From Megasphaera sp. NM10 (GTDB lineage Bacteria; Bacillota; Negativicutes; Veillonellales; Megasphaeraceae), in assembly GCF_000417505.1 (NCBI RefSeq), contig NZ_APHY01000077.1, positions 1 to 53,843 of the forward strand: a stretch of 53,843 nucleotides of DNA. Reading direction: 5' to 3'. The notes beneath the pieces were generated by a model. The model ran no database searches and was not told where the DNA came from. It saw nothing but the letters and a program-made list of their open reading frames with translations. A program made the position numbers and the translations under genes. Below, in pieces: positions 1-53,843 of this stretch. Position 1 is the stretch's first letter; each line of letters opens with the position of its first letter.

Positions 1-289
1 TCAGGCCCTCTCCCAGCTCCATGGCAGGGAAGAATTCCGGGCTCTCCTGCAGGAAGCCTATGACGTCGGCAAGGCCGCCGGCGTCCCCCTGCCCGACGAC
101 ATCGTCGACGACCAGTACGACCGCATCTTAGGCAGCGACGACATGGATGCCACGAGCTCCCTCGAGCGGGACATCGCCGCCGGCCACCAGAGCGAACTGG
201 ATACCTTCAGCGGCGCCCTCATCCGCCTGGCCCGCCAGTACGGCGTGCCCGTGCCCATGTCGGAGAAATGTTACCGGGCGTTGGTGTAG
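1..289 (+). CDS. panE: Ketopantoate reductase (2-dehydropantoate 2-reductase), C-terminal part
   Basis: Only the last ~95 codons are inside the window (reading frame from base 2, stop TAG 287-289). The piece matches the C-terminal helical domain of the ApbA/PanE family: the run DATSSLERDIAAGHQSELD followed by SGALIRLARQYGVPVP is the substrate-side signature of the family. The enzyme reduces ketopantoate to pantoate with NADPH in the cytosol, on the way to pantothenate and CoA. The gene converges on the acyl-CoA dehydrogenase gene, with a repeat-filled gap between. The family has pantothenate and non-pantothenate members that cannot be separated from this fragment, so the symbol is tentative. 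Confidence 0.75.
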   Translation, partial: QALSQLHGREEFRALLQEAYDVGKAAGVPLPDDIVDDQYDRILGSDDMDATSSLERDIAAGHQSELDTFSGALIRLARQYGVPVPMSEKCYRALV

Positions 290-462
290 GGGCGCCCATA
301 CGGGCGCCGCAGGCCGCAGTGTAAAGCCCCGTTAAGTGGTTAGTGGCTCGTGGCTAGTGGTTAGGGGCTGGCTTACGCATTACTGTAGTAAGGCCCCTCA
401 GACCGCCTGGAGCGGCCAGCTCCCCTTCTCAGGGGAGCCACTACAAACTGCAAATTACAAAT
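290..462. repeat. Composite intergenic repeat tract
   Basis: The gap holds three repeat types seen again elsewhere in the window: a GC palindrome at 286-310 of the GTAGGGGCGCCC class overlapping the panE stop, a degenerate TTAGTGG/CTAGTGG heptamer tract at 332-370, and an ACTACAAACTGCAAATTACA-type tract at 440-462. No coding signal is visible. Confidence 0.7.
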
Positions 463-465
463 ACG

Positions 466-503
466 AAAAAGAGAGGCTGTCGCATCGGCGACAGCCTCTC
501 TTT
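466..503 (-). terminator. Intrinsic terminator of the acrylate operon
   Basis: A perfect 13-bp stem (471-483 with 488-500, loop ATCG) is flanked by an A run on the left and TTT on the right. Read on the minus strand it ends in five U residues, so it terminates the acyl-CoA dehydrogenase transcript about 85 bases after its stop. It may also work weakly on panE. The loop-proximal GTCGC/GCGAC recurs in other terminators of the window. Confidence 0.85.
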
Positions 504-586
504 GTAAGCGGTTTTATCTCATACTGTTTTATACTATTTCTATACGTGTTTCAAAAGGAGGAGAGTTCTGTTAGGAAACTCTTTGA

Positions 587-1735
587 CTATCTGAGGATGG
601 CGCCAGAGATAACCATCTGCTGTACCTGGTTGGTGCCTTCGTAGATCTGAGTGATCTTAGCATCGCGCATGTAGCGTTCAACCGGATATTCGCGAGTGAA
701 GCCATAGCCGCCGAATACCTGGACAGCATCGGTGGTGACCTGCATAGCTACGTCAGAAGCATATTTCTTAGCGATAGCTGCATCTACGGAGTAGGATTTA
801 ACGTCAGGCTGAGCCATTTTCCAAGCTGCTTTGTAGACAGCGAGGCGAGCCGTTTCGATTTTGAGTTTCATGTCAGCGAGCATGAAGCTGATAGCCTGGA
901 ATTTAGCGATCGGTTTGCCGAACTGTGTACGTTCTTTAGCATACTGAACAGCTGCATTGTAAGCACCTTCAGCAATGCCGAGAGCCTGTGCGCCAACGCC
1001 AACACGGCCGCCGTCGAGGGTCATCATAGCGATCTTGAAGCCTTCGCCTTCTTTGCCGAGGAGGTTTTCAGCCGGAACTTTTACGTTCTGGAATACGAGT
1101 TCACGCTGTACGGAAGCGCGGATACCCATTTTAACTTCTTTTTTGCCATAGGTAAAGCCTTCCATGCCTTTTTCGAGGATGAAAGCGCTCATGCCTTTAG
1201 CGCCTTTGGATTTGTCCGTGGAAGCGAATACGACAGTAACGTCAGCTTCGCCGCCGTTGGTGTTGAAGACTTTGGAGCCGTTCAAGGTGTAGCTGCCATC
1301 TTCGTTTTTCGTAGCGACTGTGGAGCCGTTCAAAGCGTCGGTACCAGCATTCGGTTCGGTGAGGCCGAAAGCGCCGAGTTTTGTGCCTTCTGCGAGGGGT
1401 TTGAGGAATTTAGCTTTCTGTTCAGCTGTGCCAAATTTCCAGATCGGCCAGGAGCAGAGCATAGTGTGTACTTCAAAGCTGAGTGCGATGGAGGGGTCAA
1501 CTTTAGCTACTTCTTCGCAAGCAACTGCGAGGCTGAGGAAGTCAGCACCTACGCCGCCGTTTTCTTCTTCCCAAGGAATACCGAGAAGGCCGAGAGTACC
1601 CATTTCGTCGAGGATAGCGCGGTCAAAGACTTCTTTTTCGTCGCGATCTTTGACAGTGGGAGCTAATTTTTTTTCTGCAAAATCTTTTGCGAGATTTGCG
1701 ATATCTTGCTGTAATTCAGAAAGTTTGAATTCCAT
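587..1735 (-). CDS. Acyl-CoA dehydrogenase (acryloyl-/butyryl-CoA reductase type)
   Basis: A 382-residue FAD acyl-CoA dehydrogenase of the short-chain (butyryl-CoA) type. The catalytic glutamate is E366 in QIYEGTNQVQ near the C-terminus, and the flavin/substrate segment GAFGLTEPNAGTDA is present. The start chosen is the ATG of MEFKLSEL, 8 bases after TAGGAGGAA; a longer frame reaching 1843 has no such site. As last gene of the acrylate cluster it probably reduces acryloyl-CoA to propionyl-CoA with electrons from an electron-transfer flavoprotein. It resembles, but as I recall is not identical to, the crystallised M. elsdenii butyryl-CoA dehydrogenase, so a butyryl-CoA role remains possible. 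A 200-base gap with two hairpins separates it from lcdB. Confidence 0.88.
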   Translation of the reverse strand: MEFKLSELQQDIANLAKDFAEKKLAPTVKDRDEKEVFDRAILDEMGTLGLLGIPWEEENGGVGADFLSLAVACEEVAKVDPSIALSFEVHTMLCSWPIWKFGTAEQKAKFLKPLAEGTKLGAFGLTEPNAGTDALNGSTVATKNEDGSYTLNGSKVFNTNGGEADVTVVFASTDKSKGAKGMSAFILEKGMEGFTYGKKEVKMGIRASVQRELVFQNVKVPAENLLGKEGEGFKIAMMTLDGGRVGVGAQALGIAEGAYNAAVQYAKERTQFGKPIAKFQAISFMLADMKLKIETARLAVYKAAWKMAQPDVKSYSVDAAIAKKYASDVAMQVTTDAVQVFGGYGFTREYPVERYMRDAKITQIYEGTNQVQQMVISGAILR

Positions 1736-1778
1736 GATTGAGTTTCCTCCTAAAAGATTGTATATATGGTTTTTATTT

Positions 1779-1842
1779 AAAAACGGCAGAGCCGTCTTTA
1801 AAGCGTCATGAACAGCCCACAGCCCGCACAACGCGGGCTGCA
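1779..1842 (-). terminator. Two hairpins between lcdB and the acyl-CoA dehydrogenase gene
   Basis: On the minus strand a 7-8 bp GC hairpin (GCAGCCCGC/GCGGGCTG, 1822-1842) is followed by a small stem (ACGGC/GCCGT, 1783-1795) running into TTTTT at 1779-1783. The second resembles a weak intrinsic terminator placed about 45 bases before the dehydrogenase start. It could reduce read-through from the operon; whether the last gene also has its own promoter is not evident. Confidence 0.45.
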
Positions 1843-1933
1843 AGCTGCCATACTGTCTGCCGGAGCAGGCAATTTATCCTGTAGCAGGCACCTTTCGGAG
1901 TCCCGCCCAGATGGCTGATGGATCAGGCGATTC

Positions 1934-3052
1934 TTAGAGAATTTCCGAGAAAGCCTGGATACGGGTGCGGAGCTGTTCGAGCGACGGAGATTCGATGTCG
2001 AGGTCGAGGACGGTGTAACGGACACCGGCTGCTTCGAATTCCGGTTTGTAAATCGGATAGTCGAATTCTTCCGGATCGCAGAAGCGCATCATGCAGATGA
2101 CGACAGCGTCAGCATTGTATTTCTTGGTCATGTCGATGAGCATCTGGCCACGCGGTTTGTCTTCGTTCAAAGCGAGCGGGCAGCCATCGAAGTCCTGCCA
2201 CTGCTGAGCGAGCTGTTCGAGGGGATCGATGCCGGACGGTACGTCTGTACGGAACTGGCGGGATTCCTGAGCGAGGTCGTCAGCGACGACAGCGATGTTG
2301 AATTCGCTGAAGATGTCGAGGAATTCATCCGGTTCTGCCATGATACCGGAGAGGATGACTTTTTTGCCATTCCACGGCTGTACCGGTTCTTTCTTGACAG
2401 CGTCGATAAGTTCGCGGACCAAAGCGGTGTGTTCAGCTTTGTCCATGAACCAGCGGGCTTTGATGACGTCATGGCGTTTGACCGGAGTGAAGATCTGCGG
2501 GTACTGAGCAGCTACGTCGCAGAATTCACGCATAACCTGACGGTTTTCGTTGTATACTTTGATAGCTTCCTGGATAGCCAGGTCGGAGATTTTTACGTTG
2601 AGGATACGTTCCAATTCAGTGCGGACATGTTCGTATTCAGCTTTGAGGAAGTCGACAGCCGGGCGGATCTTACGGTTCTGGGGCTGTGTGAAGACGATGA
2701 CCGGAGCTTTGCCGTGCCATTTCTGGCTCATGCAGCGGAGGGTATCGCAGGGAACGGAGAAGATGACAGCGTCGAGGCAGTCATACGTGCCGTTGAGCTG
2801 GAGTTCCATGTCAGCCTGCATCAAGGAACAAGCGAACGGAGGAAGGTATGTACGAGCTGCGGAAATCTGCGGGTTCTGGGAACCGAACATGCCTACCGGG
2901 AGATAGCCTGCAGCGTATACGATTTCTTCCGGAGCGTAGTAAGGCATCATGCCTACGAGGCCTTTGCCCTGTTTTTTATAATTCAAAACCGTCTTCTGGG
3001 GATGGTTGGATACTTCCTGTAATTTGCTGATAAGTTCGTCGATCTGACTCAT
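1934..3052 (-). CDS. lcdB: Lactoyl-CoA dehydratase, beta subunit
   Basis: A 372-residue protein of the 2-hydroxyacyl-CoA dehydratase D-component family (HgdB/BcrB/LcdB). With LcdA it forms the oxygen-sensitive iron-sulfur dehydratase that removes water from (R)-lactoyl-CoA to give acryloyl-CoA by a ketyl-radical mechanism. Family features are the early GLVGMMPYYAPEEIVYAAG segment, the cysteine in FACSLMQ, and the late block AVVICMMRFCDPEEFDYP. Its ATG overlaps the lcdA stop as TAATG, so the two subunits are translationally coupled. A cytosolic enzyme. Substrate is inferred from the neighbours (pct, activator), since 2-hydroxyglutaryl-CoA enzymes look alike. Confidence 0.9.
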   Translation of the reverse strand: MSQIDELISKLQEVSNHPQKTVLNYKKQGKGLVGMMPYYAPEEIVYAAGYLPVGMFGSQNPQISAARTYLPPFACSLMQADMELQLNGTYDCLDAVIFSVPCDTLRCMSQKWHGKAPVIVFTQPQNRKIRPAVDFLKAEYEHVRTELERILNVKISDLAIQEAIKVYNENRQVMREFCDVAAQYPQIFTPVKRHDVIKARWFMDKAEHTALVRELIDAVKKEPVQPWNGKKVILSGIMAEPDEFLDIFSEFNIAVVADDLAQESRQFRTDVPSGIDPLEQLAQQWQDFDGCPLALNEDKPRGQMLIDMTKKYNADAVVICMMRFCDPEEFDYPIYKPEFEAAGVRYTVLDLDIESPSLEQLRTRIQAFSEIL

Positions 3053-4338
3053 TAGTGGTTTCCTCCTTCATTGGCTTTTTTGTCTGCCATCATTTCTGCC
3101 AAAGCTTCTACACGGGTATCGAACTGTGCTTCCGAGAAGTTACGAGCATCGGTCTGGTCGCCGTCGAAAATGACATACGGTACGCCGAGGTTCTTCTGGA
3201 CTCGCTGGCCACCTTCGTTGTTGAGAAGGCTCATGTTCTTGCAGGAACGGTTCTGATGCATGATCAAGCCGTCGCATTTGCCGTCGCGGACAACTTTTTC
3301 AAGAACAGCGCCGCGCTGTTCGAGGCAGCAGTTGATGTATGTACGGGAATAAGCTTCTGCCATGGATTCGAGGTCGCCCGGTTCGTAGGAAACGTCCCAC
3401 ATGCCAGGATAAGCGGAACCAGTCATGAGAGCGCCCTGACCTTTGAGTTCTTTGAAGGTGTGGCCGAGAGCGATCCAGACAGCGATACCTTCCCAGGTAA
3501 CACGGGATTTTTCGTTTTCACCGAAAGCCCATTTCTTATTAGCTACTTTTTCGTCCAATTCTTTGAGGAATTTGTTGAACGTGATTTCCGAGTAGTTCAA
3601 GGAGCGGGCAGCAACGGCGAGGCCCATGTAGTTGAAGAGGTCGAAGCCGTTGAGCGGCGACGGTTTGTACTGGAAGTACGTAGCGATTTTGTTCCAGGCA
3701 GCGATGGAGCGCTGTGTCTGTTTCTGTACTTCGAAGAATTTGTCATAGTCGAAGGGACGGCCGCAGAGGTCTTCGAGCTGTTTGATAGCGTGTTTGAATT
3801 CGCCGACGATGTACTGTTTAGCATGTTTCGTAACAGGGAATTCATGGTTGAACGGTACGTCGATGTTGATGAGAGGTACGTTCAATTCTTTAGCCAAGTT
3901 TTCATACCATTTGAGCAAGGTATTGCAGATGTTGTTGCAAGTGAGGACAACATCCGGAAGGGGAATCGGAGAAGCCGGGGAGTTTTTGAGGACTTCCGGC
4001 GTTTCGCCTGTCAGAGCCTGCTGTTTGAGGAGTTCCATGTAGCCCATGTTGACGCGGCAGTAGGAACAGATGTCCTGGTTGTAACCTTTGTTTTCAGCAA
4101 CTTCGAGCATGGCCGGAGCACCGTGACGGGCACCGATACCAGCTGCGTGAGTTTCCGGATAGACGATGGCGATGTCCATAGCCGTGCAGAATTCCGGAGG
4201 AGCGACAGAAGCGGACCAGCAAACGAGGCGGCCTTCTTTTTTCGCTTTACGTGCGTCTTCATCGACTTTCGGCAAGAAGTAACCAAGGGCTTCCTTGGAG
4301 CTCATGCTTTCAATATCTACTGTTTTTTCTTCACTCAT
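3052..4338 (-). CDS. lcdA: Lactoyl-CoA dehydratase, alpha subunit
   Basis: A 428-residue HgdA-type subunit. Cysteines at about residues 40, 51, 91, 94, 134 and 138 include the candidate [4Fe-4S] ligands; CSYCRVN and VVLTCNNICNTL are recognisable family blocks. It pairs with LcdB and is reduced by the ATP-driven activator LcdC encoded just upstream. The ATG lies after AAGGAGAG. Order here is activator first, then A and B, with a 21-base gap after lcdC and a 1-base overlap with lcdB, so all are one transcript. The long open frame on the opposite strand is a codon-bias shadow. Confidence 0.9.
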   Translation of the reverse strand: MSEEKTVDIESMSSKEALGYFLPKVDEDARKAKKEGRLVCWSASVAPPEFCTAMDIAIVYPETHAAGIGARHGAPAMLEVAENKGYNQDICSYCRVNMGYMELLKQQALTGETPEVLKNSPASPIPLPDVVLTCNNICNTLLKWYENLAKELNVPLINIDVPFNHEFPVTKHAKQYIVGEFKHAIKQLEDLCGRPFDYDKFFEVQKQTQRSIAAWNKIATYFQYKPSPLNGFDLFNYMGLAVAARSLNYSEITFNKFLKELDEKVANKKWAFGENEKSRVTWEGIAVWIALGHTFKELKGQGALMTGSAYPGMWDVSYEPGDLESMAEAYSRTYINCCLEQRGAVLEKVVRDGKCDGLIMHQNRSCKNMSLLNNEGGQRVQKNLGVPYVIFDGDQTDARNFSEAQFDTRVEALAEMMADKKANEGGNH

Positions 4339-4359
4339 GATTTTGTTCTCTCCTTTGAC

Positions 4360-5145
4360 TTATTTCTTGATTTTATCATAAGCAATCAAAGCAGCTCCGA
4401 GAGCACCCACCGCTTGGGGATGCAGAGCGACTCTGACAGGAATACCTAATTCTTTCGATACGGCATCGACGACGCCGGGATCGCGGGAGCCACCGCCGGT
4501 CATGGTCAGGTCTTCACCGACACCGACGCGGCGCACGAGAGCGCAGGCTTTGGCGGCGATGGACTGATGGACACCGGCTACGATATCTTCTTTCGGGACA
4601 TTCTTGGAAAGAAGGGAAATGACTTCCGATTCAGCAAAAACCGTGCAGGTACTGCTGACGGCAGCGGGATGCTTCGATTTGAAGTACCAGTCCCCCATTT
4701 CAGACATGGGGATTTCCAGTACCTTCGACATGACGTCGAGGAAACGGCCCGTACCAGCGGCGCATTTGTCGTTCATGGCAAACTGCATGACCAGGCCCTG
4801 GCCATTCAATTTGATGGACTTGACGTCCTGACCGCCGATATCGAGGATGGTCGTCGTACCGGGGCATTCAAAGAGGGCCCCTTTGGCATGGCACGTGATT
4901 TCGCTGACTTCGCCTTTGGCGCAGTCGACATTGAAACGGCCATAGCCTGTGGCGATGATGTTCGCCATGTCTTCAATTTTTAAGTTGGTATCTTTGAAGA
5001 CTTCGTCCAAAACGCGTTCCGGACCGGTCGAACCGGTGCCGATTTCAACGACGGCATGGGCGACGATCTTCTTGCCATCTTCCAGGATGACTGCCTTGGA
5101 AGAAGAAGAACCAACGTCGATTCCGAGAGTATACACAGTTTTCAC
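4360..5145 (-). CDS. lcdC: Dehydratase activator ATPase (BadF/BcrA family)
   Basis: A 261-residue ASKHA-fold ATPase that injects one electron into the dehydratase at the cost of ATP. Visible motifs: GIDVGSSSSKAVIL phosphate-binding loop at residues 8-21, DIGGQDVKSI at about 102-111, and two cysteines, C128 (NDKCAAGTGR) and C167 (SSTCTVFAESE), which in homologues bridge a single [4Fe-4S] cluster across the homodimer. The start is unusual: GTG at 5145, with a second GTG three codons later (5136) better spaced from AAAGGTG; homologues begin near the second. It lies between the VOC gene and lcdA. Confidence 0.9.
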   Translation of the reverse strand: MKTVYTLGIDVGSSSSKAVILEDGKKIVAHAVVEIGTGSTGPERVLDEVFKDTNLKIEDMANIIATGYGRFNVDCAKGEVSEITCHAKGALFECPGTTTILDIGGQDVKSIKLNGQGLVMQFAMNDKCAAGTGRFLDVMSKVLEIPMSEMGDWYFKSKHPAAVSSTCTVFAESEVISLLSKNVPKEDIVAGVHQSIAAKACALVRRVGVGEDLTMTGGGSRDPGVVDAVSKELGIPVRVALHPQAVGALGAALIAYDKIKK

Positions 5146-5161
5146 CTTTCTTTATAAAAAA

Positions 5162-6076
5162 TCAATCATTAAAAGGGTTGGGATTGCTGCGATTGATGGG
5201 AGCTACGGTCTGGACATATTCGACGAGGATGCCGGCGTCCGTGCTGGGACGGCGGAAGTTGACGATGATATCGTCCGTTCCCCGGACGGCTTTCTTTTCG
5301 AGCATGCAACCAGGCTTCTGGCTTTCCATAATCTGACGTACCTTTTCGACATCATCCACTTCAAAGGCGATATGAGCGATACCTCCCCTGCCATGATTGA
5401 AATCTTTGAGGACCCCTTCACGGGGAATAATGAATTCGATAGGCGTACTGTTTTCACCTTTTTTAGTGAAAATGAGATCCGCATGGTAGGCGTCGACGAA
5501 ACCGGAATAATCCACTTCCAGACCATTGGTCTTGATGAATTCATGGGCCTTTTCCAAGGTCGGCAAGACGATGCCGATATGGTGCAGGCGCATGGGATGC
5601 CATGTTTCGTTGAGCTTCCCTTTTTCCGGGCCGAGATTCTTAACGAAAGGATTTTCGCCGCGGCCGGTGATAGGTGCTGTCGTCTGAACATATTCAACGA
5701 GGATACCCTGGTTGGTTGTCGGGCGGCGGAAGTTGACGATAATGTCGTCCGTACCCTGGACAGCTTTCTTTTCTAACATGCATCCCGGACAATCTGCTTC
5801 CATTTCCTGGCGGACAGCTTCGACATCGTCCACTTCGAAGGCGATGTGGGCAATGCCGCCGCGGCCACCATTGAATTGGGTAAGCACACCGGAGTGCGGG
5901 ATAATCATTTCAATCGGGCTGGCAAATTCACCAAACTTAGTGAAAATGAGATCAGCCTGGTAAGCATCGACATAGCCGGCATAGTCGATTTCAAGTCCAT
6001 TATTCTGCATGAATTCATGGGCTTTTTCTAAGGTCGGCAGGACAATGCCTACGTGGTGGAGTCGCATAGGTTTCAT
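5162..6076 (-). CDS. Tandem VOC (glyoxalase/methylmalonyl-CoA epimerase-like) protein
   Basis: A 304-residue protein made of two near-identical VOC modules, residues 1-146 and 159-304, offset by 158. Each module keeps the four metal ligands expected for methylmalonyl-CoA epimerases: H8, E56, H77, E128 and H166, E214, H235, E286. Most family members are single ~135-150 residue chains that dimerise, so this is an in-frame duplication. The ATG overlaps the pct stop as ATGA, placing it inside the acrylate operon. Function is not established; a CoA-thioester alpha-carbon epimerase or isomerase acting on lactoyl-CoA would fit the setting, methylmalonyl-CoA epimerase is the default annotation. A start at Met4 is also possible. 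Confidence 0.8.
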   Translation of the reverse strand: MKPMRLHHVGIVLPTLEKAHEFMQNNGLEIDYAGYVDAYQADLIFTKFGEFASPIEMIIPHSGVLTQFNGGRGGIAHIAFEVDDVEAVRQEMEADCPGCMLEKKAVQGTDDIIVNFRRPTTNQGILVEYVQTTAPITGRGENPFVKNLGPEKGKLNETWHPMRLHHIGIVLPTLEKAHEFIKTNGLEVDYSGFVDAYHADLIFTKKGENSTPIEFIIPREGVLKDFNHGRGGIAHIAFEVDDVEKVRQIMESQKPGCMLEKKAVRGTDDIIVNFRRPSTDAGILVEYVQTVAPINRSNPNPFND

Positions 6077-7626
6077 TTTTTCAACCCCATCGGGCCGTCC
6101 TGGAAGAGGCGGGCATCCATGAGTTTCGGATTATCAATGATCGGCTTGAAGTCCATGTGAGCGAGGATATCTTTTTCAATATCGATGCCCGGTGCGACTT
6201 CGATGAGTTTCAAGCCTTCTTTGGTCAGTTCAAATACGCAGCGTTCCGTGATGTAGAGAACGTGTTTGCCGTTGCGGGCTGCATAGGAACCGTTGAAAGT
6301 GATCTGGTCGACAGCTTTGATGAACTTCTTGGCTTTGCCTTCCTGGAGGATCTTGACTTTGCCGTCTTCGACAGCGATTTTCAAGCCGCCAGCCGTGAAG
6401 GTGCCGCAGAAGTAAACATTCGGTGTCTGCTGGGAAATGTTCGGGAAACCGCCGCAGCCGGCAACGTTAGTACCGAACTTGCTGACGTTGATGTTGCCCG
6501 AGCCATCGCACTGGGCCAGGCCGAGGTAAGCGATGTCCAGACCGCCGCCATCGTAGAAGTCGAACTGATAGGTGTGGTCGATGATGGCATCGGCATTGCG
6601 GGACGAACCGAAGCGGGCACCGCCCTGCGGTACGCCACCGATGGCGCCGCCTTCGACGGTCAGGGTAATGGTATCGGCGATACCTTCTTCACCGGCAACA
6701 GAAGCAACGTATTCCGGAGCACCGACGCCGAGGTTGACGACAGCGTTTTCAGTCAATTCCAAAGCGCCGCGGCGGCCGATGATTTTCTTAGCGCTCATGG
6801 GGAGAGCTGCATCGGCAGCGCCTTCGGGAGCACGATGTTCGCCGCTGAGGGACGGATCGTATTCGCAGTCATACGTCTGCTGATGGTCTTCCGGAGCTGC
6901 TACGACGACGTAGTCGACATAGATGCCGGGGATCTTGACCATGCGCGGGTCGAGGCTGCCGTGAGCGACGACGTCTTTGACCTGGACGACGACTTTACCG
7001 CCACAGTTGTGAACGGCCTGGGCGACGGAAGTGCTTTCGAAAGGCCCGATTTCTTCATCCATGGTGATGTTGCCCGATTCATCGGCATAAGTGCCGCGGA
7101 GGAAAGCTACGTTGACCGGGAAGGTCGGATAGAAAAGCTGTTCGTGACCGTCGACTTCGATCAATTTGACCAAGTCTTCTTTGGTTACGTCATTGAGCTT
7201 GCCGCCGAGCTGACGGGGATCGAGGAAAGTTTCCAAACCGATATCCGTGAAGACGCCGAGTTTGTGGCCTGCCAAAGCGCGGAACCAATGAACCAGCGTG
7301 CCCTGCGAGAAGTTGTATGCTTCGATTTTGTTTTCAACAGCCAGTTTACCGATAGCCGGTACTGTCTGCCAGTGACCGATGATGGCGCGTTTCAAAAGAC
7401 CTGTGTGTGCCAGGTGTTCTGCAGCACGGCCATCGCGTTTACCCTGGGAACCTGCGTAGATGTAAGTCAGGTTCTGCGGCGTGTTCGTATCCAAGAACCG
7501 TTTTTCCAAGGCTTTGGTCAGGGCTTCCGGATGGGCACTGCTGACAAAACCAATAGACGTAATCGTGTCGTTGTCTTTTACGAGCTGAGCTGCTTGTTCA
7601 GCTGTAATGATTTCTACTTTTCTCAT
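6073..7626 (-). CDS. pct: Propionate CoA-transferase
   Basis: A 517-residue family I CoA-transferase with alpha and beta halves fused. The catalytic glutamate is E325 in TLTVEGGAIGGVPQGG; the oxyanion segment GVGAPEYV lies shortly before. From memory the chain is nearly the same as the well-known M. elsdenii Pct. It moves CoA from propionyl-CoA or acetyl-CoA to lactate, supplying lactoyl-CoA to LcdAB and releasing propionate. First gene of the operon, with AGGAGG 11 bases before the ATG and a promoter at 7726-7754. The stop overlaps the VOC start by four bases. Confidence 0.96.
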   Translation of the reverse strand: MRKVEIITAEQAAQLVKDNDTITSIGFVSSAHPEALTKALEKRFLDTNTPQNLTYIYAGSQGKRDGRAAEHLAHTGLLKRAIIGHWQTVPAIGKLAVENKIEAYNFSQGTLVHWFRALAGHKLGVFTDIGLETFLDPRQLGGKLNDVTKEDLVKLIEVDGHEQLFYPTFPVNVAFLRGTYADESGNITMDEEIGPFESTSVAQAVHNCGGKVVVQVKDVVAHGSLDPRMVKIPGIYVDYVVVAAPEDHQQTYDCEYDPSLSGEHRAPEGAADAALPMSAKKIIGRRGALELTENAVVNLGVGAPEYVASVAGEEGIADTITLTVEGGAIGGVPQGGARFGSSRNADAIIDHTYQFDFYDGGGLDIAYLGLAQCDGSGNINVSKFGTNVAGCGGFPNISQQTPNVYFCGTFTAGGLKIAVEDGKVKILQEGKAKKFIKAVDQITFNGSYAARNGKHVLYITERCVFELTKEGLKLIEVAPGIDIEKDILAHMDFKPIIDNPKLMDARLFQDGPMGLKK

Positions 7627-7725
7627 TACCGTAACTTCCTCCTGCTATGTAGAGTGTACCGACGCTGTCGTCGCTACTGTCGTACGCCTTTGTGAAAATT
7701 TTCCAAAGGTGAATTACTGACTAGA

Positions 7726-7754
7726 ATGATATCATGGAAAACCCATAACGTCAA
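7726..7754 (-). promoter_or_regulatory. Promoter of the pct-lcd operon
   Basis: On the minus strand TTGACG (7749-7754), a 17-base spacer and TATCAT (7726-7731) make a good sigma-70 site. It predicts a start near 7719 and a 5' leader of about 95 bases before pct. Confidence 0.7.
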
Positions 7755-8082
7755 TGAATAAATCGGGACAAATTAGTCACAAGGAATAGAAAATCTACAA
7801 ATCTATTCCACTTTAGAATTATAAATTTTGATATTTATAATTATTTATCGAACAACTAATTTCAAGCGAATTACGGCAATAAAATGGCTTATATATTGAC
7901 ATAAATAGATTAATTCATCACGTATGATTTTTAGTTTAATCGATATTATATATTAAAAAGTCGGAAACCCCTGTAAAACAGCCATGACCAAAAGGTACTG
8001 TTAAAAACCAAGCATGATAATTCGTTATAGTATGTGAAAAACGGTACTTATTCTTTCCTTCTAGAATAGTTCGTAATAGGAA
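7755..8082. other. AT-rich region upstream of the pct promoter
   Basis: No gene is visible. It is markedly AT-rich for this genome. At 7817-7842 there is a perfect inverted repeat with 10-bp all-AT arms (AATTATAAAT, six-base loop), about 65 bases upstream of the -35 box of pct, a plausible binding site for a regulator of the lactate operon. Nothing else recognisable was found. Confidence 0.4.
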
Positions 8083-8224
8083 GTTTAGGGGCTAGGGATT
8101 AGTGGTTAGGGGTTCGTGGCTAGTGGTTCGCCTGAATCATCTAAAAAAGCTGCCGCACGAAGCCCAGATGGCTTTATACGGCAGCCTTTTTTTGCGCTGT
8201 AGGGGTCGCCACGTGGGCGACCCG
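8083..8224. repeat. Composite intergenic repeat tract with terminator
   Basis: A TTAGTGG-type heptamer tract (8083-8130) is followed by GCCTGAATCATCT, a terminator hairpin (8143-8193) and a CACGTG-centred palindrome (8199-8224, GTAGGGGTCGCC/GGCGACCC). The bases just after the palindrome resemble those after the palindrome at 25891-25916, and the GCCTGAATC word recurs at about 40030. Confidence 0.7.
8143..8193 (+). terminator. Hairpin with poly-T, repeat-associated
   Basis: GCTGCCG (8149-8155) pairs with CGGCAGC (8179-8185), with a nested CGAAGCC/GGCTTT stem, A6 on the left and T7 on the right. It can work in both directions, but no gene ends beside it on the plus strand. Confidence 0.6.
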
Positions 8225-8375
8225 TTGGATATTTGGTGGCGCTCTCCCTAAAATGAATAATCACTCATATTCTAAGACAGGCCTATCATGATTGTATAGA
8301 CATAATAGATTGGAGTATATTGAACGTTTTCACGCATATCATTTGTCATGTATAACGTCTACATCACATTTCAGG

Positions 8376-8401
8376 CGGGCTTGCCACGTGCAAGCCCCTA
8401 C
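8376..8401. repeat. CACGTG-centred palindromic repeat
   Basis: CGGGCTTGC CACGTG CAAGCCCCTAC, nearly the same as the copy at 11412-11437. It sits two bases before the lactate permease terminator. Confidence 0.7.
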
Positions 8402-8402
8402 A

Positions 8403-8440
8403 GAAAAAGGGACTGTCGCATGTGCGACAGTCCCTTTTTC
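8403..8440 (-). terminator. Terminator of the lactate permease gene
   Basis: A perfect 18-bp inverted repeat (8403-8420 with 8423-8440), GAAAAAGGGACTGTCGCA and its complement, begins two bases after the permease stop. The U run is built into the stem end. The GTCGCA/TGCGAC top is shared with other terminators in the window. Confidence 0.85.
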
Positions 8441-8441
8441 C

Positions 8442-9962
8442 CTACCCTACCAGGACCTGTCCGAAGTAGACGATGGCCCCTAAGAGGATGATATATGGTA
8501 CATAGACTTTCATGATTGCCTGAAGGATTTCGTTATCCTTGCCGGTCAGGGAGATGGCCCCGACGGCGATGGCGATACTCTGCGGCGAAATCATCTTGCC
8601 TGCGCAGGTACCGGCCGCGTTGGCAGCAGCCAGCCAGGCTTTATTGGCGTTGATGGCGGCAGCGGCATCGGTCTGGAGGTTGCCGAAGAGGACGTTACTG
8701 GACGTACCGGAACCGGTGATGAACGTGCCGACAGAGCCGATGAGCGGTGCAATGGCCGGATACATCATGCCCGTCGCTTCGACAGCCGTGCGGGCGATAT
8801 CTGACGTCATGCCGCTGTAGCCCATGACTTTAGCTGTAGCGATGACGGCGATGATGGTGATGATCGTATTGCGCAGGCCTTTGATGGTGTTCAGCAAGAC
8901 GAAGAACATTTCGCTAAAACGGGCCGACTGGGCCTTACCACTGATGAAGGCTGCCAGGAGGATGAGGATGCCCGGCGTATTGACCCAGATGAAGGTATAA
9001 GGTACGCCGCCCTGACCGGTATAGATGAGGACCGACGATTTAATAGCCATGAGCGGTGCATGGATGAAGGGAACGAGTTTCGACGTCAGCAATAAGAAGA
9101 CGAAGATCAAGATGAAGGGCAGGCAAGCCAGCAGACCACCGCGGAGCGGTACGTGAGCCGGATTGATGTCCATGGCATATTCCGGATCGTCGATAGGACG
9201 GAAATGGGAATAAACGACGATGAGGGCCATGATGACGATAGAAGCCCCCATGACAGCCAGTTCCGGACCGACGAAGGCCGAGACGATGAGTTCCGGCACA
9301 GCCAGGCCCAGGGCCGAGAGCAGGGTAACCATGAAAACGCCTTTGAGGGCCTTCAGCGAGCCGCCGACGATGGCGACGATGATGAACGGGCAAAGGATGT
9401 TGAGCGGCAGGAGCTGCAAGCTAATATACGTCGACAGCTGGACCGGATCGAGGCCCGTCAAGTTAGCCAGGGTGCTGGCAGGGATACCGATGGAACCATA
9501 CGTTGTCGGAACGGAGTTAGCAACCAGGCAGACCAGGATAGCCTTGATGGGGTCGAAGCCCAGGGCAACCAGCATCGACGCCGGGATAGCGATAGCCGTA
9601 CCGAAGCCGGCCATGCCTTCCATGAAGGCGCCGAAACCCCAGCCGATGAGCAGGGCCAGGACGCGGCGGTCCTTGCTGACCGTCGTCAGCATGTGCTTGA
9701 CGATATCCATGCTCTTGGTGTACAAGGTCAGATTATACGTAAAGATAGCGGCGATGATGACCAGTAAAATAGGCCAGCATGCCAGGGCCACGCCTTCCAG
9801 GGCTGCCGTAGCGGCATCCATGCCCGGCATATGATACCAGGCCAGGGCGACGGCAAAAGAAATGATCAAGGCAATGGGACATGCCTTGAAGCTCTGCATC
9901 TTCAGGAAGCCCAAAGAAACGATGAGCCACAAAATAGGTGACAATGCCAATAAAAATACCAT
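8442..9962 (-). CDS. lldP: L-lactate permease (LctP family)
   Basis: A 506-residue, very hydrophobic inner-membrane carrier of the LctP family, which imports lactate (or glycolate) with protons. Family blocks include GWGFGAFMEGMAGFGTAIAIPAS and the late TGSGTSSNVLFGNLQ and GKMISPQSIAIA. Its position directly upstream of the lactate-to-propionate operon, on the same strand, fits uptake of the substrate. It has its own promoter and terminator. The Shine-Dalgarno before ATG is weak (AGAGGG). Substrate preference within the family cannot be read from sequence. Confidence 0.92.
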   Translation of the reverse strand: MVFLLALSPILWLIVSLGFLKMQSFKACPIALIISFAVALAWYHMPGMDAATAALEGVALACWPILLVIIAAIFTYNLTLYTKSMDIVKHMLTTVSKDRRVLALLIGWGFGAFMEGMAGFGTAIAIPASMLVALGFDPIKAILVCLVANSVPTTYGSIGIPASTLANLTGLDPVQLSTYISLQLLPLNILCPFIIVAIVGGSLKALKGVFMVTLLSALGLAVPELIVSAFVGPELAVMGASIVIMALIVVYSHFRPIDDPEYAMDINPAHVPLRGGLLACLPFILIFVFLLLTSKLVPFIHAPLMAIKSSVLIYTGQGGVPYTFIWVNTPGILILLAAFISGKAQSARFSEMFFVLLNTIKGLRNTIITIIAVIATAKVMGYSGMTSDIARTAVEATGMMYPAIAPLIGSVGTFITGSGTSSNVLFGNLQTDAAAAINANKAWLAAANAAGTCAGKMISPQSIAIAVGAISLTGKDNEILQAIMKVYVPYIILLGAIVYFGQVLVG

Positions 9963-10218
9963 AATACAAATACCCTCTTTCTTTGTTCACTTTTGAACTT
10001 ATTATATGCTCAAAAACTATTAATAATTAAATAATTAATTCCCGAACAACATGATACTATTATATAATAGAAAAAGGGCATAAATCAACAGCTTAACAAT
10101 GCTATTAAAGTATAGTTCAAGCCTTAGTTAGACGAAAAACGCAAGATTATTTTTCGATTTTGGCGAATATTCTTATTTCCCGTCTTTATTCTTTTTTTCA
10201 CATACTATGGATAGGGTA
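9963..10218. other. Intergenic leader of the lactate permease
   Basis: No gene seen. It holds the permease promoter and, near 9986-9999, the small dyad GTTCACTTTTGAAC about 20 bases upstream of the start codon, which may be an operator or an RNA hairpin. The remainder is AT-rich. Confidence 0.4.
10059..10088 (-). promoter_or_regulatory. Likely promoter of the lactate permease gene
   Basis: On the minus strand TTGATT (10083-10088), an 18-base spacer and a perfect TATAAT (10059-10064). It predicts a leader of about 90 bases. Other AT-rich hexamers nearby make this a moderate call. Confidence 0.5.
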
Positions 10219-10220
10219 CA

Positions 10221-10251
10221 AAAAAATCAGCTATTTCCTAAGAAATAGCTG
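10221..10251 (-). terminator. Terminator of mscS
   Basis: CAGCTATTTC (10228-10237) pairs with GAAATAGCTG (10242-10251); on the minus strand the stem is followed by A-T-T-T-T-T-T. It lies about 25 bases after the mscS stop. Confidence 0.8.
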
Positions 10252-10275
10252 AAAACATGTTCAAAAAGTAACGTT

Positions 10276-11172
10276 TTATTGTTCATTTTTTTGTATATAA
10301 ATTACGCGCTGCGGATAAGGTATATCAATACCGTTGGCATCGAAGGTATCCTTTACCTTGGACATAGTGTCGTAATAGACGGGGTAATAATTTTCCTTGG
10401 CGACCTTGGGAAAAGCGGCGATGCGCACGGAGCTTTCGGCAAATTCGCGGATGCCGATTTCCATCGTGTCGGCATTGAGGACCCGCCTGTCTTCCCGGAA
10501 TATCTGCTTCAGCAGGGCAATGGCCTTGTGATGGTCGTTCTGGTAACCGATGTCGAAGAAAAAAGTAATGTACCTTTCCTGCTGGTAAGAGCTGTTGGTC
10601 ACCTGGGACGAGGTGATACTGGAATTGGGGATGAAAATCGTCTTGTTGTCTTTCGTCGTAATAGCCGTATTCATCATCTGAATCCCTTTGACGCTGCCTT
10701 CTACGCCGCCGACGGCGATCCAATCTCCGGCTTTGAAAGGCTTGAAGATCAGGATCAAAAGGCCGGAAGCGAAATTCGACAGATTGCTCTGCAAGGCCAG
10801 GCCGACAGCCAGGCCAAAGGCGCCGAACGCGGCCAGGAAGGAATTCGTCGGGATACCGGCCTTATTCAGGGCCGACAACAGGACCAAGGCCATGATGGCA
10901 TAATAAATCAGCTGGCTGACAAAGGTGATGACCGTATGGTCGTAATTGGCATGGGTCATCATGCGGACAGCCAGGTTCTTGAAAGCCCGGGCCACATAGC
11001 GGCCGACGATGAAGATGACGATGGCATAGATGACATCGGGACCGTGGTTAAGCAGAAAATCCTTTAAATGGTCCAGCGTCGTGACGCTCTGCGTGACCTG
11101 GTTCTGGACATCGGCCTGGACGACGTTAGCCGCCTGCTGCGCTGTATCGGCCGTATTTTCAGCAATGTTCAT
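10276..11172 (-). CDS. mscS: Small-conductance mechanosensitive channel, MscS family
   Basis: A 298-residue inner-membrane channel that opens under membrane tension to release solutes on osmotic downshock. Three hydrophobic segments lie at about residues 45-65, 82-102 and 110-150; the last has the Gly/Ala-rich pore helix FGAFGLAVGLALQSNLSNFASG, followed by the beta domain FKPFKAGDWIAVGGVEGSVKGI. The ATG at 11172 is chosen because AGGAGG ends nine bases before it; a GTG at 11181 touches the Shine-Dalgarno. It stands alone with its own terminator. TATAAT near 11210 may be its -10 box. Confidence 0.92.
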   Translation of the reverse strand: MNIAENTADTAQQAANVVQADVQNQVTQSVTTLDHLKDFLLNHGPDVIYAIVIFIVGRYVARAFKNLAVRMMTHANYDHTVITFVSQLIYYAIMALVLLSALNKAGIPTNSFLAAFGAFGLAVGLALQSNLSNFASGLLILIFKPFKAGDWIAVGGVEGSVKGIQMMNTAITTKDNKTIFIPNSSITSSQVTNSSYQQERYITFFFDIGYQNDHHKAIALLKQIFREDRRVLNADTMEIGIREFAESSVRIAAFPKVAKENYYPVYYDTMSKVKDTFDANGIDIPYPQRVIYIQKNEQ

Positions 11173-11220
11173 ATTTCGCACCCTCCTCTTGTGTGTAGTT
11201 ATATTATACCCGGGATTTTG

Positions 11221-11437
11221 GGTAGTGGCTAGTGGCTAGGGGTTAGGGGTTCGTAGGGGCCGACGGCCCGGCTCTCCTGCTAGGAGAGCTGTCAGCGCAG
11301 CTGACTGAGAGGTTAACCTCTCCGGCCCTTCGGGCTACCTCTCCTATGAGGAGAGGCTTCCGACGGATGCCTTACGTTACAGTTACCGTCATTCCCTCAT
11401 TATACTAGAAGCGGGCTCACCACGTGCGAGCCCCTAC
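11221..11437. repeat. Composite intergenic repeat tract
   Basis: Contains a heptamer tract (11221-11253, TAGTGGC/TAGGGGT units), a GTAGGGGCCGACGGCCCG palindrome (11253-11270), a GGAGAGCTGTCAGCGCAGC-type block (11272-11370) whose first 50 bases recur at 25743-25797, and a CACGTG palindrome (11412-11437). Blocks of this GAGAGCTGTCAGC type are, as I recall, common between genes in many Firmicutes. No gene is visible in 11173-11762. Confidence 0.7.
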
Positions 11438-11496
11438 AATTGCGCAGACAGGCGATAACTAATTCACGGCCTGTAGCCTTGCGCATAAATGTATGC

Positions 11497-11533
11497 AAAA
11501 AAAGGGCTTGTTGCACATGCAACAAGCCCTTTT
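11497..11533. terminator. Isolated bidirectional terminator hairpin
   Basis: AAAAGGGCTTGTTGCA (11500-11515) pairs perfectly with TGCAACAAGCCCTTTT (11518-11533). No gene ends next to it; it belongs to the family of look-alike hairpins at 8403, 37416 and 40046. Confidence 0.7.
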
Positions 11534-11537
11534 AAGT

Positions 11538-11758
11538 TGCTAGTGGTTAGCAGTTAGTGATTAGAAAATTTAAATTCCATTTCTACAGACTACAAACTCC
11601 ATACTGCAAACTATAAAGAGAAAGGGGCCTCGCATGATGGCAGAAACCTTCGTGCGACAGCCCCTCTTTTAAGTATCAAGTTTGTAGTTTTTAGTTTGCA
11701 GTTATTGGCTAAAAATTTAACCTCTTTCTACAAACTCGGCACTACAAACTTTAAACTA
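11538..11758. repeat. Heptamer and ACTACAAACT repeat tracts flanking the tuf terminator
   Basis: A heptamer tract (11538-11564) is followed by ACTACAAACTCCATACTGCA at about 11589, the tuf terminator, an inverted copy of the same tract (11679-11703) and a further direct copy ending four bases before the tuf stop (11728-11758). Confidence 0.65.
11616..11671 (-). terminator. Probable tuf terminator
   Basis: On the minus strand AAAAGAGGGGCTGTCGCA pairs imperfectly with TGCGAGGCCCCTTTCTCTTT around a 17-base loop. It lies about 90 bases beyond the tuf stop. Confidence 0.6.
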
Positions 11759-11762
11759 TCTT

Positions 11763-12950
11763 TTAGCCTTCGATTTCGGATACGACACCGGCACCTACGG
11801 TACGGCCGCCTTCACGGATAGCGAAGCGCAGGCCTGCTTCGATAGCAATCGGTGTGATGAGTTCGACTTCCATCTTGACGTTATCGCCAGGCATGCACAT
11901 TTCTGTGCCTTCCGGCAGGGTGATGACACCCGTTACGTCAGTCGTGCGGAAGTAGAACTGCGGACGATAGCCGTTGAAGAACGGCGTATGACGGCCGCCT
12001 TCATCTTTGGTCAGGACATAGACCTGAGCCTTGAATTTCGTGTGCGGATGAATCGTGCCCGGTTTAGCCAGGACCTGGCCGCGTTCGACGTCTTTGCGGT
12101 CGATGCCACGGAGCAGTGCGCCGATGTTGTCGCCTGCTTCTGCGAGGTCCAGGATCTTACGGAACATTTCAACGCCCGTAACGACGGTATCTTTCGGTTT
12201 ATCAGCGAGGCCGACGATTTCGACAGCGTCACCGACTTTGATCGTACCACGTTCGACACGGCCCGTAGCAACCGTACCACGGCCGGTGATGGTGAATACG
12301 TCTTCGACAGGCATCAGGAACGGCTGGTCCGTCGGACGTTTCGGCGTCGGGATGTAGCTGTCGACAGCATCCATCAAGTCGAGGATGGATTTTTCAGCTT
12401 CCGGATCGCCTTCGAGGGCTTTCAATGCAGAACCTACGATGATAGGTACTTCATCGCCAGGATAATCATATTCAGTCAGGAGGTCGCGGACTTCCATTTC
12501 AACGAGTTCAATCAGTTCCGGATCGTCGACCTGGTCAGCTTTGTTGAGGTATACGACGATAGCCGGTACACCGACCTGGCGGGCCAGGAGGATGTGTTCA
12601 CGAGTCTGCGGCATCGGGCCGTCAGCTGCGGATACAACGAGGATAGCACCATCCATCTGAGCTGCACCAGTGATCATGTTCTTGACATAGTCAGCATGCC
12701 CCGGGCAGTCAACATGTGCATAGTGGCGTTTTTCCGTTTCATATTCGACGTGCGCCGTGTTGATCGTAATACCACGTTCACGTTCTTCCGGAGCCTTGTC
12801 AATATCGGAGTAATCTTCGAACTTGGCAAAGCCCTTCTTTGCTAATACTTTCGTAATAGCAGCCGTTAATGTCGTTTTGCCATGGTCGACGTGACCAATC
12901 GTACCGATATTAACATGCGGTTTTGTTCTTTCATAATGTTCTTTTGCCAT
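11763..12950 (-). CDS. tuf: Translation elongation factor Tu
   Basis: A 395-residue EF-Tu that carries aminoacyl-tRNA to the ribosome as the GTP complex. G-motifs are intact: GHVDHGKT near residue 19, DCPGHADY near 81, NKADQ near 136. The start is the ATG of [14 protein letters not shown], 11 bases after AAAGGAGG; an ATG nine bases earlier is too close to that site. The gene follows the tRNA cluster on the same strand, an arrangement (tRNA with tuf) known in many bacteria. A TAGAAT box near 12998-13003 may serve it; no strong -35 is seen. Confidence 0.98.
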
Positions 12951-13068
12951 TGTAATCATTTCCTCCTTTAGGAAAAAAAACAGCTACCCACTTGTATTCT
13001 ATCACACATCCATACTCTTTGCTTAAAAAAATAGGAAAATTTAAACAAAAAATATTTTTGCATATAGA

Positions 13069-13094
13069 AATAACCTCGTATGCACGAGGTTATT
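13069..13094 (-). terminator. Hairpin after the tRNA cluster
   Basis: AATAACCTCGT (13069-13079) pairs with ACGAGGTTATT (13084-13094), an 11-bp stem just beyond the last tRNA. The U run is weak and displaced, so partial read-through into tuf is possible. Confidence 0.6.
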
Positions 13095-13098
13095 AGTG

Positions 13099-13175
13099 TG
13101 GTGGCGGCTCGGAGATTCGAACTCTGGACACTGCGGGTATGAACCGCATGCTCTAGCCAACTGAGCTAAGCCGCC
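13099..13175 (-). tRNA. tRNA-Met (CAU)
   Basis: 77 bases with encoded CCA. Acceptor GGCGGCT/AGCCGCC, anticodon stem TGCGG/CCGCA with loop TTCATAC, discriminator A. The T stem (CAGAG/CTCCG) has one A-C mismatch. A lysidine-modified tRNA-Ile read as CAU cannot be excluded by eye, but the initiator tRNA is separate at 13315-13390. Confidence 0.9.
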
Positions 13176-13180
13176 ATGTG

Positions 13181-13256
13181 TGGAGCTATTGACCGGGATT
13201 GAACCGGTGACCTTATCCTTACCAAGGATACGCTCTACCGACTGAGCTACAACAGC
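13181..13256 (-). tRNA. tRNA-Thr (GGU)
   Basis: 76 bases with encoded CCA. Acceptor GCTGTTG/CAATAGC, anticodon loop TTGGTAA, T loop TTCAATC, discriminator T. Confidence 0.95.
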
Positions 13257-13314
13257 TTATGAACTGGTCAAAGCCAATTATGAAGTTGTTTTTTTACCTG
13301 ACAGTAAAAAAATT

Positions 13315-13390
<76 letters not shown>

Positions 13391-13395
13391 ATGAT

Positions 13396-13481
13396 TGGTG
13401 GTGGGGGAAGGATTCGAACCTTCGAAGGCAAACGCCGGCAGATTTACAGTCTGCTCCCTTTAGCCACTCGGGAACCCCACC
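13396..13481 (-). tRNA. tRNA-Tyr (GUA)
   Basis: 86 bases, class II with a long variable arm. Acceptor GGTGGGG/CCCCACC, anticodon stem CAGAC/ATCTG region with GTA, encoded CCA, discriminator A. Confidence 0.95.
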
Positions 13482-13487
13482 ATTTAC

Positions 13488-13563
<76 letters not shown>

Positions 13564-13587
13564 TTACTGTTCCGTGGAACGTAGTCT

Positions 13588-13616
13588 ATTATATCAAAGG
13601 ACTGACGTTCTGTCAA
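13588..13616 (-). promoter_or_regulatory. Consensus promoter of the tRNA(-tuf) cluster
   Basis: On the minus strand a perfect TTGACA (13611-13616), 17-base spacer and perfect TATAAT (13588-13593), ending about 25 bases before the first tRNA. As strong as stable-RNA promoters usually are. Confidence 0.85.
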
Positions 13617-13758
13617 GAACTTTTTTATCAGCTTTTCTTATTTCTTCTGACGAGGCAGAACCCCGTTTCAAAAGGCTCTGTCAGAACCGCTGACTTGATT
13701 AGTATACTATACCCCACGGAATAATGCAAGTGCTTTTTACACTTTTTTTAAATTAATT

Positions 13759-15090
13759 TTATCTACCTTCATGCTGCGTGTCCAGGTTGAGGAACAGCGT
13801 GAACTCGTTCTTGAAGTAGAGCTTGACCGACCCGACAGGGCCGTTGCGGTGTTTGGCCAGGATGACTTCTGTAATGTGCTGGTTCTCCGTTTCCTTATCG
13901 TAGTAATCTTCGCGGTACAAGAAGGAAACGATATCCGCATCCTGTTCCAGGGCCCCCGATTCGCGGAGGTCACTGAGCATAGGCCGTTTATCCTGCCGGC
14001 TTTCGACACTGCGGCTGAGCTGGGACAAGGCGATGAGCGGTACTTTCAGTTCCCGCGCCAGGGCCTTGAGGGACCGGGAAATCTCGGAGATTTCCTGCTG
14101 GCGGCTTTCGGCATTGCGCCCCTGCATGAGCTGCAGGTAGTCGACGATAATCAGGTCCAGGCCGTGTTCCGACTTGAGGCGCCGCGCTTTCGATCGCATT
14201 TCGGCGACAGAGATGCCCGGCGTATCGTCGATGTAAATGGGCGACTCATAAAGCTTGTCGCAGGCATCGGTCAGGCGCGTCCACTCTTCATCGCTGTTGA
14301 GCTGGCCTGTGCGCAGTTTCTGCGAGTCGATATGGGCGATTTGGCAGAGCAGTCGCTGGACTAGCTGTTCCTGGGACATTTCCAGGGAAAAGAAGGCTAC
14401 CGTCTTATGCTGACGGACGCCGACGTTCTGGGCGATGTTCAGGGTAAAGGCCGTCTTGCCCATACTCGGACGGGCAGCGACCAGGATCAGGTCCGACGGC
14501 TGCAGGCCTGACGTCATGCGGTCCAGGTCGCGGAATCCCGTCGGCAGGCCGGTGAGGCCCGCTTTATTTTCATAGAGCTTGGTGATCTTGTCCAGGGTCA
14601 CTTCGACGACGGCGCCGACGGAAGCGAAATCGCCGCGGTTCTTTGTATCCGACAGCTGGAGAATGCGCCGTTCGGCATCGTCCAGGAGGGCTTCCGTTTC
14701 CTTTTGGCCGTCATAGGCTTCCGTCGTCAGTTCGGTACACGTCGAAATGAGGTTGCGCGCCAGGGCCTTCTCGGCGACGATATTGGCGTAATATTCGATA
14801 TTGGCCGCTGACCCGACCAGGTTCGGCAGGTTCAGGACGTATTCGAGACCGCCTACATCGTCGAGCTTCTTCATGCGTTTCAACTCGTCCGGCAGGGTGA
14901 TGACGTCGATTTCTTTATTTTCCCGATGGAGGTGTTCCATGGCCTCGAAGATGATGCGATGGACGTCGCGGTAAAAATCCTGGGACTGGAGCTTTTCCAT
15001 AGCGACGATGACGGCATCATGGGATAAGAGCATCGCCCCCAGGACGGCTTGTTCCGCCTCTACGTTCTGCGGTGGAATCCGCTGTTCCAT
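13759..15090 (-). CDS. dnaB: Replicative DNA helicase DnaB
   Basis: A 443-residue hexameric helicase that unwinds DNA at the replication fork. The N-terminal DnaB domain begins IPPQNVEAEQAVLGAML; the RecA-like C-terminal domain has Walker A ARPSMGKTAF near residue 209 and the H-loop region IIVDYLQLM. GGAGGG precedes the ATG, which comes one base after the lonC stop. Last gene of the rnj-yybS-gdpP-rplI-lonC-dnaB run; rplI and dnaB side by side is an arrangement common in Firmicutes. No intrinsic terminator is clear after it. Confidence 0.97.
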   Translation of the reverse strand: MEQRIPPQNVEAEQAVLGAMLLSHDAVIVAMEKLQSQDFYRDVHRIIFEAMEHLHRENKEIDVITLPDELKRMKKLDDVGGLEYVLNLPNLVGSAANIEYYANIVAEKALARNLISTCTELTTEAYDGQKETEALLDDAERRILQLSDTKNRGDFASVGAVVEVTLDKITKLYENKAGLTGLPTGFRDLDRMTSGLQPSDLILVAARPSMGKTAFTLNIAQNVGVRQHKTVAFFSLEMSQEQLVQRLLCQIAHIDSQKLRTGQLNSDEEWTRLTDACDKLYESPIYIDDTPGISVAEMRSKARRLKSEHGLDLIIVDYLQLMQGRNAESRQQEISEISRSLKALARELKVPLIALSQLSRSVESRQDKRPMLSDLRESGALEQDADIVSFLYREDYYDKETENQHITEVILAKHRNGPVGSVKLYFKNEFTLFLNLDTQHEGR

Positions 15091-15091
15091 A

Positions 15092-17010
15092 TTAGGTTCC
15101 CTCCTGTTCGACCAACATCAGTTTCAGTACGTCGTCGATGGTGACGGCATAGTGGATATTCAGGCCTAAATGGCGTTCCGGGATATCATGAGCATTTTCT
15201 TTCGGGATGATGATTCCTTTCATGCCAGCCTGACGGGCGCCATAAGCCTTTTCAAAGACGCCGCCGACGGGCTTGACCTGGCCCTGGATGGAAATTTCCC
15301 CGGTCAGGGCCATGTCCTGGCGGACCGGCTTGCCTGTGATGGCCGAGATGAGGGCCGTCGTAATGGCACAGCCTGCCGACGGGCCGTCGATATTGCCGCC
15401 GCCGACGAAGTTGATGTTGACGTCGTAATCGGACAGTTCCTTACCGGTCATGCGGCGGACGACAGCGGCTGCGTTGAACATGGAGTCCTTGGCCATGGAA
15501 CCGGCCGTATCGTTGAAGCGGTAATACCCCTTCCCCGGCGCCCGCGCCGGAAAGGCGACGGCTTCGATTTCAATGGCCGAGCCGAGGTAACCGGCGACGC
15601 CGAGGCCGAAGACCTTGCCGACGACAGGCGTATCGCTGGCCTTTTCCGTCACATAAGGCACGAGGCGGCTGATCTGGGCGACGCGGCGGACGTGGTCGCA
15701 GGTGATGCGCACGTGGTCCTTGGAGCCCGATTTAAAGACAGACAGGCCATATGTATCGGCCAGGATGTTGACGGCCTTGCGGCCTTCGATGGTGAACTCA
15801 CTGATCAATTTGGCCACGCCGTCTTCCAGTTCCGCCCCCAGCTGGGCAGCGGCATTGGTGACAATCTGTTCGATATCCGACGGGATGAGGGGTTCAAAGA
15901 AGATTTCAGCGCAGCGCGACCGGATGGCCGGATTGATTTCCGACGGGTCCCGCGTCGTCGCACCGATGAGGATGAAGTCGGCCGGAGCCCCTTCGGCAAA
16001 GAGTTTCTTGATATACTTCGGCACATTCGGGTCGTCTTCGTCGTAATAAGCCGATTCAAAACGGACCCGCTTGTCTTCCATGACTTTCAGCAGCTTGTTG
16101 AGCAGCATCGGGTCCACTTCCCCGATTTCGTCGATGAAGAGGATGCCGCCATGGGCTTCGGTGACCAGGCCCGGCTTCGGTTCCGGGATCCCCGTATCGG
16201 CCAGGTCGCGGCGGGCGCCTGATAAATCGGGTCGTGGACCGAACCGATGAGGGGGTTGGTCATATCCCGCGAATCCCAGCGCAGTGTCGTCCCGTCCGTT
16301 TCGATAAAGGGCGCATCAGGGCCAAACGGTGTAAAGGGCAGCTTCTTGGCTTCGTCGAGGACGATGCGGGCAGCCGTCGTCTTGCCGACGCCAGGCGGTC
16401 CGTAGAGGAGCAGGTGCTGCGGATAGACAGACGATAACTTGCTCTGCATGGCTTCCACGGCCCGTTCCTGGCCGACAATAGCCCGGAGCTGTTTCGGCCG
16501 TACCCGTTCCATGACCGATTCCGTAAGATGGACGTTTTCCAGGTCGTCCAATTCCTTGAGCTTGCGCTTGGTCTGCGGCGTTTCGACGTCGTGCAGTTCT
16601 TCCTTGATGAGTTCCATCTTGATTTCCCGCACGTATTCCTGCTGTTTTTCATCCATGCGCTGGCTGATTTTCTTTTCCAGCCGTTCTTCTACGGCCTGAC
16701 GGGCCAGCATCTCAGCCAGGACCATTTCCAGTTCATTGAGGACGTTGATGACTTCATCGTCATCGGGTACTTTATCATACGAGACGTCTTCATAGATGAG
16801 GCGCTGCAGTCCGACCAGGCGCTGGCGCGGGTCTTCGGAATGGATGTACGACAAGGCAGAGTACTTACTGGCCCGGAGGACCATCTTTTCAGACCCTATA
16901 AGACCAGTAAAAGCGCCATAAAGCACGTTAACCTGACGGCGAAGTTCTTCCTCCGCCGTCGGTTCGAGGTACTTATGGCGCTGTAATAATTTGTCCAATA
17001 ATTCTTTCAT
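15092..17010 (-). pseudogene. lonC: LonC-type ATP-dependent protease, reading frame broken by one base
   Basis: Two overlapping frames make one Lon-family protease of about 639 residues. The first part (17010 to about 16220) has Walker A YGPPGVGKTTA near residue 203; the second has Walker B GGILFIDEVGEMDP, the catalytic serine in DGPSAGCA and the lysine in GGVFEKAYGARQAG. The frame breaks after GSVHDPIYQ: the minus strand reads CAGGCGCCCGCC where CAGGGCGCCCGCC would restore the expected QGARRDLADTGIPEP. So one base is missing near 16218. Apart from that the gene is intact, with catalytic residues present, so a base-calling error is as likely as true loss. LonC degrades misfolded proteins. Confidence 0.85.
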
Positions 17011-17032
17011 TGTATCCCCTTATGGCTTATGA

Positions 17033-17479
17033 TCAGCCTTCTACAACGTGTATTTTGATGACACTGGTAATCGTCGGATGGACGCGGATGGTAACATCGT
17101 AATCGCCGAGCGATTTAATCGGATCCTTGATTTCTACTTTTTTCTTGTCCAGGTCGATATCGTACTGGGCCTTGGCCGCTTCGCTGATAGTCTTGCCCGT
17201 AATGGCACCGAAGACTTTGCCGCCTTCGCCGACTTTAACGGGAATGGTCAGTTCGACTTTCTTCAGCTGGCTGGCCAGGATGACGGCTTCATCCGAAGCG
17301 ACCTGGGCCTTATGCTTGGCAGCGGCTTTTTTCTGTTTGGCATCGTTGAGGTTTTCCGATGTGCCGGGAGCGGCTAATTTACGGGGCAGGAGGAAGTTGC
17401 GGCCATAGCCTTCCGATACTTCGATGATGTCCCCTTTCTTACCGAGTTTCTTTACATCCTGTAATAAGATTACTTTCAT
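17033..17479 (-). CDS. rplI: Ribosomal protein bL9
   Basis: A 148-residue large-subunit protein. The N-terminal signature MKVILLQDVKKLGKKGDI then VSEGYGRNFLLPRKLA is typical, followed by the long central helix (LNDAKQKKAAAKHKAQ) and the C-terminal rRNA-binding domain. Its ATG overlaps the gdpP stop as ATGA, so it is translationally coupled to that gene. It binds 23S rRNA near the L1 stalk and affects reading-frame fidelity. Confidence 0.98.
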   Translation of the reverse strand: MKVILLQDVKKLGKKGDIIEVSEGYGRNFLLPRKLAAPGTSENLNDAKQKKAAAKHKAQVASDEAVILASQLKKVELTIPVKVGEGGKVFGAITGKTISEAAKAQYDIDLDKKKVEIKDPIKSLGDYDVTIRVHPTITSVIKIHVVEG

Positions 17480-19491
17480 TTTTCATCAATCTCCTTGTCT
17501 TTATCTATGATTTCATGGAGGGCTGCCATGACGTCCCCCTGGGCTTCGACCAGGGTCCGGCCACGCAGCTGGGCACCGGCAACGGTACGGTGGCCGCCGC
17601 CGCCGAGAGCTTCCATGACTAATTGTACATTGATTTCGCCTTTCGAGCGGGCGCTGACACCGATGCAGTCATCGGCCAGATAATAGAAAGTGAAGCTGGC
17701 TTCGACGCTGTCGATGTTGATGAGCATATCCGCTACCTGGGCGGCGATGATGGTGGCATTGCGCTGACCCTTGGGGCAGCTGGCCATGGCGACGCCGTCG
17801 CTGATTTGGGCACCGGACAAGATGAGGGCCCGGTCCTTGACGGTATCGAAGTCAGAGCTGAACAGTTCGCGGACGATATCCGGATCCGCTCCGCAGCGGC
17901 GCAGATACGACGCGGCGTCGAAAGTGCGCACGCCGGTCTGGACGGCGAAGTTCTTGGTGTCGACGATGATGCCGGCATAGAGGGCCGTCGCTTCGATCTT
18001 CGTCAATTCTACATCTTCCTGGAAATATTGCAAGAGCTCCGTCACCAGTTCGCTCGTCGAAGAACTCGACGTTTCCGTATAGGTCAGCAAGGGCTTCTTG
18101 ATGAAGTCCGAACTGCGGCGGTGATGGTCGATGACGACGCGCCGGTCCGTTTCGTCCAGCAAAGCCGGGGCTACGGTCATGTCCGGGCGGTGCGTATCGA
18201 CGATGAACAGCAGGGTCTGGCTGTTGCAGATGTTCTCCGCCGTTTCTGCCGAAATGAGCAGGTCCTTGAAATCGGGATTATCCATGATCTGATCTTCCAG
18301 GCGCCGGATGGCGTCGGTCTGATTGCTGACGACGACATGTACCGGCTTGCCTGCCAGGCGGGCCATGTGGGCTACGCCGACGGCAGCGCCGATGCTGTCA
18401 TAGTCTTCCCGTTCATGTCCCATGACCAGGACCATATCGCTCGTATCGATGAGTTCGTGGATGGCCTGGGCGACGACGCGGGCCCGGACGCGGGTATTCT
18501 TTTCGACGCAGCGCGTCTTGCCGCCGTAGAAGTGAGGCGATCCGTCCTCTTCATAGACGACGACCTGGTCGCCGCCGCGGCCCAGAGCCAGGTCGAGGCC
18601 GGCCCGGGCTTTCGTAGCCAGTTCGTTGAAATTGGCTTTGCCCGCCGCAATGACGTCGCTCGGGAAGAGGGCGATGCCCATGCTGAGCGTCACGGGGATG
18701 CGGTTGACCGTATGGATGGAACGGATTTTTTCCAGGAAAGAAAAGTTATCTTCCTTATAATATTCCAGCGTATCCCGGCTCATGCAGGCAATGTACTTCT
18801 CATTGCCGTAAGCCCAGATAAAGCAATTATGGCCGGACAGCTCGCCGATAAGGCAGTTGTTGACGTTGGTCACCAGCGTAGCCCGCTGGACAGCCGTCAT
18901 CCCCTTGGCAACTTCCTCCAGGTTGTCGATCTCGATATCGCAGAAAACGGGGACAGCAGCCAGGGAATTCAGCTTCTGCCGTTCCGTATCGGTAATGTCT
19001 TCAAAATAGAGGATGAGGTAATTGTCATCGTCAGCGGCTTCGGTCTGCAGATACTTGTAGACGACGCGGTAATAGCGTTCGCCGATGTGTTCAAAGAAAT
19101 ATCCCGATTTCCCCCAGAACTTATCGACTTTCAAGTTCGGCATGATGTGGTCCAGCTGCTGGTCGTTGTCGATGTCGCCGACCCAGTCTCGGAAGACGCT
19201 GTTGGCCCAGCACAAGTTGGACTGCATGTCGATGATGGCAATGCCGATAGGCAGATTCTGCACGGCATACGTCGAAGCCTGGTCGACGCTCTTGGAGATG
19301 GCATCGAAGAACTGGCTGATTTCCCGGTTGCGTTCGTTATGGTTCTTGCGGGTCAGGACATAAGCCCCGCCGATGAGGATCAGGGCCAGCAAGGCGATGA
19401 CCCAATTATATACGGCAATGATGATAAGCAGCAAGACGGTAATCAGGAAGAAAGGTTCTTCCGACCGCCTTGACAGCAACGTTTTAAACAT
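17476..19491 (-). CDS. gdpP: Cyclic-di-AMP phosphodiesterase GdpP (YybT)
   Basis: A 671-residue membrane enzyme that hydrolyses c-di-AMP to pApA and so affects wall and potassium homeostasis. Order: two transmembrane segments at about 13-50, a PAS-like domain about 75-150, a degenerate GGDEF domain about 170-300, then DHH and DHHA1 domains. Catalytic DHH motifs are visible: GHEREDYDSIGAA, FIVDTHRPDMT and VVIDHHRRSSDF; the DHHA1 end has GGGGHRTVAGAQ. It sits between yybS and rplI as in Bacillus. Confidence 0.95.
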   Translation of the reverse strand: MFKTLLSRRSEEPFFLITVLLLIIIAVYNWVIALLALILIGGAYVLTRKNHNERNREISQFFDAISKSVDQASTYAVQNLPIGIAIIDMQSNLCWANSVFRDWVGDIDNDQQLDHIMPNLKVDKFWGKSGYFFEHIGERYYRVVYKYLQTEAADDDNYLILYFEDITDTERQKLNSLAAVPVFCDIEIDNLEEVAKGMTAVQRATLVTNVNNCLIGELSGHNCFIWAYGNEKYIACMSRDTLEYYKEDNFSFLEKIRSIHTVNRIPVTLSMGIALFPSDVIAAGKANFNELATKARAGLDLALGRGGDQVVVYEEDGSPHFYGGKTRCVEKNTRVRARVVAQAIHELIDTSDMVLVMGHEREDYDSIGAAVGVAHMARLAGKPVHVVVSNQTDAIRRLEDQIMDNPDFKDLLISAETAENICNSQTLLFIVDTHRPDMTVAPALLDETDRRVVIDHHRRSSDFIKKPLLTYTETSSSSTSELVTELLQYFQEDVELTKIEATALYAGIIVDTKNFAVQTGVRTFDAASYLRRCGADPDIVRELFSSDFDTVKDRALILSGAQISDGVAMASCPKGQRNATIIAAQVADMLINIDSVEASFTFYYLADDCIGVSARSKGEINVQLVMEALGGGGHRTVAGAQLRGRTLVEAQGDVMAALHEIIDKDKEIDEK

Positions 19492-19509
19492 GGTTCCGCC
19501 CCCTGCGTA

Positions 19510-20466
19510 CTAAAGCGTACGACCTTTTTTTCTATAATTCGTGAGCATGTCGAAGATGCCGGCTAAAAAGGCAGCATACGAAAAAACAGGCATGACAAAA
19601 AATGAGATGAGGATCAGGGCCTGAAGGCCATTCCCTAAACGGAAACGGCTGCTGAGGAGATAAAAGACGAAGGCAATTCCCTGGATACAGATGAAGAAGA
19701 AGGCAATCTGATTGAGATTCATGCCGATGATATTGAGCCAGGTAATATCCCGTGTCACTCCCCAGTATTTCATGACCAATGCCAATATATATAAGTATAT
19801 CATACTACGGGGTATTTCCCAATAACGAATAGGCAAAAACGCCTTGAGCGAAAAGCCGAGACGGCGCAGGATGACCTGGGAAATCTTGATGTTCGCGTAG
19901 GCGATGATGGCCGTCCCCAGACAGAGGAACATGGGCAGCAGCGACGGCAGCACCTCCCGGACCTGGTTGAGCTGGGCCCGCGTTTCTGCCAATTTGACGT
20001 CAGACATGCCCTGCTGCTGGTACTGGGCCATCATGCTGTCCATGAACTGCGTGAAGAAATCGTTCATCTGGGTAAAGACGTTGACGTCGAGGACAACATA
20101 GGACAATAGGGCGATGACGACGAAGACGGCGACCAGGGCCGCTGTAACCGTCCCCAAGAGGCGTACAGCCGACCATTCATAGCGAAAGCCAGCTCCCAGG
20201 GCCAGGCCGACGGCACCGAAGCTCAGGAATTGGACCAATGCCGTCACCGGGTCGATGAACAACCCCATGAGGAAGCCTACGGTCACGCCCAGCAGCAAGG
20301 TCTGGCGCAGACCGTATTTCATGAAAATGATGACCATGGGAATGGGCATGATGAAATAACCAATAAAAGAAAAAATCGGCACGTATGTACTGAGAAGCGC
20401 AAAGACCAGCATAATGGCGGCAAAACAGCCGGCCGTCGTCAGCGGGGTGACACGCCTCTGCTCCAT
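19510..20466 (-). CDS. yybS: YybS family membrane protein (DUF2232)
   Basis: A 318-residue polytopic membrane protein with about eight hydrophobic segments. The start MEQRRVTPLTTAGCFAAIM and the block GYFIMPIPMVIIFMKYG are recognisable for the DUF2232 family. Function is unknown; in many Firmicutes it stands directly before gdpP and rplI, as here. AAGGGGG precedes the ATG. Confidence 0.85.
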   Translation of the reverse strand: MEQRRVTPLTTAGCFAAIMLVFALLSTYVPIFSFIGYFIMPIPMVIIFMKYGLRQTLLLGVTVGFLMGLFIDPVTALVQFLSFGAVGLALGAGFRYEWSAVRLLGTVTAALVAVFVVIALLSYVVLDVNVFTQMNDFFTQFMDSMMAQYQQQGMSDVKLAETRAQLNQVREVLPSLLPMFLCLGTAIIAYANIKISQVILRRLGFSLKAFLPIRYWEIPRSMIYLYILALVMKYWGVTRDITWLNIIGMNLNQIAFFFICIQGIAFVFYLLSSRFRLGNGLQALILISFFVMPVFSYAAFLAGIFDMLTNYRKKGRTL

Positions 20467-20497
20467 AACAGTTCCCCCTTTCGTCGGGACTGAGAAA

Positions 20498-20524
20498 CAG
20501 CGGAGGCACGAGATGCCTCCGCTG
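20498..20524 (-). terminator. Terminator of the ribonuclease J gene
   Basis: An 11-bp perfect stem CAGCGGAGGCA/TGCCTCCGCTG with five-base loop lies 20 bases after the rnj stop and before the yybS Shine-Dalgarno. On the minus strand it is followed by TTTCTC, a poor U tract, so some read-through into yybS is expected. Confidence 0.6.
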
Positions 20525-20544
20525 TCACAGTAACAAATATCAAA

Positions 20545-22206
20545 TTATACTTCCATGATGATCGGCAGGATCATCGGACGACGCCGTGTCTTTTCATAGA
20601 GATAACGGCTCAGCGTATCGCGGACCTGGGACTTGATGACAGCCCATTCGCGGATATTACCGGCTTCGCAGCGTTCGAGGACGGCGGCGACGCGGTCATG
20701 AGCTTCGCGGAGCAATTCTTCCGAATCGCGGACATAGACGAAGCCGCGGGAAACGATATCCGGGCCGGCCAGGGGATGGCTCGTCCCTTTGGCCAGGGTC
20801 ATGACGACGATGACGACACCTTCCATAGCCAGCTGCTGGCGGTCGCGGATGACGATGTTGCCGACATCGCCGACGCCGAGACCGTCGATGAAGACGCGGC
20901 CTGCATTGACATGGCCTGTCTTATGGCCGGAACGGTTCGAGAATTCAAAGATCTGGCCGTTGTCGCCGATGAGGACGTGGTCCTTGGCAACGCCCATCAT
21001 GACGGCCAGGTCGCCGTGCGTCTTGAGCATGCGGTATTCGCCGTGGACAGGGATGAAATACTTCGGTTTGATCAGTTCCAGCATGAGCTTCAGTTCTTCC
21101 TGGCTGGCATGGCCGGATACGTGGATTTTCTTATCCCGGCCGGCGATGACATTGGCACCGAGGCGCATGAGGTTATCAATGGTGCGGCTGACACCGGTTT
21201 CATTGCCCGGGATAGGCGTAGCCGAAATGATGACTGTATCGCCAGGCATGATGCTGACGCTGCGATGGTTGTTGGAAGCCATGCGCGACAGGCCGGCCAT
21301 GGGTTCGCCCTGGCTGCCCGTCGTCAAGATGAGGATCTGGTCATCGGGATAACGGTTCAGTTCATCCGGTTCGATGAGGACACCTTCGGGAACGTCGAGA
21401 TAGCCCAGTTCAATGGCAATCTGGACGTTGTTGACCATGCTGCGGCCGAGGACGGTGACTTTGCGCTTGAACTGCACTGCCGTATTGATAGCCTGTTGGA
21501 TACGGGAAATATTCGAGGCGAATGTCGCCAGGATGATACGGCCTTTTGCAGCGCGGAAAGCCTTGCGGAAAGCATGGCCGACAGTCGTTTCCGATTCGGT
21601 GTAGCCCGGCCGTTCGGCATTGGTGCTGTCCGACATGAGCAGCAGGACGCCGCGGCGGCCTAATTCAGCAAATTTATGGATGTCCATCTGACGGCCATCG
21701 ACTGGCGTCAGGTCCATCTTAAAGTCGCCTGTATGGACAATGGTGCCTATGGGAGTCCGGAAATACAGGGCACTGGCATCCGGGATGGAGTGGTTCGTAT
21801 GGATGAAGCCGACCTTCATACAGCCGATCTGTACTTCATCACCATGATGCACTTCATTCAGTGTATAATTCGTAATGTGATTTTCTTTCAGTTTCCCTTC
21901 GATGAGGCCGCATACGAGCTTGGTGGCGTATACGGGCACATTTACTTCATTGAGCAAGTAGGACAAACCGCCGATATGGTCTTCATGACCATGGGTGATG
22001 ACGACGGCCCGTACTTTGTCCCGGTTTTCAATCAAGTAACTCATGTCCGGGATGACGAGGTCGATGCCGAACATGTCGTCATCCGGGAAGGCCAGGCCGG
22101 CGTCGATGACGATAATATCATTCCCGTACTGGATGACCGTCATATTCTTGCCGATTTCACCTAAACCACCTAAGGGAATTACCATGAGTTTTTCTTTTTT
22201 AGCCAA
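20545..22206 (-). CDS. rnjA: Ribonuclease J
   Basis: A 553-residue metallo-beta-lactamase-fold ribonuclease with endo- and 5'-3' exonuclease activity, central to mRNA decay. The zinc motif HGHEDHIGG lies near residue 73, VHTGDFKMD and the beta-CASP block follow, and the late SGHASQEELKLM and PVHGEYRML motifs are intact. AGGAGG precedes the ATG. Two RNase J paralogues are usual in Firmicutes, so the A label is a default. Confidence 0.93.
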   Translation of the reverse strand: MAKKEKLMVIPLGGLGEIGKNMTVIQYGNDIIVIDAGLAFPDDDMFGIDLVIPDMSYLIENRDKVRAVVITHGHEDHIGGLSYLLNEVNVPVYATKLVCGLIEGKLKENHITNYTLNEVHHGDEVQIGCMKVGFIHTNHSIPDASALYFRTPIGTIVHTGDFKMDLTPVDGRQMDIHKFAELGRRGVLLLMSDSTNAERPGYTESETTVGHAFRKAFRAAKGRIILATFASNISRIQQAINTAVQFKRKVTVLGRSMVNNVQIAIELGYLDVPEGVLIEPDELNRYPDDQILILTTGSQGEPMAGLSRMASNNHRSVSIMPGDTVIISATPIPGNETGVSRTIDNLMRLGANVIAGRDKKIHVSGHASQEELKLMLELIKPKYFIPVHGEYRMLKTHGDLAVMMGVAKDHVLIGDNGQIFEFSNRSGHKTGHVNAGRVFIDGLGVGDVGNIVIRDRQQLAMEGVVIVVMTLAKGTSHPLAGPDIVSRGFVYVRDSEELLREAHDRVAAVLERCEAGNIREWAVIKSQVRDTLSRYLYEKTRRRPMILPIIMEV

Positions 22207-22411
22207 AATATACCTCCTAAAAATAAATATAGTTGTATCCGTTCCAACCGGAGCCCGGCAGACCAGGCTGCAGGTCTATCCTATATGTAGATATAACGAA
22301 CAGTAATGGATTTTCTTCCTTCTATCATATTTTCCGTTATTTCCGGGACTCTGTCAATAATCTATCGTCTCTTTTTGTGAAAACTCTTAACTTTTCATAA
22401 AAAATTTACAT

Positions 22412-23257
22412 TTATTTTGCCGATTTGATGACTTTTTCCGGCACGGTCAGCTGTGTTCCCTGGGGCAGGGCCGTGCAATCGATGGTCAGGCTGACTTCGC
22501 TCATTTTGATGAACGACTGGGCTACGGCCTTGTCGGCGTCACTGCGGCCATATTCATCGACCAGCGTCAGGGCCAGGCTGCGCAGCTGGTCCGTCAAGGG
22601 CAGGGAGATGCGGGAAATGCGCTTCGTCGCCGGGTCGATGGTGACGACCGTCGATAAGTCGCCGCACTGCTGCAAGCCCTGGAGGACTTTGGTCATGACG
22701 CGGATCTGTTCGGCCGTCATGCCGTTTTTCTTCCACTGGGCCTGGTCGGCCGGATTATAGATATGGGAAGCGTCGAAGACGACGTTGTAATCATTGCCGC
22801 CGGCAGCGGTGACTTTTTTCACGCCAGCCAGGACATTGTAGTCCTGACGCAGGTAATCGGCCAAGGGCTTGCTGTCCTTCAAATCATAGCTCTTCTTTTC
22901 CCATTCATCGCCATCTTCCTGGTAATAGACGTCGATTTTTTTCCCGTTCTGGACGGCATAGGCTTTCCCTTCAGGGACTTTCTTCATCGTCGTCGCAGCA
23001 AAACCCGTTACCTTAGCCTGGGACTGGATGACGAAAGGCCGTTCCTGGACGTCGATATTGTTGACGACGGCCCCTTCGCCGACAAAGGGCATCTTGAGGC
23101 CCAGTTTCAGCGTATAAGAGCCCTGAGGATGGGCCGCCATGTTGCGGGCCGCTTCTTCATATGTTGCCTGCGGTGAAGCAGCCAGTGCCATACCGCCGAT
23201 CGATGCAGCTGCCATGACCAGGCAGCACATTTTCTTCCAAGAATGTGTCAATCTCAT
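22412..23257 (-). CDS. Secreted protein of unknown function
   Basis: A protein of 281 residues with an N-terminal signal peptide (basic SWKK, hydrophobic core CLVMAAASIGGMALA, cut after ALAA). The mature part is soluble and rich in short beta-type stretches; it recalls periplasmic lipid- or polymer-binding LolA/LppX-like proteins in length only, and I do not recognise the family. The ATG at 23257 is chosen because it overlaps the thiD stop as ATGA; a GTG three codons upstream is also possible. Co-transcribed with thiD. Confidence 0.75.
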   Translation of the reverse strand: MRLTHSWKKMCCLVMAAASIGGMALAASPQATYEEAARNMAAHPQGSYTLKLGLKMPFVGEGAVVNNIDVQERPFVIQSQAKVTGFAATTMKKVPEGKAYAVQNGKKIDVYYQEDGDEWEKKSYDLKDSKPLADYLRQDYNVLAGVKKVTAAGGNDYNVVFDASHIYNPADQAQWKKNGMTAEQIRVMTKVLQGLQQCGDLSTVVTIDPATKRISRISLPLTDQLRSLALTLVDEYGRSDADKAVAQSFIKMSEVSLTIDCTALPQGTQLTVPEKVIKSAK

Positions 23258-24060
23258 TTTGTCCACCCTGCTTTCTTATATAATTCATAAAAGTGATGAA
23301 TCGGGCCATGGCCCTTGCCAATGGGTTCAGCATGGGCAATGCCTTCAAAGACGTACTCTTTCGCCGCACCGACTGCGTCTGGCAGACTCAGGCCATTGGC
23401 CAGGTTCGAGGCGATGGCGCTCGATAAGGAGCAGCCTGTCCCATGGGTACTCGTGCTTTCCAGGCGTTTCCCCTTATAATAATGAAAATCATGGCCGTCG
23501 AAGAGGATATCCGTCGCATCGGCAATGCGATGACCGCCTTTGACCAGGACGGCTTTGGCACCCATGGCGGCAATGGCCTTGGCCGCTTCTTCCATGTCGT
23601 GCAGGCTTTCAATGGATTTCCCTGTCAGCACTTCGGCTTCCGGCAGATTCGGCGTCAGGACATCGGCCATGGGAAGGAGGACTTCCTTCAGCGTCTGTTC
23701 GGCTTCCGGTACCAGCAGGCGATGGCCGCTGGTAGCAACCATGACCGGATCGATGACGATATACGGCGGCTGGTATTGTTTCAATTTATCGGCGATGACG
23801 CGGATCGTTTCAGGTACACTGACCATGCCGATTTTGACGGCGTCGACGTCGATATCTTCAAAGACCGCATCGATCTGCGAAGCAATGAGGTCCGGCGTGA
23901 TGTCCATATAGCCGCGCACGCCCTGGGTGTTCTGGGAAACGACGGCCGTAATGACATTCAAGGCAAAGCAGCCGTGGGCACAAAAAGTCTTGCAATCCGC
24001 AGCGGCACCGGCTCCGCCAGAAGGATCCGTCCCGGCAATGGATAATACATGTTTCATCAT
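23254..24060 (-). CDS. thiD: Hydroxymethylpyrimidine (phosphate) kinase / pyridoxal kinase
   Basis: A 268-residue ribokinase-fold kinase. The start SIAGTDPSGGAGAAADCKTF and the anion-hole motif STHGTGCSLSSAIA near residue 210 identify the ThiD/PdxK family. It phosphorylates HMP and HMP-P for thiamine, or pyridoxal for salvage; no other thiamine gene is nearby, so a PdxK role is open. ATG at 24060 lies eight bases after GGAGG; a second ATG follows at once. The ThiD label is the commoner assignment for this sequence type. Confidence 0.85.
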   Translation of the reverse strand: MMKHVLSIAGTDPSGGAGAAADCKTFCAHGCFALNVITAVVSQNTQGVRGYMDITPDLIASQIDAVFEDIDVDAVKIGMVSVPETIRVIADKLKQYQPPYIVIDPVMVATSGHRLLVPEAEQTLKEVLLPMADVLTPNLPEAEVLTGKSIESLHDMEEAAKAIAAMGAKAVLVKGGHRIADATDILFDGHDFHYYKGKRLESTSTHGTGCSLSSAIASNLANGLSLPDAVGAAKEYVFEGIAHAEPIGKGHGPIHHFYELYKKAGWTK

Positions 24061-24076
24061 GAGTACAACCTCCAAT

Positions 24077-24574
24077 TTATTCTTTGTAAGAAGGTCCCAA
24101 AAATTTCAAGGCCTTCGGATGGACATAGAAAAGCAGCGATGCCGAACCGATGCGGCCGCCGTGGACGTCGAAGTCGAACAGGGCCATGCTGCCCGTCTTG
24201 AAGTCGACAGCCGTCCCCGTCCAGGCCTGAGCCCAGCGGTCAAGGAACGGCGAATGGCCGATGATGCACACGACATCAGCTGTTTCCCGGCTCAAAATCT
24301 CGTTGTATACGGCGACTAAGTCACCAGAAGCGATGGCTTTATGCGTATGGAACTGCTCAATAGGCAGATGCTTTTCTAAATAAGCGGCTGTCTGACACGT
24401 CCGCACGTATGGGCTGACCCACAGGGCCGTTTTCCCCGACGGCCACCATGACGAGGCCCATTTCGCCATGGACGAAGCCTGATTACACCCTTTTTCAGTC
24501 AGTTCACGCAGTTTATCCGGCTGATGCAGATCAAAAGGCTGGGCCTTTCCGTGACGCATTAAACAAACATACAT
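24077..24574 (-). CDS. Histidine phosphatase family protein (SixA-like)
   Basis: A 165-residue branch-1 histidine phosphatase. The catalytic motif CLMRHGKA lies at residues 4-11 and the second histidine in IIGHSPFLDRW near 120; short length and absence of a cap domain are like SixA, which removes phosphate from phosphohistidine proteins. Target unknown. AGGGGAG precedes the ATG; the gene lies between arsR and thiD on one strand and is probably co-transcribed with both. Confidence 0.8.
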   Translation of the reverse strand: MYVCLMRHGKAQPFDLHQPDKLRELTEKGCNQASSMAKWASSWWPSGKTALWVSPYVRTCQTAAYLEKHLPIEQFHTHKAIASGDLVAVYNEILSRETADVVCIIGHSPFLDRWAQAWTGTAVDFKTGSMALFDFDVHGGRIGSASLLFYVHPKALKFLGPSYKE

Positions 24575-24601
24575 AAACTACTCCCCTTTTATGTACCCCT
24601 T

Positions 24602-24904
24602 TTATTCGGCAACATGCTCCAGGCCGACGTCGAGCAGCGTAAAGACATGGGCATCGGCCAGCGAATAGTATACGGTCTTGCCGTCCCGGCGGAACTGGAC
24701 CAGCCGGGCATCGCGCAGGATGCGCAGCTGATGGGACACAGCAGACTGGCCCATACCGAGTTCATCGGCAATATCCCGGACGCAGACTTCCTGATTCATG
24801 AGGACGCGCAATATGCGCAGCCGTGTCGGATCGCCGAGGACTTTGAAGACATCGGCCAAAGGCTGGATATATTGTTGTGAAAGTTCCGGTGCTCGTCGTT
24901 TCAA
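24602..24904 (-). CDS. ArsR/SmtB family metal-sensing repressor
   Basis: A 100-residue winged-helix repressor (LGDPTRLRILRVL, recognition helix QSAVSHQLRILRDA). It keeps only one cysteine of the alpha-3 site (EVCVRDIA), while the C-terminal helix has D-x-H, then H eleven residues later and E three further on, the spacing of the zinc-type alpha-5 site of CzrA with Glu in place of the last His. So a zinc, cobalt or nickel sensor is likely. Start codon is TTG, eight bases after TAGGAG. No metal exporter is adjacent; it may regulate its own operon. Confidence 0.85.
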   Translation of the reverse strand: MKRRAPELSQQYIQPLADVFKVLGDPTRLRILRVLMNQEVCVRDIADELGMGQSAVSHQLRILRDARLVQFRRDGKTVYYSLADAHVFTLLDVGLEHVAE

Positions 24905-24951
24905 TGCAATCGCTCCTAATGCTGTTTATCACTGTCTGTCTTAATCGTTTT

Positions 24952-24966
24952 ATTATAGCACACTTT
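24952..24966 (-). promoter_or_regulatory. Extended -10 promoter of the arsR-sixA-thiD operon
   Basis: On the minus strand TGTGCTATAATAAAAC carries TGC directly before TATAAT; no good -35 is present. The same 16-base word occurs at the DMT transporter promoter (about 52660-52675). Confidence 0.5.
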
Positions 24967-25157
24967 TCACATATACTGCTAGAGGCGTCACAAATAAGGC
25001 CCGCACAGGTACAGACAAGGTAAATGAATTATGAAGGAATTATAAAAAGTCCTAAAAAGGCGTGAAATGTCCTGGCAAAAGCCTTTCCTCTAAATCAAAA
25101 ATGCCCTATAATGATAACAAAATCGCAACAAAATACTTTTACTTAGGAGTGAATGTC

Positions 25158-25682
25158 ATGAATGAAACCATCCATACCCTCATCACGCGGCGCAGCGTCC
25201 GCAAGTACAAAAAGGCCCAGATCAGCGATGAAGACTTGTATCTGATTCTCCAGGCCGGCACCTATGCAGCCAGCGGTCGTGGCCTGCAGCCCTGTACCAT
25301 CGTCGTCATCCAGGATACGGATACCCTGGCCCGCCTGAGCGCTCTCAACGCCAAAATCATGGGCACGACGAATGACCCCATGTACGGCGCCCCGACGGTC
25401 CTCCTGGTCCTGGCCGACATGGAAAAATCCCCCAACGCCTGGTCCGACGGCTGCCTCATCCTGGGCAATCTCATGAATGCCGCCGCTTCCCTGCACCTCG
25501 GCTCGTGCTGGATCAACCGGGCCAAAGAAGAATTTGAAACGCCCGAAGGGAAAGCCCTCCTCAAAGAATGGGGCCTGCCGGAACACCTCGTCGGCGTCGG
25601 CCACTGCATCGTCGGCTACGGCGACGGCCCGGAACCGGCCGCAGCCCCGCGGAAACCGGATTTCATTAAATTTGTTAAGTAA
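25158..25682 (+). CDS. Nitroreductase family protein
   Basis: A 174-residue FMN-dependent oxidoreductase. The N-terminal TLITRRSVRKYKKAQISDEDL is the flavin-phosphate signature, and the short length matches the small clostridial-type subfamily. It probably reduces quinones or nitro-compounds with NAD(P)H; the physiological substrate is unknown. ATG follows TTAGGAGTGAATGTC; a TATAAT at about 25111 is a likely -10 box. Stand-alone gene, convergent with fur across a repeat region. Confidence 0.88.
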   Translation: MNETIHTLITRRSVRKYKKAQISDEDLYLILQAGTYAASGRGLQPCTIVVIQDTDTLARLSALNAKIMGTTNDPMYGAPTVLLVLADMEKSPNAWSDGCLILGNLMNAAASLHLGSCWINRAKEEFETPEGKALLKEWGLPEHLVGVGHCIVGYGDGPEPAAAPRKPDFIKFVK

Positions 25683-25683
25683 A

Positions 25684-25797
25684 TAGTGGTTAGTGGCTCG
25701 TAGGGGCGCCCCGTGGGGCGCCCGCAGACCGCAGTTCGCAGGCCGCAGTTCGTGGCTCTCCTCATAGGAGAGCTGTCAGCAAAGCTGACTGAGAGGT
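25684..25797. repeat. Composite intergenic repeat tract
   Basis: Heptamers (TAGTGGTTAGTGG) begin directly after the nitroreductase stop, followed by a GTAGGGGCGCCCCGTGGGG palindrome (25700-25724) and the GGAGAGCTGTCAGCAAAGC block (25743-25797) seen also at 11272-11324. No gene in 25683-26014. Confidence 0.7.
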
Positions 25798-25833
25798 TGC
25801 TTTTTCTTTTTTATAAATTTAATAACAACCACT

Positions 25834-25892
25834 ACTAGAAAAGGGACTATCGTATGAAGGCTTATACCATCATGCGTAGTCCCTTTTCTAGT
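25834..25892. terminator. Bidirectional terminator between nitroreductase and fur
   Basis: ACTAGAAAAGGGACT pairs perfectly over 15 bp with AGTCCCTTTTCTAGT, with further inner pairing. It is placed to end both converging transcripts. Confidence 0.75.
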
Positions 25893-26010
25893 AAGGCCCG
25901 CCACGTGGGCGACCCGTTAGGAATTTGGGTGATGCTCCTAGCAAATGACCACTAACCACTAACCACTAACCACTAACCACTAACCACTAACCACTAACCA
26001 CTAACCACTA
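25891..26010. repeat. CACGTG palindrome and a CCACTAA heptamer array
   Basis: A GTAAGGCCCGCCACGTGGG palindrome (25891-25916) is followed by about 30 bases resembling those after the 8199-8224 copy, then by almost nine uninterrupted copies of CCACTAA (25949-26010). On the fur strand this is a pure TTAGTGG array starting seven bases after the fur stop codon. This is the only perfect tandem run; other tracts in the window are degenerate. Confidence 0.9.
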
Positions 26011-26014
26011 GCGA

Positions 26015-26440
26015 TTATCTCCCCTTCTTACATTCCGGGCAATAGCCGTAGAGTTCCAGGCTGTGGCCGACGATGTCGAACTGTGTCTTTTGGGCCACTT
26101 CTTTTTCATAGTCGCTGAGCGGACAATGAGCTAGATCCACGACTTTATGGCATTGTAAACAGATGAGCCTGTGTGTATGGCCGGGACGGCGGAGGGAAAA
26201 GCCGTATTTCCCTTCATCGGGGAGGAATATCTTTTCTGTCAGTTTACGCTCTGTAAACATTTCCAGGATGCGGTACACTGTGGAAAAATTGACTTTACAT
26301 CCTTGTTCCAACAGGGCTGCATAGACGGTTTCGACGGTCACGACACTGGTTTCCCGGCTCAGGATATCCAGGACGCCGTTGCGGGCCTTGGTACTCTTCA
26401 GGCCATGTTCGCGTAAACAGGCTTTATAATCGTCATTCAT
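26015..26440 (-). CDS. Fur-family metal regulator (probably zinc-responsive)
   Basis: A 141-residue Fur/Zur/PerR-type repressor: winged-helix part with VNFSTVYRILEMFTERKL, the HTHRLICLQCHKVVD metal block, and a structural zinc site from two CxxC pairs (CLQC, CPEC). The start ATG overlaps the permease stop as ATGA, eight bases after AGAGG. Being the third gene of a zinc-type ABC operon makes Zur the best guess; Fur or PerR cannot be excluded. It may bind the dyad at 27977-27991. Confidence 0.85.
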   Translation of the reverse strand: MNDDYKACLREHGLKSTKARNGVLDILSRETSVVTVETVYAALLEQGCKVNFSTVYRILEMFTERKLTEKIFLPDEGKYGFSLRRPGHTHRLICLQCHKVVDLAHCPLSDYEKEVAQKTQFDIVGHSLELYGYCPECKKGR

Positions 26441-27255
26441 GGACGGCGCCTCTTTTCTTGCAGGGAAAAGACACATTCTTTATAGGCAATGACCAGAAGC
26501 AGCATGGCAACTGACGTCAAGGCCGTGACGCCGCCAGGCGCAGCATCGATGTAGTACGACAGCAGCAGGCCCGACAGAATGTCGATGAAGCTGAAGACGA
26601 CGGAGTAAATGAGGGTCCGCCGGAAGCCTTTGCGCAGCTGCAGGGCCGTCGCCACGGGCAGGGCGATGAGGGAGCTGATGACCAGGATGCCGACGATGCG
26701 GATAGAAACGGAAATCGTCGCCGCTACCAGGACGGCAAAGATATAGTTGATGAGCTTGCTGCGGACACCGGCAATCTGCGCTCCGTCTTCATCAAAGGTC
26801 AGCATGACCAGCTGGGGATAGAGTCTGGCAATGACGGCCAGGGAGATGACGCTGAGGGCGACGACGGAGTAGACATCGCCCGTCGACACGGTGAGGATAC
26901 TGCCGAACAAGAAGGATTCGACATTCGTGTGGACCAGGCCGGCACTGATGATGGTAATGGCAATGCCCACGGAGAGAGATAAGATGATGACCAGGATGAG
27001 CTCGGCATAACGGCGGAAGCGGCGGCGCAGGACTTCGATGAGGATGCCGAAGAAACTGGTCAGGCCAAAGGCGCTGAGAACGGGGTTCCAGTCAAAGAGG
27101 AGACCCACAGCCACGCCGGCCAGGGACGCATGGGACAAGGCGTCGCCAATCATGGAATAGCGGCGCAGGACCAGGAACATGCCGATGAGCGGGCAGACGA
27201 TAGAAATGAGCAGGGCTACGATAAAAGCATTCTGCATAAAGGCATATTCAAACAT
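26437..27255 (-). CDS. znuB: Metal (zinc/manganese) ABC transporter, permease
   Basis: A 272-residue inner-membrane permease of the ABC-3 family with about eight to nine hydrophobic segments; DALSHASLAGVAVGLL near residue 37 and the GILVISSLIALPVATALQL block are typical. It works with the ATPase encoded just before (8-base overlap) and the binding protein encoded divergently. Zinc is favoured over manganese because of the neighbouring Fur-type gene, but sequence alone does not decide. Confidence 0.9.
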   Translation of the reverse strand: MFEYAFMQNAFIVALLISIVCPLIGMFLVLRRYSMIGDALSHASLAGVAVGLLFDWNPVLSAFGLTSFFGILIEVLRRRFRRYAELILVIILSLSVGIAITIISAGLVHTNVESFLFGSILTVSTGDVYSVVALSVISLAVIARLYPQLVMLTFDEDGAQIAGVRSKLINYIFAVLVAATISVSIRIVGILVISSLIALPVATALQLRKGFRRTLIYSVVFSFIDILSGLLLSYYIDAAPGGVTALTSVAMLLLVIAYKECVFSLQEKRRRP

Positions 27256-27922
27256 TACTTATCCCCTCCCATCGTGCTGATACATATTCATCGAGATATG
27301 CCTTGGGCGAGCAGAAATGGCCGCGGCCACCGACGACGTGGAACATCTTCGTCGAATTGCGGACAGCGAATTTCAGATTGTGTTCGACCGTAATGACCGT
27401 GACGCCTTTATTTTCATTTAAATCCTTGATAAACGGGTAGAGCTCTTCCTGACTGCGCACATCGATTCCCGTCGACGGTTCATCGAAGATGAGCAGGTCC
27501 GGATGGCCCATGAGGGCCCGGGCGATGAGGACCTTCTGGCACTGGCCGCCGGACAGGTTGCCGATGAGCTGGTCCTTCAGGGAATAGACATTCATCTGTT
27601 CCAGGCAGTCCCGGATGATTTCTTTATGCTTCAAGTGCAGGACCTGGCGGTAACAGTTGAGGACTTCCCAGACCGTAATCGGGAACTGGCTGTTCAGCGT
27701 CTCGAAGCGCTGGGGCACATAGGCCCGATGGCGATAGGTATTGGAAATGGACCCCCAGCTCGGCGACAACAGGCCCAGGATGAGTTTGATGAGCGTACTC
27801 TTGCCGCTGCCGTTTTCACCGACGACGGAAATATAGTCGCCGTCGCGGATGGTCATGTTGACATCTTCTAACAGGTACTGACCGTGTTCATAGGCGAAAT
27901 AAACGTGCTGTAAATCAATCAT
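27248..27922 (-). CDS. znuC: Metal (zinc/manganese) ABC transporter, ATP-binding protein
   Basis: A 224-residue ABC ATPase: Walker A GENGSGKST near residue 35, signature LSGGQCQKV near 134, Walker B LLIFDEPSTG. First gene of the znuC-znuB-fur operon. ATG at 27922 follows GGGAGG; a longer frame to 28006 would run through the promoter. Promoter at 27956-27984. Confidence 0.92.
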   Translation of the reverse strand: MIDLQHVYFAYEHGQYLLEDVNMTIRDGDYISVVGENGSGKSTLIKLILGLLSPSWGSISNTYRHRAYVPQRFETLNSQFPITVWEVLNCYRQVLHLKHKEIIRDCLEQMNVYSLKDQLIGNLSGGQCQKVLIARALMGHPDLLIFDEPSTGIDVRSQEELYPFIKDLNENKGVTVITVEHNLKFAVRNSTKMFHVVGGRGHFCSPKAYLDEYVSARWEGISNV

Positions 27923-27955
27923 AGCTTGCCTCCCTTGTCGTAGTCTCGAGCCCTT

Positions 27956-27984
27956 ATTATAGCCCCGTGAAAACGAAAATGCAA
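27956..27984 (-). promoter_or_regulatory. Promoter of znuC-znuB-fur
   Basis: On the minus strand TTGCAT (27979-27984), 17-base spacer, perfect TATAAT (27956-27961). The -35 lies inside the dyad at 27977-27991. Confidence 0.75.
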
Positions 27985-27991
27985 GGCATTT
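27977..27991. promoter_or_regulatory. Candidate zinc-regulator operator
   Basis: AAATGC-AAG-GCATTT is a 6-bp dyad covering the -35 of znuC and ending nine bases before the -35 of znuA; a TGCAA-N5-TTGCA dyad overlaps it. Well placed to repress both directions, presumably by the Fur-type protein of this locus. It is not a textbook Fur or Zur box. Confidence 0.45.
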
Positions 27992-27999
27992 GCAAATAA

Positions 28000-28028
28000 T
28001 TGACAAAAAAAGGCGCCCGTGATACGAT
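28000..28028 (+). promoter_or_regulatory. Promoter of znuA
   Basis: TTGACA (28000-28005), 17-base spacer, TACGAT (28023-28028), 24 bases before the znuA start. Confidence 0.75.
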
Positions 28029-28051
28029 GGACGCCATAGGAGGTCTTATCA

Positions 28052-28978
28052 ATGTTGTTACATACCCTCAACCGCCTGGCCCGTTACGGCATGGTCCTGG
28101 CGGCCTGCTTATGCATCATCGGCCTGGCTGGCTGTGGTCCCGCCGCCGATGTCCCCGATGACGGGAAATTAAAAGTCGCTGTCACTTTCGACGCTCTGAA
28201 AGAGTTCACTCAAGCCGTAGGCGGTGATAAAGTCGATGTTTACACCCTCATCCCCGATGGGACAGAGCCCCATGAATTCCAACCGACGACGCAGACTATT
28301 AAACATCTCGGTAAATCTCAGCTCTTCGTTTACAGCGGCCTGGGCATGGAACCGTGGGCCCCTAAGGTCGTCGAAGCAGCCAAGAATACATCCCTCCATA
28401 CGGTCAATGCCTCGCAAGGCGTCACGCCCATCGCCCTGACCGATGAGGAAGATGTCAAAGAACACGGCGCCTACGACCCTCACATCTGGCTGAGCCTGGT
28501 AAACGCCCAAATCGAAGTATCTAACATCGCCGCCGCCCTGGCTGAAGCCGACCCGGCCAACGCCGACTATTACCGCAACAATGCGGCGAATTACAAAAAA
28601 CAGCTCCAGGCCCTGCAAGACGAATATGCCCGCAAATTCGCCAGCGTTCCCCGCAAGGATTTCGTCACCGGCCACGCTGCCTTTGCCTACCTCTGCCGCG
28701 ACTTCGGCCTGACCCAGCACAGCGTCGAATCCGTCTTTTCCAGCGGCGAACCCAGTGCCCGCCAGCTGGCCCGCCTGGCCGACTATTGCCGGGCCAACGA
28801 CGTGCGGACCATCTTCGTCGAAGACATGGTCAGCCCGAAAACGTCAGAAACCCTGGCCCGTGAAGTCGGTGCCCGCGTCGAAACGATCCATACCATCGAA
28901 ACGAGTGAAGATGACGAATCCTACCTGGATCGCATGCGCGACAACCTGGAAAAGATTTATGCCAGCAGCCTGCGCTAA
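28052..28978 (+). CDS. znuA: Metal ABC transporter substrate-binding lipoprotein
   Basis: A 308-residue cluster A-I binding protein. Signal with lipobox LAGC places it as a lipoprotein facing the periplasm. The three histidines expected to bind metal stand in GTEPHEFQPT, YDPHIWLS and VTGHAAFAYL, with an acidic ligand in VEDMVSPKTS. No His-rich loop is present, unlike many ZnuA, so manganese remains possible. AGGAGG precedes the ATG. Divergent from znuC with shared control region. Confidence 0.9.
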   Translation: MLLHTLNRLARYGMVLAACLCIIGLAGCGPAADVPDDGKLKVAVTFDALKEFTQAVGGDKVDVYTLIPDGTEPHEFQPTTQTIKHLGKSQLFVYSGLGMEPWAPKVVEAAKNTSLHTVNASQGVTPIALTDEEDVKEHGAYDPHIWLSLVNAQIEVSNIAAALAEADPANADYYRNNAANYKKQLQALQDEYARKFASVPRKDFVTGHAAFAYLCRDFGLTQHSVESVFSSGEPSARQLARLADYCRANDVRTIFVEDMVSPKTSETLAREVGARVETIHTIETSEDDESYLDRMRDNLEKIYASSLR

Positions 28979-29012
28979 AATGGCAAAAAATAAAGTAACC
29001 ATGGAGAAGAAT

Positions 29013-29734
29013 ATGAAACATAAAACATATAAAGCCGCAATTTTTGATATGGACGGTACCGTCCTCAATACCCTGGAAGACCTGACCAGCGCCTTGAACC
29101 ACGTCTTAGCCGAAACAGGTCACGACCATGCCTATGGGACAGCCCAGGTCCGCCAATTCTTCGGCAGCGGCGTCCAAGTGGCCATTACCCGCGCTTGGCC
29201 ATTGAAAAGGGGATTGCCTCTTACGAACAGCTGGAATACGTCGGCCAGGACGGCGATACGATTACACCGCGTGTCGATGCCCAGGAAGTCCGCCGCATCC
29301 AGGACATCTTCCGTCCCTACTATGCCGCCCACTGCGCCATCCAGACGGGAGAATACACCGGCATCAGCCAGCTCCTCCGCCAGCTCCGGGCCAATGGCAT
29401 CCAAACGGCCGTCGTCTCTAATAAACCCGACCCGGCCGTACAGAAACTGACAGCCGACTATTTTCAGGACCTCTTCGATCTCTCCCTGGGCGAACAGCCC
29501 CAGATACGGCGAAAGCCTGCGCCGGACATGGTCCTCAAAGCCTTGAAAGACTTAGGACTCACGCCGGAACAGGCTGTTTACATCGGCGATTCTGAAATCG
29601 ACATCCAGACCGCCAAAAACGCAGGCCTGGACTGCATCAGCGTCACCTGGGGTTTTCGTTCCAAAACTTTTTTGAAAGCCCACGGTGCCCGCTTCCTCGT
29701 CGATACGCCGGAAGAAATCGCCAGGTTCTTTTAA
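29013..29734 (+). pseudogene. HAD-family phosphatase (phosphoglycolate phosphatase-like), frame broken by one base
   Basis: Two frames together give a 240-residue HAD hydrolase. The first starts MKHKTYKAAIFDMDGTVLNT (nucleophile Asp in DMDGT); after VQVAITRA the frame must shift to continue LAIEKGIASYEQL. The plus strand reads CGCGCTTGGCC at 29191-29200 where CGCGCCTTGGCC would give RALA, so one base is missing. The second part keeps VVSNKPD, RKPAPDMVLKAL and YIGDSEIDIQTA, so all four HAD motifs survive. The length is exactly one base short of whole codons. ATG at 29013 lies 6 bases after GGAG. Convergent with metQ, 11 bases apart. Confidence 0.85.
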
Positions 29735-29745
29735 AAAACTAGCGA

Positions 29746-30585
29746 TTATTCTCCCTCAGGTACGAACCAAAGGCCATTATTGTTTTTCTTCATATACTCT
29801 TTGAATTCGTCGGAATGGTATGCATCGGCAATATCTTTGACCCATTGTGCATCTTTATCTTTATCCTGGACAACGAGCTGTAACAGGAGATGCGGTAAGA
29901 TATCTTCTTTAGCCAAAGCCGTCTGAGGATCGATTTTAGCATTGTAAATGATAGCGCCAGTGATGACAATGTAACTGAAATCACTGCGTACAGATGGGAT
30001 AGTTAAAGATTTCATTTCTGTAAATTTCAAGTGATGCGGATTTTCTACGATATCCTGCTGGGTAACTGTCGACAAGTCTTTATTGGGATCCAATTTAATC
30101 CAGCCGATTTTCTGGATCAGGGCATAAGCACGAGCTGTATTAGAAGCATCGTTTGGAACGGCAATCGTATCGCCATCAGCAACCTGGTCCAAAGAAGTCT
30201 TAGAACCCGGGAAAATACCGGCCGGAACAGTCGGAATCGGCGTAATAGCCGCTAAATGGCCATTTTGTTTTTGATTAAAGTTTTCCATATAAGCCGTATG
30301 CTGTTCAACGTTGAAATCTACTTCACCTTCATTCAAAGCTACATCGGCCTGCAATAAATCAGACATATCCTTACCGGTAACTTTATAGCCTTTCTTTTCC
30401 AAAATAGGCTTAATTCCCTTTTCAAAGAGGTCGGAATACGGTCCCTGAGACTTACTGTACGTCAGTTCCTTTTTGTTGGCGCTAGATGCATTATTGCTGT
30501 CGCTGCCACAACCGGCAAGAAAAGCAGCGCCCATGATGACGGCCATCGCAATGACACCAAATTTTTTCCATGTTTTCCATTTCAT
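29746..30585 (-). CDS. metQ: MetQ-type substrate-binding lipoprotein
   Basis: A 279-residue NlpA/MetQ-family lipoprotein: lipobox FLAGC at about residue 26, then the family block VALNEGEVDFNVEQHTAYME. Last gene of an M20 amidohydrolase-metN-metI-metQ operon on the minus strand. MetQ proteins bind methionine and derivatives; the T-box leader of this operon points to tRNA-Cys, so a cysteine-type ligand is worth considering. Only distantly like the second MetQ at 39161. Stop is followed by TCGCTAGT, also found after the fur stop. Confidence 0.88.
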   Translation of the reverse strand: MKWKTWKKFGVIAMAVIMGAAFLAGCGSDSNNASSANKKELTYSKSQGPYSDLFEKGIKPILEKKGYKVTGKDMSDLLQADVALNEGEVDFNVEQHTAYMENFNQKQNGHLAAITPIPTVPAGIFPGSKTSLDQVADGDTIAVPNDASNTARAYALIQKIGWIKLDPNKDLSTVTQQDIVENPHHLKFTEMKSLTIPSVRSDFSYIVITGAIIYNAKIDPQTALAKEDILPHLLLQLVVQDKDKDAQWVKDIADAYHSDEFKEYMKKNNNGLWFVPEGE

Positions 30586-30633
30586 ATGAATACCCCCTAA
30601 ATGAACATCCCTATATATGATAAGTGTGCAACC

Positions 30634-31293
30634 TTAATGATTGCGCGTCTTATAGGCAAAATGATTGCCAATGGATTGAATGATTTGTACAAAGATAACT
30701 AAGATGACGACCGTAAAGAACATGAGCGGCGTATTCAATCGTTCATAGCCATAGGTCAAAGCTAAGTCACCGACGCCACCGGCCCCAATGACACCAGCCA
30801 TAGCTGTCGCTCCGATAAGGCCGATAGTCCCAGTCGTAATCGATAGAATAAGAGAGCTTTTAGCTTCAGGAAGCAGAAAATACCAAACGATTTCAAAATA
30901 AGACGCTCCCATGGACTGCGCCGCTTCCACGATCCCCTTGCTGACTTCCAAAATGGAATTTTCAAAAAGCCGGGTCAAGTAAGGCGCAATGAAAATGACC
31001 AGTGGAACTAAAGCCGCTGTCGTCCCAATACGAGTCCCAACAATCATTTTAGTCAATGGCAAAATAAAAACCATCAAGATGATAAACGGGATACTGCGAA
31101 TAATGTTGATAACTGTATTGAGAACAGTATAGACATATTTATTCTTCAAAATGCCATCATCATTAGTCAGCACCAGGACAACAGACATGATAATTGCCAA
31201 AATAGTCCCTAAGAATAACGAAACGAAGACCATATATACAGTCTGTTCTGCCGCCAAAATAATCTGCGACATAGGCACACCTAAATCAATCAT
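30634..31293 (-). CDS. metI: MetI-type ABC transporter permease
   Basis: A 219-residue permease with five to six membrane segments and the binding-protein-dependent permease loop around AAQSMGASYFEIVWYFLLPEA, where it docks on MetN. The ATG overlaps the metN stop as TAATG. Confidence 0.92.
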   Translation of the reverse strand: MIDLGVPMSQIILAAEQTVYMVFVSLFLGTILAIIMSVVLVLTNDDGILKNKYVYTVLNTVINIIRSIPFIILMVFILPLTKMIVGTRIGTTAALVPLVIFIAPYLTRLFENSILEVSKGIVEAAQSMGASYFEIVWYFLLPEAKSSLILSITTGTIGLIGATAMAGVIGAGGVGDLALTYGYERLNTPLMFFTVVILVIFVQIIQSIGNHFAYKTRNH

Positions 31294-32315
31294 TACAAAT
31301 CAACCTCCTGCCACTGAACCTGCTGTTCATCAATGTATTGAATAACCTTGGCAATCTCTGCATCATTCCCAATAATCTGAAGGATGAAGATACCAAGAAT
31401 CGTCTTTTGTAATTCATTGACTGATGCAAAGAGGATATTCGTCTGGACGGAAAAGGTTTTGTTGATATGATACATAAGGTGGTCTGTCGCATTATCGCCA
31501 AGGAAACGAAGTTTCAAAATTTTATAATTATCTTTTTCTTCATGAATCTTGGCAACGACAGACGGCGGAATCTGGTCGGGAATAACCGTACGGACAAATT
31601 TTTTAGTCATATCCTGCTGAGGATTACTGAAGACTTCCAGCACAGATCCTCTTTCTACGACTTTACCATGTTCCATGACGGCCACACGATTGCATAGACG
31701 CTGAATAACTTGTATTTCATGCGTAACGATAAGCATGGTAATATTTAACTCTTTATGAATCCGTTCAAGGAGCTGCAAAATCGATTCCGTCGTTTCCGGA
31801 TCCAGTGCACTTGTCGCTTCATCGCATAAGAGAATAGACGGATCCGTAGCCAGTGCGCGAGCAATGCCAACACGCTGCTTTTGCCCGCCAGAAAGTTGAC
31901 CCGGATAAGCATCGGCCTTATCCGCCAGATTGACGTATTCCAAAAGTTCCATGACCTTTTTATGCATCTTGTCTTTATCCGCTTTATTAAGCCGTAAAGG
32001 AATAGCTACATTGTCAAAAACGGTCCTCGAGTCGAGAAGATTGAATTGCTGAAAGACCATACCAATGGATTTGCGAAGTTTACGCATTTCATTGTGAGAA
32101 ATTTTACTCAAATCTTGGCCGTTGATTTCTACATGACCTTCGGTCGGCATTTCTAGGCCGTTGACCATGCGCAGCAGCGTCGATTTACCTGCACCGCTGA
32201 ACCCGATGACGCCAAACATATCTCCGTCATCAATAGTCAGTGATACATGCTGTAATGCTTGTGTCGTAACACCTTTGCTTTTAAAGGTCTTGCTGACATC
32301 TTTAAATTGAATCAT
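31293..32315 (-). CDS. metN: MetN-type ABC transporter ATPase
   Basis: A 340-residue ATPase: Walker A GFSGAGKST near residue 38, signature LSGGQKQRV near 141, Walker B ILLCDEATSALDP, and a C-terminal NIL domain (about 265-340) that in MetN senses the amino acid and inhibits transport. The start overlaps the amidohydrolase stop as ATGA. Substrate by family is methionine; see the T-box entry. Confidence 0.93.
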   Translation of the reverse strand: MIQFKDVSKTFKSKGVTTQALQHVSLTIDDGDMFGVIGFSGAGKSTLLRMVNGLEMPTEGHVEINGQDLSKISHNEMRKLRKSIGMVFQQFNLLDSRTVFDNVAIPLRLNKADKDKMHKKVMELLEYVNLADKADAYPGQLSGGQKQRVGIARALATDPSILLCDEATSALDPETTESILQLLERIHKELNITMLIVTHEIQVIQRLCNRVAVMEHGKVVERGSVLEVFSNPQQDMTKKFVRTVIPDQIPPSVVAKIHEEKDNYKILKLRFLGDNATDHLMYHINKTFSVQTNILFASVNELQKTILGIFILQIIGNDAEIAKVIQYIDEQQVQWQEVDL

Positions 32316-33466
32316 CCCTTGCTGCTCCCTTCTTGCTGAATCTGTTCTACTGCCTGGCAGGCCAGTTCAGCCATATATTGTGAAGCCGGATATAGTGCGG
32401 CTGGATTTACCTTGAATTTAGCATTGTGATTCGGGTAGGAATGGCCAGTCCCGACAAAAACAAAATAGCCAGGTACCTTATCGTAATAAAAGGCAAAGTC
32501 TTCGCCTCCCAGTGACGGGGCCATCGGTTGTTTATCAAAGCCCTGTTTATCAGCTACCTTACGGGCTAAGATTCCCCAATGAGCATCATTAATCAATGCC
32601 GGCGGCCCTGGAATCCAATGGACTTCGGCCTTGGCGCCATAAGCAGCAGCGGTGGAAGAGGCCAAGGATTCGATATGATTGCGAATAGCCTGCCGCCCTT
32701 CTTTACTCATACTCCGCGTCGTACCTTCAACAAAAGTTTCATCAGGAATGACATTCCAGTTGTGACCGCCTTCAATATGGGTAACGCTGACCAAAGTAGC
32801 GGCGAAGGGATCCATATTCCTGCTGACCACAGTCTGGACAGCACCGACAAAAGCAGACGCTGTTACGATGGGATCGATACCTTTATCCGGATGAGCTGCA
32901 TGGACGCCCTTGCCATGAAAAGTAATACGAAAAGCATCGACAGCCGCCATGGCCGGACCATCGATGATCCCCATTTGACCGACATCGAGAAGGGGCGTGC
33001 AGTGCATTCCAAAAATCGCATCGACATCATCAATAATGCCCGTTTCAATGATTTTCAAGGCTCCGCTCGGACCTTCTTCTCCCGGCTGGAAAATAATACG
33101 GATAGTTCCTTGAATATCGGCTTCCCGTGCTTTCAATAAATAAGCTGCCCCCAAAATAGAAGCTGTATGGAAGTCATGTCCGCAAGCATGCATACAATCG
33201 GGATGTTCTGACCGATGAGGTACGTCAGCTTTTTCCGTAACCGGCAGGGCATCAATATCGCAGCGGATAGCAACAATAGGATGTTTTCCTGTTCCGACCT
33301 CTGCAACGACGCCCGTCTCCAAAGGCAGATTCAAAATATGAAGCCCGCCTTTTTGTAAGTCTTGACGGATCCGTTTGGTCGTCTCTATTTCTTTAAAAGA
33401 TAGTTCCGGATGACGATGGAACCATTGAAATTCATCATGAATATATTGATTTATGTCCTGTATCAT
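32312..33466 (-). CDS. M20-family amidohydrolase (N-acyl amino acid hydrolase type)
   Basis: A 384-residue dinuclear-metal amidohydrolase of the M20D group: CMHACGHDFHTAS, FQPGEEGPSGA and the late SLGGEDFAFY carry the expected metal and catalytic residues. Such enzymes release amino acids from N-acetyl or other N-acyl forms in the cytosol. First gene of the transport operon behind a T-box, suggesting that the operon imports and deacylates a sulfur amino acid derivative. Confidence 0.88.
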   Translation of the reverse strand: MIQDINQYIHDEFQWFHRHPELSFKEIETTKRIRQDLQKGGLHILNLPLETGVVAEVGTGKHPIVAIRCDIDALPVTEKADVPHRSEHPDCMHACGHDFHTASILGAAYLLKAREADIQGTIRIIFQPGEEGPSGALKIIETGIIDDVDAIFGMHCTPLLDVGQMGIIDGPAMAAVDAFRITFHGKGVHAAHPDKGIDPIVTASAFVGAVQTVVSRNMDPFAATLVSVTHIEGGHNWNVIPDETFVEGTTRSMSKEGRQAIRNHIESLASSTAAAYGAKAEVHWIPGPPALINDAHWGILARKVADKQGFDKQPMAPSLGGEDFAFYYDKVPGYFVFVGTGHSYPNHNAKFKVNPAALYPASQYMAELACQAVEQIQQEGSSKG

Positions 33467-33499
33467 TCATAACCCCTCTTTCTCATTTTCTCTATATCC

Positions 33500-33756
33500 T
33501 TCTGTGGATATACAAACAGGCCACCATCTCCTATGACAGAGACGGTGGCCCGCGGTTCCACTCTGTTTACAGCCAAAACTGTATCTCATAACCGTGTAAC
33601 GCCGGTCAGACGCAGCTGCATACTAAATTCCGCAGCCATGCAACCAAAGGCATTCCATCCTGTTTCCCAACGATGCAGGCTTTCAGCCCCAGACCTGCAC
33701 TCTCTGACGCAGTACACAGATGTACTTGTTTTGGTTATCGCATTTCTCAATGTTTA
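33500..33756 (-). promoter_or_regulatory. T-box leader, best fit tRNA-Cys
   Basis: Minus-strand leader with AGTA of the specifier loop (33723-33726), AGAGAGTGCAGG distal block, specifier region GGAATGCC (33649-33656), the T-box AGAGTGGAACCGCGG (33551-33564) and a terminator stem of 12 bp (33519-33530 with 33539-33550). Reading the triplet after the conserved GAA gives UGC (Cys); one base earlier gives AUG (Met). The bulge is UGGA, which pairs with discriminator U as in tRNA-Cys; both CAU tRNAs of this window have discriminator A. Uncharged tRNA would relieve termination before the amidohydrolase-metNIQ operon. Confidence 0.88.
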
Positions 33757-33761
33757 CGCCT

Positions 33762-33790
33762 ATGGTACTATTCAAAAGGCTACTTGTCAA
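33762..33790 (-). promoter_or_regulatory. Promoter of the T-box operon
   Basis: TTGACA (33785-33790), 17-base spacer, TACCAT (33762-33767) on the minus strand. Confidence 0.75.
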
Positions 33791-33884
33791 GTATAGTTTC
33801 ATCTTTTTATATATTTTCTAATAAATTAGCAAAAAAATTCACGTTAGCATATCATTATAACAAACATTATTTTGACTCGCTCAG

Positions 33885-34119
33885 ATACTGCTTTTAAAGC
33901 GAAAAATCGATGACTTCCTCATTCAGTGGAAAGAGCGTCCTCAGAAAAAGCCGTTTTTCGTCGAAAAGCCCGTCTTATAGTGACATCCGCTTCGGCATCA
34001 AGCTCATCGGCGGCAACATCGGCCATGAAAACGATATTTACACCTTTCCTTATTTCTGCACGTTCTTAGTCCGCGATTTTCTCCGCCAGCTCCCACCGGC
34101 TCCGGCTCATATGGTATAA
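33885..34119 (+). pseudogene. Remnant of an AAA/DUF4143-type ATPase gene
   Basis: Two in-order fragments in different frames. The first (from about 33885) reads LLLKRKIDDFLIQWKERPQK then KPFFV, like the N-terminus of DUF4143 ATPases ahead of their Walker A. The second (about 33985-34119) reads FGIKLIGGNIGHENDIYTFP then YFCTFLVRDFLR, like the C-terminus of the same family. The several hundred residues between, including the P-loop, are missing and no start codon is left. The match is from memory of the family, so moderate. Confidence 0.45.
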
Positions 34120-34154
34120 TAGGAGCAGAATGATTACGTTTGTGAGGTGCGGAT

Positions 34155-35501
34155 ATGTCGACGGAAAAACGGATTTTTTACTCGATTTGCCTGATCAGTT
34201 TTGTCGGGCCTTTTCTTTCTACGTCTATCAATATCGCCATCCCCGTCATGGCCGGTCAGTTCGGCGTCGCGCCGGACCGCATGAGCTGGGTCGTGACGAT
34301 TTTCTTGATGACGACGGCTGCTTTTCTCCTGCCTTTGGGAAAGGTCTCCGATGTCCATGGACGGCGGCGGACCTATTCCCTGTCGCTCATCGTCTTTGCC
34401 ATGGCGACAGCGGCGGCGGCCTTCGCCCAGACCCTGACGATGCTCATCATCTTGCGGGCCATCCAGGGCATCGCCCTGTCCGGCGTCTATGTATCCTATA
34501 TGCCCCTGCTCCTGGCCACGACGGATGAAGCCCATCAGGGCCATATCCTCGGCCGGGCCGTTGCCCTGACCTATCTTGGCCTGTCCCTGGGTCCGGTCAT
34601 CGGCGGCGCCCTGACGCAGTTCGTCGGCTGGCGCTGTATCTTCCTCTTGTCTGCCCTGGCCATCATCATTTCGTACGCCTTCATCCGGCCCATCAAAGAA
34701 GAATGGTATGCCAACGGCGCTCCCTTCGTCAACCTCGTCAGCTCTGCCTTATCGGTCAGCGGCATCCTCTGCGCGCTGTACGGGCTATCATCCTTTGAAG
34801 ATTACAGTGCTTTTTTCTGGATTGGCCTGGTCTTGCTGGTCATCTTCGTCATCCATGAAGGCAAGTCCTTCCACCCCCTGCTGCCACTCTATCTGTTCCG
34901 CAACCTGACTTTTTCCATGTCCAACCTGGCTGCCCTCATCCAGTACAGCTCCACGTATGCCGTGTCCTTCCTGTTGTCCCTCTATTTCCAGGTCATCCTC
35001 GGCCTGCCGCCGGCTGTATCCGGAGCCATCCTCCTGGTCCAGCCCATCATCATGGCCTTCTTGTCGCCCCGGGCCGGCGACTTGTCGGATAAATACGGCC
35101 CGCGAGGCATCGCCTCTATCGGCCTCGTCCTGACGGCCCTGGGGCTGACGGCATTCGCCCTGTTCCCGCACATCCCCGTCAGCGGCGCCGCCATATTCCT
35201 GGTCTTCATCGGCCTGGGCGCAGCCCTGTTCGGCGCGCCCAACAACAGCGCCATCATGGGGTCGGTCAAAAAGATGCATCACGGCATCGCTTCGAGCATC
35301 CTGGCCTTATCGCGCAACCTCGGCCAGGCCCTGAGCATGGCCGTCGTCACCTTCATCATGACGACAGAGACGGCCAAACAGCCGTCTTATGCGGATGGCG
35401 TCGTGGCCGCCCTGCACGCTTCGTTCGTCATCTTGGCCGTCCTCTGTTTCCTCGCCGTCACGGCCTCGCTGGCCCGCGGCACAAGTCCCAAAAAAGTGTA
35501 A
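34155..35501 (+). CDS. MFS drug-exporter-type transporter
   Basis: A 448-residue major facilitator with 12-14 membrane segments. The start SFVGPFLSTSINIAIPVM followed by SWVVTIFLM and LGKVSDVHGRRR is the DHA2 (EmrB/QacA-like) pattern; the second-half RAGDLSDKYGPR loop is intact. Probably a proton-driven exporter; substrate unknown. An extended -10 (TGGTATAAT, 34112-34120) lies upstream. Followed after 16 bases by a small secreted protein gene. Confidence 0.88.
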   Translation: MSTEKRIFYSICLISFVGPFLSTSINIAIPVMAGQFGVAPDRMSWVVTIFLMTTAAFLLPLGKVSDVHGRRRTYSLSLIVFAMATAAAAFAQTLTMLIILRAIQGIALSGVYVSYMPLLLATTDEAHQGHILGRAVALTYLGLSLGPVIGGALTQFVGWRCIFLLSALAIIISYAFIRPIKEEWYANGAPFVNLVSSALSVSGILCALYGLSSFEDYSAFFWIGLVLLVIFVIHEGKSFHPLLPLYLFRNLTFSMSNLAALIQYSSTYAVSFLLSLYFQVILGLPPAVSGAILLVQPIIMAFLSPRAGDLSDKYGPRGIASIGLVLTALGLTAFALFPHIPVSGAAIFLVFIGLGAALFGAPNNSAIMGSVKKMHHGIASSILALSRNLGQALSMAVVTFIMTTETAKQPSYADGVVAALHASFVILAVLCFLAVTASLARGTSPKKV

Positions 35502-35517
35502 ATTAGGAGGTATTTCC

Positions 35518-35946
35518 ATGAAAAAACAACTCATCGCAGCCGTTACGGTCGCATCGCTCCTCGGCTTTGCCGGCGGCACGGCCGTCCAGGCCTTCAACCT
35601 CGGCTCTATCCTGAAAGTCGGCGGTATTTCCGTCCTCGTTTCCAAATACGGCGATTCCATCAATGATTTCCTCAACAAACTGCTCATGAAGAACGGCGTC
35701 GGCACGGACTACGCGACGAAAGTCGTCCCCATCGTCAGTGTCGGTACGGGTAAATATATCGGCGCCGTCCAGGTCATCGGCCCATCAGCACAGGTCGAAA
35801 AGGTCAAGGCCGTGGCTCAGCTGGAAGGGGAATTCAACGGCATCGCCCGGGCCAATGCCCTCATCCCAATGGCGACGACGAATGTCACCAACCTCAGCCG
35901 CGTCCAGGGCGTCGGCGTCTCGGCAACAATCGATTTCAAGTTCTGA
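35518..35946 (+). CDS. Small secreted protein of unknown function
   Basis: A 142-residue protein with signal peptide (MKKQLIAAVTVASLLGFAGG, cut after VQA). The mature part is Gly/Val-rich with the segment VVPIVSVGTGKYIGAVQVIG and looks like a compact beta-sheet domain. I do not recognise the family. AGGAGG stands before the ATG. It sits between an MFS exporter and a FAD dehydrogenase on the same strand. Confidence 0.75.
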   Translation: MKKQLIAAVTVASLLGFAGGTAVQAFNLGSILKVGGISVLVSKYGDSINDFLNKLLMKNGVGTDYATKVVPIVSVGTGKYIGAVQVIGPSAQVEKVKAVAQLEGEFNGIARANALIPMATTNVTNLSRVQGVGVSATIDFKF

Positions 35947-36012
35947 TGCCTTCCCTAAGCAAAGCGGGCGTGGTAAAATAAGACAACCGATTTTTATAAG
36001 GAGGCCCTTCGC

Positions 36013-37413
36013 TTGAAAACTTATCAGCCTATTACGGCAGAAATCATTGAAAAATTAAAGGCCATTACCGGTCCGACTTATGTCAAGACCGATAAAGACC
36101 TGCTCTTACAGTATCAGACAGACTATGAAACCAATCCGGCCATGTTCCATCTCCCGGAAGCAGCCGTATCACCGGCCAATGCCCAGGAAATCTCGGACAT
36201 CGTCAAATTGGCCAATGAATACGACTTCCCCATTACCGTCCGCAGCGGCGGCACCAGCCTGGCCGACGGTGCCATCCCTGTCTGCGGCGGCCTGGTCCTC
36301 TGCATGGACCGTCTCAACAAGATCATCGAACTGAATGAAGAAGGCATGTACATGACCGTCGAAGCCGGCGTCCGCACGGTAGACTTGCAGAACGCCGCCA
36401 AAAAAGTCGGTCTCATGTATGCCGGCGACCCGTCCAGCGCCGAAAGCTGCCTCATCGGCGGCAACCTGGCCACCAATGCCGGCGGCCTGCGCGCCGTCCG
36501 CTATGGCGTCACCCGCGACCAGGTCTACTGCCTGGAAATCGTCACGCCTACAGGGGATATCGTCGAATGCGGCCGCATCCTCAAGAAATGCTCTACCGGC
36601 TACGACCTGGAACAGCTCATCATCGGCAGTGAAGGGACGCTGGGCATCATCACCAAAGTCACAGTCAAGCTCATCCCCCTGCCGCCGTACCGCTTCGACG
36701 TCCTGGCCATCTACACGGACCCGCGCCAGGCCCTGCACATGGTGCCGAAGCTGATGAAAGCCGGCATCGACCCGACCAGCGTCGAATACATGGACAATTC
36801 CTACGTCCGCGGCTGCGCTGACTACTGCCATTACAAGGACATGCCGCACTACGACGACGGCATTTACGTCATCATCACCGTCGAAACGTTCCACGAAGAC
36901 GAATTGGACACCAAGATGGACGCTGTCTGCACGATCTGTGAAGAATCGGGCGCTGCCGAAGTCCTGGAAGCTGACGACCGCGTCTGGAATATGCGCCGTA
37001 ACTGCCAGACGTCCGTCGAACTCCAGAGCAAGGTCTTCCTCACGGACGACGTCGTCGTTCCGGTACATAAAATCGCCGGGACCATTGAAAAAATCATGGA
37101 CATCGGTAAGAACTATCCTTTTGAAGTCAAGATCAACGCCCATATCGGCGACGGCAACCTGCACATCGTCCTCTGCAAGATGGATATGAGCGACGAAGAA
37201 TGGGAAAAGAACGTCGAAGAATTCCACCAGCAGGTCTACGCCTATGCCTACAGCGTCGGCGGCCGCCTGGCCGGTGAACATGGCATCGGTGCCAAGAAGC
37301 TGAAATATATGGAACAGTTCACGCCAAAAGGCGAACTGAAAATCATGAAGACCATCAAGCGGGCCATGGACCCGAAAGACATCCTCAACCCGGGGAAAGT
37401 GATTGAGGCGTGA
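36013..37413 (+). CDS. FAD-linked oxidase, probable D-lactate dehydrogenase (GlcD type)
   Basis: A 466-residue flavoprotein with a PCMH FAD domain (VRSGGTSLADGAIPVCGGLVL region near 77-97, GGNLATNAGGLRAVRYG near 149) and the GlcD C-terminal domain with HIGDGNLH and the late AGEHGIGAKKLKYM. It oxidises a 2-hydroxy acid; in a lactate-fermenting Megasphaera, D-lactate to pyruvate, passing electrons to Etf, is the likely role. Glycolate is the alternative. No FeS subunit or etf genes are adjacent. A strong terminator follows 2 bases after the stop. Confidence 0.85.
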   Translation: MKTYQPITAEIIEKLKAITGPTYVKTDKDLLLQYQTDYETNPAMFHLPEAAVSPANAQEISDIVKLANEYDFPITVRSGGTSLADGAIPVCGGLVLCMDRLNKIIELNEEGMYMTVEAGVRTVDLQNAAKKVGLMYAGDPSSAESCLIGGNLATNAGGLRAVRYGVTRDQVYCLEIVTPTGDIVECGRILKKCSTGYDLEQLIIGSEGTLGIITKVTVKLIPLPPYRFDVLAIYTDPRQALHMVPKLMKAGIDPTSVEYMDNSYVRGCADYCHYKDMPHYDDGIYVIITVETFHEDELDTKMDAVCTICEESGAAEVLEADDRVWNMRRNCQTSVELQSKVFLTDDVVVPVHKIAGTIEKIMDIGKNYPFEVKINAHIGDGNLHIVLCKMDMSDEEWEKNVEEFHQQVYAYAYSVGGRLAGEHGIGAKKLKYMEQFTPKGELKIMKTIKRAMDPKDILNPGKVIEA

Positions 37414-37415
37414 AG

Positions 37416-37448
37416 AAAGGGCTTGTCGTCATTCGACAAGCCCTTTTT
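37416..37448 (+). terminator. Terminator of the D-lactate dehydrogenase gene
   Basis: AAAGGGCTTGTCG (37416-37428) pairs with CGACAAGCCCTTT (37434-37446) and runs into further T. A member of the GGGCTTGTCG hairpin family. Confidence 0.85.
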
Positions 37449-37450
37449 AA

Positions 37451-37575
37451 GTGGCTAGTGGTTAGTGGTTAGGGGTTAGGGGATAGGGGTTAGTAGGGGC
37501 GCCCACGTGGGGCGCCCGTTTACGCAAGTCGGTCACGGGATTCTTACACATCCCCGACTACAAACTACAAACTAT
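37451..37575. repeat. Composite intergenic repeat tract
   Basis: Heptamer tract (37451-37492), GTAGGGGCGCCCACGTGGGG palindrome (37493-37518), and an ACTACAAACT tract (37556-37575) whose last CTA is the stop codon (TAG on the minus strand) of the MFS gene. Confidence 0.75.
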
Positions 37576-38710
37576 TTCCCCCGCAAGAGCCGCATGGCCA
37601 TGGTGGACATGATGACCAGGAGGGCCGTGACTAAGGCGAAGGAGGCGGTCAGGCTGAAGGCCCGGCCGATGAAGCCCAGTACGGCCGGTGCCAGGAGGAT
37701 GCCGGCGTAGCCGATAGTGCTGACGGCGGCGACAGCATCAGCTACGGGCATGTCTTTCTGTGTCCCCAGAGAGGAATAAAAGATTGGCACGGTGTTGGCA
37801 CAGCCGACGCCGATGAGGACGTACGATGCAAACAGGAAGGGGCCGCCGCTGATGAGCAGGATGCCCAGGAATCCGGCAAAGGCGACGGGCAGGGACAGGG
37901 CCAGCAGCCGCCGCGGCCCGAAATGCATGGTCAGGGAATCACCGGGCAGGCGGGCCAGGAAGGCCGACGCCGTGAACAGGGTCAGGCCCAGGCCGGATTG
38001 GGAAATGTCGATGCCCTTTTCCGTCGTCATGAAGACGCCGCTCCAATCGTTGATAGAACCTTCTACCAGGAAGGCAATGGTGCAGACCAGGCCGATGAGG
38101 ACGATTTTCCCCTTGGGCAGGACCAGGGAAGCGCCCTTGCCGGATGCCTGCCGTTCCCCATGGAGATGGGGCGCAAAGAAGCAGACGCAGAGGCCGATGA
38201 AGACGGCGCCGGCAATCATGACGATTTTCCAGTAAAAGCCCAGGTGGAGCAGGGAAGCAAAAAAGGCAGCGCCGGCGAAATTCCCCAGGGACCACATGGC
38301 CTGCAGGCCGGACATGAGGCGCTTGTGGACTTTCCGTTCAATGAAGATACCGTTGATGTTGACGACGACGTCGAGCAGCCCCAGGGACGAACCGAGGAGG
38401 ACGGCCATGACCAAGGCCGCTGCATAAGCCGGCACATAACAGAGAACGTTCAGGACGACGGCAATGGCCAGGCCGGCGATGGTCAAAGAACGGCGGCAGC
38501 CCAGGCGCCCGGCAATGGAACCGGCCAGCATCATCATGATCAGGCGCCTAAGCCGACGGCCAATAAGAGGAACCCCAGGTGGTCGTCCTGAATCTGCAGC
38601 TGCTGCCTCAGGAAGGGAATGAGCGATGCCCACGACGTAAAACCGAAACCGCCGAGGAAGTAAAAGGCTTTGGCACTATAAATCTGCCAAAGGATATCTC
38701 GTTTATTCAT
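37572..38710 (-). pseudogene. MFS transporter, frame broken by one base near its start
   Basis: The true start is ATG at 38710 (MNKRDILWQIYSAKAFYFLG), after GAGGTGA. After 56 codons, at LLLAVGLGA, the frame breaks: the minus strand reads GGCGCCTGATCATG where GGCGCCCTGATCATG gives ALIMMMLAGSIAGRLG. The missing base is at about 38543. The rest, 12 membrane segments in all and about 379 residues, is undisturbed. It resembles the YbjJ group of MFS proteins loosely; substrate unknown. Preceded by a 160-base structured leader that may control it. Confidence 0.82.
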
Positions 38711-38730
38711 CAATTTCTGTCACCTCACAC

Positions 38731-38870
38731 TAAAAAAAGCCGGACAAGAAACCACCCTGTCCTGCATCTTTATCGAAAGACGCGTTTACGTACGCGCCCT
38801 TCCTCCGCTGCAGGACTGAAGTGACATCTTATCCGGCTTTACACTATACGAGCATAAGCCTCCGATGAGC
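38731..38870 (-). promoter_or_regulatory. Structured RNA leader of the MFS gene (candidate riboswitch)
   Basis: Between the promoter and the Shine-Dalgarno three nested helices can be drawn on the minus strand: P1 of 13 bp (38828-38840 with 38736-38748, AAAGCCGGATAAG), P2 of 8 bp (38809-38816 with 38759-38766, GTCCTGCA), P3 of 5 bp (38792-38796 with 38781-38785). P1 ends in seven U residues, so closing the fold makes a terminator. It does not match any riboswitch class I can recall. Confidence 0.6.
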
Positions 38871-38876
38871 GGTATT

Positions 38877-38905
38877 ATTATAACATAAAAAGAAATTTCC
38901 CTCAA
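38877..38905 (-). promoter_or_regulatory. Promoter of the MFS gene
   Basis: TTGAGG (38900-38905), 17-base spacer, perfect TATAAT (38877-38882) on the minus strand. It is back to back with the metQ promoter, 15 bases apart. Confidence 0.75.
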
Positions 38906-38920
38906 GAAGCACAATATTTC

Positions 38921-38949
38921 TTGACAGATTCTCTTCCAGGTGATAATAT
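38921..38949 (+). promoter_or_regulatory. Promoter of the riboswitch-controlled metQ
   Basis: TTGACA (38921-38926), 17-base spacer, TAATAT (38944-38949), about 20 bases before the SAM-I aptamer. Confidence 0.8.
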
Positions 38950-38973
38950 GTACACCAACAACCATACATTGTC

Positions 38974-39076
38974 TTTCATCAAGAGCAGTCGAGGGAATGG
39001 CCCGATGACGCTGCGGCAACCCCCTATCGGGATAGGTGCCAAGTCCAGCGGTGTATACCGGCAGATGAACGAATCG
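38974..39076 (+). promoter_or_regulatory. SAM-I (S-box) riboswitch
   Basis: The conserved core is clear: ATCAAGAGCAGTCGAGGGA, GGCCCGATGACGCTGCGGCA with ACC, GGTGCCAAGTCC, then GGCAGATGAACG. It binds S-adenosylmethionine and lowers expression when SAM is plentiful; the intrinsic terminator at 39084-39114 is the output. Controls the metQ gene that follows. Confidence 0.96.
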
Positions 39077-39083
39077 CAAATTG

Positions 39084-39114
39084 AGCCGTCATCTGTATGA
39101 CGGCTTTTCTTTTT
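39084..39114 (+). terminator. Riboswitch terminator
   Basis: AGCCGTCAT pairs with ATGACGGCT around CTGT, followed by TTTCTTTTT; expression platform of the SAM-I riboswitch. Confidence 0.9.
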
Positions 39115-39160
39115 GACCGGCAAGCCCTTATTATCCGTTATCCAGAAAGGAAATGATTAC

Positions 39161-39985
39161 ATGAACGCAACAGTAAAAAAACTCTTCGCCGCCGTTCTCA
39201 TCACGACGACGTGCCTCTTTGCCGCCGGCTGCGGTTCGTCTTCCAATTCCGGTGCTTCCGGTGACAAAAAAGAAATCAAGATGGGCGTCACTGCCGGTCC
39301 TCATGCCGAAGTCATGGAAGAAGTCGCTAAAGAAGCAGCTAAACAGGGCATTACTATCAAAGTCGTCGAATTCAACGACTACGTCCAGCCGAACAAGGCC
39401 CTGGCCGAAGGCGACCTGGATATGAACTCCATGCAGCATCAGCCGTACATGGACAACGTCGTCAAGAAACAAGGCCTGAAGATCACCTCCATCGGCAAGA
39501 CCATTATCCTGCCCATGGCCGTTTACTCCCATAAATTCAAAGACATCAAAGACGTCACGGACGGCGCCAAAGTCACCATCCCGAACGACCCGACCAACGG
39601 TGCCCGCGCCCTGCTCCTGCTCCAGCAGGCCGGCCTGATTAAATTGAAGAACGGCAACTCTGTCGACGCTTCGGTAACAGATATCACCGAAAATCCCAAG
39701 AACCTCCAGTTCGTCGAACTCGACGCCGCTCAGATTCCCCGCTCCCTCGACGATACGGACCTGGCCTGCGTCAACACCAACTACGCTATCCCGGCCGGCC
39801 TGAACCCGCAGAAAGATTCGATCCTCGTCGAATCGAAGGATTCGCCGTATGCCAACGTCATGGCAGTCCGTCAGGGCGACGAAAACAACGAAACATACAA
39901 GAAAGTCTTGGCAATCTATCAGTCTGAACCGATCAAGAAATTCATTGAAGAACACTTCCAGGGAACTATCCTGCCGGCGTTTTAG
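39161..39985 (+). CDS. metQ: MetQ-type methionine-binding lipoprotein
   Basis: A 274-residue NlpA/MetQ lipoprotein: lipobox FAAGC near residue 21, then KMGVTAGPHAEVMEEVA and LAEGDLDMNSMQHQPYMD. SAM-I control makes methionine the likely ligand. No metN or metI is beside it, so it probably shares the MetNI of 30634-32315 or another set. The ATG at 39161 follows AGAAAGGAAATGATTAC. The TAG stop is the first part of a TAGTGGC repeat, so the repeat seems to have joined the gene exactly at its end. Confidence 0.93.
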   Translation: MNATVKKLFAAVLITTTCLFAAGCGSSSNSGASGDKKEIKMGVTAGPHAEVMEEVAKEAAKQGITIKVVEFNDYVQPNKALAEGDLDMNSMQHQPYMDNVVKKQGLKITSIGKTIILPMAVYSHKFKDIKDVTDGAKVTIPNDPTNGARALLLLQQAGLIKLKNGNSVDASVTDITENPKNLQFVELDAAQIPRSLDDTDLACVNTNYAIPAGLNPQKDSILVESKDSPYANVMAVRQGDENNETYKKVLAIYQSEPIKKFIEEHFQGTILPAF

Positions 39986-40031
39986 TGGCTAGTGGCTAGT
40001 GGTTCGTAGGGGCCGCCCCAAGGGCGGCCCG
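39983..40031. repeat. Composite intergenic repeat tract starting in the metQ stop codon
   Basis: TAGTGGCTAGTGGCTAGTGG (from 39983) followed by GTAGGGGCCGCCCCAAGGGC palindrome (40006-40031) and GCCTGAATC, then a terminator. Confidence 0.75.
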
Positions 40032-40045
40032 CCTGAATCCTCTTA

Positions 40046-40077
40046 AAAGGGCTTGTCGCACGTGCGATAAGCCCTTT
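40046..40077 (+). terminator. Terminator of metQ
   Basis: AAAGGGCTTGTCGCA (40046-40060) pairs with TGCGATAAGCCCTTT (40063-40077), one wobble; same family as at 37416 and 11497. Confidence 0.8.
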
Positions 40078-40082
40078 ACTTA

Positions 40083-40119
40083 TGGTATAATAATGGTTGT
40101 CATCAGATTCAGAAAGGAG
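40083..40119 (+). promoter_or_regulatory. Promoter and Shine-Dalgarno cut off from the exonuclease gene
   Basis: An extended -10 (TGGTATAAT, 40083-40091) and AGAAAGGAG (40111-40119) stand directly before the IS element. Joining 40125 to 41646 would give AAGGAGACACTC-ATG, ideal spacing for the exonuclease start. Confidence 0.7.
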
Positions 40120-40125
40120 ACACTC

Positions 40126-40330
40126 TTGTCAACTCCCCCCACCTAACGCCTTCGGCGTTCGAGGTGGGAGCTTGTAGGTCGGAAAAGCATAGGTGCTAAC
40201 GGCATCCAAGATGTCTCCCTATATCCGCCTACATCGTCGGGTGATTGACAACACCCGCTTTACCAAGGAGTTTACTCCAAGGTAGTCATTACTCGTTCAT
40301 ATCGAGGATGGTTGTCCCCTGAAATCCACA
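40126..40330 (-). ncRNA. Predicted omega-RNA region
   Basis: By family rule the guide RNA scaffold covers the tnpB 3' end and the right end of the element, on the tnpB strand, and its guide is the flanking host sequence just beyond (minus strand of about 40106-40125, here GAGTGTCTCCTTTCTGAATC). Structured hairpins are visible here; transcription is inferred. Confidence 0.5.
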
Positions 40331-41498
40331 TAGTTCCGAGAAGCTGGATATTCATGGCTCCAATACGGTCGTCGTTGGATTCGTATCCGCACTGGCAACT
40401 GTACAGATGCTTATGGTGGTCGCGGTTCGCCTTGCGGATAGTCCCGCATTTCGGGCAACGCTGGGAGGTGTACTTCGCAGACACTTTCAGGACTTCCGAA
40501 CGGTTCTCGTGAGCCTTGTATGTCAGGAACTGTTCCAACTGGTAAAAACTCCAGCTCCGCAAATCATAGTTCTGTTTCGCGGTTCTGGAAAGATTGCTTT
40601 CCTCGAAGCTGACGCCAGTAAGGTCCTCGAGTACGAAAAGCGTATCCTTGCCGTATTTCTGTACGAGTGTCTTAGATAGCTGATGGTTGACATCAGACAT
40701 CCAACGGTTCTCTCGCCCAGAAATGGCTTTGAGTTTACGCTTCGCTGATTTTGTCCCTTTGGCCTGGAGCTGTTTCCGTACTTCTTGGAATTTATGGCGT
40801 TTGGTGGCAATCTTTTTGCCAGAGACGAACTCCGTCTTGCCTTGTTCGTCATAGCTGACTGCAAGGAAACGAAGCCCACGGTCGATGCCGACGACATGGC
40901 GGACGTTCTCCTTCTGGAAATCTTCGACCGCCTTGGTAACAGGGATATGCAGATACCATCTCCCTTTCAGTTCGACCAGTTTGGCAGTACCGAGTTGATA
41001 GGAACCATCAAGGTATCCAGCGAAATGTTCGCCTTCGAAGGTACATTTGGTTCTTTTCCCGAGTGTATTGATGGACAGGACTTGCCCGTCATCAACGAAG
41101 CTGTAGTCTCGGTTGCGGACTAAGTCAGCCTGTGGCCGGCGAAAAAATACGGGTTTCCAGAGCCATTCCAAAGTCTTAGGGATGCGTTGCCAGTTGCCAT
41201 CCTCATCCTTGTATCTATAAGGCTTTCGGAATAACTGTTGCTTGACCGTCTTGTATCTGGCAATCGTCGTCTTGATAGAAGACTGGGCTAATTGAGACTT
41301 CAAGCCGAACAAGCCACGAAGGCCACTATACAGTTTCTTGTTGAGGCTTTGGTAAGTCAAGTCGAACTGATTGTCGAAGATGTATTGAGACACGAAGTTG
41401 CAAGCCTGACGGTACTGCTCCGTCATTTGACGGAACAATACTTCCTGTTCAGGAGTAACATGTATGCGAAGTTTTATCGTTTTGGTTAGGTCGGACAT
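40272..41498 (-). CDS. tnpB: TnpB RNA-guided endonuclease (OrfB)
   Basis: A 408-residue TnpB. RuvC residues are all present: D206 in VVGIDRGLRFLAVS, E291 in VLEDLTGV, D377 in NDDRIGAMNI; the zinc ribbon has C348, C351, C368 and C370. So it looks active. TnpB uses an omega-RNA from the element's right end to cut DNA next to a short motif and helps keep the transposon in place. AGGTGAGA precedes the ATG. Length is normal for the family. Confidence 0.94.
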   Translation of the reverse strand: MSDLTKTIKLRIHVTPEQEVLFRQMTEQYRQACNFVSQYIFDNQFDLTYQSLNKKLYSGLRGLFGLKSQLAQSSIKTTIARYKTVKQQLFRKPYRYKDEDGNWQRIPKTLEWLWKPVFFRRPQADLVRNRDYSFVDDGQVLSINTLGKRTKCTFEGEHFAGYLDGSYQLGTAKLVELKGRWYLHIPVTKAVEDFQKENVRHVVGIDRGLRFLAVSYDEQGKTEFVSGKKIATKRHKFQEVRKQLQAKGTKSAKRKLKAISGRENRWMSDVNHQLSKTLVQKYGKDTLFVLEDLTGVSFEESNLSRTAKQNYDLRSWSFYQLEQFLTYKAHENRSEVLKVSAKYTSQRCPKCGTIRKANRDHHKHLYSCQCGYESNDDRIGAMNIQLLGTMWISGDNHPRYERVMTTLE

Positions 41499-41645
41499 AT
41501 TCTCACCTGCCTTTCTAAAATGTATATTGCTTCATCAAAAATATTATAACATTGTTTTTTGCTGAAATTCTACTTAATAAGAAAGTGAGGTGAGGCGGGC
41601 ATTTCTCTCCGACCTAAGAGGTCGGAGTATCCTGCCCGCATTTAG

Positions 41646-42311
41646 ATGAAAGCCGTATTTGTCGATTTCGAGATGAACCCTATCGGCCGGGACCAGAAGG
41701 AAGCGCGCCGCATCTGCAAAGGAGAAATCATCGAAATCGGTGCTGTCAAAATAGACGAAGACGGGAATGAAATCTCGTCGTATAAGGAATATGTGCTGCC
41801 CGAATATACGACAGCCATGAATCAGACCTGTCAGGAATTGACAGGTATCACCATGGAAATGCTGGCCGGGAAACCCCATTTCCGCCAGGCCTTCGACCAT
41901 TTCCTGACCTGGTGCAACGAAGGCTGCCCCAATGCCTACGAAATGTTCGCCTGGAGTGAAAATGACTGGCGCCAGCTGGACTGCGAACTCCGCCTCAAAG
42001 AAATCGACGAGCACGACGACCGCGTCCGCTGGATGCTCGACCACTGGCAGAACTTCCAGCAGATTTACTGCAACCTCCTGGGCCTGGATAATGTCATTTC
42101 CCTGGACAAGGCTGTCAGCACCCTGGGAGAAACCTTCGACGGCCAGATGCACGACGCCCTCTGGGATGCCCGCAACACGTCCAAACTCTACGTCTTATCG
42201 AAGAAAAAAGAAGAATTCCGCGATATCATGCAGCCTATCATCGACGCCACCAAGCCGGCAGAACCGCTGACGTTCTCCCTGGCCGACGCCTTCCGCGCTG
42301 CCCGCAAGTAA
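41646..42311 (+). CDS. 3'-5' exonuclease (DEDDh family)
   Basis: A 221-residue DnaQ-like exonuclease: VDFEMN (DxE) at residues 5-10, then an Asp in SENDWRQLD, and HDALWDARNT with the catalytic His and Asp. Similar proteins process DNA or RNA ends; the exact class (KapD/ERI-like) is uncertain. The IS200/IS605 element ends at the base before its ATG, so promoter and Shine-Dalgarno now lie 1.5 kb away and no ribosome site is evident. The coding sequence is intact but expression may be low. Confidence 0.85.
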   Translation: MKAVFVDFEMNPIGRDQKEARRICKGEIIEIGAVKIDEDGNEISSYKEYVLPEYTTAMNQTCQELTGITMEMLAGKPHFRQAFDHFLTWCNEGCPNAYEMFAWSENDWRQLDCELRLKEIDEHDDRVRWMLDHWQNFQQIYCNLLGLDNVISLDKAVSTLGETFDGQMHDALWDARNTSKLYVLSKKKEEFRDIMQPIIDATKPAEPLTFSLADAFRAARK

Positions 42312-42328
42312 AGGGAGGGAATCCGGCC

Positions 42329-43305
42329 ATGGAAGATACGACACTCCGGATGGTTTATATTTTCACAGACATCATCCTGCCCATGATTGCCGGATATGTC
42401 GCCAAAAGGCGGAGCTGGCTGACGCCGGACCAGTCGAACTGGCTCATCCGCTTCAACATCATCGTCATCATGACGTCCCTGACCCTGCTCAGCTTCTGGG
42501 TCCTGCCCATGCGGACGGACTTGCTCAGCCTGCCTTTCTTCGCTTTTTTCAACGGCCTCCTGCCGCTGGCCGTCGTCCTCTTGCTGGGACGGCAGCGCAA
42601 ATTCTCGTCCTTCGTCGACCGAGGCAGTTACCTCATCGCCGCCATCCCGGCCAACACGGGGATGCTCGGCGGCCTGTGCAGCTACATTCTCTACGGGGAA
42701 ATGTCCTATGCCTACGTCCAGATCATCGGCGTCTTCCAGAACCTGCTCATGTTCTTCGTCCTCTTCCCCATGGGCTACTACTACCAGCACGGCGGCAAGG
42801 ACCGCAATTTCTTCGTCTTTTTCAAGGATAACTGGAAATCGATCTTCATCAACTGGAACCAGTTGTCCGTCGTAGCCCTGGTCATCGGCACGGCCTTACA
42901 CGCCGCCGGCATCCCCAGGCCCGCTGCGGGGACGACGATTTTCCAGGCCCTGATCCACGTCAGCGCCTGGGTAGCCTCATCCCCGTCGGCTACCTCATCG
43001 ACTTTTCCCACTTCAAGGACTATGCCCGCCAGACGCTGGACCTCATTCCCATCAAGATGGTCCTGACGCCGCTGGCATCGTATTTCCTGGCCTTGTGCTT
43101 CACGTCGGACCCGGTGCTCCTGGGGACGATTGTCATCGTCATGGCTACGCCCTGTGCCATCAACGCCTTGATTACGGAGCGCCTTTACGACTTGAACGTC
43201 AATCTGGCCATGGCGCCTTTCATTACGACACAGCTCTTATATATACTTATTCTATATCCCGCTTTTTACCTGCTCGTATCCTGGGGATACCTGCCTTTCA
43301 AATAA
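42329..43305 (+). pseudogene. AEC-family (auxin efflux carrier-like) transporter, frame broken by one base
   Basis: Two frames make one 325-residue membrane transporter with about ten hydrophobic segments. The first part starts MEDTTLRMVYIFTDIILPMI after GGGAGGG; after ALIHVSAWV the frame must shift to GLIPVGYLIDFSHFKDYARQ. The plus strand reads GGGTAGCCTCATC at 42969-42981 where GGGTAGGCCTCATC would restore it; the missing base is near 42974. The end block VIVMATPCAINALI is typical of the family, which exports or imports small carboxylates such as malate. Substrate unknown. Confidence 0.83.
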
Positions 43306-43323
43306 CTTTCGCGAGGTGCACTC

Positions 43324-43923
43324 ATGACTCATACCCGAATCCGTTCCCTCTGTCTGGCTTTATGCCTGCTCATCCTTACCCTGAGCCTGACGGCCTGCTA
43401 TACGATTACCCTCAAAGAACGCCGCGTCGACGGCATGGGCTCGGCCATTTCCCTGAAACTGCCGGGAAATCTCCAGAAGCTCGACTTCCCCGTCCCCGTA
43501 GACCCGCTGACCCAGCGGTACTTCGAGGGCAGCCGCCTGTACGGTGAAATGGACGGCGGCCTGTACATCGCCATCTATACCAACAGCATCGACACGCAGC
43601 AGATGTACGACGACCTGCACATCAGCCAGGGCCAGGCCATCAGCCAGCGCCTCAACCAGACGGCCGAAGCCGCAGCCGGCGCCGTATTATCGAAAATCGA
43701 CGCCCAGAACGTCTCGGTCAGCCAGGACACGACGACGGTCAGCGGCCAGCACGCCGTCGTCCAGACCTTTACCTTCACGTATCAGGATAAATCCATGAAG
43801 GCCCGCCTCATCGGCTTTGCCGACGGCCCGGCGACGTGGATCGTCGTCGTAGCCTGCGACGGCAGCAAAGAAGATAAGGTAAAGCTCGCTGACGAAGTAC
43901 TCAACTCCATCCGAATCAATTAA
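43324..43923 (+). CDS. Lipoprotein of unknown function
   Basis: A 199-residue protein with a lipoprotein signal, lipobox LTAC at about residue 25. The mature part reads like a single alpha/beta domain ending in a helix (KVKLADEVLNSIRIN), similar in style to DUF4367/PsbP-like small lipoproteins; the family is not certain. Its 3' end overlaps that of the convergent Gx transporter by eight bases. Confidence 0.75.
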   Translation: MTHTRIRSLCLALCLLILTLSLTACYTITLKERRVDGMGSAISLKLPGNLQKLDFPVPVDPLTQRYFEGSRLYGEMDGGLYIAIYTNSIDTQQMYDDLHISQGQAISQRLNQTAEAAAGAVLSKIDAQNVSVSQDTTTVSGQHAVVQTFTFTYQDKSMKARLIGFADGPATWIVVVACDGSKEDKVKLADEVLNSIRIN

Positions 43924-44452
43924 TCGCCTGATTTTCCTCTTGCATGCGCCGGTAAATGGGCAGCCGCTTCAAGTGGCGCAAGGTGAAAATAGCCGTAATG
44001 CCGATGAGGATGCCCGTTCCCGTGCCGGCGACGGCCAGGATCGGCAGGTAGAGCATGATCTTGATATTCTCTACGACCAAAGAGGCCACGATGACCTGGC
44101 CCAGGTTGTGGAAAATACCGCCAGCCGTGCTGACACCGATGATAGAGAATTTCCCCGTCTTCTGCAGGACCATCATGGCGCCCAGGCTGAAAGCCGCCCC
44201 GGCAACGCTGTACAAGAAAGCGTTGATGCCGCCGCCAAAGGCCGTGGCCAGGATGATGCGCACGAGCAGGATGAGACAGACGTCGCGCTTACGCGGCAGG
44301 GCATAGAGGGCGATGACCGTAATCAGATTGGCCAGCCCCAGTTTCGCCCCTGGCGCGATGAAGGGCACGGGCAGCATCCCTTCGACGACGTATAAGACCA
44401 GGGACTGGGCGATGAACAGGCCCAGGATAATAATGTGAAATGTCTTTTTCAT
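43916..44452 (-). CDS. Gx transporter family membrane protein
   Basis: A 178-residue protein with five to six membrane segments, recognisable by FIAPGAKLGLANLITVIALY and RIILATAFGGGINAFLYS. This family was once annotated as heptaprenyl diphosphate synthase component I. It is usually paired with a NusG-II domain protein, as here (8-base gap), and in many anaerobes these accompany ApbE-dependent extracytosolic flavin electron transfer; no ApbE is in the window. Confidence 0.85.
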   Translation of the reverse strand: MKKTFHIIILGLFIAQSLVLYVVEGMLPVPFIAPGAKLGLANLITVIALYALPRKRDVCLILLVRIILATAFGGGINAFLYSVAGAAFSLGAMMVLQKTGKFSIIGVSTAGGIFHNLGQVIVASLVVENIKIMLYLPILAVAGTGTGILIGITAIFTLRHLKRLPIYRRMQEENQAIN

Positions 44453-44460
44453 AAGTACCT

Positions 44461-44859
44461 CTAATGGGCCGGAATGACATCGGGTTCGTCATCGCCGGCG
44501 GACTTCACTTCGACCAGCACCTTGTGCGGCAGGCAGACGACGGTCGCACCGGGCTTGCTGACAAAGCCTTCACTGATACAGATTTTATCGGGACAATCGG
44601 CTTCGGTAATGCCGACGCTCTCGTCCTGGATGACCACGAGGTTATAGCCCTCCTCGGTCTGGATAGGGATGACATCGGTCCCATGGTGGCCCGACAAGGG
44701 AACTTCTTTATAGACCTTGCCGTCGACCTGGATGACCGCATACGTCCGGCTCACAGACGCATCGTTACCGGTCAGGTAAAAGATGCCTTCCGGGATGAAA
44801 GATAAGACGAGCAGCGTAATGATGAGGACGATGTCCCCTTTTTTGATGATATGTTTCAT
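44461..44859 (-). CDS. NusG domain II-containing membrane-anchored protein
   Basis: A 132-residue protein with one N-terminal membrane anchor (GDIVLIITLLVLSFIPEGI) and an outside NusG-II domain, with the cysteine pair in ADCPDKICISEGF and CLPHKVLVEV. Role unknown; found with Gx transporters and flavin-transfer systems. ATG at 44859 is preferred, as upstream codons cover the divergent gene's Shine-Dalgarno; its own ribosome site is weak (GGAAAT). Confidence 0.82.
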   Translation of the reverse strand: MKHIIKKGDIVLIITLLVLSFIPEGIFYLTGNDASVSRTYAVIQVDGKVYKEVPLSGHHGTDVIPIQTEEGYNLVVIQDESVGITEADCPDKICISEGFVSKPGATVVCLPHKVLVEVKSAGDDEPDVIPAH

Positions 44860-44892
44860 AGGATTTCCATATTGACGAACAGGAGAATGAAC

Positions 44893-45543
44893 ATGAAGAA
44901 CAAACACTTGGCCATCCTGCTCCTGCTGGCCCTGGCTGCCGGGAGCGGCGGATGCAGTACACAGCTATCCCAGCCCCAGCCGGCTCAGACGGCACAGGAC
45001 GTACAGGCTCCATCGGCACCGGCCATCCAGGCCGATTCGCAGGCTTACAGCGACGAAGGCCTGAAAAAATACCAGGCCGGCGATTATGCCGGAGCCCTGA
45101 ACGATTTCGACAAGGCCCTTTCCCTCGACGCCAACAACTATCAGGCCTTGAGCAATAAGGGCGTCACCCTGGCCATGCGCGGCAACAGCACAGGCAGCAA
45201 AAACGACGTCTCCCAGGGCATCGAGCTCATCGAAAAAGCGCTGAAAATAGCCCCGAAAGACGTCGCTTCTTTCTACAACCTGGCCTTAGCCTATAAGATT
45301 GACGGCCAATACGACAAGGCCCTGACGTATTTCAAGAACGTCATCGCCGCCGACCCGGGCAATACCTGGAGTTACTACGGCATCGCCACCATCTACGGCG
45401 ACCTGGGCAAAGCCGACCAGGCCCTGCCCTATCTGAAGCAGGCCATCGACCTGGGCGGCGAAGACGTCCGCCAGGCAGCCCGGACGCAGAGCCATTTCGA
45501 TAAGATACGGAACAACAAACAGTTCCAGCAAATCGTCGGCTGA
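44893..45543 (+). CDS. TPR-repeat lipoprotein
   Basis: A 216-residue lipoprotein (lipobox GSGGC near residue 21) with a Gln/Ala/Pro-rich linker, then three to four TPR units: YSDEGLKKYQAGDYAGALND, NYQALSNKGVTLA, ASFYNLALAYKIDGQYDKAL and TWSYYGIATIYGDLGKADQA. Probably a protein-binding scaffold in the periplasm. Start at the ATG of MKNKHL, eight bases after AGGAG. Ends at the base before the convergent gmhA stop. Confidence 0.85.
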   Translation: MKNKHLAILLLLALAAGSGGCSTQLSQPQPAQTAQDVQAPSAPAIQADSQAYSDEGLKKYQAGDYAGALNDFDKALSLDANNYQALSNKGVTLAMRGNSTGSKNDVSQGIELIEKALKIAPKDVASFYNLALAYKIDGQYDKALTYFKNVIAADPGNTWSYYGIATIYGDLGKADQALPYLKQAIDLGGEDVRQAARTQSHFDKIRNNKQFQQIVG

Positions 45544-46101
45544 TTACATGTCTTCCTCAGCGATTTCGCAGAGGATGTGGCCAATCATGATATGCATTTC
45601 CTGGGCCCGTGCCGTCACTTTGGCCGGTACGGCCAGGCAGATATCGCAGGCCTCCTTCATCTTGCCGCCGCCATAAGCGGTCAGGCCGATGACAGTGAGG
45701 CCTTTTTCACGGGCTGCATCGATGGCTTCCAGGACGTTCTGGCTGTTGCCGGACGTAGAAATGCCGACCAGGACGTCGCCTTTTTCGCCTAAGGCCCGGA
45801 CCTGGCGGGCAAAGACCGTATCGAAGCCATAATCATTGCCGATGGCCGTCAGGATCGACGTGTCGACGGTCAGGGCGATGGCCGGGAACGGGCGCCGTTC
45901 CTTTTGGAAGCGGCCGACGATTTCCGCGGCTAAATGCTGGGAATCGGCAGCACTGCCGCCGTTGCCGCAAAAAAGTATCTTGTGACCAGAAGCCAGGGCC
46001 TCTTTGAACAGAGCCCCGGCTTTTTCAATATCCGGGATCAACTCCATCGTCGCCTCGAGGACGGCGGCGTGGTCTTTCATTCGTTGTGTGACCAGACTCA
46101 T
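45544..46101 (-). CDS. gmhA: Phosphoheptose isomerase
   Basis: A 185-residue SIS-domain enzyme: [39 protein letters not shown] and the late [14 protein letters not shown] match GmhA. It converts sedoheptulose 7-phosphate to heptose 7-phosphate for the LPS inner core (cytosolic), supporting an outer-membrane organism. The start overlaps the carbonic anhydrase stop as ATGA. Other heptose genes are not in the window. Confidence 0.92.
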
Positions 46102-46676
46102 AATACCTCCTGTTCCTGGCCTTCTCCATCGTCGACGACGCGGATTTCACCGGTGTGCGGATGGATGACCATACCATAAATCGTAAGGGATGAAGGCAAG
46201 TAGGGATTGGCCCGCAGGCGGCGGACCGTATCGCAGACAGACGCGTCGATATCGGTAATGGGGTCGGCCCACTGTTCCAATTTGGGGCGGACGGCGGCGA
46301 TGGCCTTTTCATCGATGCCTTCTTCGGCCATATGGCGGCACAGGCTGTCTGCCGTCGTCTTGAGCATGCCGCAGTCGTCATGGCCCATGACGATGATGTC
46401 GTGGACGTGCAGTTCGTAGACGGCAACCATGAGGCTGCCGATGACGCTGTCAAAGTCTTCAAAAGCCGTATTGCCGGCGACTTTGATGAGTTTGGCTTCG
46501 CCCCGGGCGATGCCCATGGCCGGTTCGAGGAAATTCAAGAGGCGCGTGTCCATACAGGTCAGGACGGCCAGGTTGCGGCTCGGATACTTGCTGACTTCAT
46601 CGAAGCCGCCCTGGGACAGGGACTGTTTGACAAAAGACTTATTGGCTTTCAGTATCTGCCGTGTCAATTCACTCAT
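46098..46676 (-). CDS. Beta-class carbonic anhydrase
   Basis: A 192-residue beta-carbonic anhydrase: zinc ligands Cys in TCMDTRLL, and His and Cys in MGHDDCGM, with the Asp-Arg dyad. It interconverts CO2 and bicarbonate. Belongs to the short bacterial type. Co-directional with gmhA (4-base overlap) and the oxidoreductase upstream (10-base gap). Confidence 0.92.
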
Positions 46677-46686
46677 AGCGGCCTCC

Positions 46687-48045
46687 TCATGCTTTCACAG
46701 CGGCCATGACTTTTTTGGCCTTCAAGTACTGGTCGATACCTTCGGCAGTCTTACGCCCTTCGCGCATGGCCAGGACGACGGTCTGCGGCTTGTGGACGAT
46801 ATCGCCGGCAGCAAAGACGCCTTCTTTGCTGGTCAGGCCGTAAGGCATATCCTTGACGGCGATGTAGCCATCGTCATTGGCATCGACGCCGAGAGCTTTG
46901 ACGACGGACAATTCCGGCTTGTTGCCGATGGCGGCGATGATTTTATTGGCCGGGACGACGCCGAATTCTCCCGTCGGTACCATGGTGGCATCTTCGAGGA
47001 TCTGCTGTTTTTCGTATTTCAGGCCTTCTACATGGTCCGTCCCGACGACGGCTTTCGGTGCCGAATAGAACTGGAACTGGACGCCATCGGCCTTGGCTTC
47101 TTCGTATTCCGACGGCAGGCACTTCATGTTCTTTTCAGCCCGGCGGTAGACGATTTTGACGTCCGCACCGAGGCGCAGCGACGTGCGGGCCGCATCGATG
47201 GCGACGTTGCCGGCGCCGACGACGATGACCTGGTCGCCTTTCTGTACGGGCAGGTCTGCTAGTTCGACTTCACCGGTCTGGACGCGCTGGACGTCGCGCA
47301 GGAACTGTTCCGCATCGACGACGCCGTCGATCGTGTCGTTGTCGACGCCGAGATTCCAGGCATTCATCGTACCGATGGCGATGAAGACGGCATCGAAATC
47401 ACGCTGCAGTTCGTCCAGGGATTTGTCGACGCCGATTTTGACGTTATATTCGATGGTGACGCCCATAGCTGTCAGGGCCTGGGCTTCGCGCTGCAGTAAT
47501 TCCTTATGGAGCCGGAAAGTCGGGATACCATAGGTCATGGTACCGCCGGGCTGGGAAGCGGCTTCAAAGATGGTTACATCATAATCGCGGCCAGCCAGTT
47601 CTCTCGCAGCTGCCATGCCGGCCGGGCCGCAGCCGATGATGGCCACGCGGCCTTCTGTTTTACGGCTGACCGGCTGCGGCAGGAAGCCGCCATCCAGGGC
47701 CATGTCCGCTACGAAGCGTTCGAGTTTGCCGATTTCGACGTGTTTGCCTTTTTTGCCGAGGATGCAGTGGCCTTCGCACTGCTTTTCTCTCGGACAGATG
47801 CGGCCGCAGATAGCCGGCAAATCACTGCGGTGATAGATATGTTCAGCAGCGGCGCCGAAATCGCCCAAGGTCATGGCATGTATGAACTGGGGGATTTCAT
47901 TTTCAATGGGGCAGCCTTTGCGGCACTGCGGTACTTTGCAATTCAGGCAGCGTTTGGCTTCGGCAACGGCTTCAGCCAGCGTATAATCAGCATCATGCAT
48001 GACTTCTTCATGGAAAGAAGCCAGCCGGTTCTTGGTATCGGACAT
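46687..48045 (-). CDS. gltA: NADPH-dependent glutamate synthase small subunit-type oxidoreductase
   Basis: A 452-residue GltD/NfnB-type protein: N-terminal FeS cysteine clusters (CLNCKVPQCRKGCP, then CGRICPREKQCEGHC), an FAD fold (IIGCGPAGMAAARELA) and an NADPH fold (VVGAGNVAIDAART). Alone it could be the homotetrameric glutamate synthase-like protein common in anaerobes, or partner a NfnA-like subunit elsewhere. Start at the ATG of MSDTKNRLASFHEE; a longer frame runs through the tRNA-Arg region. Confidence 0.87.
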   Translation of the reverse strand: MSDTKNRLASFHEEVMHDADYTLAEAVAEAKRCLNCKVPQCRKGCPIENEIPQFIHAMTLGDFGAAAEHIYHRSDLPAICGRICPREKQCEGHCILGKKGKHVEIGKLERFVADMALDGGFLPQPVSRKTEGRVAIIGCGPAGMAAARELAGRDYDVTIFEAASQPGGTMTYGIPTFRLHKELLQREAQALTAMGVTIEYNVKIGVDKSLDELQRDFDAVFIAIGTMNAWNLGVDNDTIDGVVDAEQFLRDVQRVQTGEVELADLPVQKGDQVIVVGAGNVAIDAARTSLRLGADVKIVYRRAEKNMKCLPSEYEEAKADGVQFQFYSAPKAVVGTDHVEGLKYEKQQILEDATMVPTGEFGVVPANKIIAAIGNKPELSVVKALGVDANDDGYIAVKDMPYGLTSKEGVFAAGDIVHKPQTVVLAMREGRKTAEGIDQYLKAKKVMAAVKA

Positions 48046-48102
48046 GAGAGAACCCACCTTTCCGGATTGTAAAATGATTAGATTGTATTCAAGATAAAAA
48101 AA

Positions 48103-48179
48103 TGGTGCGCCCAAGATGACTCGAACATCCGACACGCAGTTTAGGAAACTGCTGCTCTATCCAGCTGAGCTATGGGCGC
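48103..48179 (-). tRNA. tRNA-Arg (CCU)
   Basis: 77 bases with encoded CCA. Acceptor GCGCCCA/TGGGCGC, anticodon stem GCAGT/ACTGC with loop TTCCTAA, T loop TTCGAGT, discriminator A. On the strand of the oxidoreductase gene, 57 bases upstream of its start. Confidence 0.95.
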
Positions 48180-48267
48180 ACAGGGCACACAGGTCTGCTG
48201 CGTGCAGATTAATCATACCATGAAACGGCAAAAAAATAAAGGTGCTGGCTCATGAAAAAAAGGCCTA

Positions 48268-48296
48268 TTGCAAGTCTTTCAAACACTCTCTATAAT
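48268..48296 (+). promoter_or_regulatory. Promoter of the murQ operon
   Basis: TTGCAA (48268-48273), 17-base spacer, perfect TATAAT (48291-48296), about 65 bases before murQ. Between 48180 and 48360 nothing else but a TTG-N11-CAA-like dyad in the leader is seen. Confidence 0.75.
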
Positions 48297-48360
48297 TAGA
48301 GATGTGTATATTGTTCCCAAGCGGCAATAGCCACGACTGCATGAAAGAAAGGAATCAAGC

Positions 48361-49275
48361 ATGATCAATTTAGAAACCCTGGCTACGGAACAGCAGAACA
48401 GCCATAGCCAGCATATCGACAGCGTATCGACCGAAGATATGCTGCGCATCATAAATGAAGAAGACCATAAAGTCGCCGATGCCGTCGGCGCCATCATCCC
48501 GGCCATCGCCCAAGCCGTCGACACCATTGCCGATAAACTGCGCCGCGGCGGCCGTCTGTTCTACATGGGCTCGGGCACGTCCGGCCGCCTGGGCATCCTC
48601 GACGCCGTCGAATGTCCGCCGACGTACAGCACCGACCCGGAACGCATCCAGGGCCTCATCGCCGGCGGTTATGAAGCCATCTTCCGGGCCAAAGAAGGGG
48701 CTGAAGACTCGCCGGAACTGGGCCGGCAGGATTTGATAGACAAAAACCTGACGGCTGACGACGTCGTCGTCGGCCTCAGCGCCTCGGGCCGGACGCCTTA
48801 TGTCGTCGGCGGCCTGACCTATGCGGCCTCGGTCGGAGCCGCTACCATCGCCATCGACTGTTCGCCTCATTCGGCCATCGGCCGTTGTGCCAACATCGAC
48901 CTCTGCGCCGTCGTCGGCCCGGAAGTCGTCACGGGCTCGACGCGCATGAAAGCCGGCACGGCCCAGAAGATGATCGCCAACATGTTGTCTACAGGCGCCA
49001 TGATCCGCCTGGGCAAAGTCTATGGCAACCTCATGGTCGACGTCAAGTCGTCCAATCAGAAATTGGAAGAACGGGCGCGACGCATCGTCATGACGGCGAC
49101 GGGCTGCAGCCGCCAGAAGGCCATCGAAGCCCTCAGGGAAAGTCAGGGCCGGGCCAAGACGGCCATCGTCATGGTCCTCCTGCACATCCCGGCCAGCGAA
49201 GCCGAAGACCGCCTGACAGCGGCCCAGGGCTATGTCGCCGCCGTCCTCAAGGAGGCTGCCCATGGATTACGATAA
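48361..49275 (+). CDS. murQ: N-acetylmuramic acid 6-phosphate etherase
   Basis: A 304-residue SIS-domain lyase that splits D-lactate from MurNAc-6-phosphate to give GlcNAc-6-phosphate. Signature blocks: MGSGTSGRLGILDAVECPPT, GPEVVTGSTRMKAGTAQKM and LMVDVKSSNQKL. First gene of a murQ-murP-mupG operon; it overlaps murP by 14 bases. The D-lactate released could feed the organism's own lactate metabolism. Confidence 0.97.
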   Translation: MINLETLATEQQNSHSQHIDSVSTEDMLRIINEEDHKVADAVGAIIPAIAQAVDTIADKLRRGGRLFYMGSGTSGRLGILDAVECPPTYSTDPERIQGLIAGGYEAIFRAKEGAEDSPELGRQDLIDKNLTADDVVVGLSASGRTPYVVGGLTYAASVGAATIAIDCSPHSAIGRCANIDLCAVVGPEVVTGSTRMKAGTAQKMIANMLSTGAMIRLGKVYGNLMVDVKSSNQKLEERARRIVMTATGCSRQKAIEALRESQGRAKTAIVMVLLHIPASEAEDRLTAAQGYVAAVLKEAAHGLR

Positions 49276-50644
49276 ACTGGCACGGGCCATCTACGATATC
49301 ACCGGTCCGGCAGGCAATATCGAAAAGGCTTACAACTGCATGACCCGCCTGCGCCTGACCGTAAAGGATGAACACTTTAGCAAAGACGACCTGGCCAAAC
49401 TGCCCGGCGTCATGGGCATCAACAAATCCGGTGACGAATGGCAGATCATCGTCGGCCCGGGCAAGGCGACCAAACTATACCAGGCCTTTGCCCCCTTAGT
49501 CGAAGCAGGCCGTAAAGAACAGCCGGCGGCCGCTGCGCCAGATGCCGGCGACGATAAGCAGGGGCCCTTCGACGGCCAGGCCCTTCACGAAGAAATACGC
49601 CGCAAGAACGCGACGCCGGCCAAACTGGCCCTGAAGAAAATCGCCCATATCTTCGTGCCCATCATCCCGGCCTTCATCGCCTGCGGCCTGATCACGGGCC
49701 TGCTCAACGTGGCCTTCAAGATGGACCCGTCCCTGGCGGCCCAGCCGCTGATGCAGGTCCTGGCCATCGCCGGCAACGCCGCCTTTTATGGCCTGAACAT
49801 CTTCGTCGGCATCAATGCGGCTAAGGAATTCGGCGGCTCGCCCATGCTGGGCGGCGTCATGGCAGCCATCCTCAGCCATCCGAACCTGGCTCAGATCAAT
49901 CTCTTCGGCGAATCCCTGGTCCCTGGCCGGGGCGGCATCATCGCCGTCCTCCTGGTCGTCTTCTTTTCATCGTGGCTGGAAAAGAAGCTCCACCGCCTCG
50001 TCCCGGATATGTTCGACCTCTTCGTCACGCCCTTCCTGGTCGTCGTCATTTCGACCTTCGTGGCCCTCTTCCTCTGCCAGCCCCTGGGCGGCTATTTGTC
50101 AGAAGCCATCGGCTATGCGGCGACGGAATCCATCGGGACCGGCGGCGCCGTGACGGGCTTCATCCTGGGCGGGACCTTCCTGCCCATGGTCATGGTCGGC
50201 ATCCATCAGGGCCTGACGCCGATCCACGCGGAACTCCTGTCGCGCTACGGCGTGACCATTCTCCTGCCCATCCTGGCCATGGCCGGCGGCGGCCAGGTCG
50301 GCGCGGCTATCGCCGTCTATGCCAAGACGAAGAACAAGGCCCTGCGCAAGACCATCGCCTCGGCCCTGCCCGTCGGCCTCATGGGCGTCGGCGAACCGCT
50401 CATCTACGGCGTCACCCTGCCCCTGGGCAAGCCCTTTATCGGGGCCTGCATCGGCGGAGCCTTTGGCGGCGCCGTCCAGGCCGCCTACATGGTCGGCGCC
50501 GCGACGATCGGCATTTCCGGCCTGCCTCTGGCAGCCAGTACGGACAACATCCCCATGTATTTATTAGGACTCGTCACAGCCTACGTGGCCGGCTTCATTG
50601 CAACCTGGCTCTTGGGTTTCGACGACCCGAAGGAGGGTGAATAA
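49262..50644 (+). CDS. murP: PTS MurNAc-type transporter, EIIBC
   Basis: A 460-residue PTS permease: EIIB domain (residues 1-90) with phospho-accepting Cys in AYNCMTRLRL, linker with Ala/Pro/Asp, and EIIC (about 120-450) with the substrate loop MGVGEPLIYGVTLP. By context it imports N-acetylmuramic acid or a MurNAc-containing disaccharide as the 6-phosphate. No EIIA domain is attached, so a separate glucose-type EIIA is needed. Confidence 0.92.
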   Translation: MDYDKLARAIYDITGPAGNIEKAYNCMTRLRLTVKDEHFSKDDLAKLPGVMGINKSGDEWQIIVGPGKATKLYQAFAPLVEAGRKEQPAAAAPDAGDDKQGPFDGQALHEEIRRKNATPAKLALKKIAHIFVPIIPAFIACGLITGLLNVAFKMDPSLAAQPLMQVLAIAGNAAFYGLNIFVGINAAKEFGGSPMLGGVMAAILSHPNLAQINLFGESLVPGRGGIIAVLLVVFFSSWLEKKLHRLVPDMFDLFVTPFLVVVISTFVALFLCQPLGGYLSEAIGYAATESIGTGGAVTGFILGGTFLPMVMVGIHQGLTPIHAELLSRYGVTILLPILAMAGGGQVGAAIAVYAKTKNKALRKTIASALPVGLMGVGEPLIYGVTLPLGKPFIGACIGGAFGGAVQAAYMVGAATIGISGLPLAASTDNIPMYLLGLVTAYVAGFIATWLLGFDDPKEGE

Positions 50645-51727
50645 ATGGAAACGGGTATTTCCGTCTATCCCGGCCTGGGAGGGACGATCCAAGAAAAAAC
50701 GGCCCGCATCGAACGGGCCGCTGCCCTGGGGATGACGCGGCTCTTTACGTCATTCCACATCCCTGAAACGGACCCGGCAGCCTTCCGCAAGGAACTGCAG
50801 GCCGTCCTGGACACGGCCCGGCAATGTCAGCTCGACATCGTCGCCGACGTATCGCCGGCCTCGGCAGCCTGCCTGGGCATGGACCGTTTCGATCCGGAAG
50901 TTATCGCCAAGCTGGGCATTACAACTGTCCGCTTTGACGACGGTTTCGATGCAGCCAAGCTGGCCATGTACAGCCACATCGTCCGCGTCCAGGTCAACGC
51001 GTCGACGCTGACCCGGAAAGACCTGGAAGACCTCCGGAAGAATGGCGCCCAGCTGGACCACATCGACAGCCTGCACAACTTCTATCCCCGTCCCCACACG
51101 GGCCTGGCCCTCGACTATTTCAAGACCCAGACCGACAGGCTCCACGCCTGTGGCCTGTCCGTCGGCGCCTTCGTCGCCAGCCAGGCCGGCCAACGGGCAC
51201 CGCTGTATGAAGGCCTGCCGACGCTGGAATTCCACCGCCATCAGGACGTCAGCCTGGCAGCCCGCCACTTGGCCGCCCTGGGCGTCCAGTCCGTCTTCAT
51301 CGGCGACGACAAGCCGGCCGATAAAGAACTGCGCGACCTGGCCCGGGCCGGCCGGGAAGAAACGGACGTCGTCGTCATCAAGGCCAAACTCCTCAGCTGG
51401 GAACCGCACATCCAGGACCTGTTGTCCTATACCTTCACGGCCCGGCCCGACCCGTCGCGGGATGTCATCCGCGCCAATGGCAGCCGGGCCCATCTGGACG
51501 GCCGCATCATCGAACCGGACAGCGACATCTTCCGCAGTCTCCACCGCGGCGACATCACCCTGGACAACGCCGATTTCCTGCGTTATATGGGCGAAGTCCA
51601 GATCGTCAAATGTGAACTGCCGCCGGAAGAGCGGACCAACATCGTCGCCAAAGTCGTGCCGAACGAAGAATTTCTCCTCGACTATATCACGCCGGGCCGG
51701 AAATTCCGCTTTGAATTCATCCGTTAG
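50645..51727 (+). CDS. mupG: MupG-type 6-phospho-N-acetylmuramidase (DUF871)
   Basis: A 360-residue protein with a TIM-barrel (to about 235) and a cyclophilin-like C-terminal domain, matching the DUF871/MupG family (GISVYPGLGG, ALGMTRLFTSFHIPE, DSLHNFYPRPHTGLA). MupG splits MurNAc-6P-GlcNAc inside the cell, giving MurNAc-6P to MurQ. ATG follows the murP stop with no gap. The presence of MupG suggests that murP imports the disaccharide. Confidence 0.9.
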   Translation: METGISVYPGLGGTIQEKTARIERAAALGMTRLFTSFHIPETDPAAFRKELQAVLDTARQCQLDIVADVSPASAACLGMDRFDPEVIAKLGITTVRFDDGFDAAKLAMYSHIVRVQVNASTLTRKDLEDLRKNGAQLDHIDSLHNFYPRPHTGLALDYFKTQTDRLHACGLSVGAFVASQAGQRAPLYEGLPTLEFHRHQDVSLAARHLAALGVQSVFIGDDKPADKELRDLARAGREETDVVVIKAKLLSWEPHIQDLLSYTFTARPDPSRDVIRANGSRAHLDGRIIEPDSDIFRSLHRGDITLDNADFLRYMGEVQIVKCELPPEERTNIVAKVVPNEEFLLDYITPGRKFRFEFIR

Positions 51728-52591
51728 CGGATCCGGACCTGGCCAGGAGGATGACCGCCCCCAGGATACAGGCCATGCCGGCCGCCCCGGTCAGGGTCAG
51801 GGCTTCATGGAAAATAGCAATGCCGACGACGGTCGACGTCAACGGTTCCACTGAAGCCAGGATAGATGCCCGGCCCGCTTCCATATGCTTCAGGCCCATC
51901 GTATAGAGGCCAAAGGGCAGAGCCGTCGACATCAGGCCGAGAAGGGCGAAGAGGAGGCCCGTATAGGGCACGGCGGCGGCCAGGGAAAGGATCATGCCGA
52001 AATGGCAGAAAGGCAGGAGCCCTGAAGACGCGATGATGAAGGTCCAGGCCGTGACCGTCAGGGGTTCATATTTCGCCAGGGCATAGCGGCCAAAAATGGA
52101 ATAGAGGCGTAGCCGAAGCCGCTGCCCAGACCGGCCAGGATACCGGCAGCCTCGACATGACCCATGCCTAAGCCGCTGACCAGGACGCAGCCGACAAAGG
52201 CCAGGACCAGGCAGAACCCCTTGCGCCGCGTAAAGCGTTCATGGAAAAGGAAGATAGAAAAGACCATGACGATACTCGGCGCCGTATAGAGCAGGATAGC
52301 CGCGACGGACAAGGTCGTCAATTCGATGGCTGTGAAGTAGCAGATATTGAAAAAGACGATGCTCCCCAGGCCGGTCCCCAGGAACATCCAGATATCCCGC
52401 GGCGCAATGGCCAAACTGCGGGGCTGGCGGAATAGGGCGACGACAGCCATGGCGATGGCCGTGACCAGGGCCCGGCCAAAGGTAATCTGTAAGGGCGACA
52501 GGCCATAGGCCGACAGCTGGCGGGTAAACAGGCCGATGATGCCCCAGCAGATACCGGCTGCGACGACGCAGAAAGGCGCCATATGTTCCAT
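51717..52591 (-). pseudogene. EamA/DMT-family transporter, frame broken by one base
   Basis: Two frames give a ~291-residue transporter with ten membrane segments and two EamA halves. After LAGLGSGFGYA the frame must change to continue LYSIFGRYALAKYEPLTV. The minus strand reads CTACGCCTCTATT where CTACGCCCTCTATT would do so; the missing base is near 52106. Start ATG at 52591 or GTG at 52597, after AGAAGGTGA. Probable metabolite exporter. It overlaps the mupG end by 11 bases. A short hairpin-and-U leader precedes it. Confidence 0.83.
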
Positions 52592-52612
52592 TTTCACGCG
52601 TATCACCTTCTT

Positions 52613-52658
52613 AAAAAAAATAGGCCTGGTGAAGGATAAACGCCTTCGTTCCAGCCTT
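52613..52658 (-). terminator. 5'-end attenuator hairpin of the DMT gene
   Basis: On the minus strand AGGCTGG pairs with CCAGGCCT (bulged) and inner GAAGG/CCTTC, followed by eight U residues, then the Shine-Dalgarno. The predicted transcript start (about 52658) falls at the hairpin foot, so the terminator forms at the very 5' end. Confidence 0.55.
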
Positions 52659-52664
52659 GGTTTT

Positions 52665-52675
52665 ATTATAGCACA
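52665..52675 (-). promoter_or_regulatory. Extended -10 promoter of the DMT gene
   Basis: TGTGCTATAATAAAAC on the minus strand, TGC before TATAAT (52665-52670); identical word at the arsR promoter. No clear -35. Confidence 0.5.
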
Positions 52676-52730
52676 GTTATTATGGATGATGATATAATAA
52701 AAAAGTAATGTAAACAGAGGTAATCAAATT

Positions 52731-53639
52731 ATGAATCAAGAAATGAAACTCGCCGTCCTCATCGACGCCGAAAATATTTCCAGCAAATACATCGACGTCA
52801 TCTTATCTGAAGCGAATAATCTCGGCGATGTCATCTACAAACGCATTTACGGCAACTGGACGACGCCCCAGATGGCGTCGTGGCGCAATACCATTTTAGA
52901 TAACGCCATCCAGCCCGTCCAGCAGTACAGCAATACAATCCGCAAGAATTCGTCCGACTCGGCCCTCATCATCGACACGATGGACTTATTGTACCAGAGC
53001 AACCTCGACGGCTTCTGCATCGTCTCGTCAGACAGTGATTTCACCCGCCTGGCTTCGCGCCTGCGGGAATCGCAGAAATATGTCCTCGGTATGGGCGAAA
53101 GCAAGACGCCCCGGTCCTTCATCTCGGCCTGCAACAAGTTCCTCTACCTCGACGTCCTTTGGGAAGAAGCCGAAGAACACGAAGCCGGTGACCACGAAGG
53201 CACGGACCATGAAGAAGCCCAGGCCGAACATACCAGTCCGCAGGCTAAGGCCGAAAAGCCGGAAGCCGATAATCATGCCAGCGAAACGCCGGCAGCCCGT
53301 CCGCTGACACCGCCGGAAACGATGCCCCTCCACGGCAAGACACCGGGGAAAGATTTCTCCACCATCCGTCAGGCGCTCATCAAGCTGACCGAAGAAAATT
53401 CCGACGACAACGGCTGGATTTTCTCGGGTACCCTGGGAAATCTCCTGAGCAAGCAGTTCTCCGACTTCGACGTCCGCAATTTTGGCTACAAGAAATTCGT
53501 TCCCTTCATCGAATCGTTGAAACTCTTCGACGTCAATACCTTTACAGACGAAAAGAACTGCACAGTCAAGCACAACTACTTCAAGCTCAAACAAACGCCC
53601 AAGCGGCCGCGGCGCACGTTGTTATGTGCAATAACATAG
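52731..53639 (+). CDS. NYN-domain (PIN-like) protein with C-terminal LOTUS/OST-HTH domain
   Basis: A 302-residue protein: NYN nuclease domain (about 5-140) with acidic residues in VLIDAENIS, DSALIIDTMDLLY and IVSSDSDFTRLA; a charged linker rich in Glu, His and Ala (145-205); then an OST-HTH domain (about 210-290, DNGWIFSGTLGNLLSKQFSD then FDVRNFGYKKF). Likely an RNA-directed nuclease or binder. The last residues (LLCAIT) seem to come from an insertion sequence starting near 53625, so the native C-terminus may be lost. Confidence 0.87.
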   Translation: MNQEMKLAVLIDAENISSKYIDVILSEANNLGDVIYKRIYGNWTTPQMASWRNTILDNAIQPVQQYSNTIRKNSSDSALIIDTMDLLYQSNLDGFCIVSSDSDFTRLASRLRESQKYVLGMGESKTPRSFISACNKFLYLDVLWEEAEEHEAGDHEGTDHEEAQAEHTSPQAKAEKPEADNHASETPAARPLTPPETMPLHGKTPGKDFSTIRQALIKLTEENSDDNGWIFSGTLGNLLSKQFSDFDVRNFGYKKFVPFIESLKLFDVNTFTDEKNCTVKHNYFKLKQTPKRPRRTLLCAIT

Positions 53640-53843
53640 TTTACATAAATAGGGGTCTTCCCCCTACTGAAAAAAGTGATACTTTTAGGCATAAGAAGGA
53701 GTTGATTCTTATGCCATGGGAAGAAAGGAATGTCACCAAAGCTATGTTACGCAAAGAATTCGTTGAACGGGTACTTGCTCATGAGAAGAGCTAAAAAAGC
53801 CCTTTGATCTTGAATATAGGAATCAGTCGTCCTACAGGAGACA
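53625..53843 (+). mobile_element. Left part of a decayed insertion sequence
   Basis: Starts with TGTGCAATAACATAGTTTAC, which has the TGT start usual for IS481/IS3-like ends, then a short untranslated stretch and the start of a transposase frame. Cut by the window end, so the other terminus is unseen. Confidence 0.45.
53711..53843 (+). pseudogene. Transposase N-terminal fragment (IS481-like), frame-broken
   Basis: AAGGAG precedes ATG at 53711. The frame reads MPWEERNVTKAMLRKEFVER then VLAHEKS and stops at 53794; beyond it GISRPTGD is found in the following bases, typical of the helix-turn-helix of IS481-type transposases, after small insertions. So the gene is degenerate or misread. The window ends before the catalytic domain. 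Confidence 0.5.

Follow-up and report, generated by a model that had tools for sequence, protein, structure and literature searches.

A fused tandem VOC protein in the acrylate-pathway operon of Megasphaera sp. NM10 is a putative lactoyl-CoA epimerase

The operon and its duplicated VOC gene

We analysed a stretch of 53,843 nucleotides from Megasphaera sp. NM10 (hereafter, the window). On its minus strand, an operon runs in the order pct-lapB-lcdC-lcdA-lcdB-acyl-CoA dehydrogenase, with a gene for a lactate permease upstream (Table 1). The three lcd genes do follow lapB as the preliminary description had read them. The dehydratase subunits LcdA and LcdB score below the curated cut-offs of the models for named 2-hydroxyacyl-CoA dehydratases. 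The start of the acyl-CoA dehydrogenase was set by comparison with three related loci (L050, L055, and L056). The promoter-like site upstream of pct is one of 15 such sites in the region, as compared to 9.2 (standard deviation 3.3) in shuffled sequences.

Table 1. Features of the lapB locus, with positions in the window.
Feature	Position	Strand	Remarks
lapB-type tandem VOC protein, putative 2-hydroxyacyl-CoA (lactoyl-CoA) epimerase	5162..6076	minus	304 aa, ATG start
N-terminal VOC half	5603..6076	minus	ligands H8, E56, H77, E128
C-terminal VOC half	5162..5602	minus	ligands H166, E214, H235, E286; model pLDDT 93
pct, propionate/lactate CoA-transferase	6073..7626	minus	517 aa; TGA overlaps lapB ATG
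lcdC, activator of 2-hydroxyacyl-CoA dehydratase	4360..5145	minus	TIGR00241 above cut-off
lcdA, dehydratase subunit	3052..4338	minus	PF06050
lcdB, dehydratase subunit	1934..3052	minus	PF06050
acyl-CoA dehydrogenase, candidate acryloyl-CoA reductase	587..1735	minus	382 aa; likeness to relatives' genes
lactate permease LctP, upstream of operon	8442..9962	minus	TIGR00795 above cut-off
terminator-like hairpin, 16 pairs, 3' of last operon gene	468..503	minus	consensus match only
promoter-like site upstream of pct	7726..7754	minus	consensus match only

LapB matches the Pfam family Glyoxalase_4 (PF13669) in two stretches (E = 3e-30; 105.1 bits versus a gathering score of 27), and TIGR03081, the model for methylmalonyl-CoA epimerase (MCE), also matches it twice. 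The two halves are identical at 109 of 142 aligned residues. Their alignment score is 572, while 500 shuffles gave a mean of 28.7 (standard deviation 4.6) and a maximum of 49, so the repeat is far beyond chance. We named the metal ligands by alignment with solved methylmalonyl-CoA epimerases. Both halves contain all four, just as was first noticed from the sequence, and these residues are invariant in the eight tandem proteins that we aligned. In a broader alignment of 38 domains (A3; 27 from class 1 and 11 from class 2, as defined below), all 38 keep the four ligands.

The preliminary description also had lapB coupled to pct by an ATGA overlap. The overlap exists in the window: at 6073-6076 (AAAAAATGAAACC), pct stops on the TGA of ATGA. 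It is not conserved. In seven of the eight other tandem genomes (G012 was left out of this comparison), pct ends in TAA, and a spacer that carries a separate ribosome site (GGAG) for lapB comes next; both the spacer and this Shine-Dalgarno sequence are missing from the window genome. The spacer is 20-57 nt in the five relatives where it was counted, and G009 and G013 were read by eye. Even G006, whose LapB protein is identical to the window's and whose gene differs at just 4 of 912 bases, keeps a 26-nt spacer. The overlap thus seems to be private to the window genome. Because these relatives have a spacer instead, we rejected translational coupling as a conserved or defining feature of the system.

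Conservation of lapB with the dehydratase genes

In a survey of the genus that searched 60 genomes, including that of NM10, we found strong matches to lapB in 10. Nine of these are tandem and one (G002) has a single domain, with the gene order pct-lcdC-lapB-lcdA-lcdB. Another 37 of the 60 genomes had weak matches (at most 33% identity); those like L011 are true methylmalonyl-CoA epimerases, as judged by their context. The same 10 genomes, and no others of the 60, contain lcdB (E ≤ 1e-80). Within the genus itself, lapB is present in all 10 genomes with lcdB and in none of the five without it. Three of these five, which lack both genes, are 89% (G003), 83% (G007), and 78% (G008) complete.

Next we built a profile from 13 domains, namely 12 tandem halves and the single-domain protein of G002, and ran it against 84,980 species genomes, which yielded 76 loci. 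Of these, 37 (L057-L093) are close relatives; the other 39 (L094-L132) are no more than 41% identical or match over a short part only, and were set aside. The scan requires one of two short peptide patterns, so the 37 close loci are a sample, and Coprococcus catus is not among them.

We sorted the 37 loci by context into class 1 (25 loci with lactate/acrylate genes) and class 2 (12 loci). In class 1, pct lies within the fetched stretch at 23 loci, and lcdC, lcdA, and lcdB were found at 23 loci as well (some are split or cut by contig ends). The two loci without adjacent lcd genes are L074, which is at a contig end, and L078, whose genome has the lcd genes elsewhere. The bacteria in class 1 include Clostridium homopropionicum, Peptoniphilus, Intestinimonas, C. 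sporosphaeroides, Fusobacteriaceae, and a Desulfovibrio bin. The tandem form occurs at six of the 25 loci, all from Megasphaera or Anaeroglobus. As most of the homologues that we found have a single domain, neither the duplication nor the ATGA overlap is needed for function; the former appears to be specific to a lineage and the latter to one genome.

Across entire genomes, LcdB (E ≤ 1e-30) was found in 20 of 20 class-1 genomes and in 0 of 12 class-2 genomes. (The other five class-1 loci come from Megasphaera or Anaeroglobus and were covered by the genus survey.) The 20 of 20 is partly circular because we originally defined the classes from the context of each locus. The absence of LcdB from the class-2 genomes and its presence elsewhere in the genome of L078 are not circular, and the two classes are also separated by residues and in the tree. 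Loci with a shared operon cannot be counted as independent pieces of evidence. The preliminary description had suggested looking for the gene beside pct and lcd in other organisms with the acrylate pathway, and the 25 named loci have that context: the pairing of lapB with lcd is real and well conserved.

Some of these loci have unusual features. In Anaeroglobus geminatus (L067, 5939-7485 and 9268-10547), pct is broken into three pieces and lcdA into two, but the reading frames of lapB, lcdC, and lcdB are intact; the breaks are frameshifts or assembly errors. In G416 (L152, 9236-15181), there are two consecutive lcdAB sets, and the first lcdA is in pieces. There are also clusters of this type in the Desulfovibrio bin and in Fusobacteriaceae (L075, L069, and L071), which suggest either that the cluster was transferred horizontally or that binning went wrong.

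Fold and active site

An AlphaFold model of the whole 304-residue tandem with eight sequences was poor (pLDDT 48.7), so we draw nothing from it about how the domains are arranged. Instead we used a single-domain model, of the C-terminal half, which was built with 38 domains. Foldseek ranks MCE-type chains at the top for this model. The best match is the enzyme from Streptomyces coelicolor (6xbt; Z = 18.0, rmsd 1.9, 132 aligned residues), and MCEs share the fold, with Z of 15-18 (6wf6 from S. coelicolor, 3rmu from human, and 1jc4 from Propionibacterium shermanii). A nickel-bound clostridial glyoxalase (3hdp) matches with Z = 14.8.

LapB and MCE also have their metal ligands in common: the MCE pattern of His, Gln or Glu, His, and Glu is present in the window protein. 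Nearby residues vary more. In our alignment, Glu43 of the Streptomyces enzyme is replaced by Leu in LapB and Gln60 corresponds to Glu56. Residue 43 is Leu in 26 of the 27 class-1 domains and Ile in the other one. Glu43 and Gln60 occur together in the enzymes from S. coelicolor, P. shermanii, and M. tuberculosis, while those from human (Val43) and Bacillus (Ile43) and L011 (Val43) have a hydrophobic residue at 43 together with Glu at 60. LapB follows the latter pattern among these six enzymes, and since three of them lack Glu43, this residue does not define the MCE family as a whole. Other differences from MCE are a shorter stretch before the second His, an Ala directly before that His, and Asp111, where most of the MCEs compared have Gly. 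Positions 43 and 109 align with positions that were mutated in crystal studies of the Streptomyces enzyme, according to the titles of the structures.

Relatives without dehydratase genes

The 12 class-2 relatives (L080, L082-L091, and L093) have the same metal ligands, and the 11 that were aligned are 47-58% identical to the C-terminal half of the window protein. Eleven of the 12 loci encode a CoA-transferase of the FadX/Pct type (41-45% identical), and genes of the thiolase family are likewise present at 11. The operons of L084, L085, and L090 encode an acyl-CoA ligase, a FadX-like CoA-transferase, a BktB-like thiolase, a 3-hydroxyacyl-CoA dehydrogenase, an SDR reductase, and a transporter of the branched-chain-type ABC or TRAP kind. 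The 27 class-1 domains and the 11 class-2 domains have no residue in common at nine positions. These include G34 (E in class 2), L43 (C), A76 (H), T109 (A), and D111 (G); position 132 differs as well. To judge by their genes, the class-2 operons look as if they serve to take up a short acid with an alpha substituent and to cleave it thiolytically, possibly by an undescribed pathway. Because class 2 shows that a link to lactate is not general in the wider group, we infer, rather than observe, that the class-1 proteins are specific for lactoyl-CoA.

Origin of the tandem

Our tree has 50 rows: 14 halves from the Megasphaera lineage, 21 single domains from class 1 (19 from 18 named loci, as well as G002 and G416), 11 from class 2, and 4 from MCE-like outgroups. 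Alignment A3 omits L059 (the same protein as L061), L068, L093 (whose lapB is split between two frames), repeated Megasphaera records, and three loci that are identical or nearly identical to rows that were used (L002, L003, and L004). To these 38 domains the tree adds L003, L068, L152, and the four outgroup rows; L093 is excluded.

Class 1 and the tandem halves form one clade (support 100/99). The class-2 rows do not form one; they branch off below class 1, their order at the base of class 2 is unsettled, and two of the outgroup branches are long. All 14 tandem halves form a clade (100/99). A single branch (100/94) sets the C-terminal halves apart, and the N-terminal halves group weakly (72/49, and in 74% of bootstrap trees). 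The simplest reading of the tree is that there was a single tandem duplication before these species split, and it appears to have occurred in the Megasphaera/Anaeroglobus lineage. In Clostridium sp. ZS2-4 (L072, 8004-8878), there are two adjacent and separate single-domain lapB genes. This pair looks like a second doubling, without fusion, whose age the tree does not fix.

For both halves, dN/dS by the NG86 method is 0.03-0.05 relative to the two closest species that we compared (M. massiliensis and MJR8396C), and the other finite values are 0.02-0.07, with dS saturated in 5 of 14 comparisons and no usable value from YN00 in 12 of 14. These ratios indicate that both halves are under strong purifying selection. 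As human MCE is a dimer (PMC6525113), the doubling probably fuses, by analogy, what is a homodimer in the single-domain relatives.

Proposed function

LcdAB presumably needs (R)-lactoyl-CoA. Both glyoxalase I and MCE act by a two-glutamate mechanism: glyoxalase I, whose nickel form is known for its His-Glu-His-Glu ligands, makes an alpha-hydroxy thioester through an enediolate, and MCE acts at the alpha carbon of a CoA ester. We propose that LapB is a covalently doubled, metal-dependent VOC enzyme that interconverts (S)- and (R)-lactoyl-CoA, and we consider this to be probably correct. Pct would attach CoA to either isomer of lactate. In each domain of LapB, both of which we expect to be active, the metal would chelate the thioester carbonyl and the alpha-hydroxyl, one ligand glutamate would abstract the alpha proton, leaving an enediolate, and the second glutamate would return it on the opposite face, yielding the other isomer of lactoyl-CoA. 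LcdAB would then dehydrate the (R) isomer to acryloyl-CoA. We suggest this mechanism because LapB has the same ligand set as glyoxalase I, and it is drawn by analogy with that enzyme and with MCE. Against the proposal stand the fact that lactoyl-CoA has no counterpart of the second carboxyl group, which MCE places on its metal (PMC8142540), and the Leu in place of Glu43 of the Streptomyces enzyme, although three of the six MCEs compared also lack this Glu.

That lactoyl-CoA is epimerised was the central suggestion of the preliminary description. It is the best-supported role, given the 25 loci with pct/lcd context and the absence of the partner genes of MCE (see below), but it had already been put forward: in 2022, Sheridan et al. 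described the lapB product of Coprococcus catus GD/7 as a predicted lactoyl-CoA epimerase (PMC8914356), and a later review cites the prediction (PMC11406415). Their prediction rests on induction by lactate (11.8 log2 units, along with the rest of the cluster), on the position of the gene in the cluster, and on its absence from A. propionicum. They also report that C. catus uses both isomers of lactate and that M. elsdenii has a homologue of lapB (PMC8914356). Like the window gene, C. catus lapB is described as an MCE homologue that is flanked by a gene for a propionyl-CoA transferase and by three for lactoyl-CoA dehydratase, in a cluster that includes a lactate permease. (We rely here on the published description of C. 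catus LapB.) The window gene is likewise an MCE-type VOC gene that is linked to pct and lcd, but it is a fused tandem, and neither "tandem" nor "duplicat" occurs in the main text of that article (PMC8914356). In the open-licence literature that we searched, we found no report in which a LapB was assayed with lactoyl-CoA. What we add is the fused variant and the breadth of the support.

Alternative explanations

The closest relatives of LapB in the PDB are MCEs, so LapB might be an MCE that has been placed in a lactate operon and serves a propionate route of the succinate type. Besides the fold and the match of TIGR03081 to both halves, we found no second MCE-like VOC protein in the genome (E ≤ 0.001). 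Nevertheless, we think this is very unlikely. LapB scores 78.9 bits against TIGR03081 and four single-domain relatives score 50.4-70.9, all short of the equivalog cut-off of 114.95, while L011, an MCE from the same order, scores 148.3. L011 adjoins MeaB and a B12-binding protein (by Pfam), and with tblastn we found MeaB and the B12-binding part of the mutase beside all 20 control MCE loci of the order (L011-L030). By the same search these partners were absent from all 25 class-1 loci, from all 12 class-2 loci, and from the 53.8-kb window; the control stretches extend about 1.5 kb to each side, and the other stretches are mostly longer. A76, D111, and L43 of class 1 are not the residues of MCE, either. 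Furthermore, C. catus is reported to lack mmdA (PMC8914356). LapB could instead be a glyoxalase I-like enzyme that detoxifies methylglyoxal with a thiol and is co-expressed with lactate catabolism, as its ligands and the match to 3hdp might suggest. Its score against the glyoxalase I model is far too low (TIGR00068; 32.6 bits versus a cut-off of 120) and its gene is tied to lcd and a CoA-transferase, so we give this hardly any credence.

It is also conceivable, though unlikely, that LapB mainly epimerises some other 2-hydroxyacyl-CoA, such as 2-hydroxybutyryl-CoA or 2-hydroxyisovaleryl-CoA, and that lactoyl-CoA is a minor substrate. As LcdA and LcdB fall below the cut-offs of the named models, sequence does not fix their substrate, and LcdAB in the window and at distant class-1 loci may have other 2-hydroxyacyl-CoAs as substrates. 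Also, class-1 genomes of Peptoniphilus and Fusobacterium have a second dehydratase subunit that is 36-39% identical. However, the window has a lactate permease upstream of the operon, and the C. catus cluster is induced by lactate (PMC8914356), which fits the epimerisation of lactoyl-CoA better.

Dehydratase clusters without lapB

The preliminary description took absence of the gene from other lcd clusters as evidence against an epimerase. In fact lapB is missing from some such clusters, those of seven of the eight Anaerotignum genomes and of G257. The genus of Anaerotignum sp. MB30-C6 has LcdB in all eight genomes (55-57% identity) and lapB in MB30-C6 only; none of the eight has LarA above the cut-off. 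In MB30-C6 itself (L078, 6416-10038), the cluster is pct-lapB-lactate permease and is far from this strain's own lcdCAB-pct cluster (L154), so there are two pct genes. In five genomes (G257, G076, G094, G095, and G093), lcdC, lcdA, lcdB, and pct lie together and lapB is missing at that spot. Across a wider sample of Clostridia, 9 of 391 genomes have lcdB (E ≤ 1e-100), a number too small to support a statistical test. We already knew G070 and G076 among them as lapB genomes; among the other seven, G416 has lapB and six do not. Of these six, only G257 (LcdB at 57% identity) has a close lcd cluster. In the other five, LcdB is 42-47% identical, and these genes may encode other dehydratases.

A. 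propionicum is reported to lack lapB and also to be unable to use L-lactate (PMC8914356, citing a paper from 1985). Given this phenotype, the absence of lapB is consistent with our proposal, not contrary to it, and together with the Anaerotignum clusters that lack lapB it fits the role of an epimerase.

Free lactate racemase

LarA is an unrelated nickel-pincer enzyme that acts on free hydroxy acids. It would serve the same purpose as LapB, which is to equalise the isomers of lactate. The proposal that LapB lets L-lactate enter the pathway without a free lactate racemase is not supported for the window genome, which has five matches to the LarA family (PF09861), four of them above the cut-off, and two pieces of LarC. 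An epimerase is therefore not strictly needed in this organism. The idea does fit some of the relatives: M. hutchinsoni (G010; 99% complete) has lcdB and lapB, and we found no match to PF09861 or to LarC in its genome. Across the class-1 genomes, 12 of 20 have LarA above the cut-off and 8 of 20 have none, although some of these genomes are bins. As 12 genomes carry both genes, we rejected an anti-correlation of lapB and LarA as a rule.

A lactate-induced "lactate racemase" activity has long been reported for M. elsdenii (Hino and Kuroda, as described in papers that cite them). The LarAH10 protein of M. elsdenii was negative in a table from 2020 in which LarA from L. plantarum was positive, and it was later reported to be active on 16 hydroxy acids (PMC7583248, PMC11770544). 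A broader scheme is that Pct and LapB together form a racemase at the level of CoA esters, which replaces LarA in fermenters that lack it and adds to the activity in M. elsdenii, that LapB is one of a larger set of VOC enzymes that epimerise alpha carbons, and that the class-2 members of this set serve an undescribed pathway for alpha-substituted 3-hydroxy- or 3-oxoacyl-CoAs. We offer this scheme as a whole tentatively, and it could well be wrong. The LarA-free candidates are M. hutchinsoni, Peptoniphilus indolicus, Anaerotignum sp. MB30-C6, and Clostridium sporosphaeroides.

Implications

Because the core idea was published in 2022, the value that our analysis adds lies in the wider conservation, the contrast with MCE, the cases without LarA, and class 2. 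If LapB is a lactoyl-CoA epimerase, then it would fill a stereochemical gap in the acrylate pathway and would let L-lactate enter without the synthesis of a nickel cofactor. lapB would then be a genomic marker for propionate producers that can use L-lactate, which would be relevant to rumen acidosis and to lactate in the gut, and LapB might be a biocatalyst for controlling the stereochemistry of lactyl-CoA.
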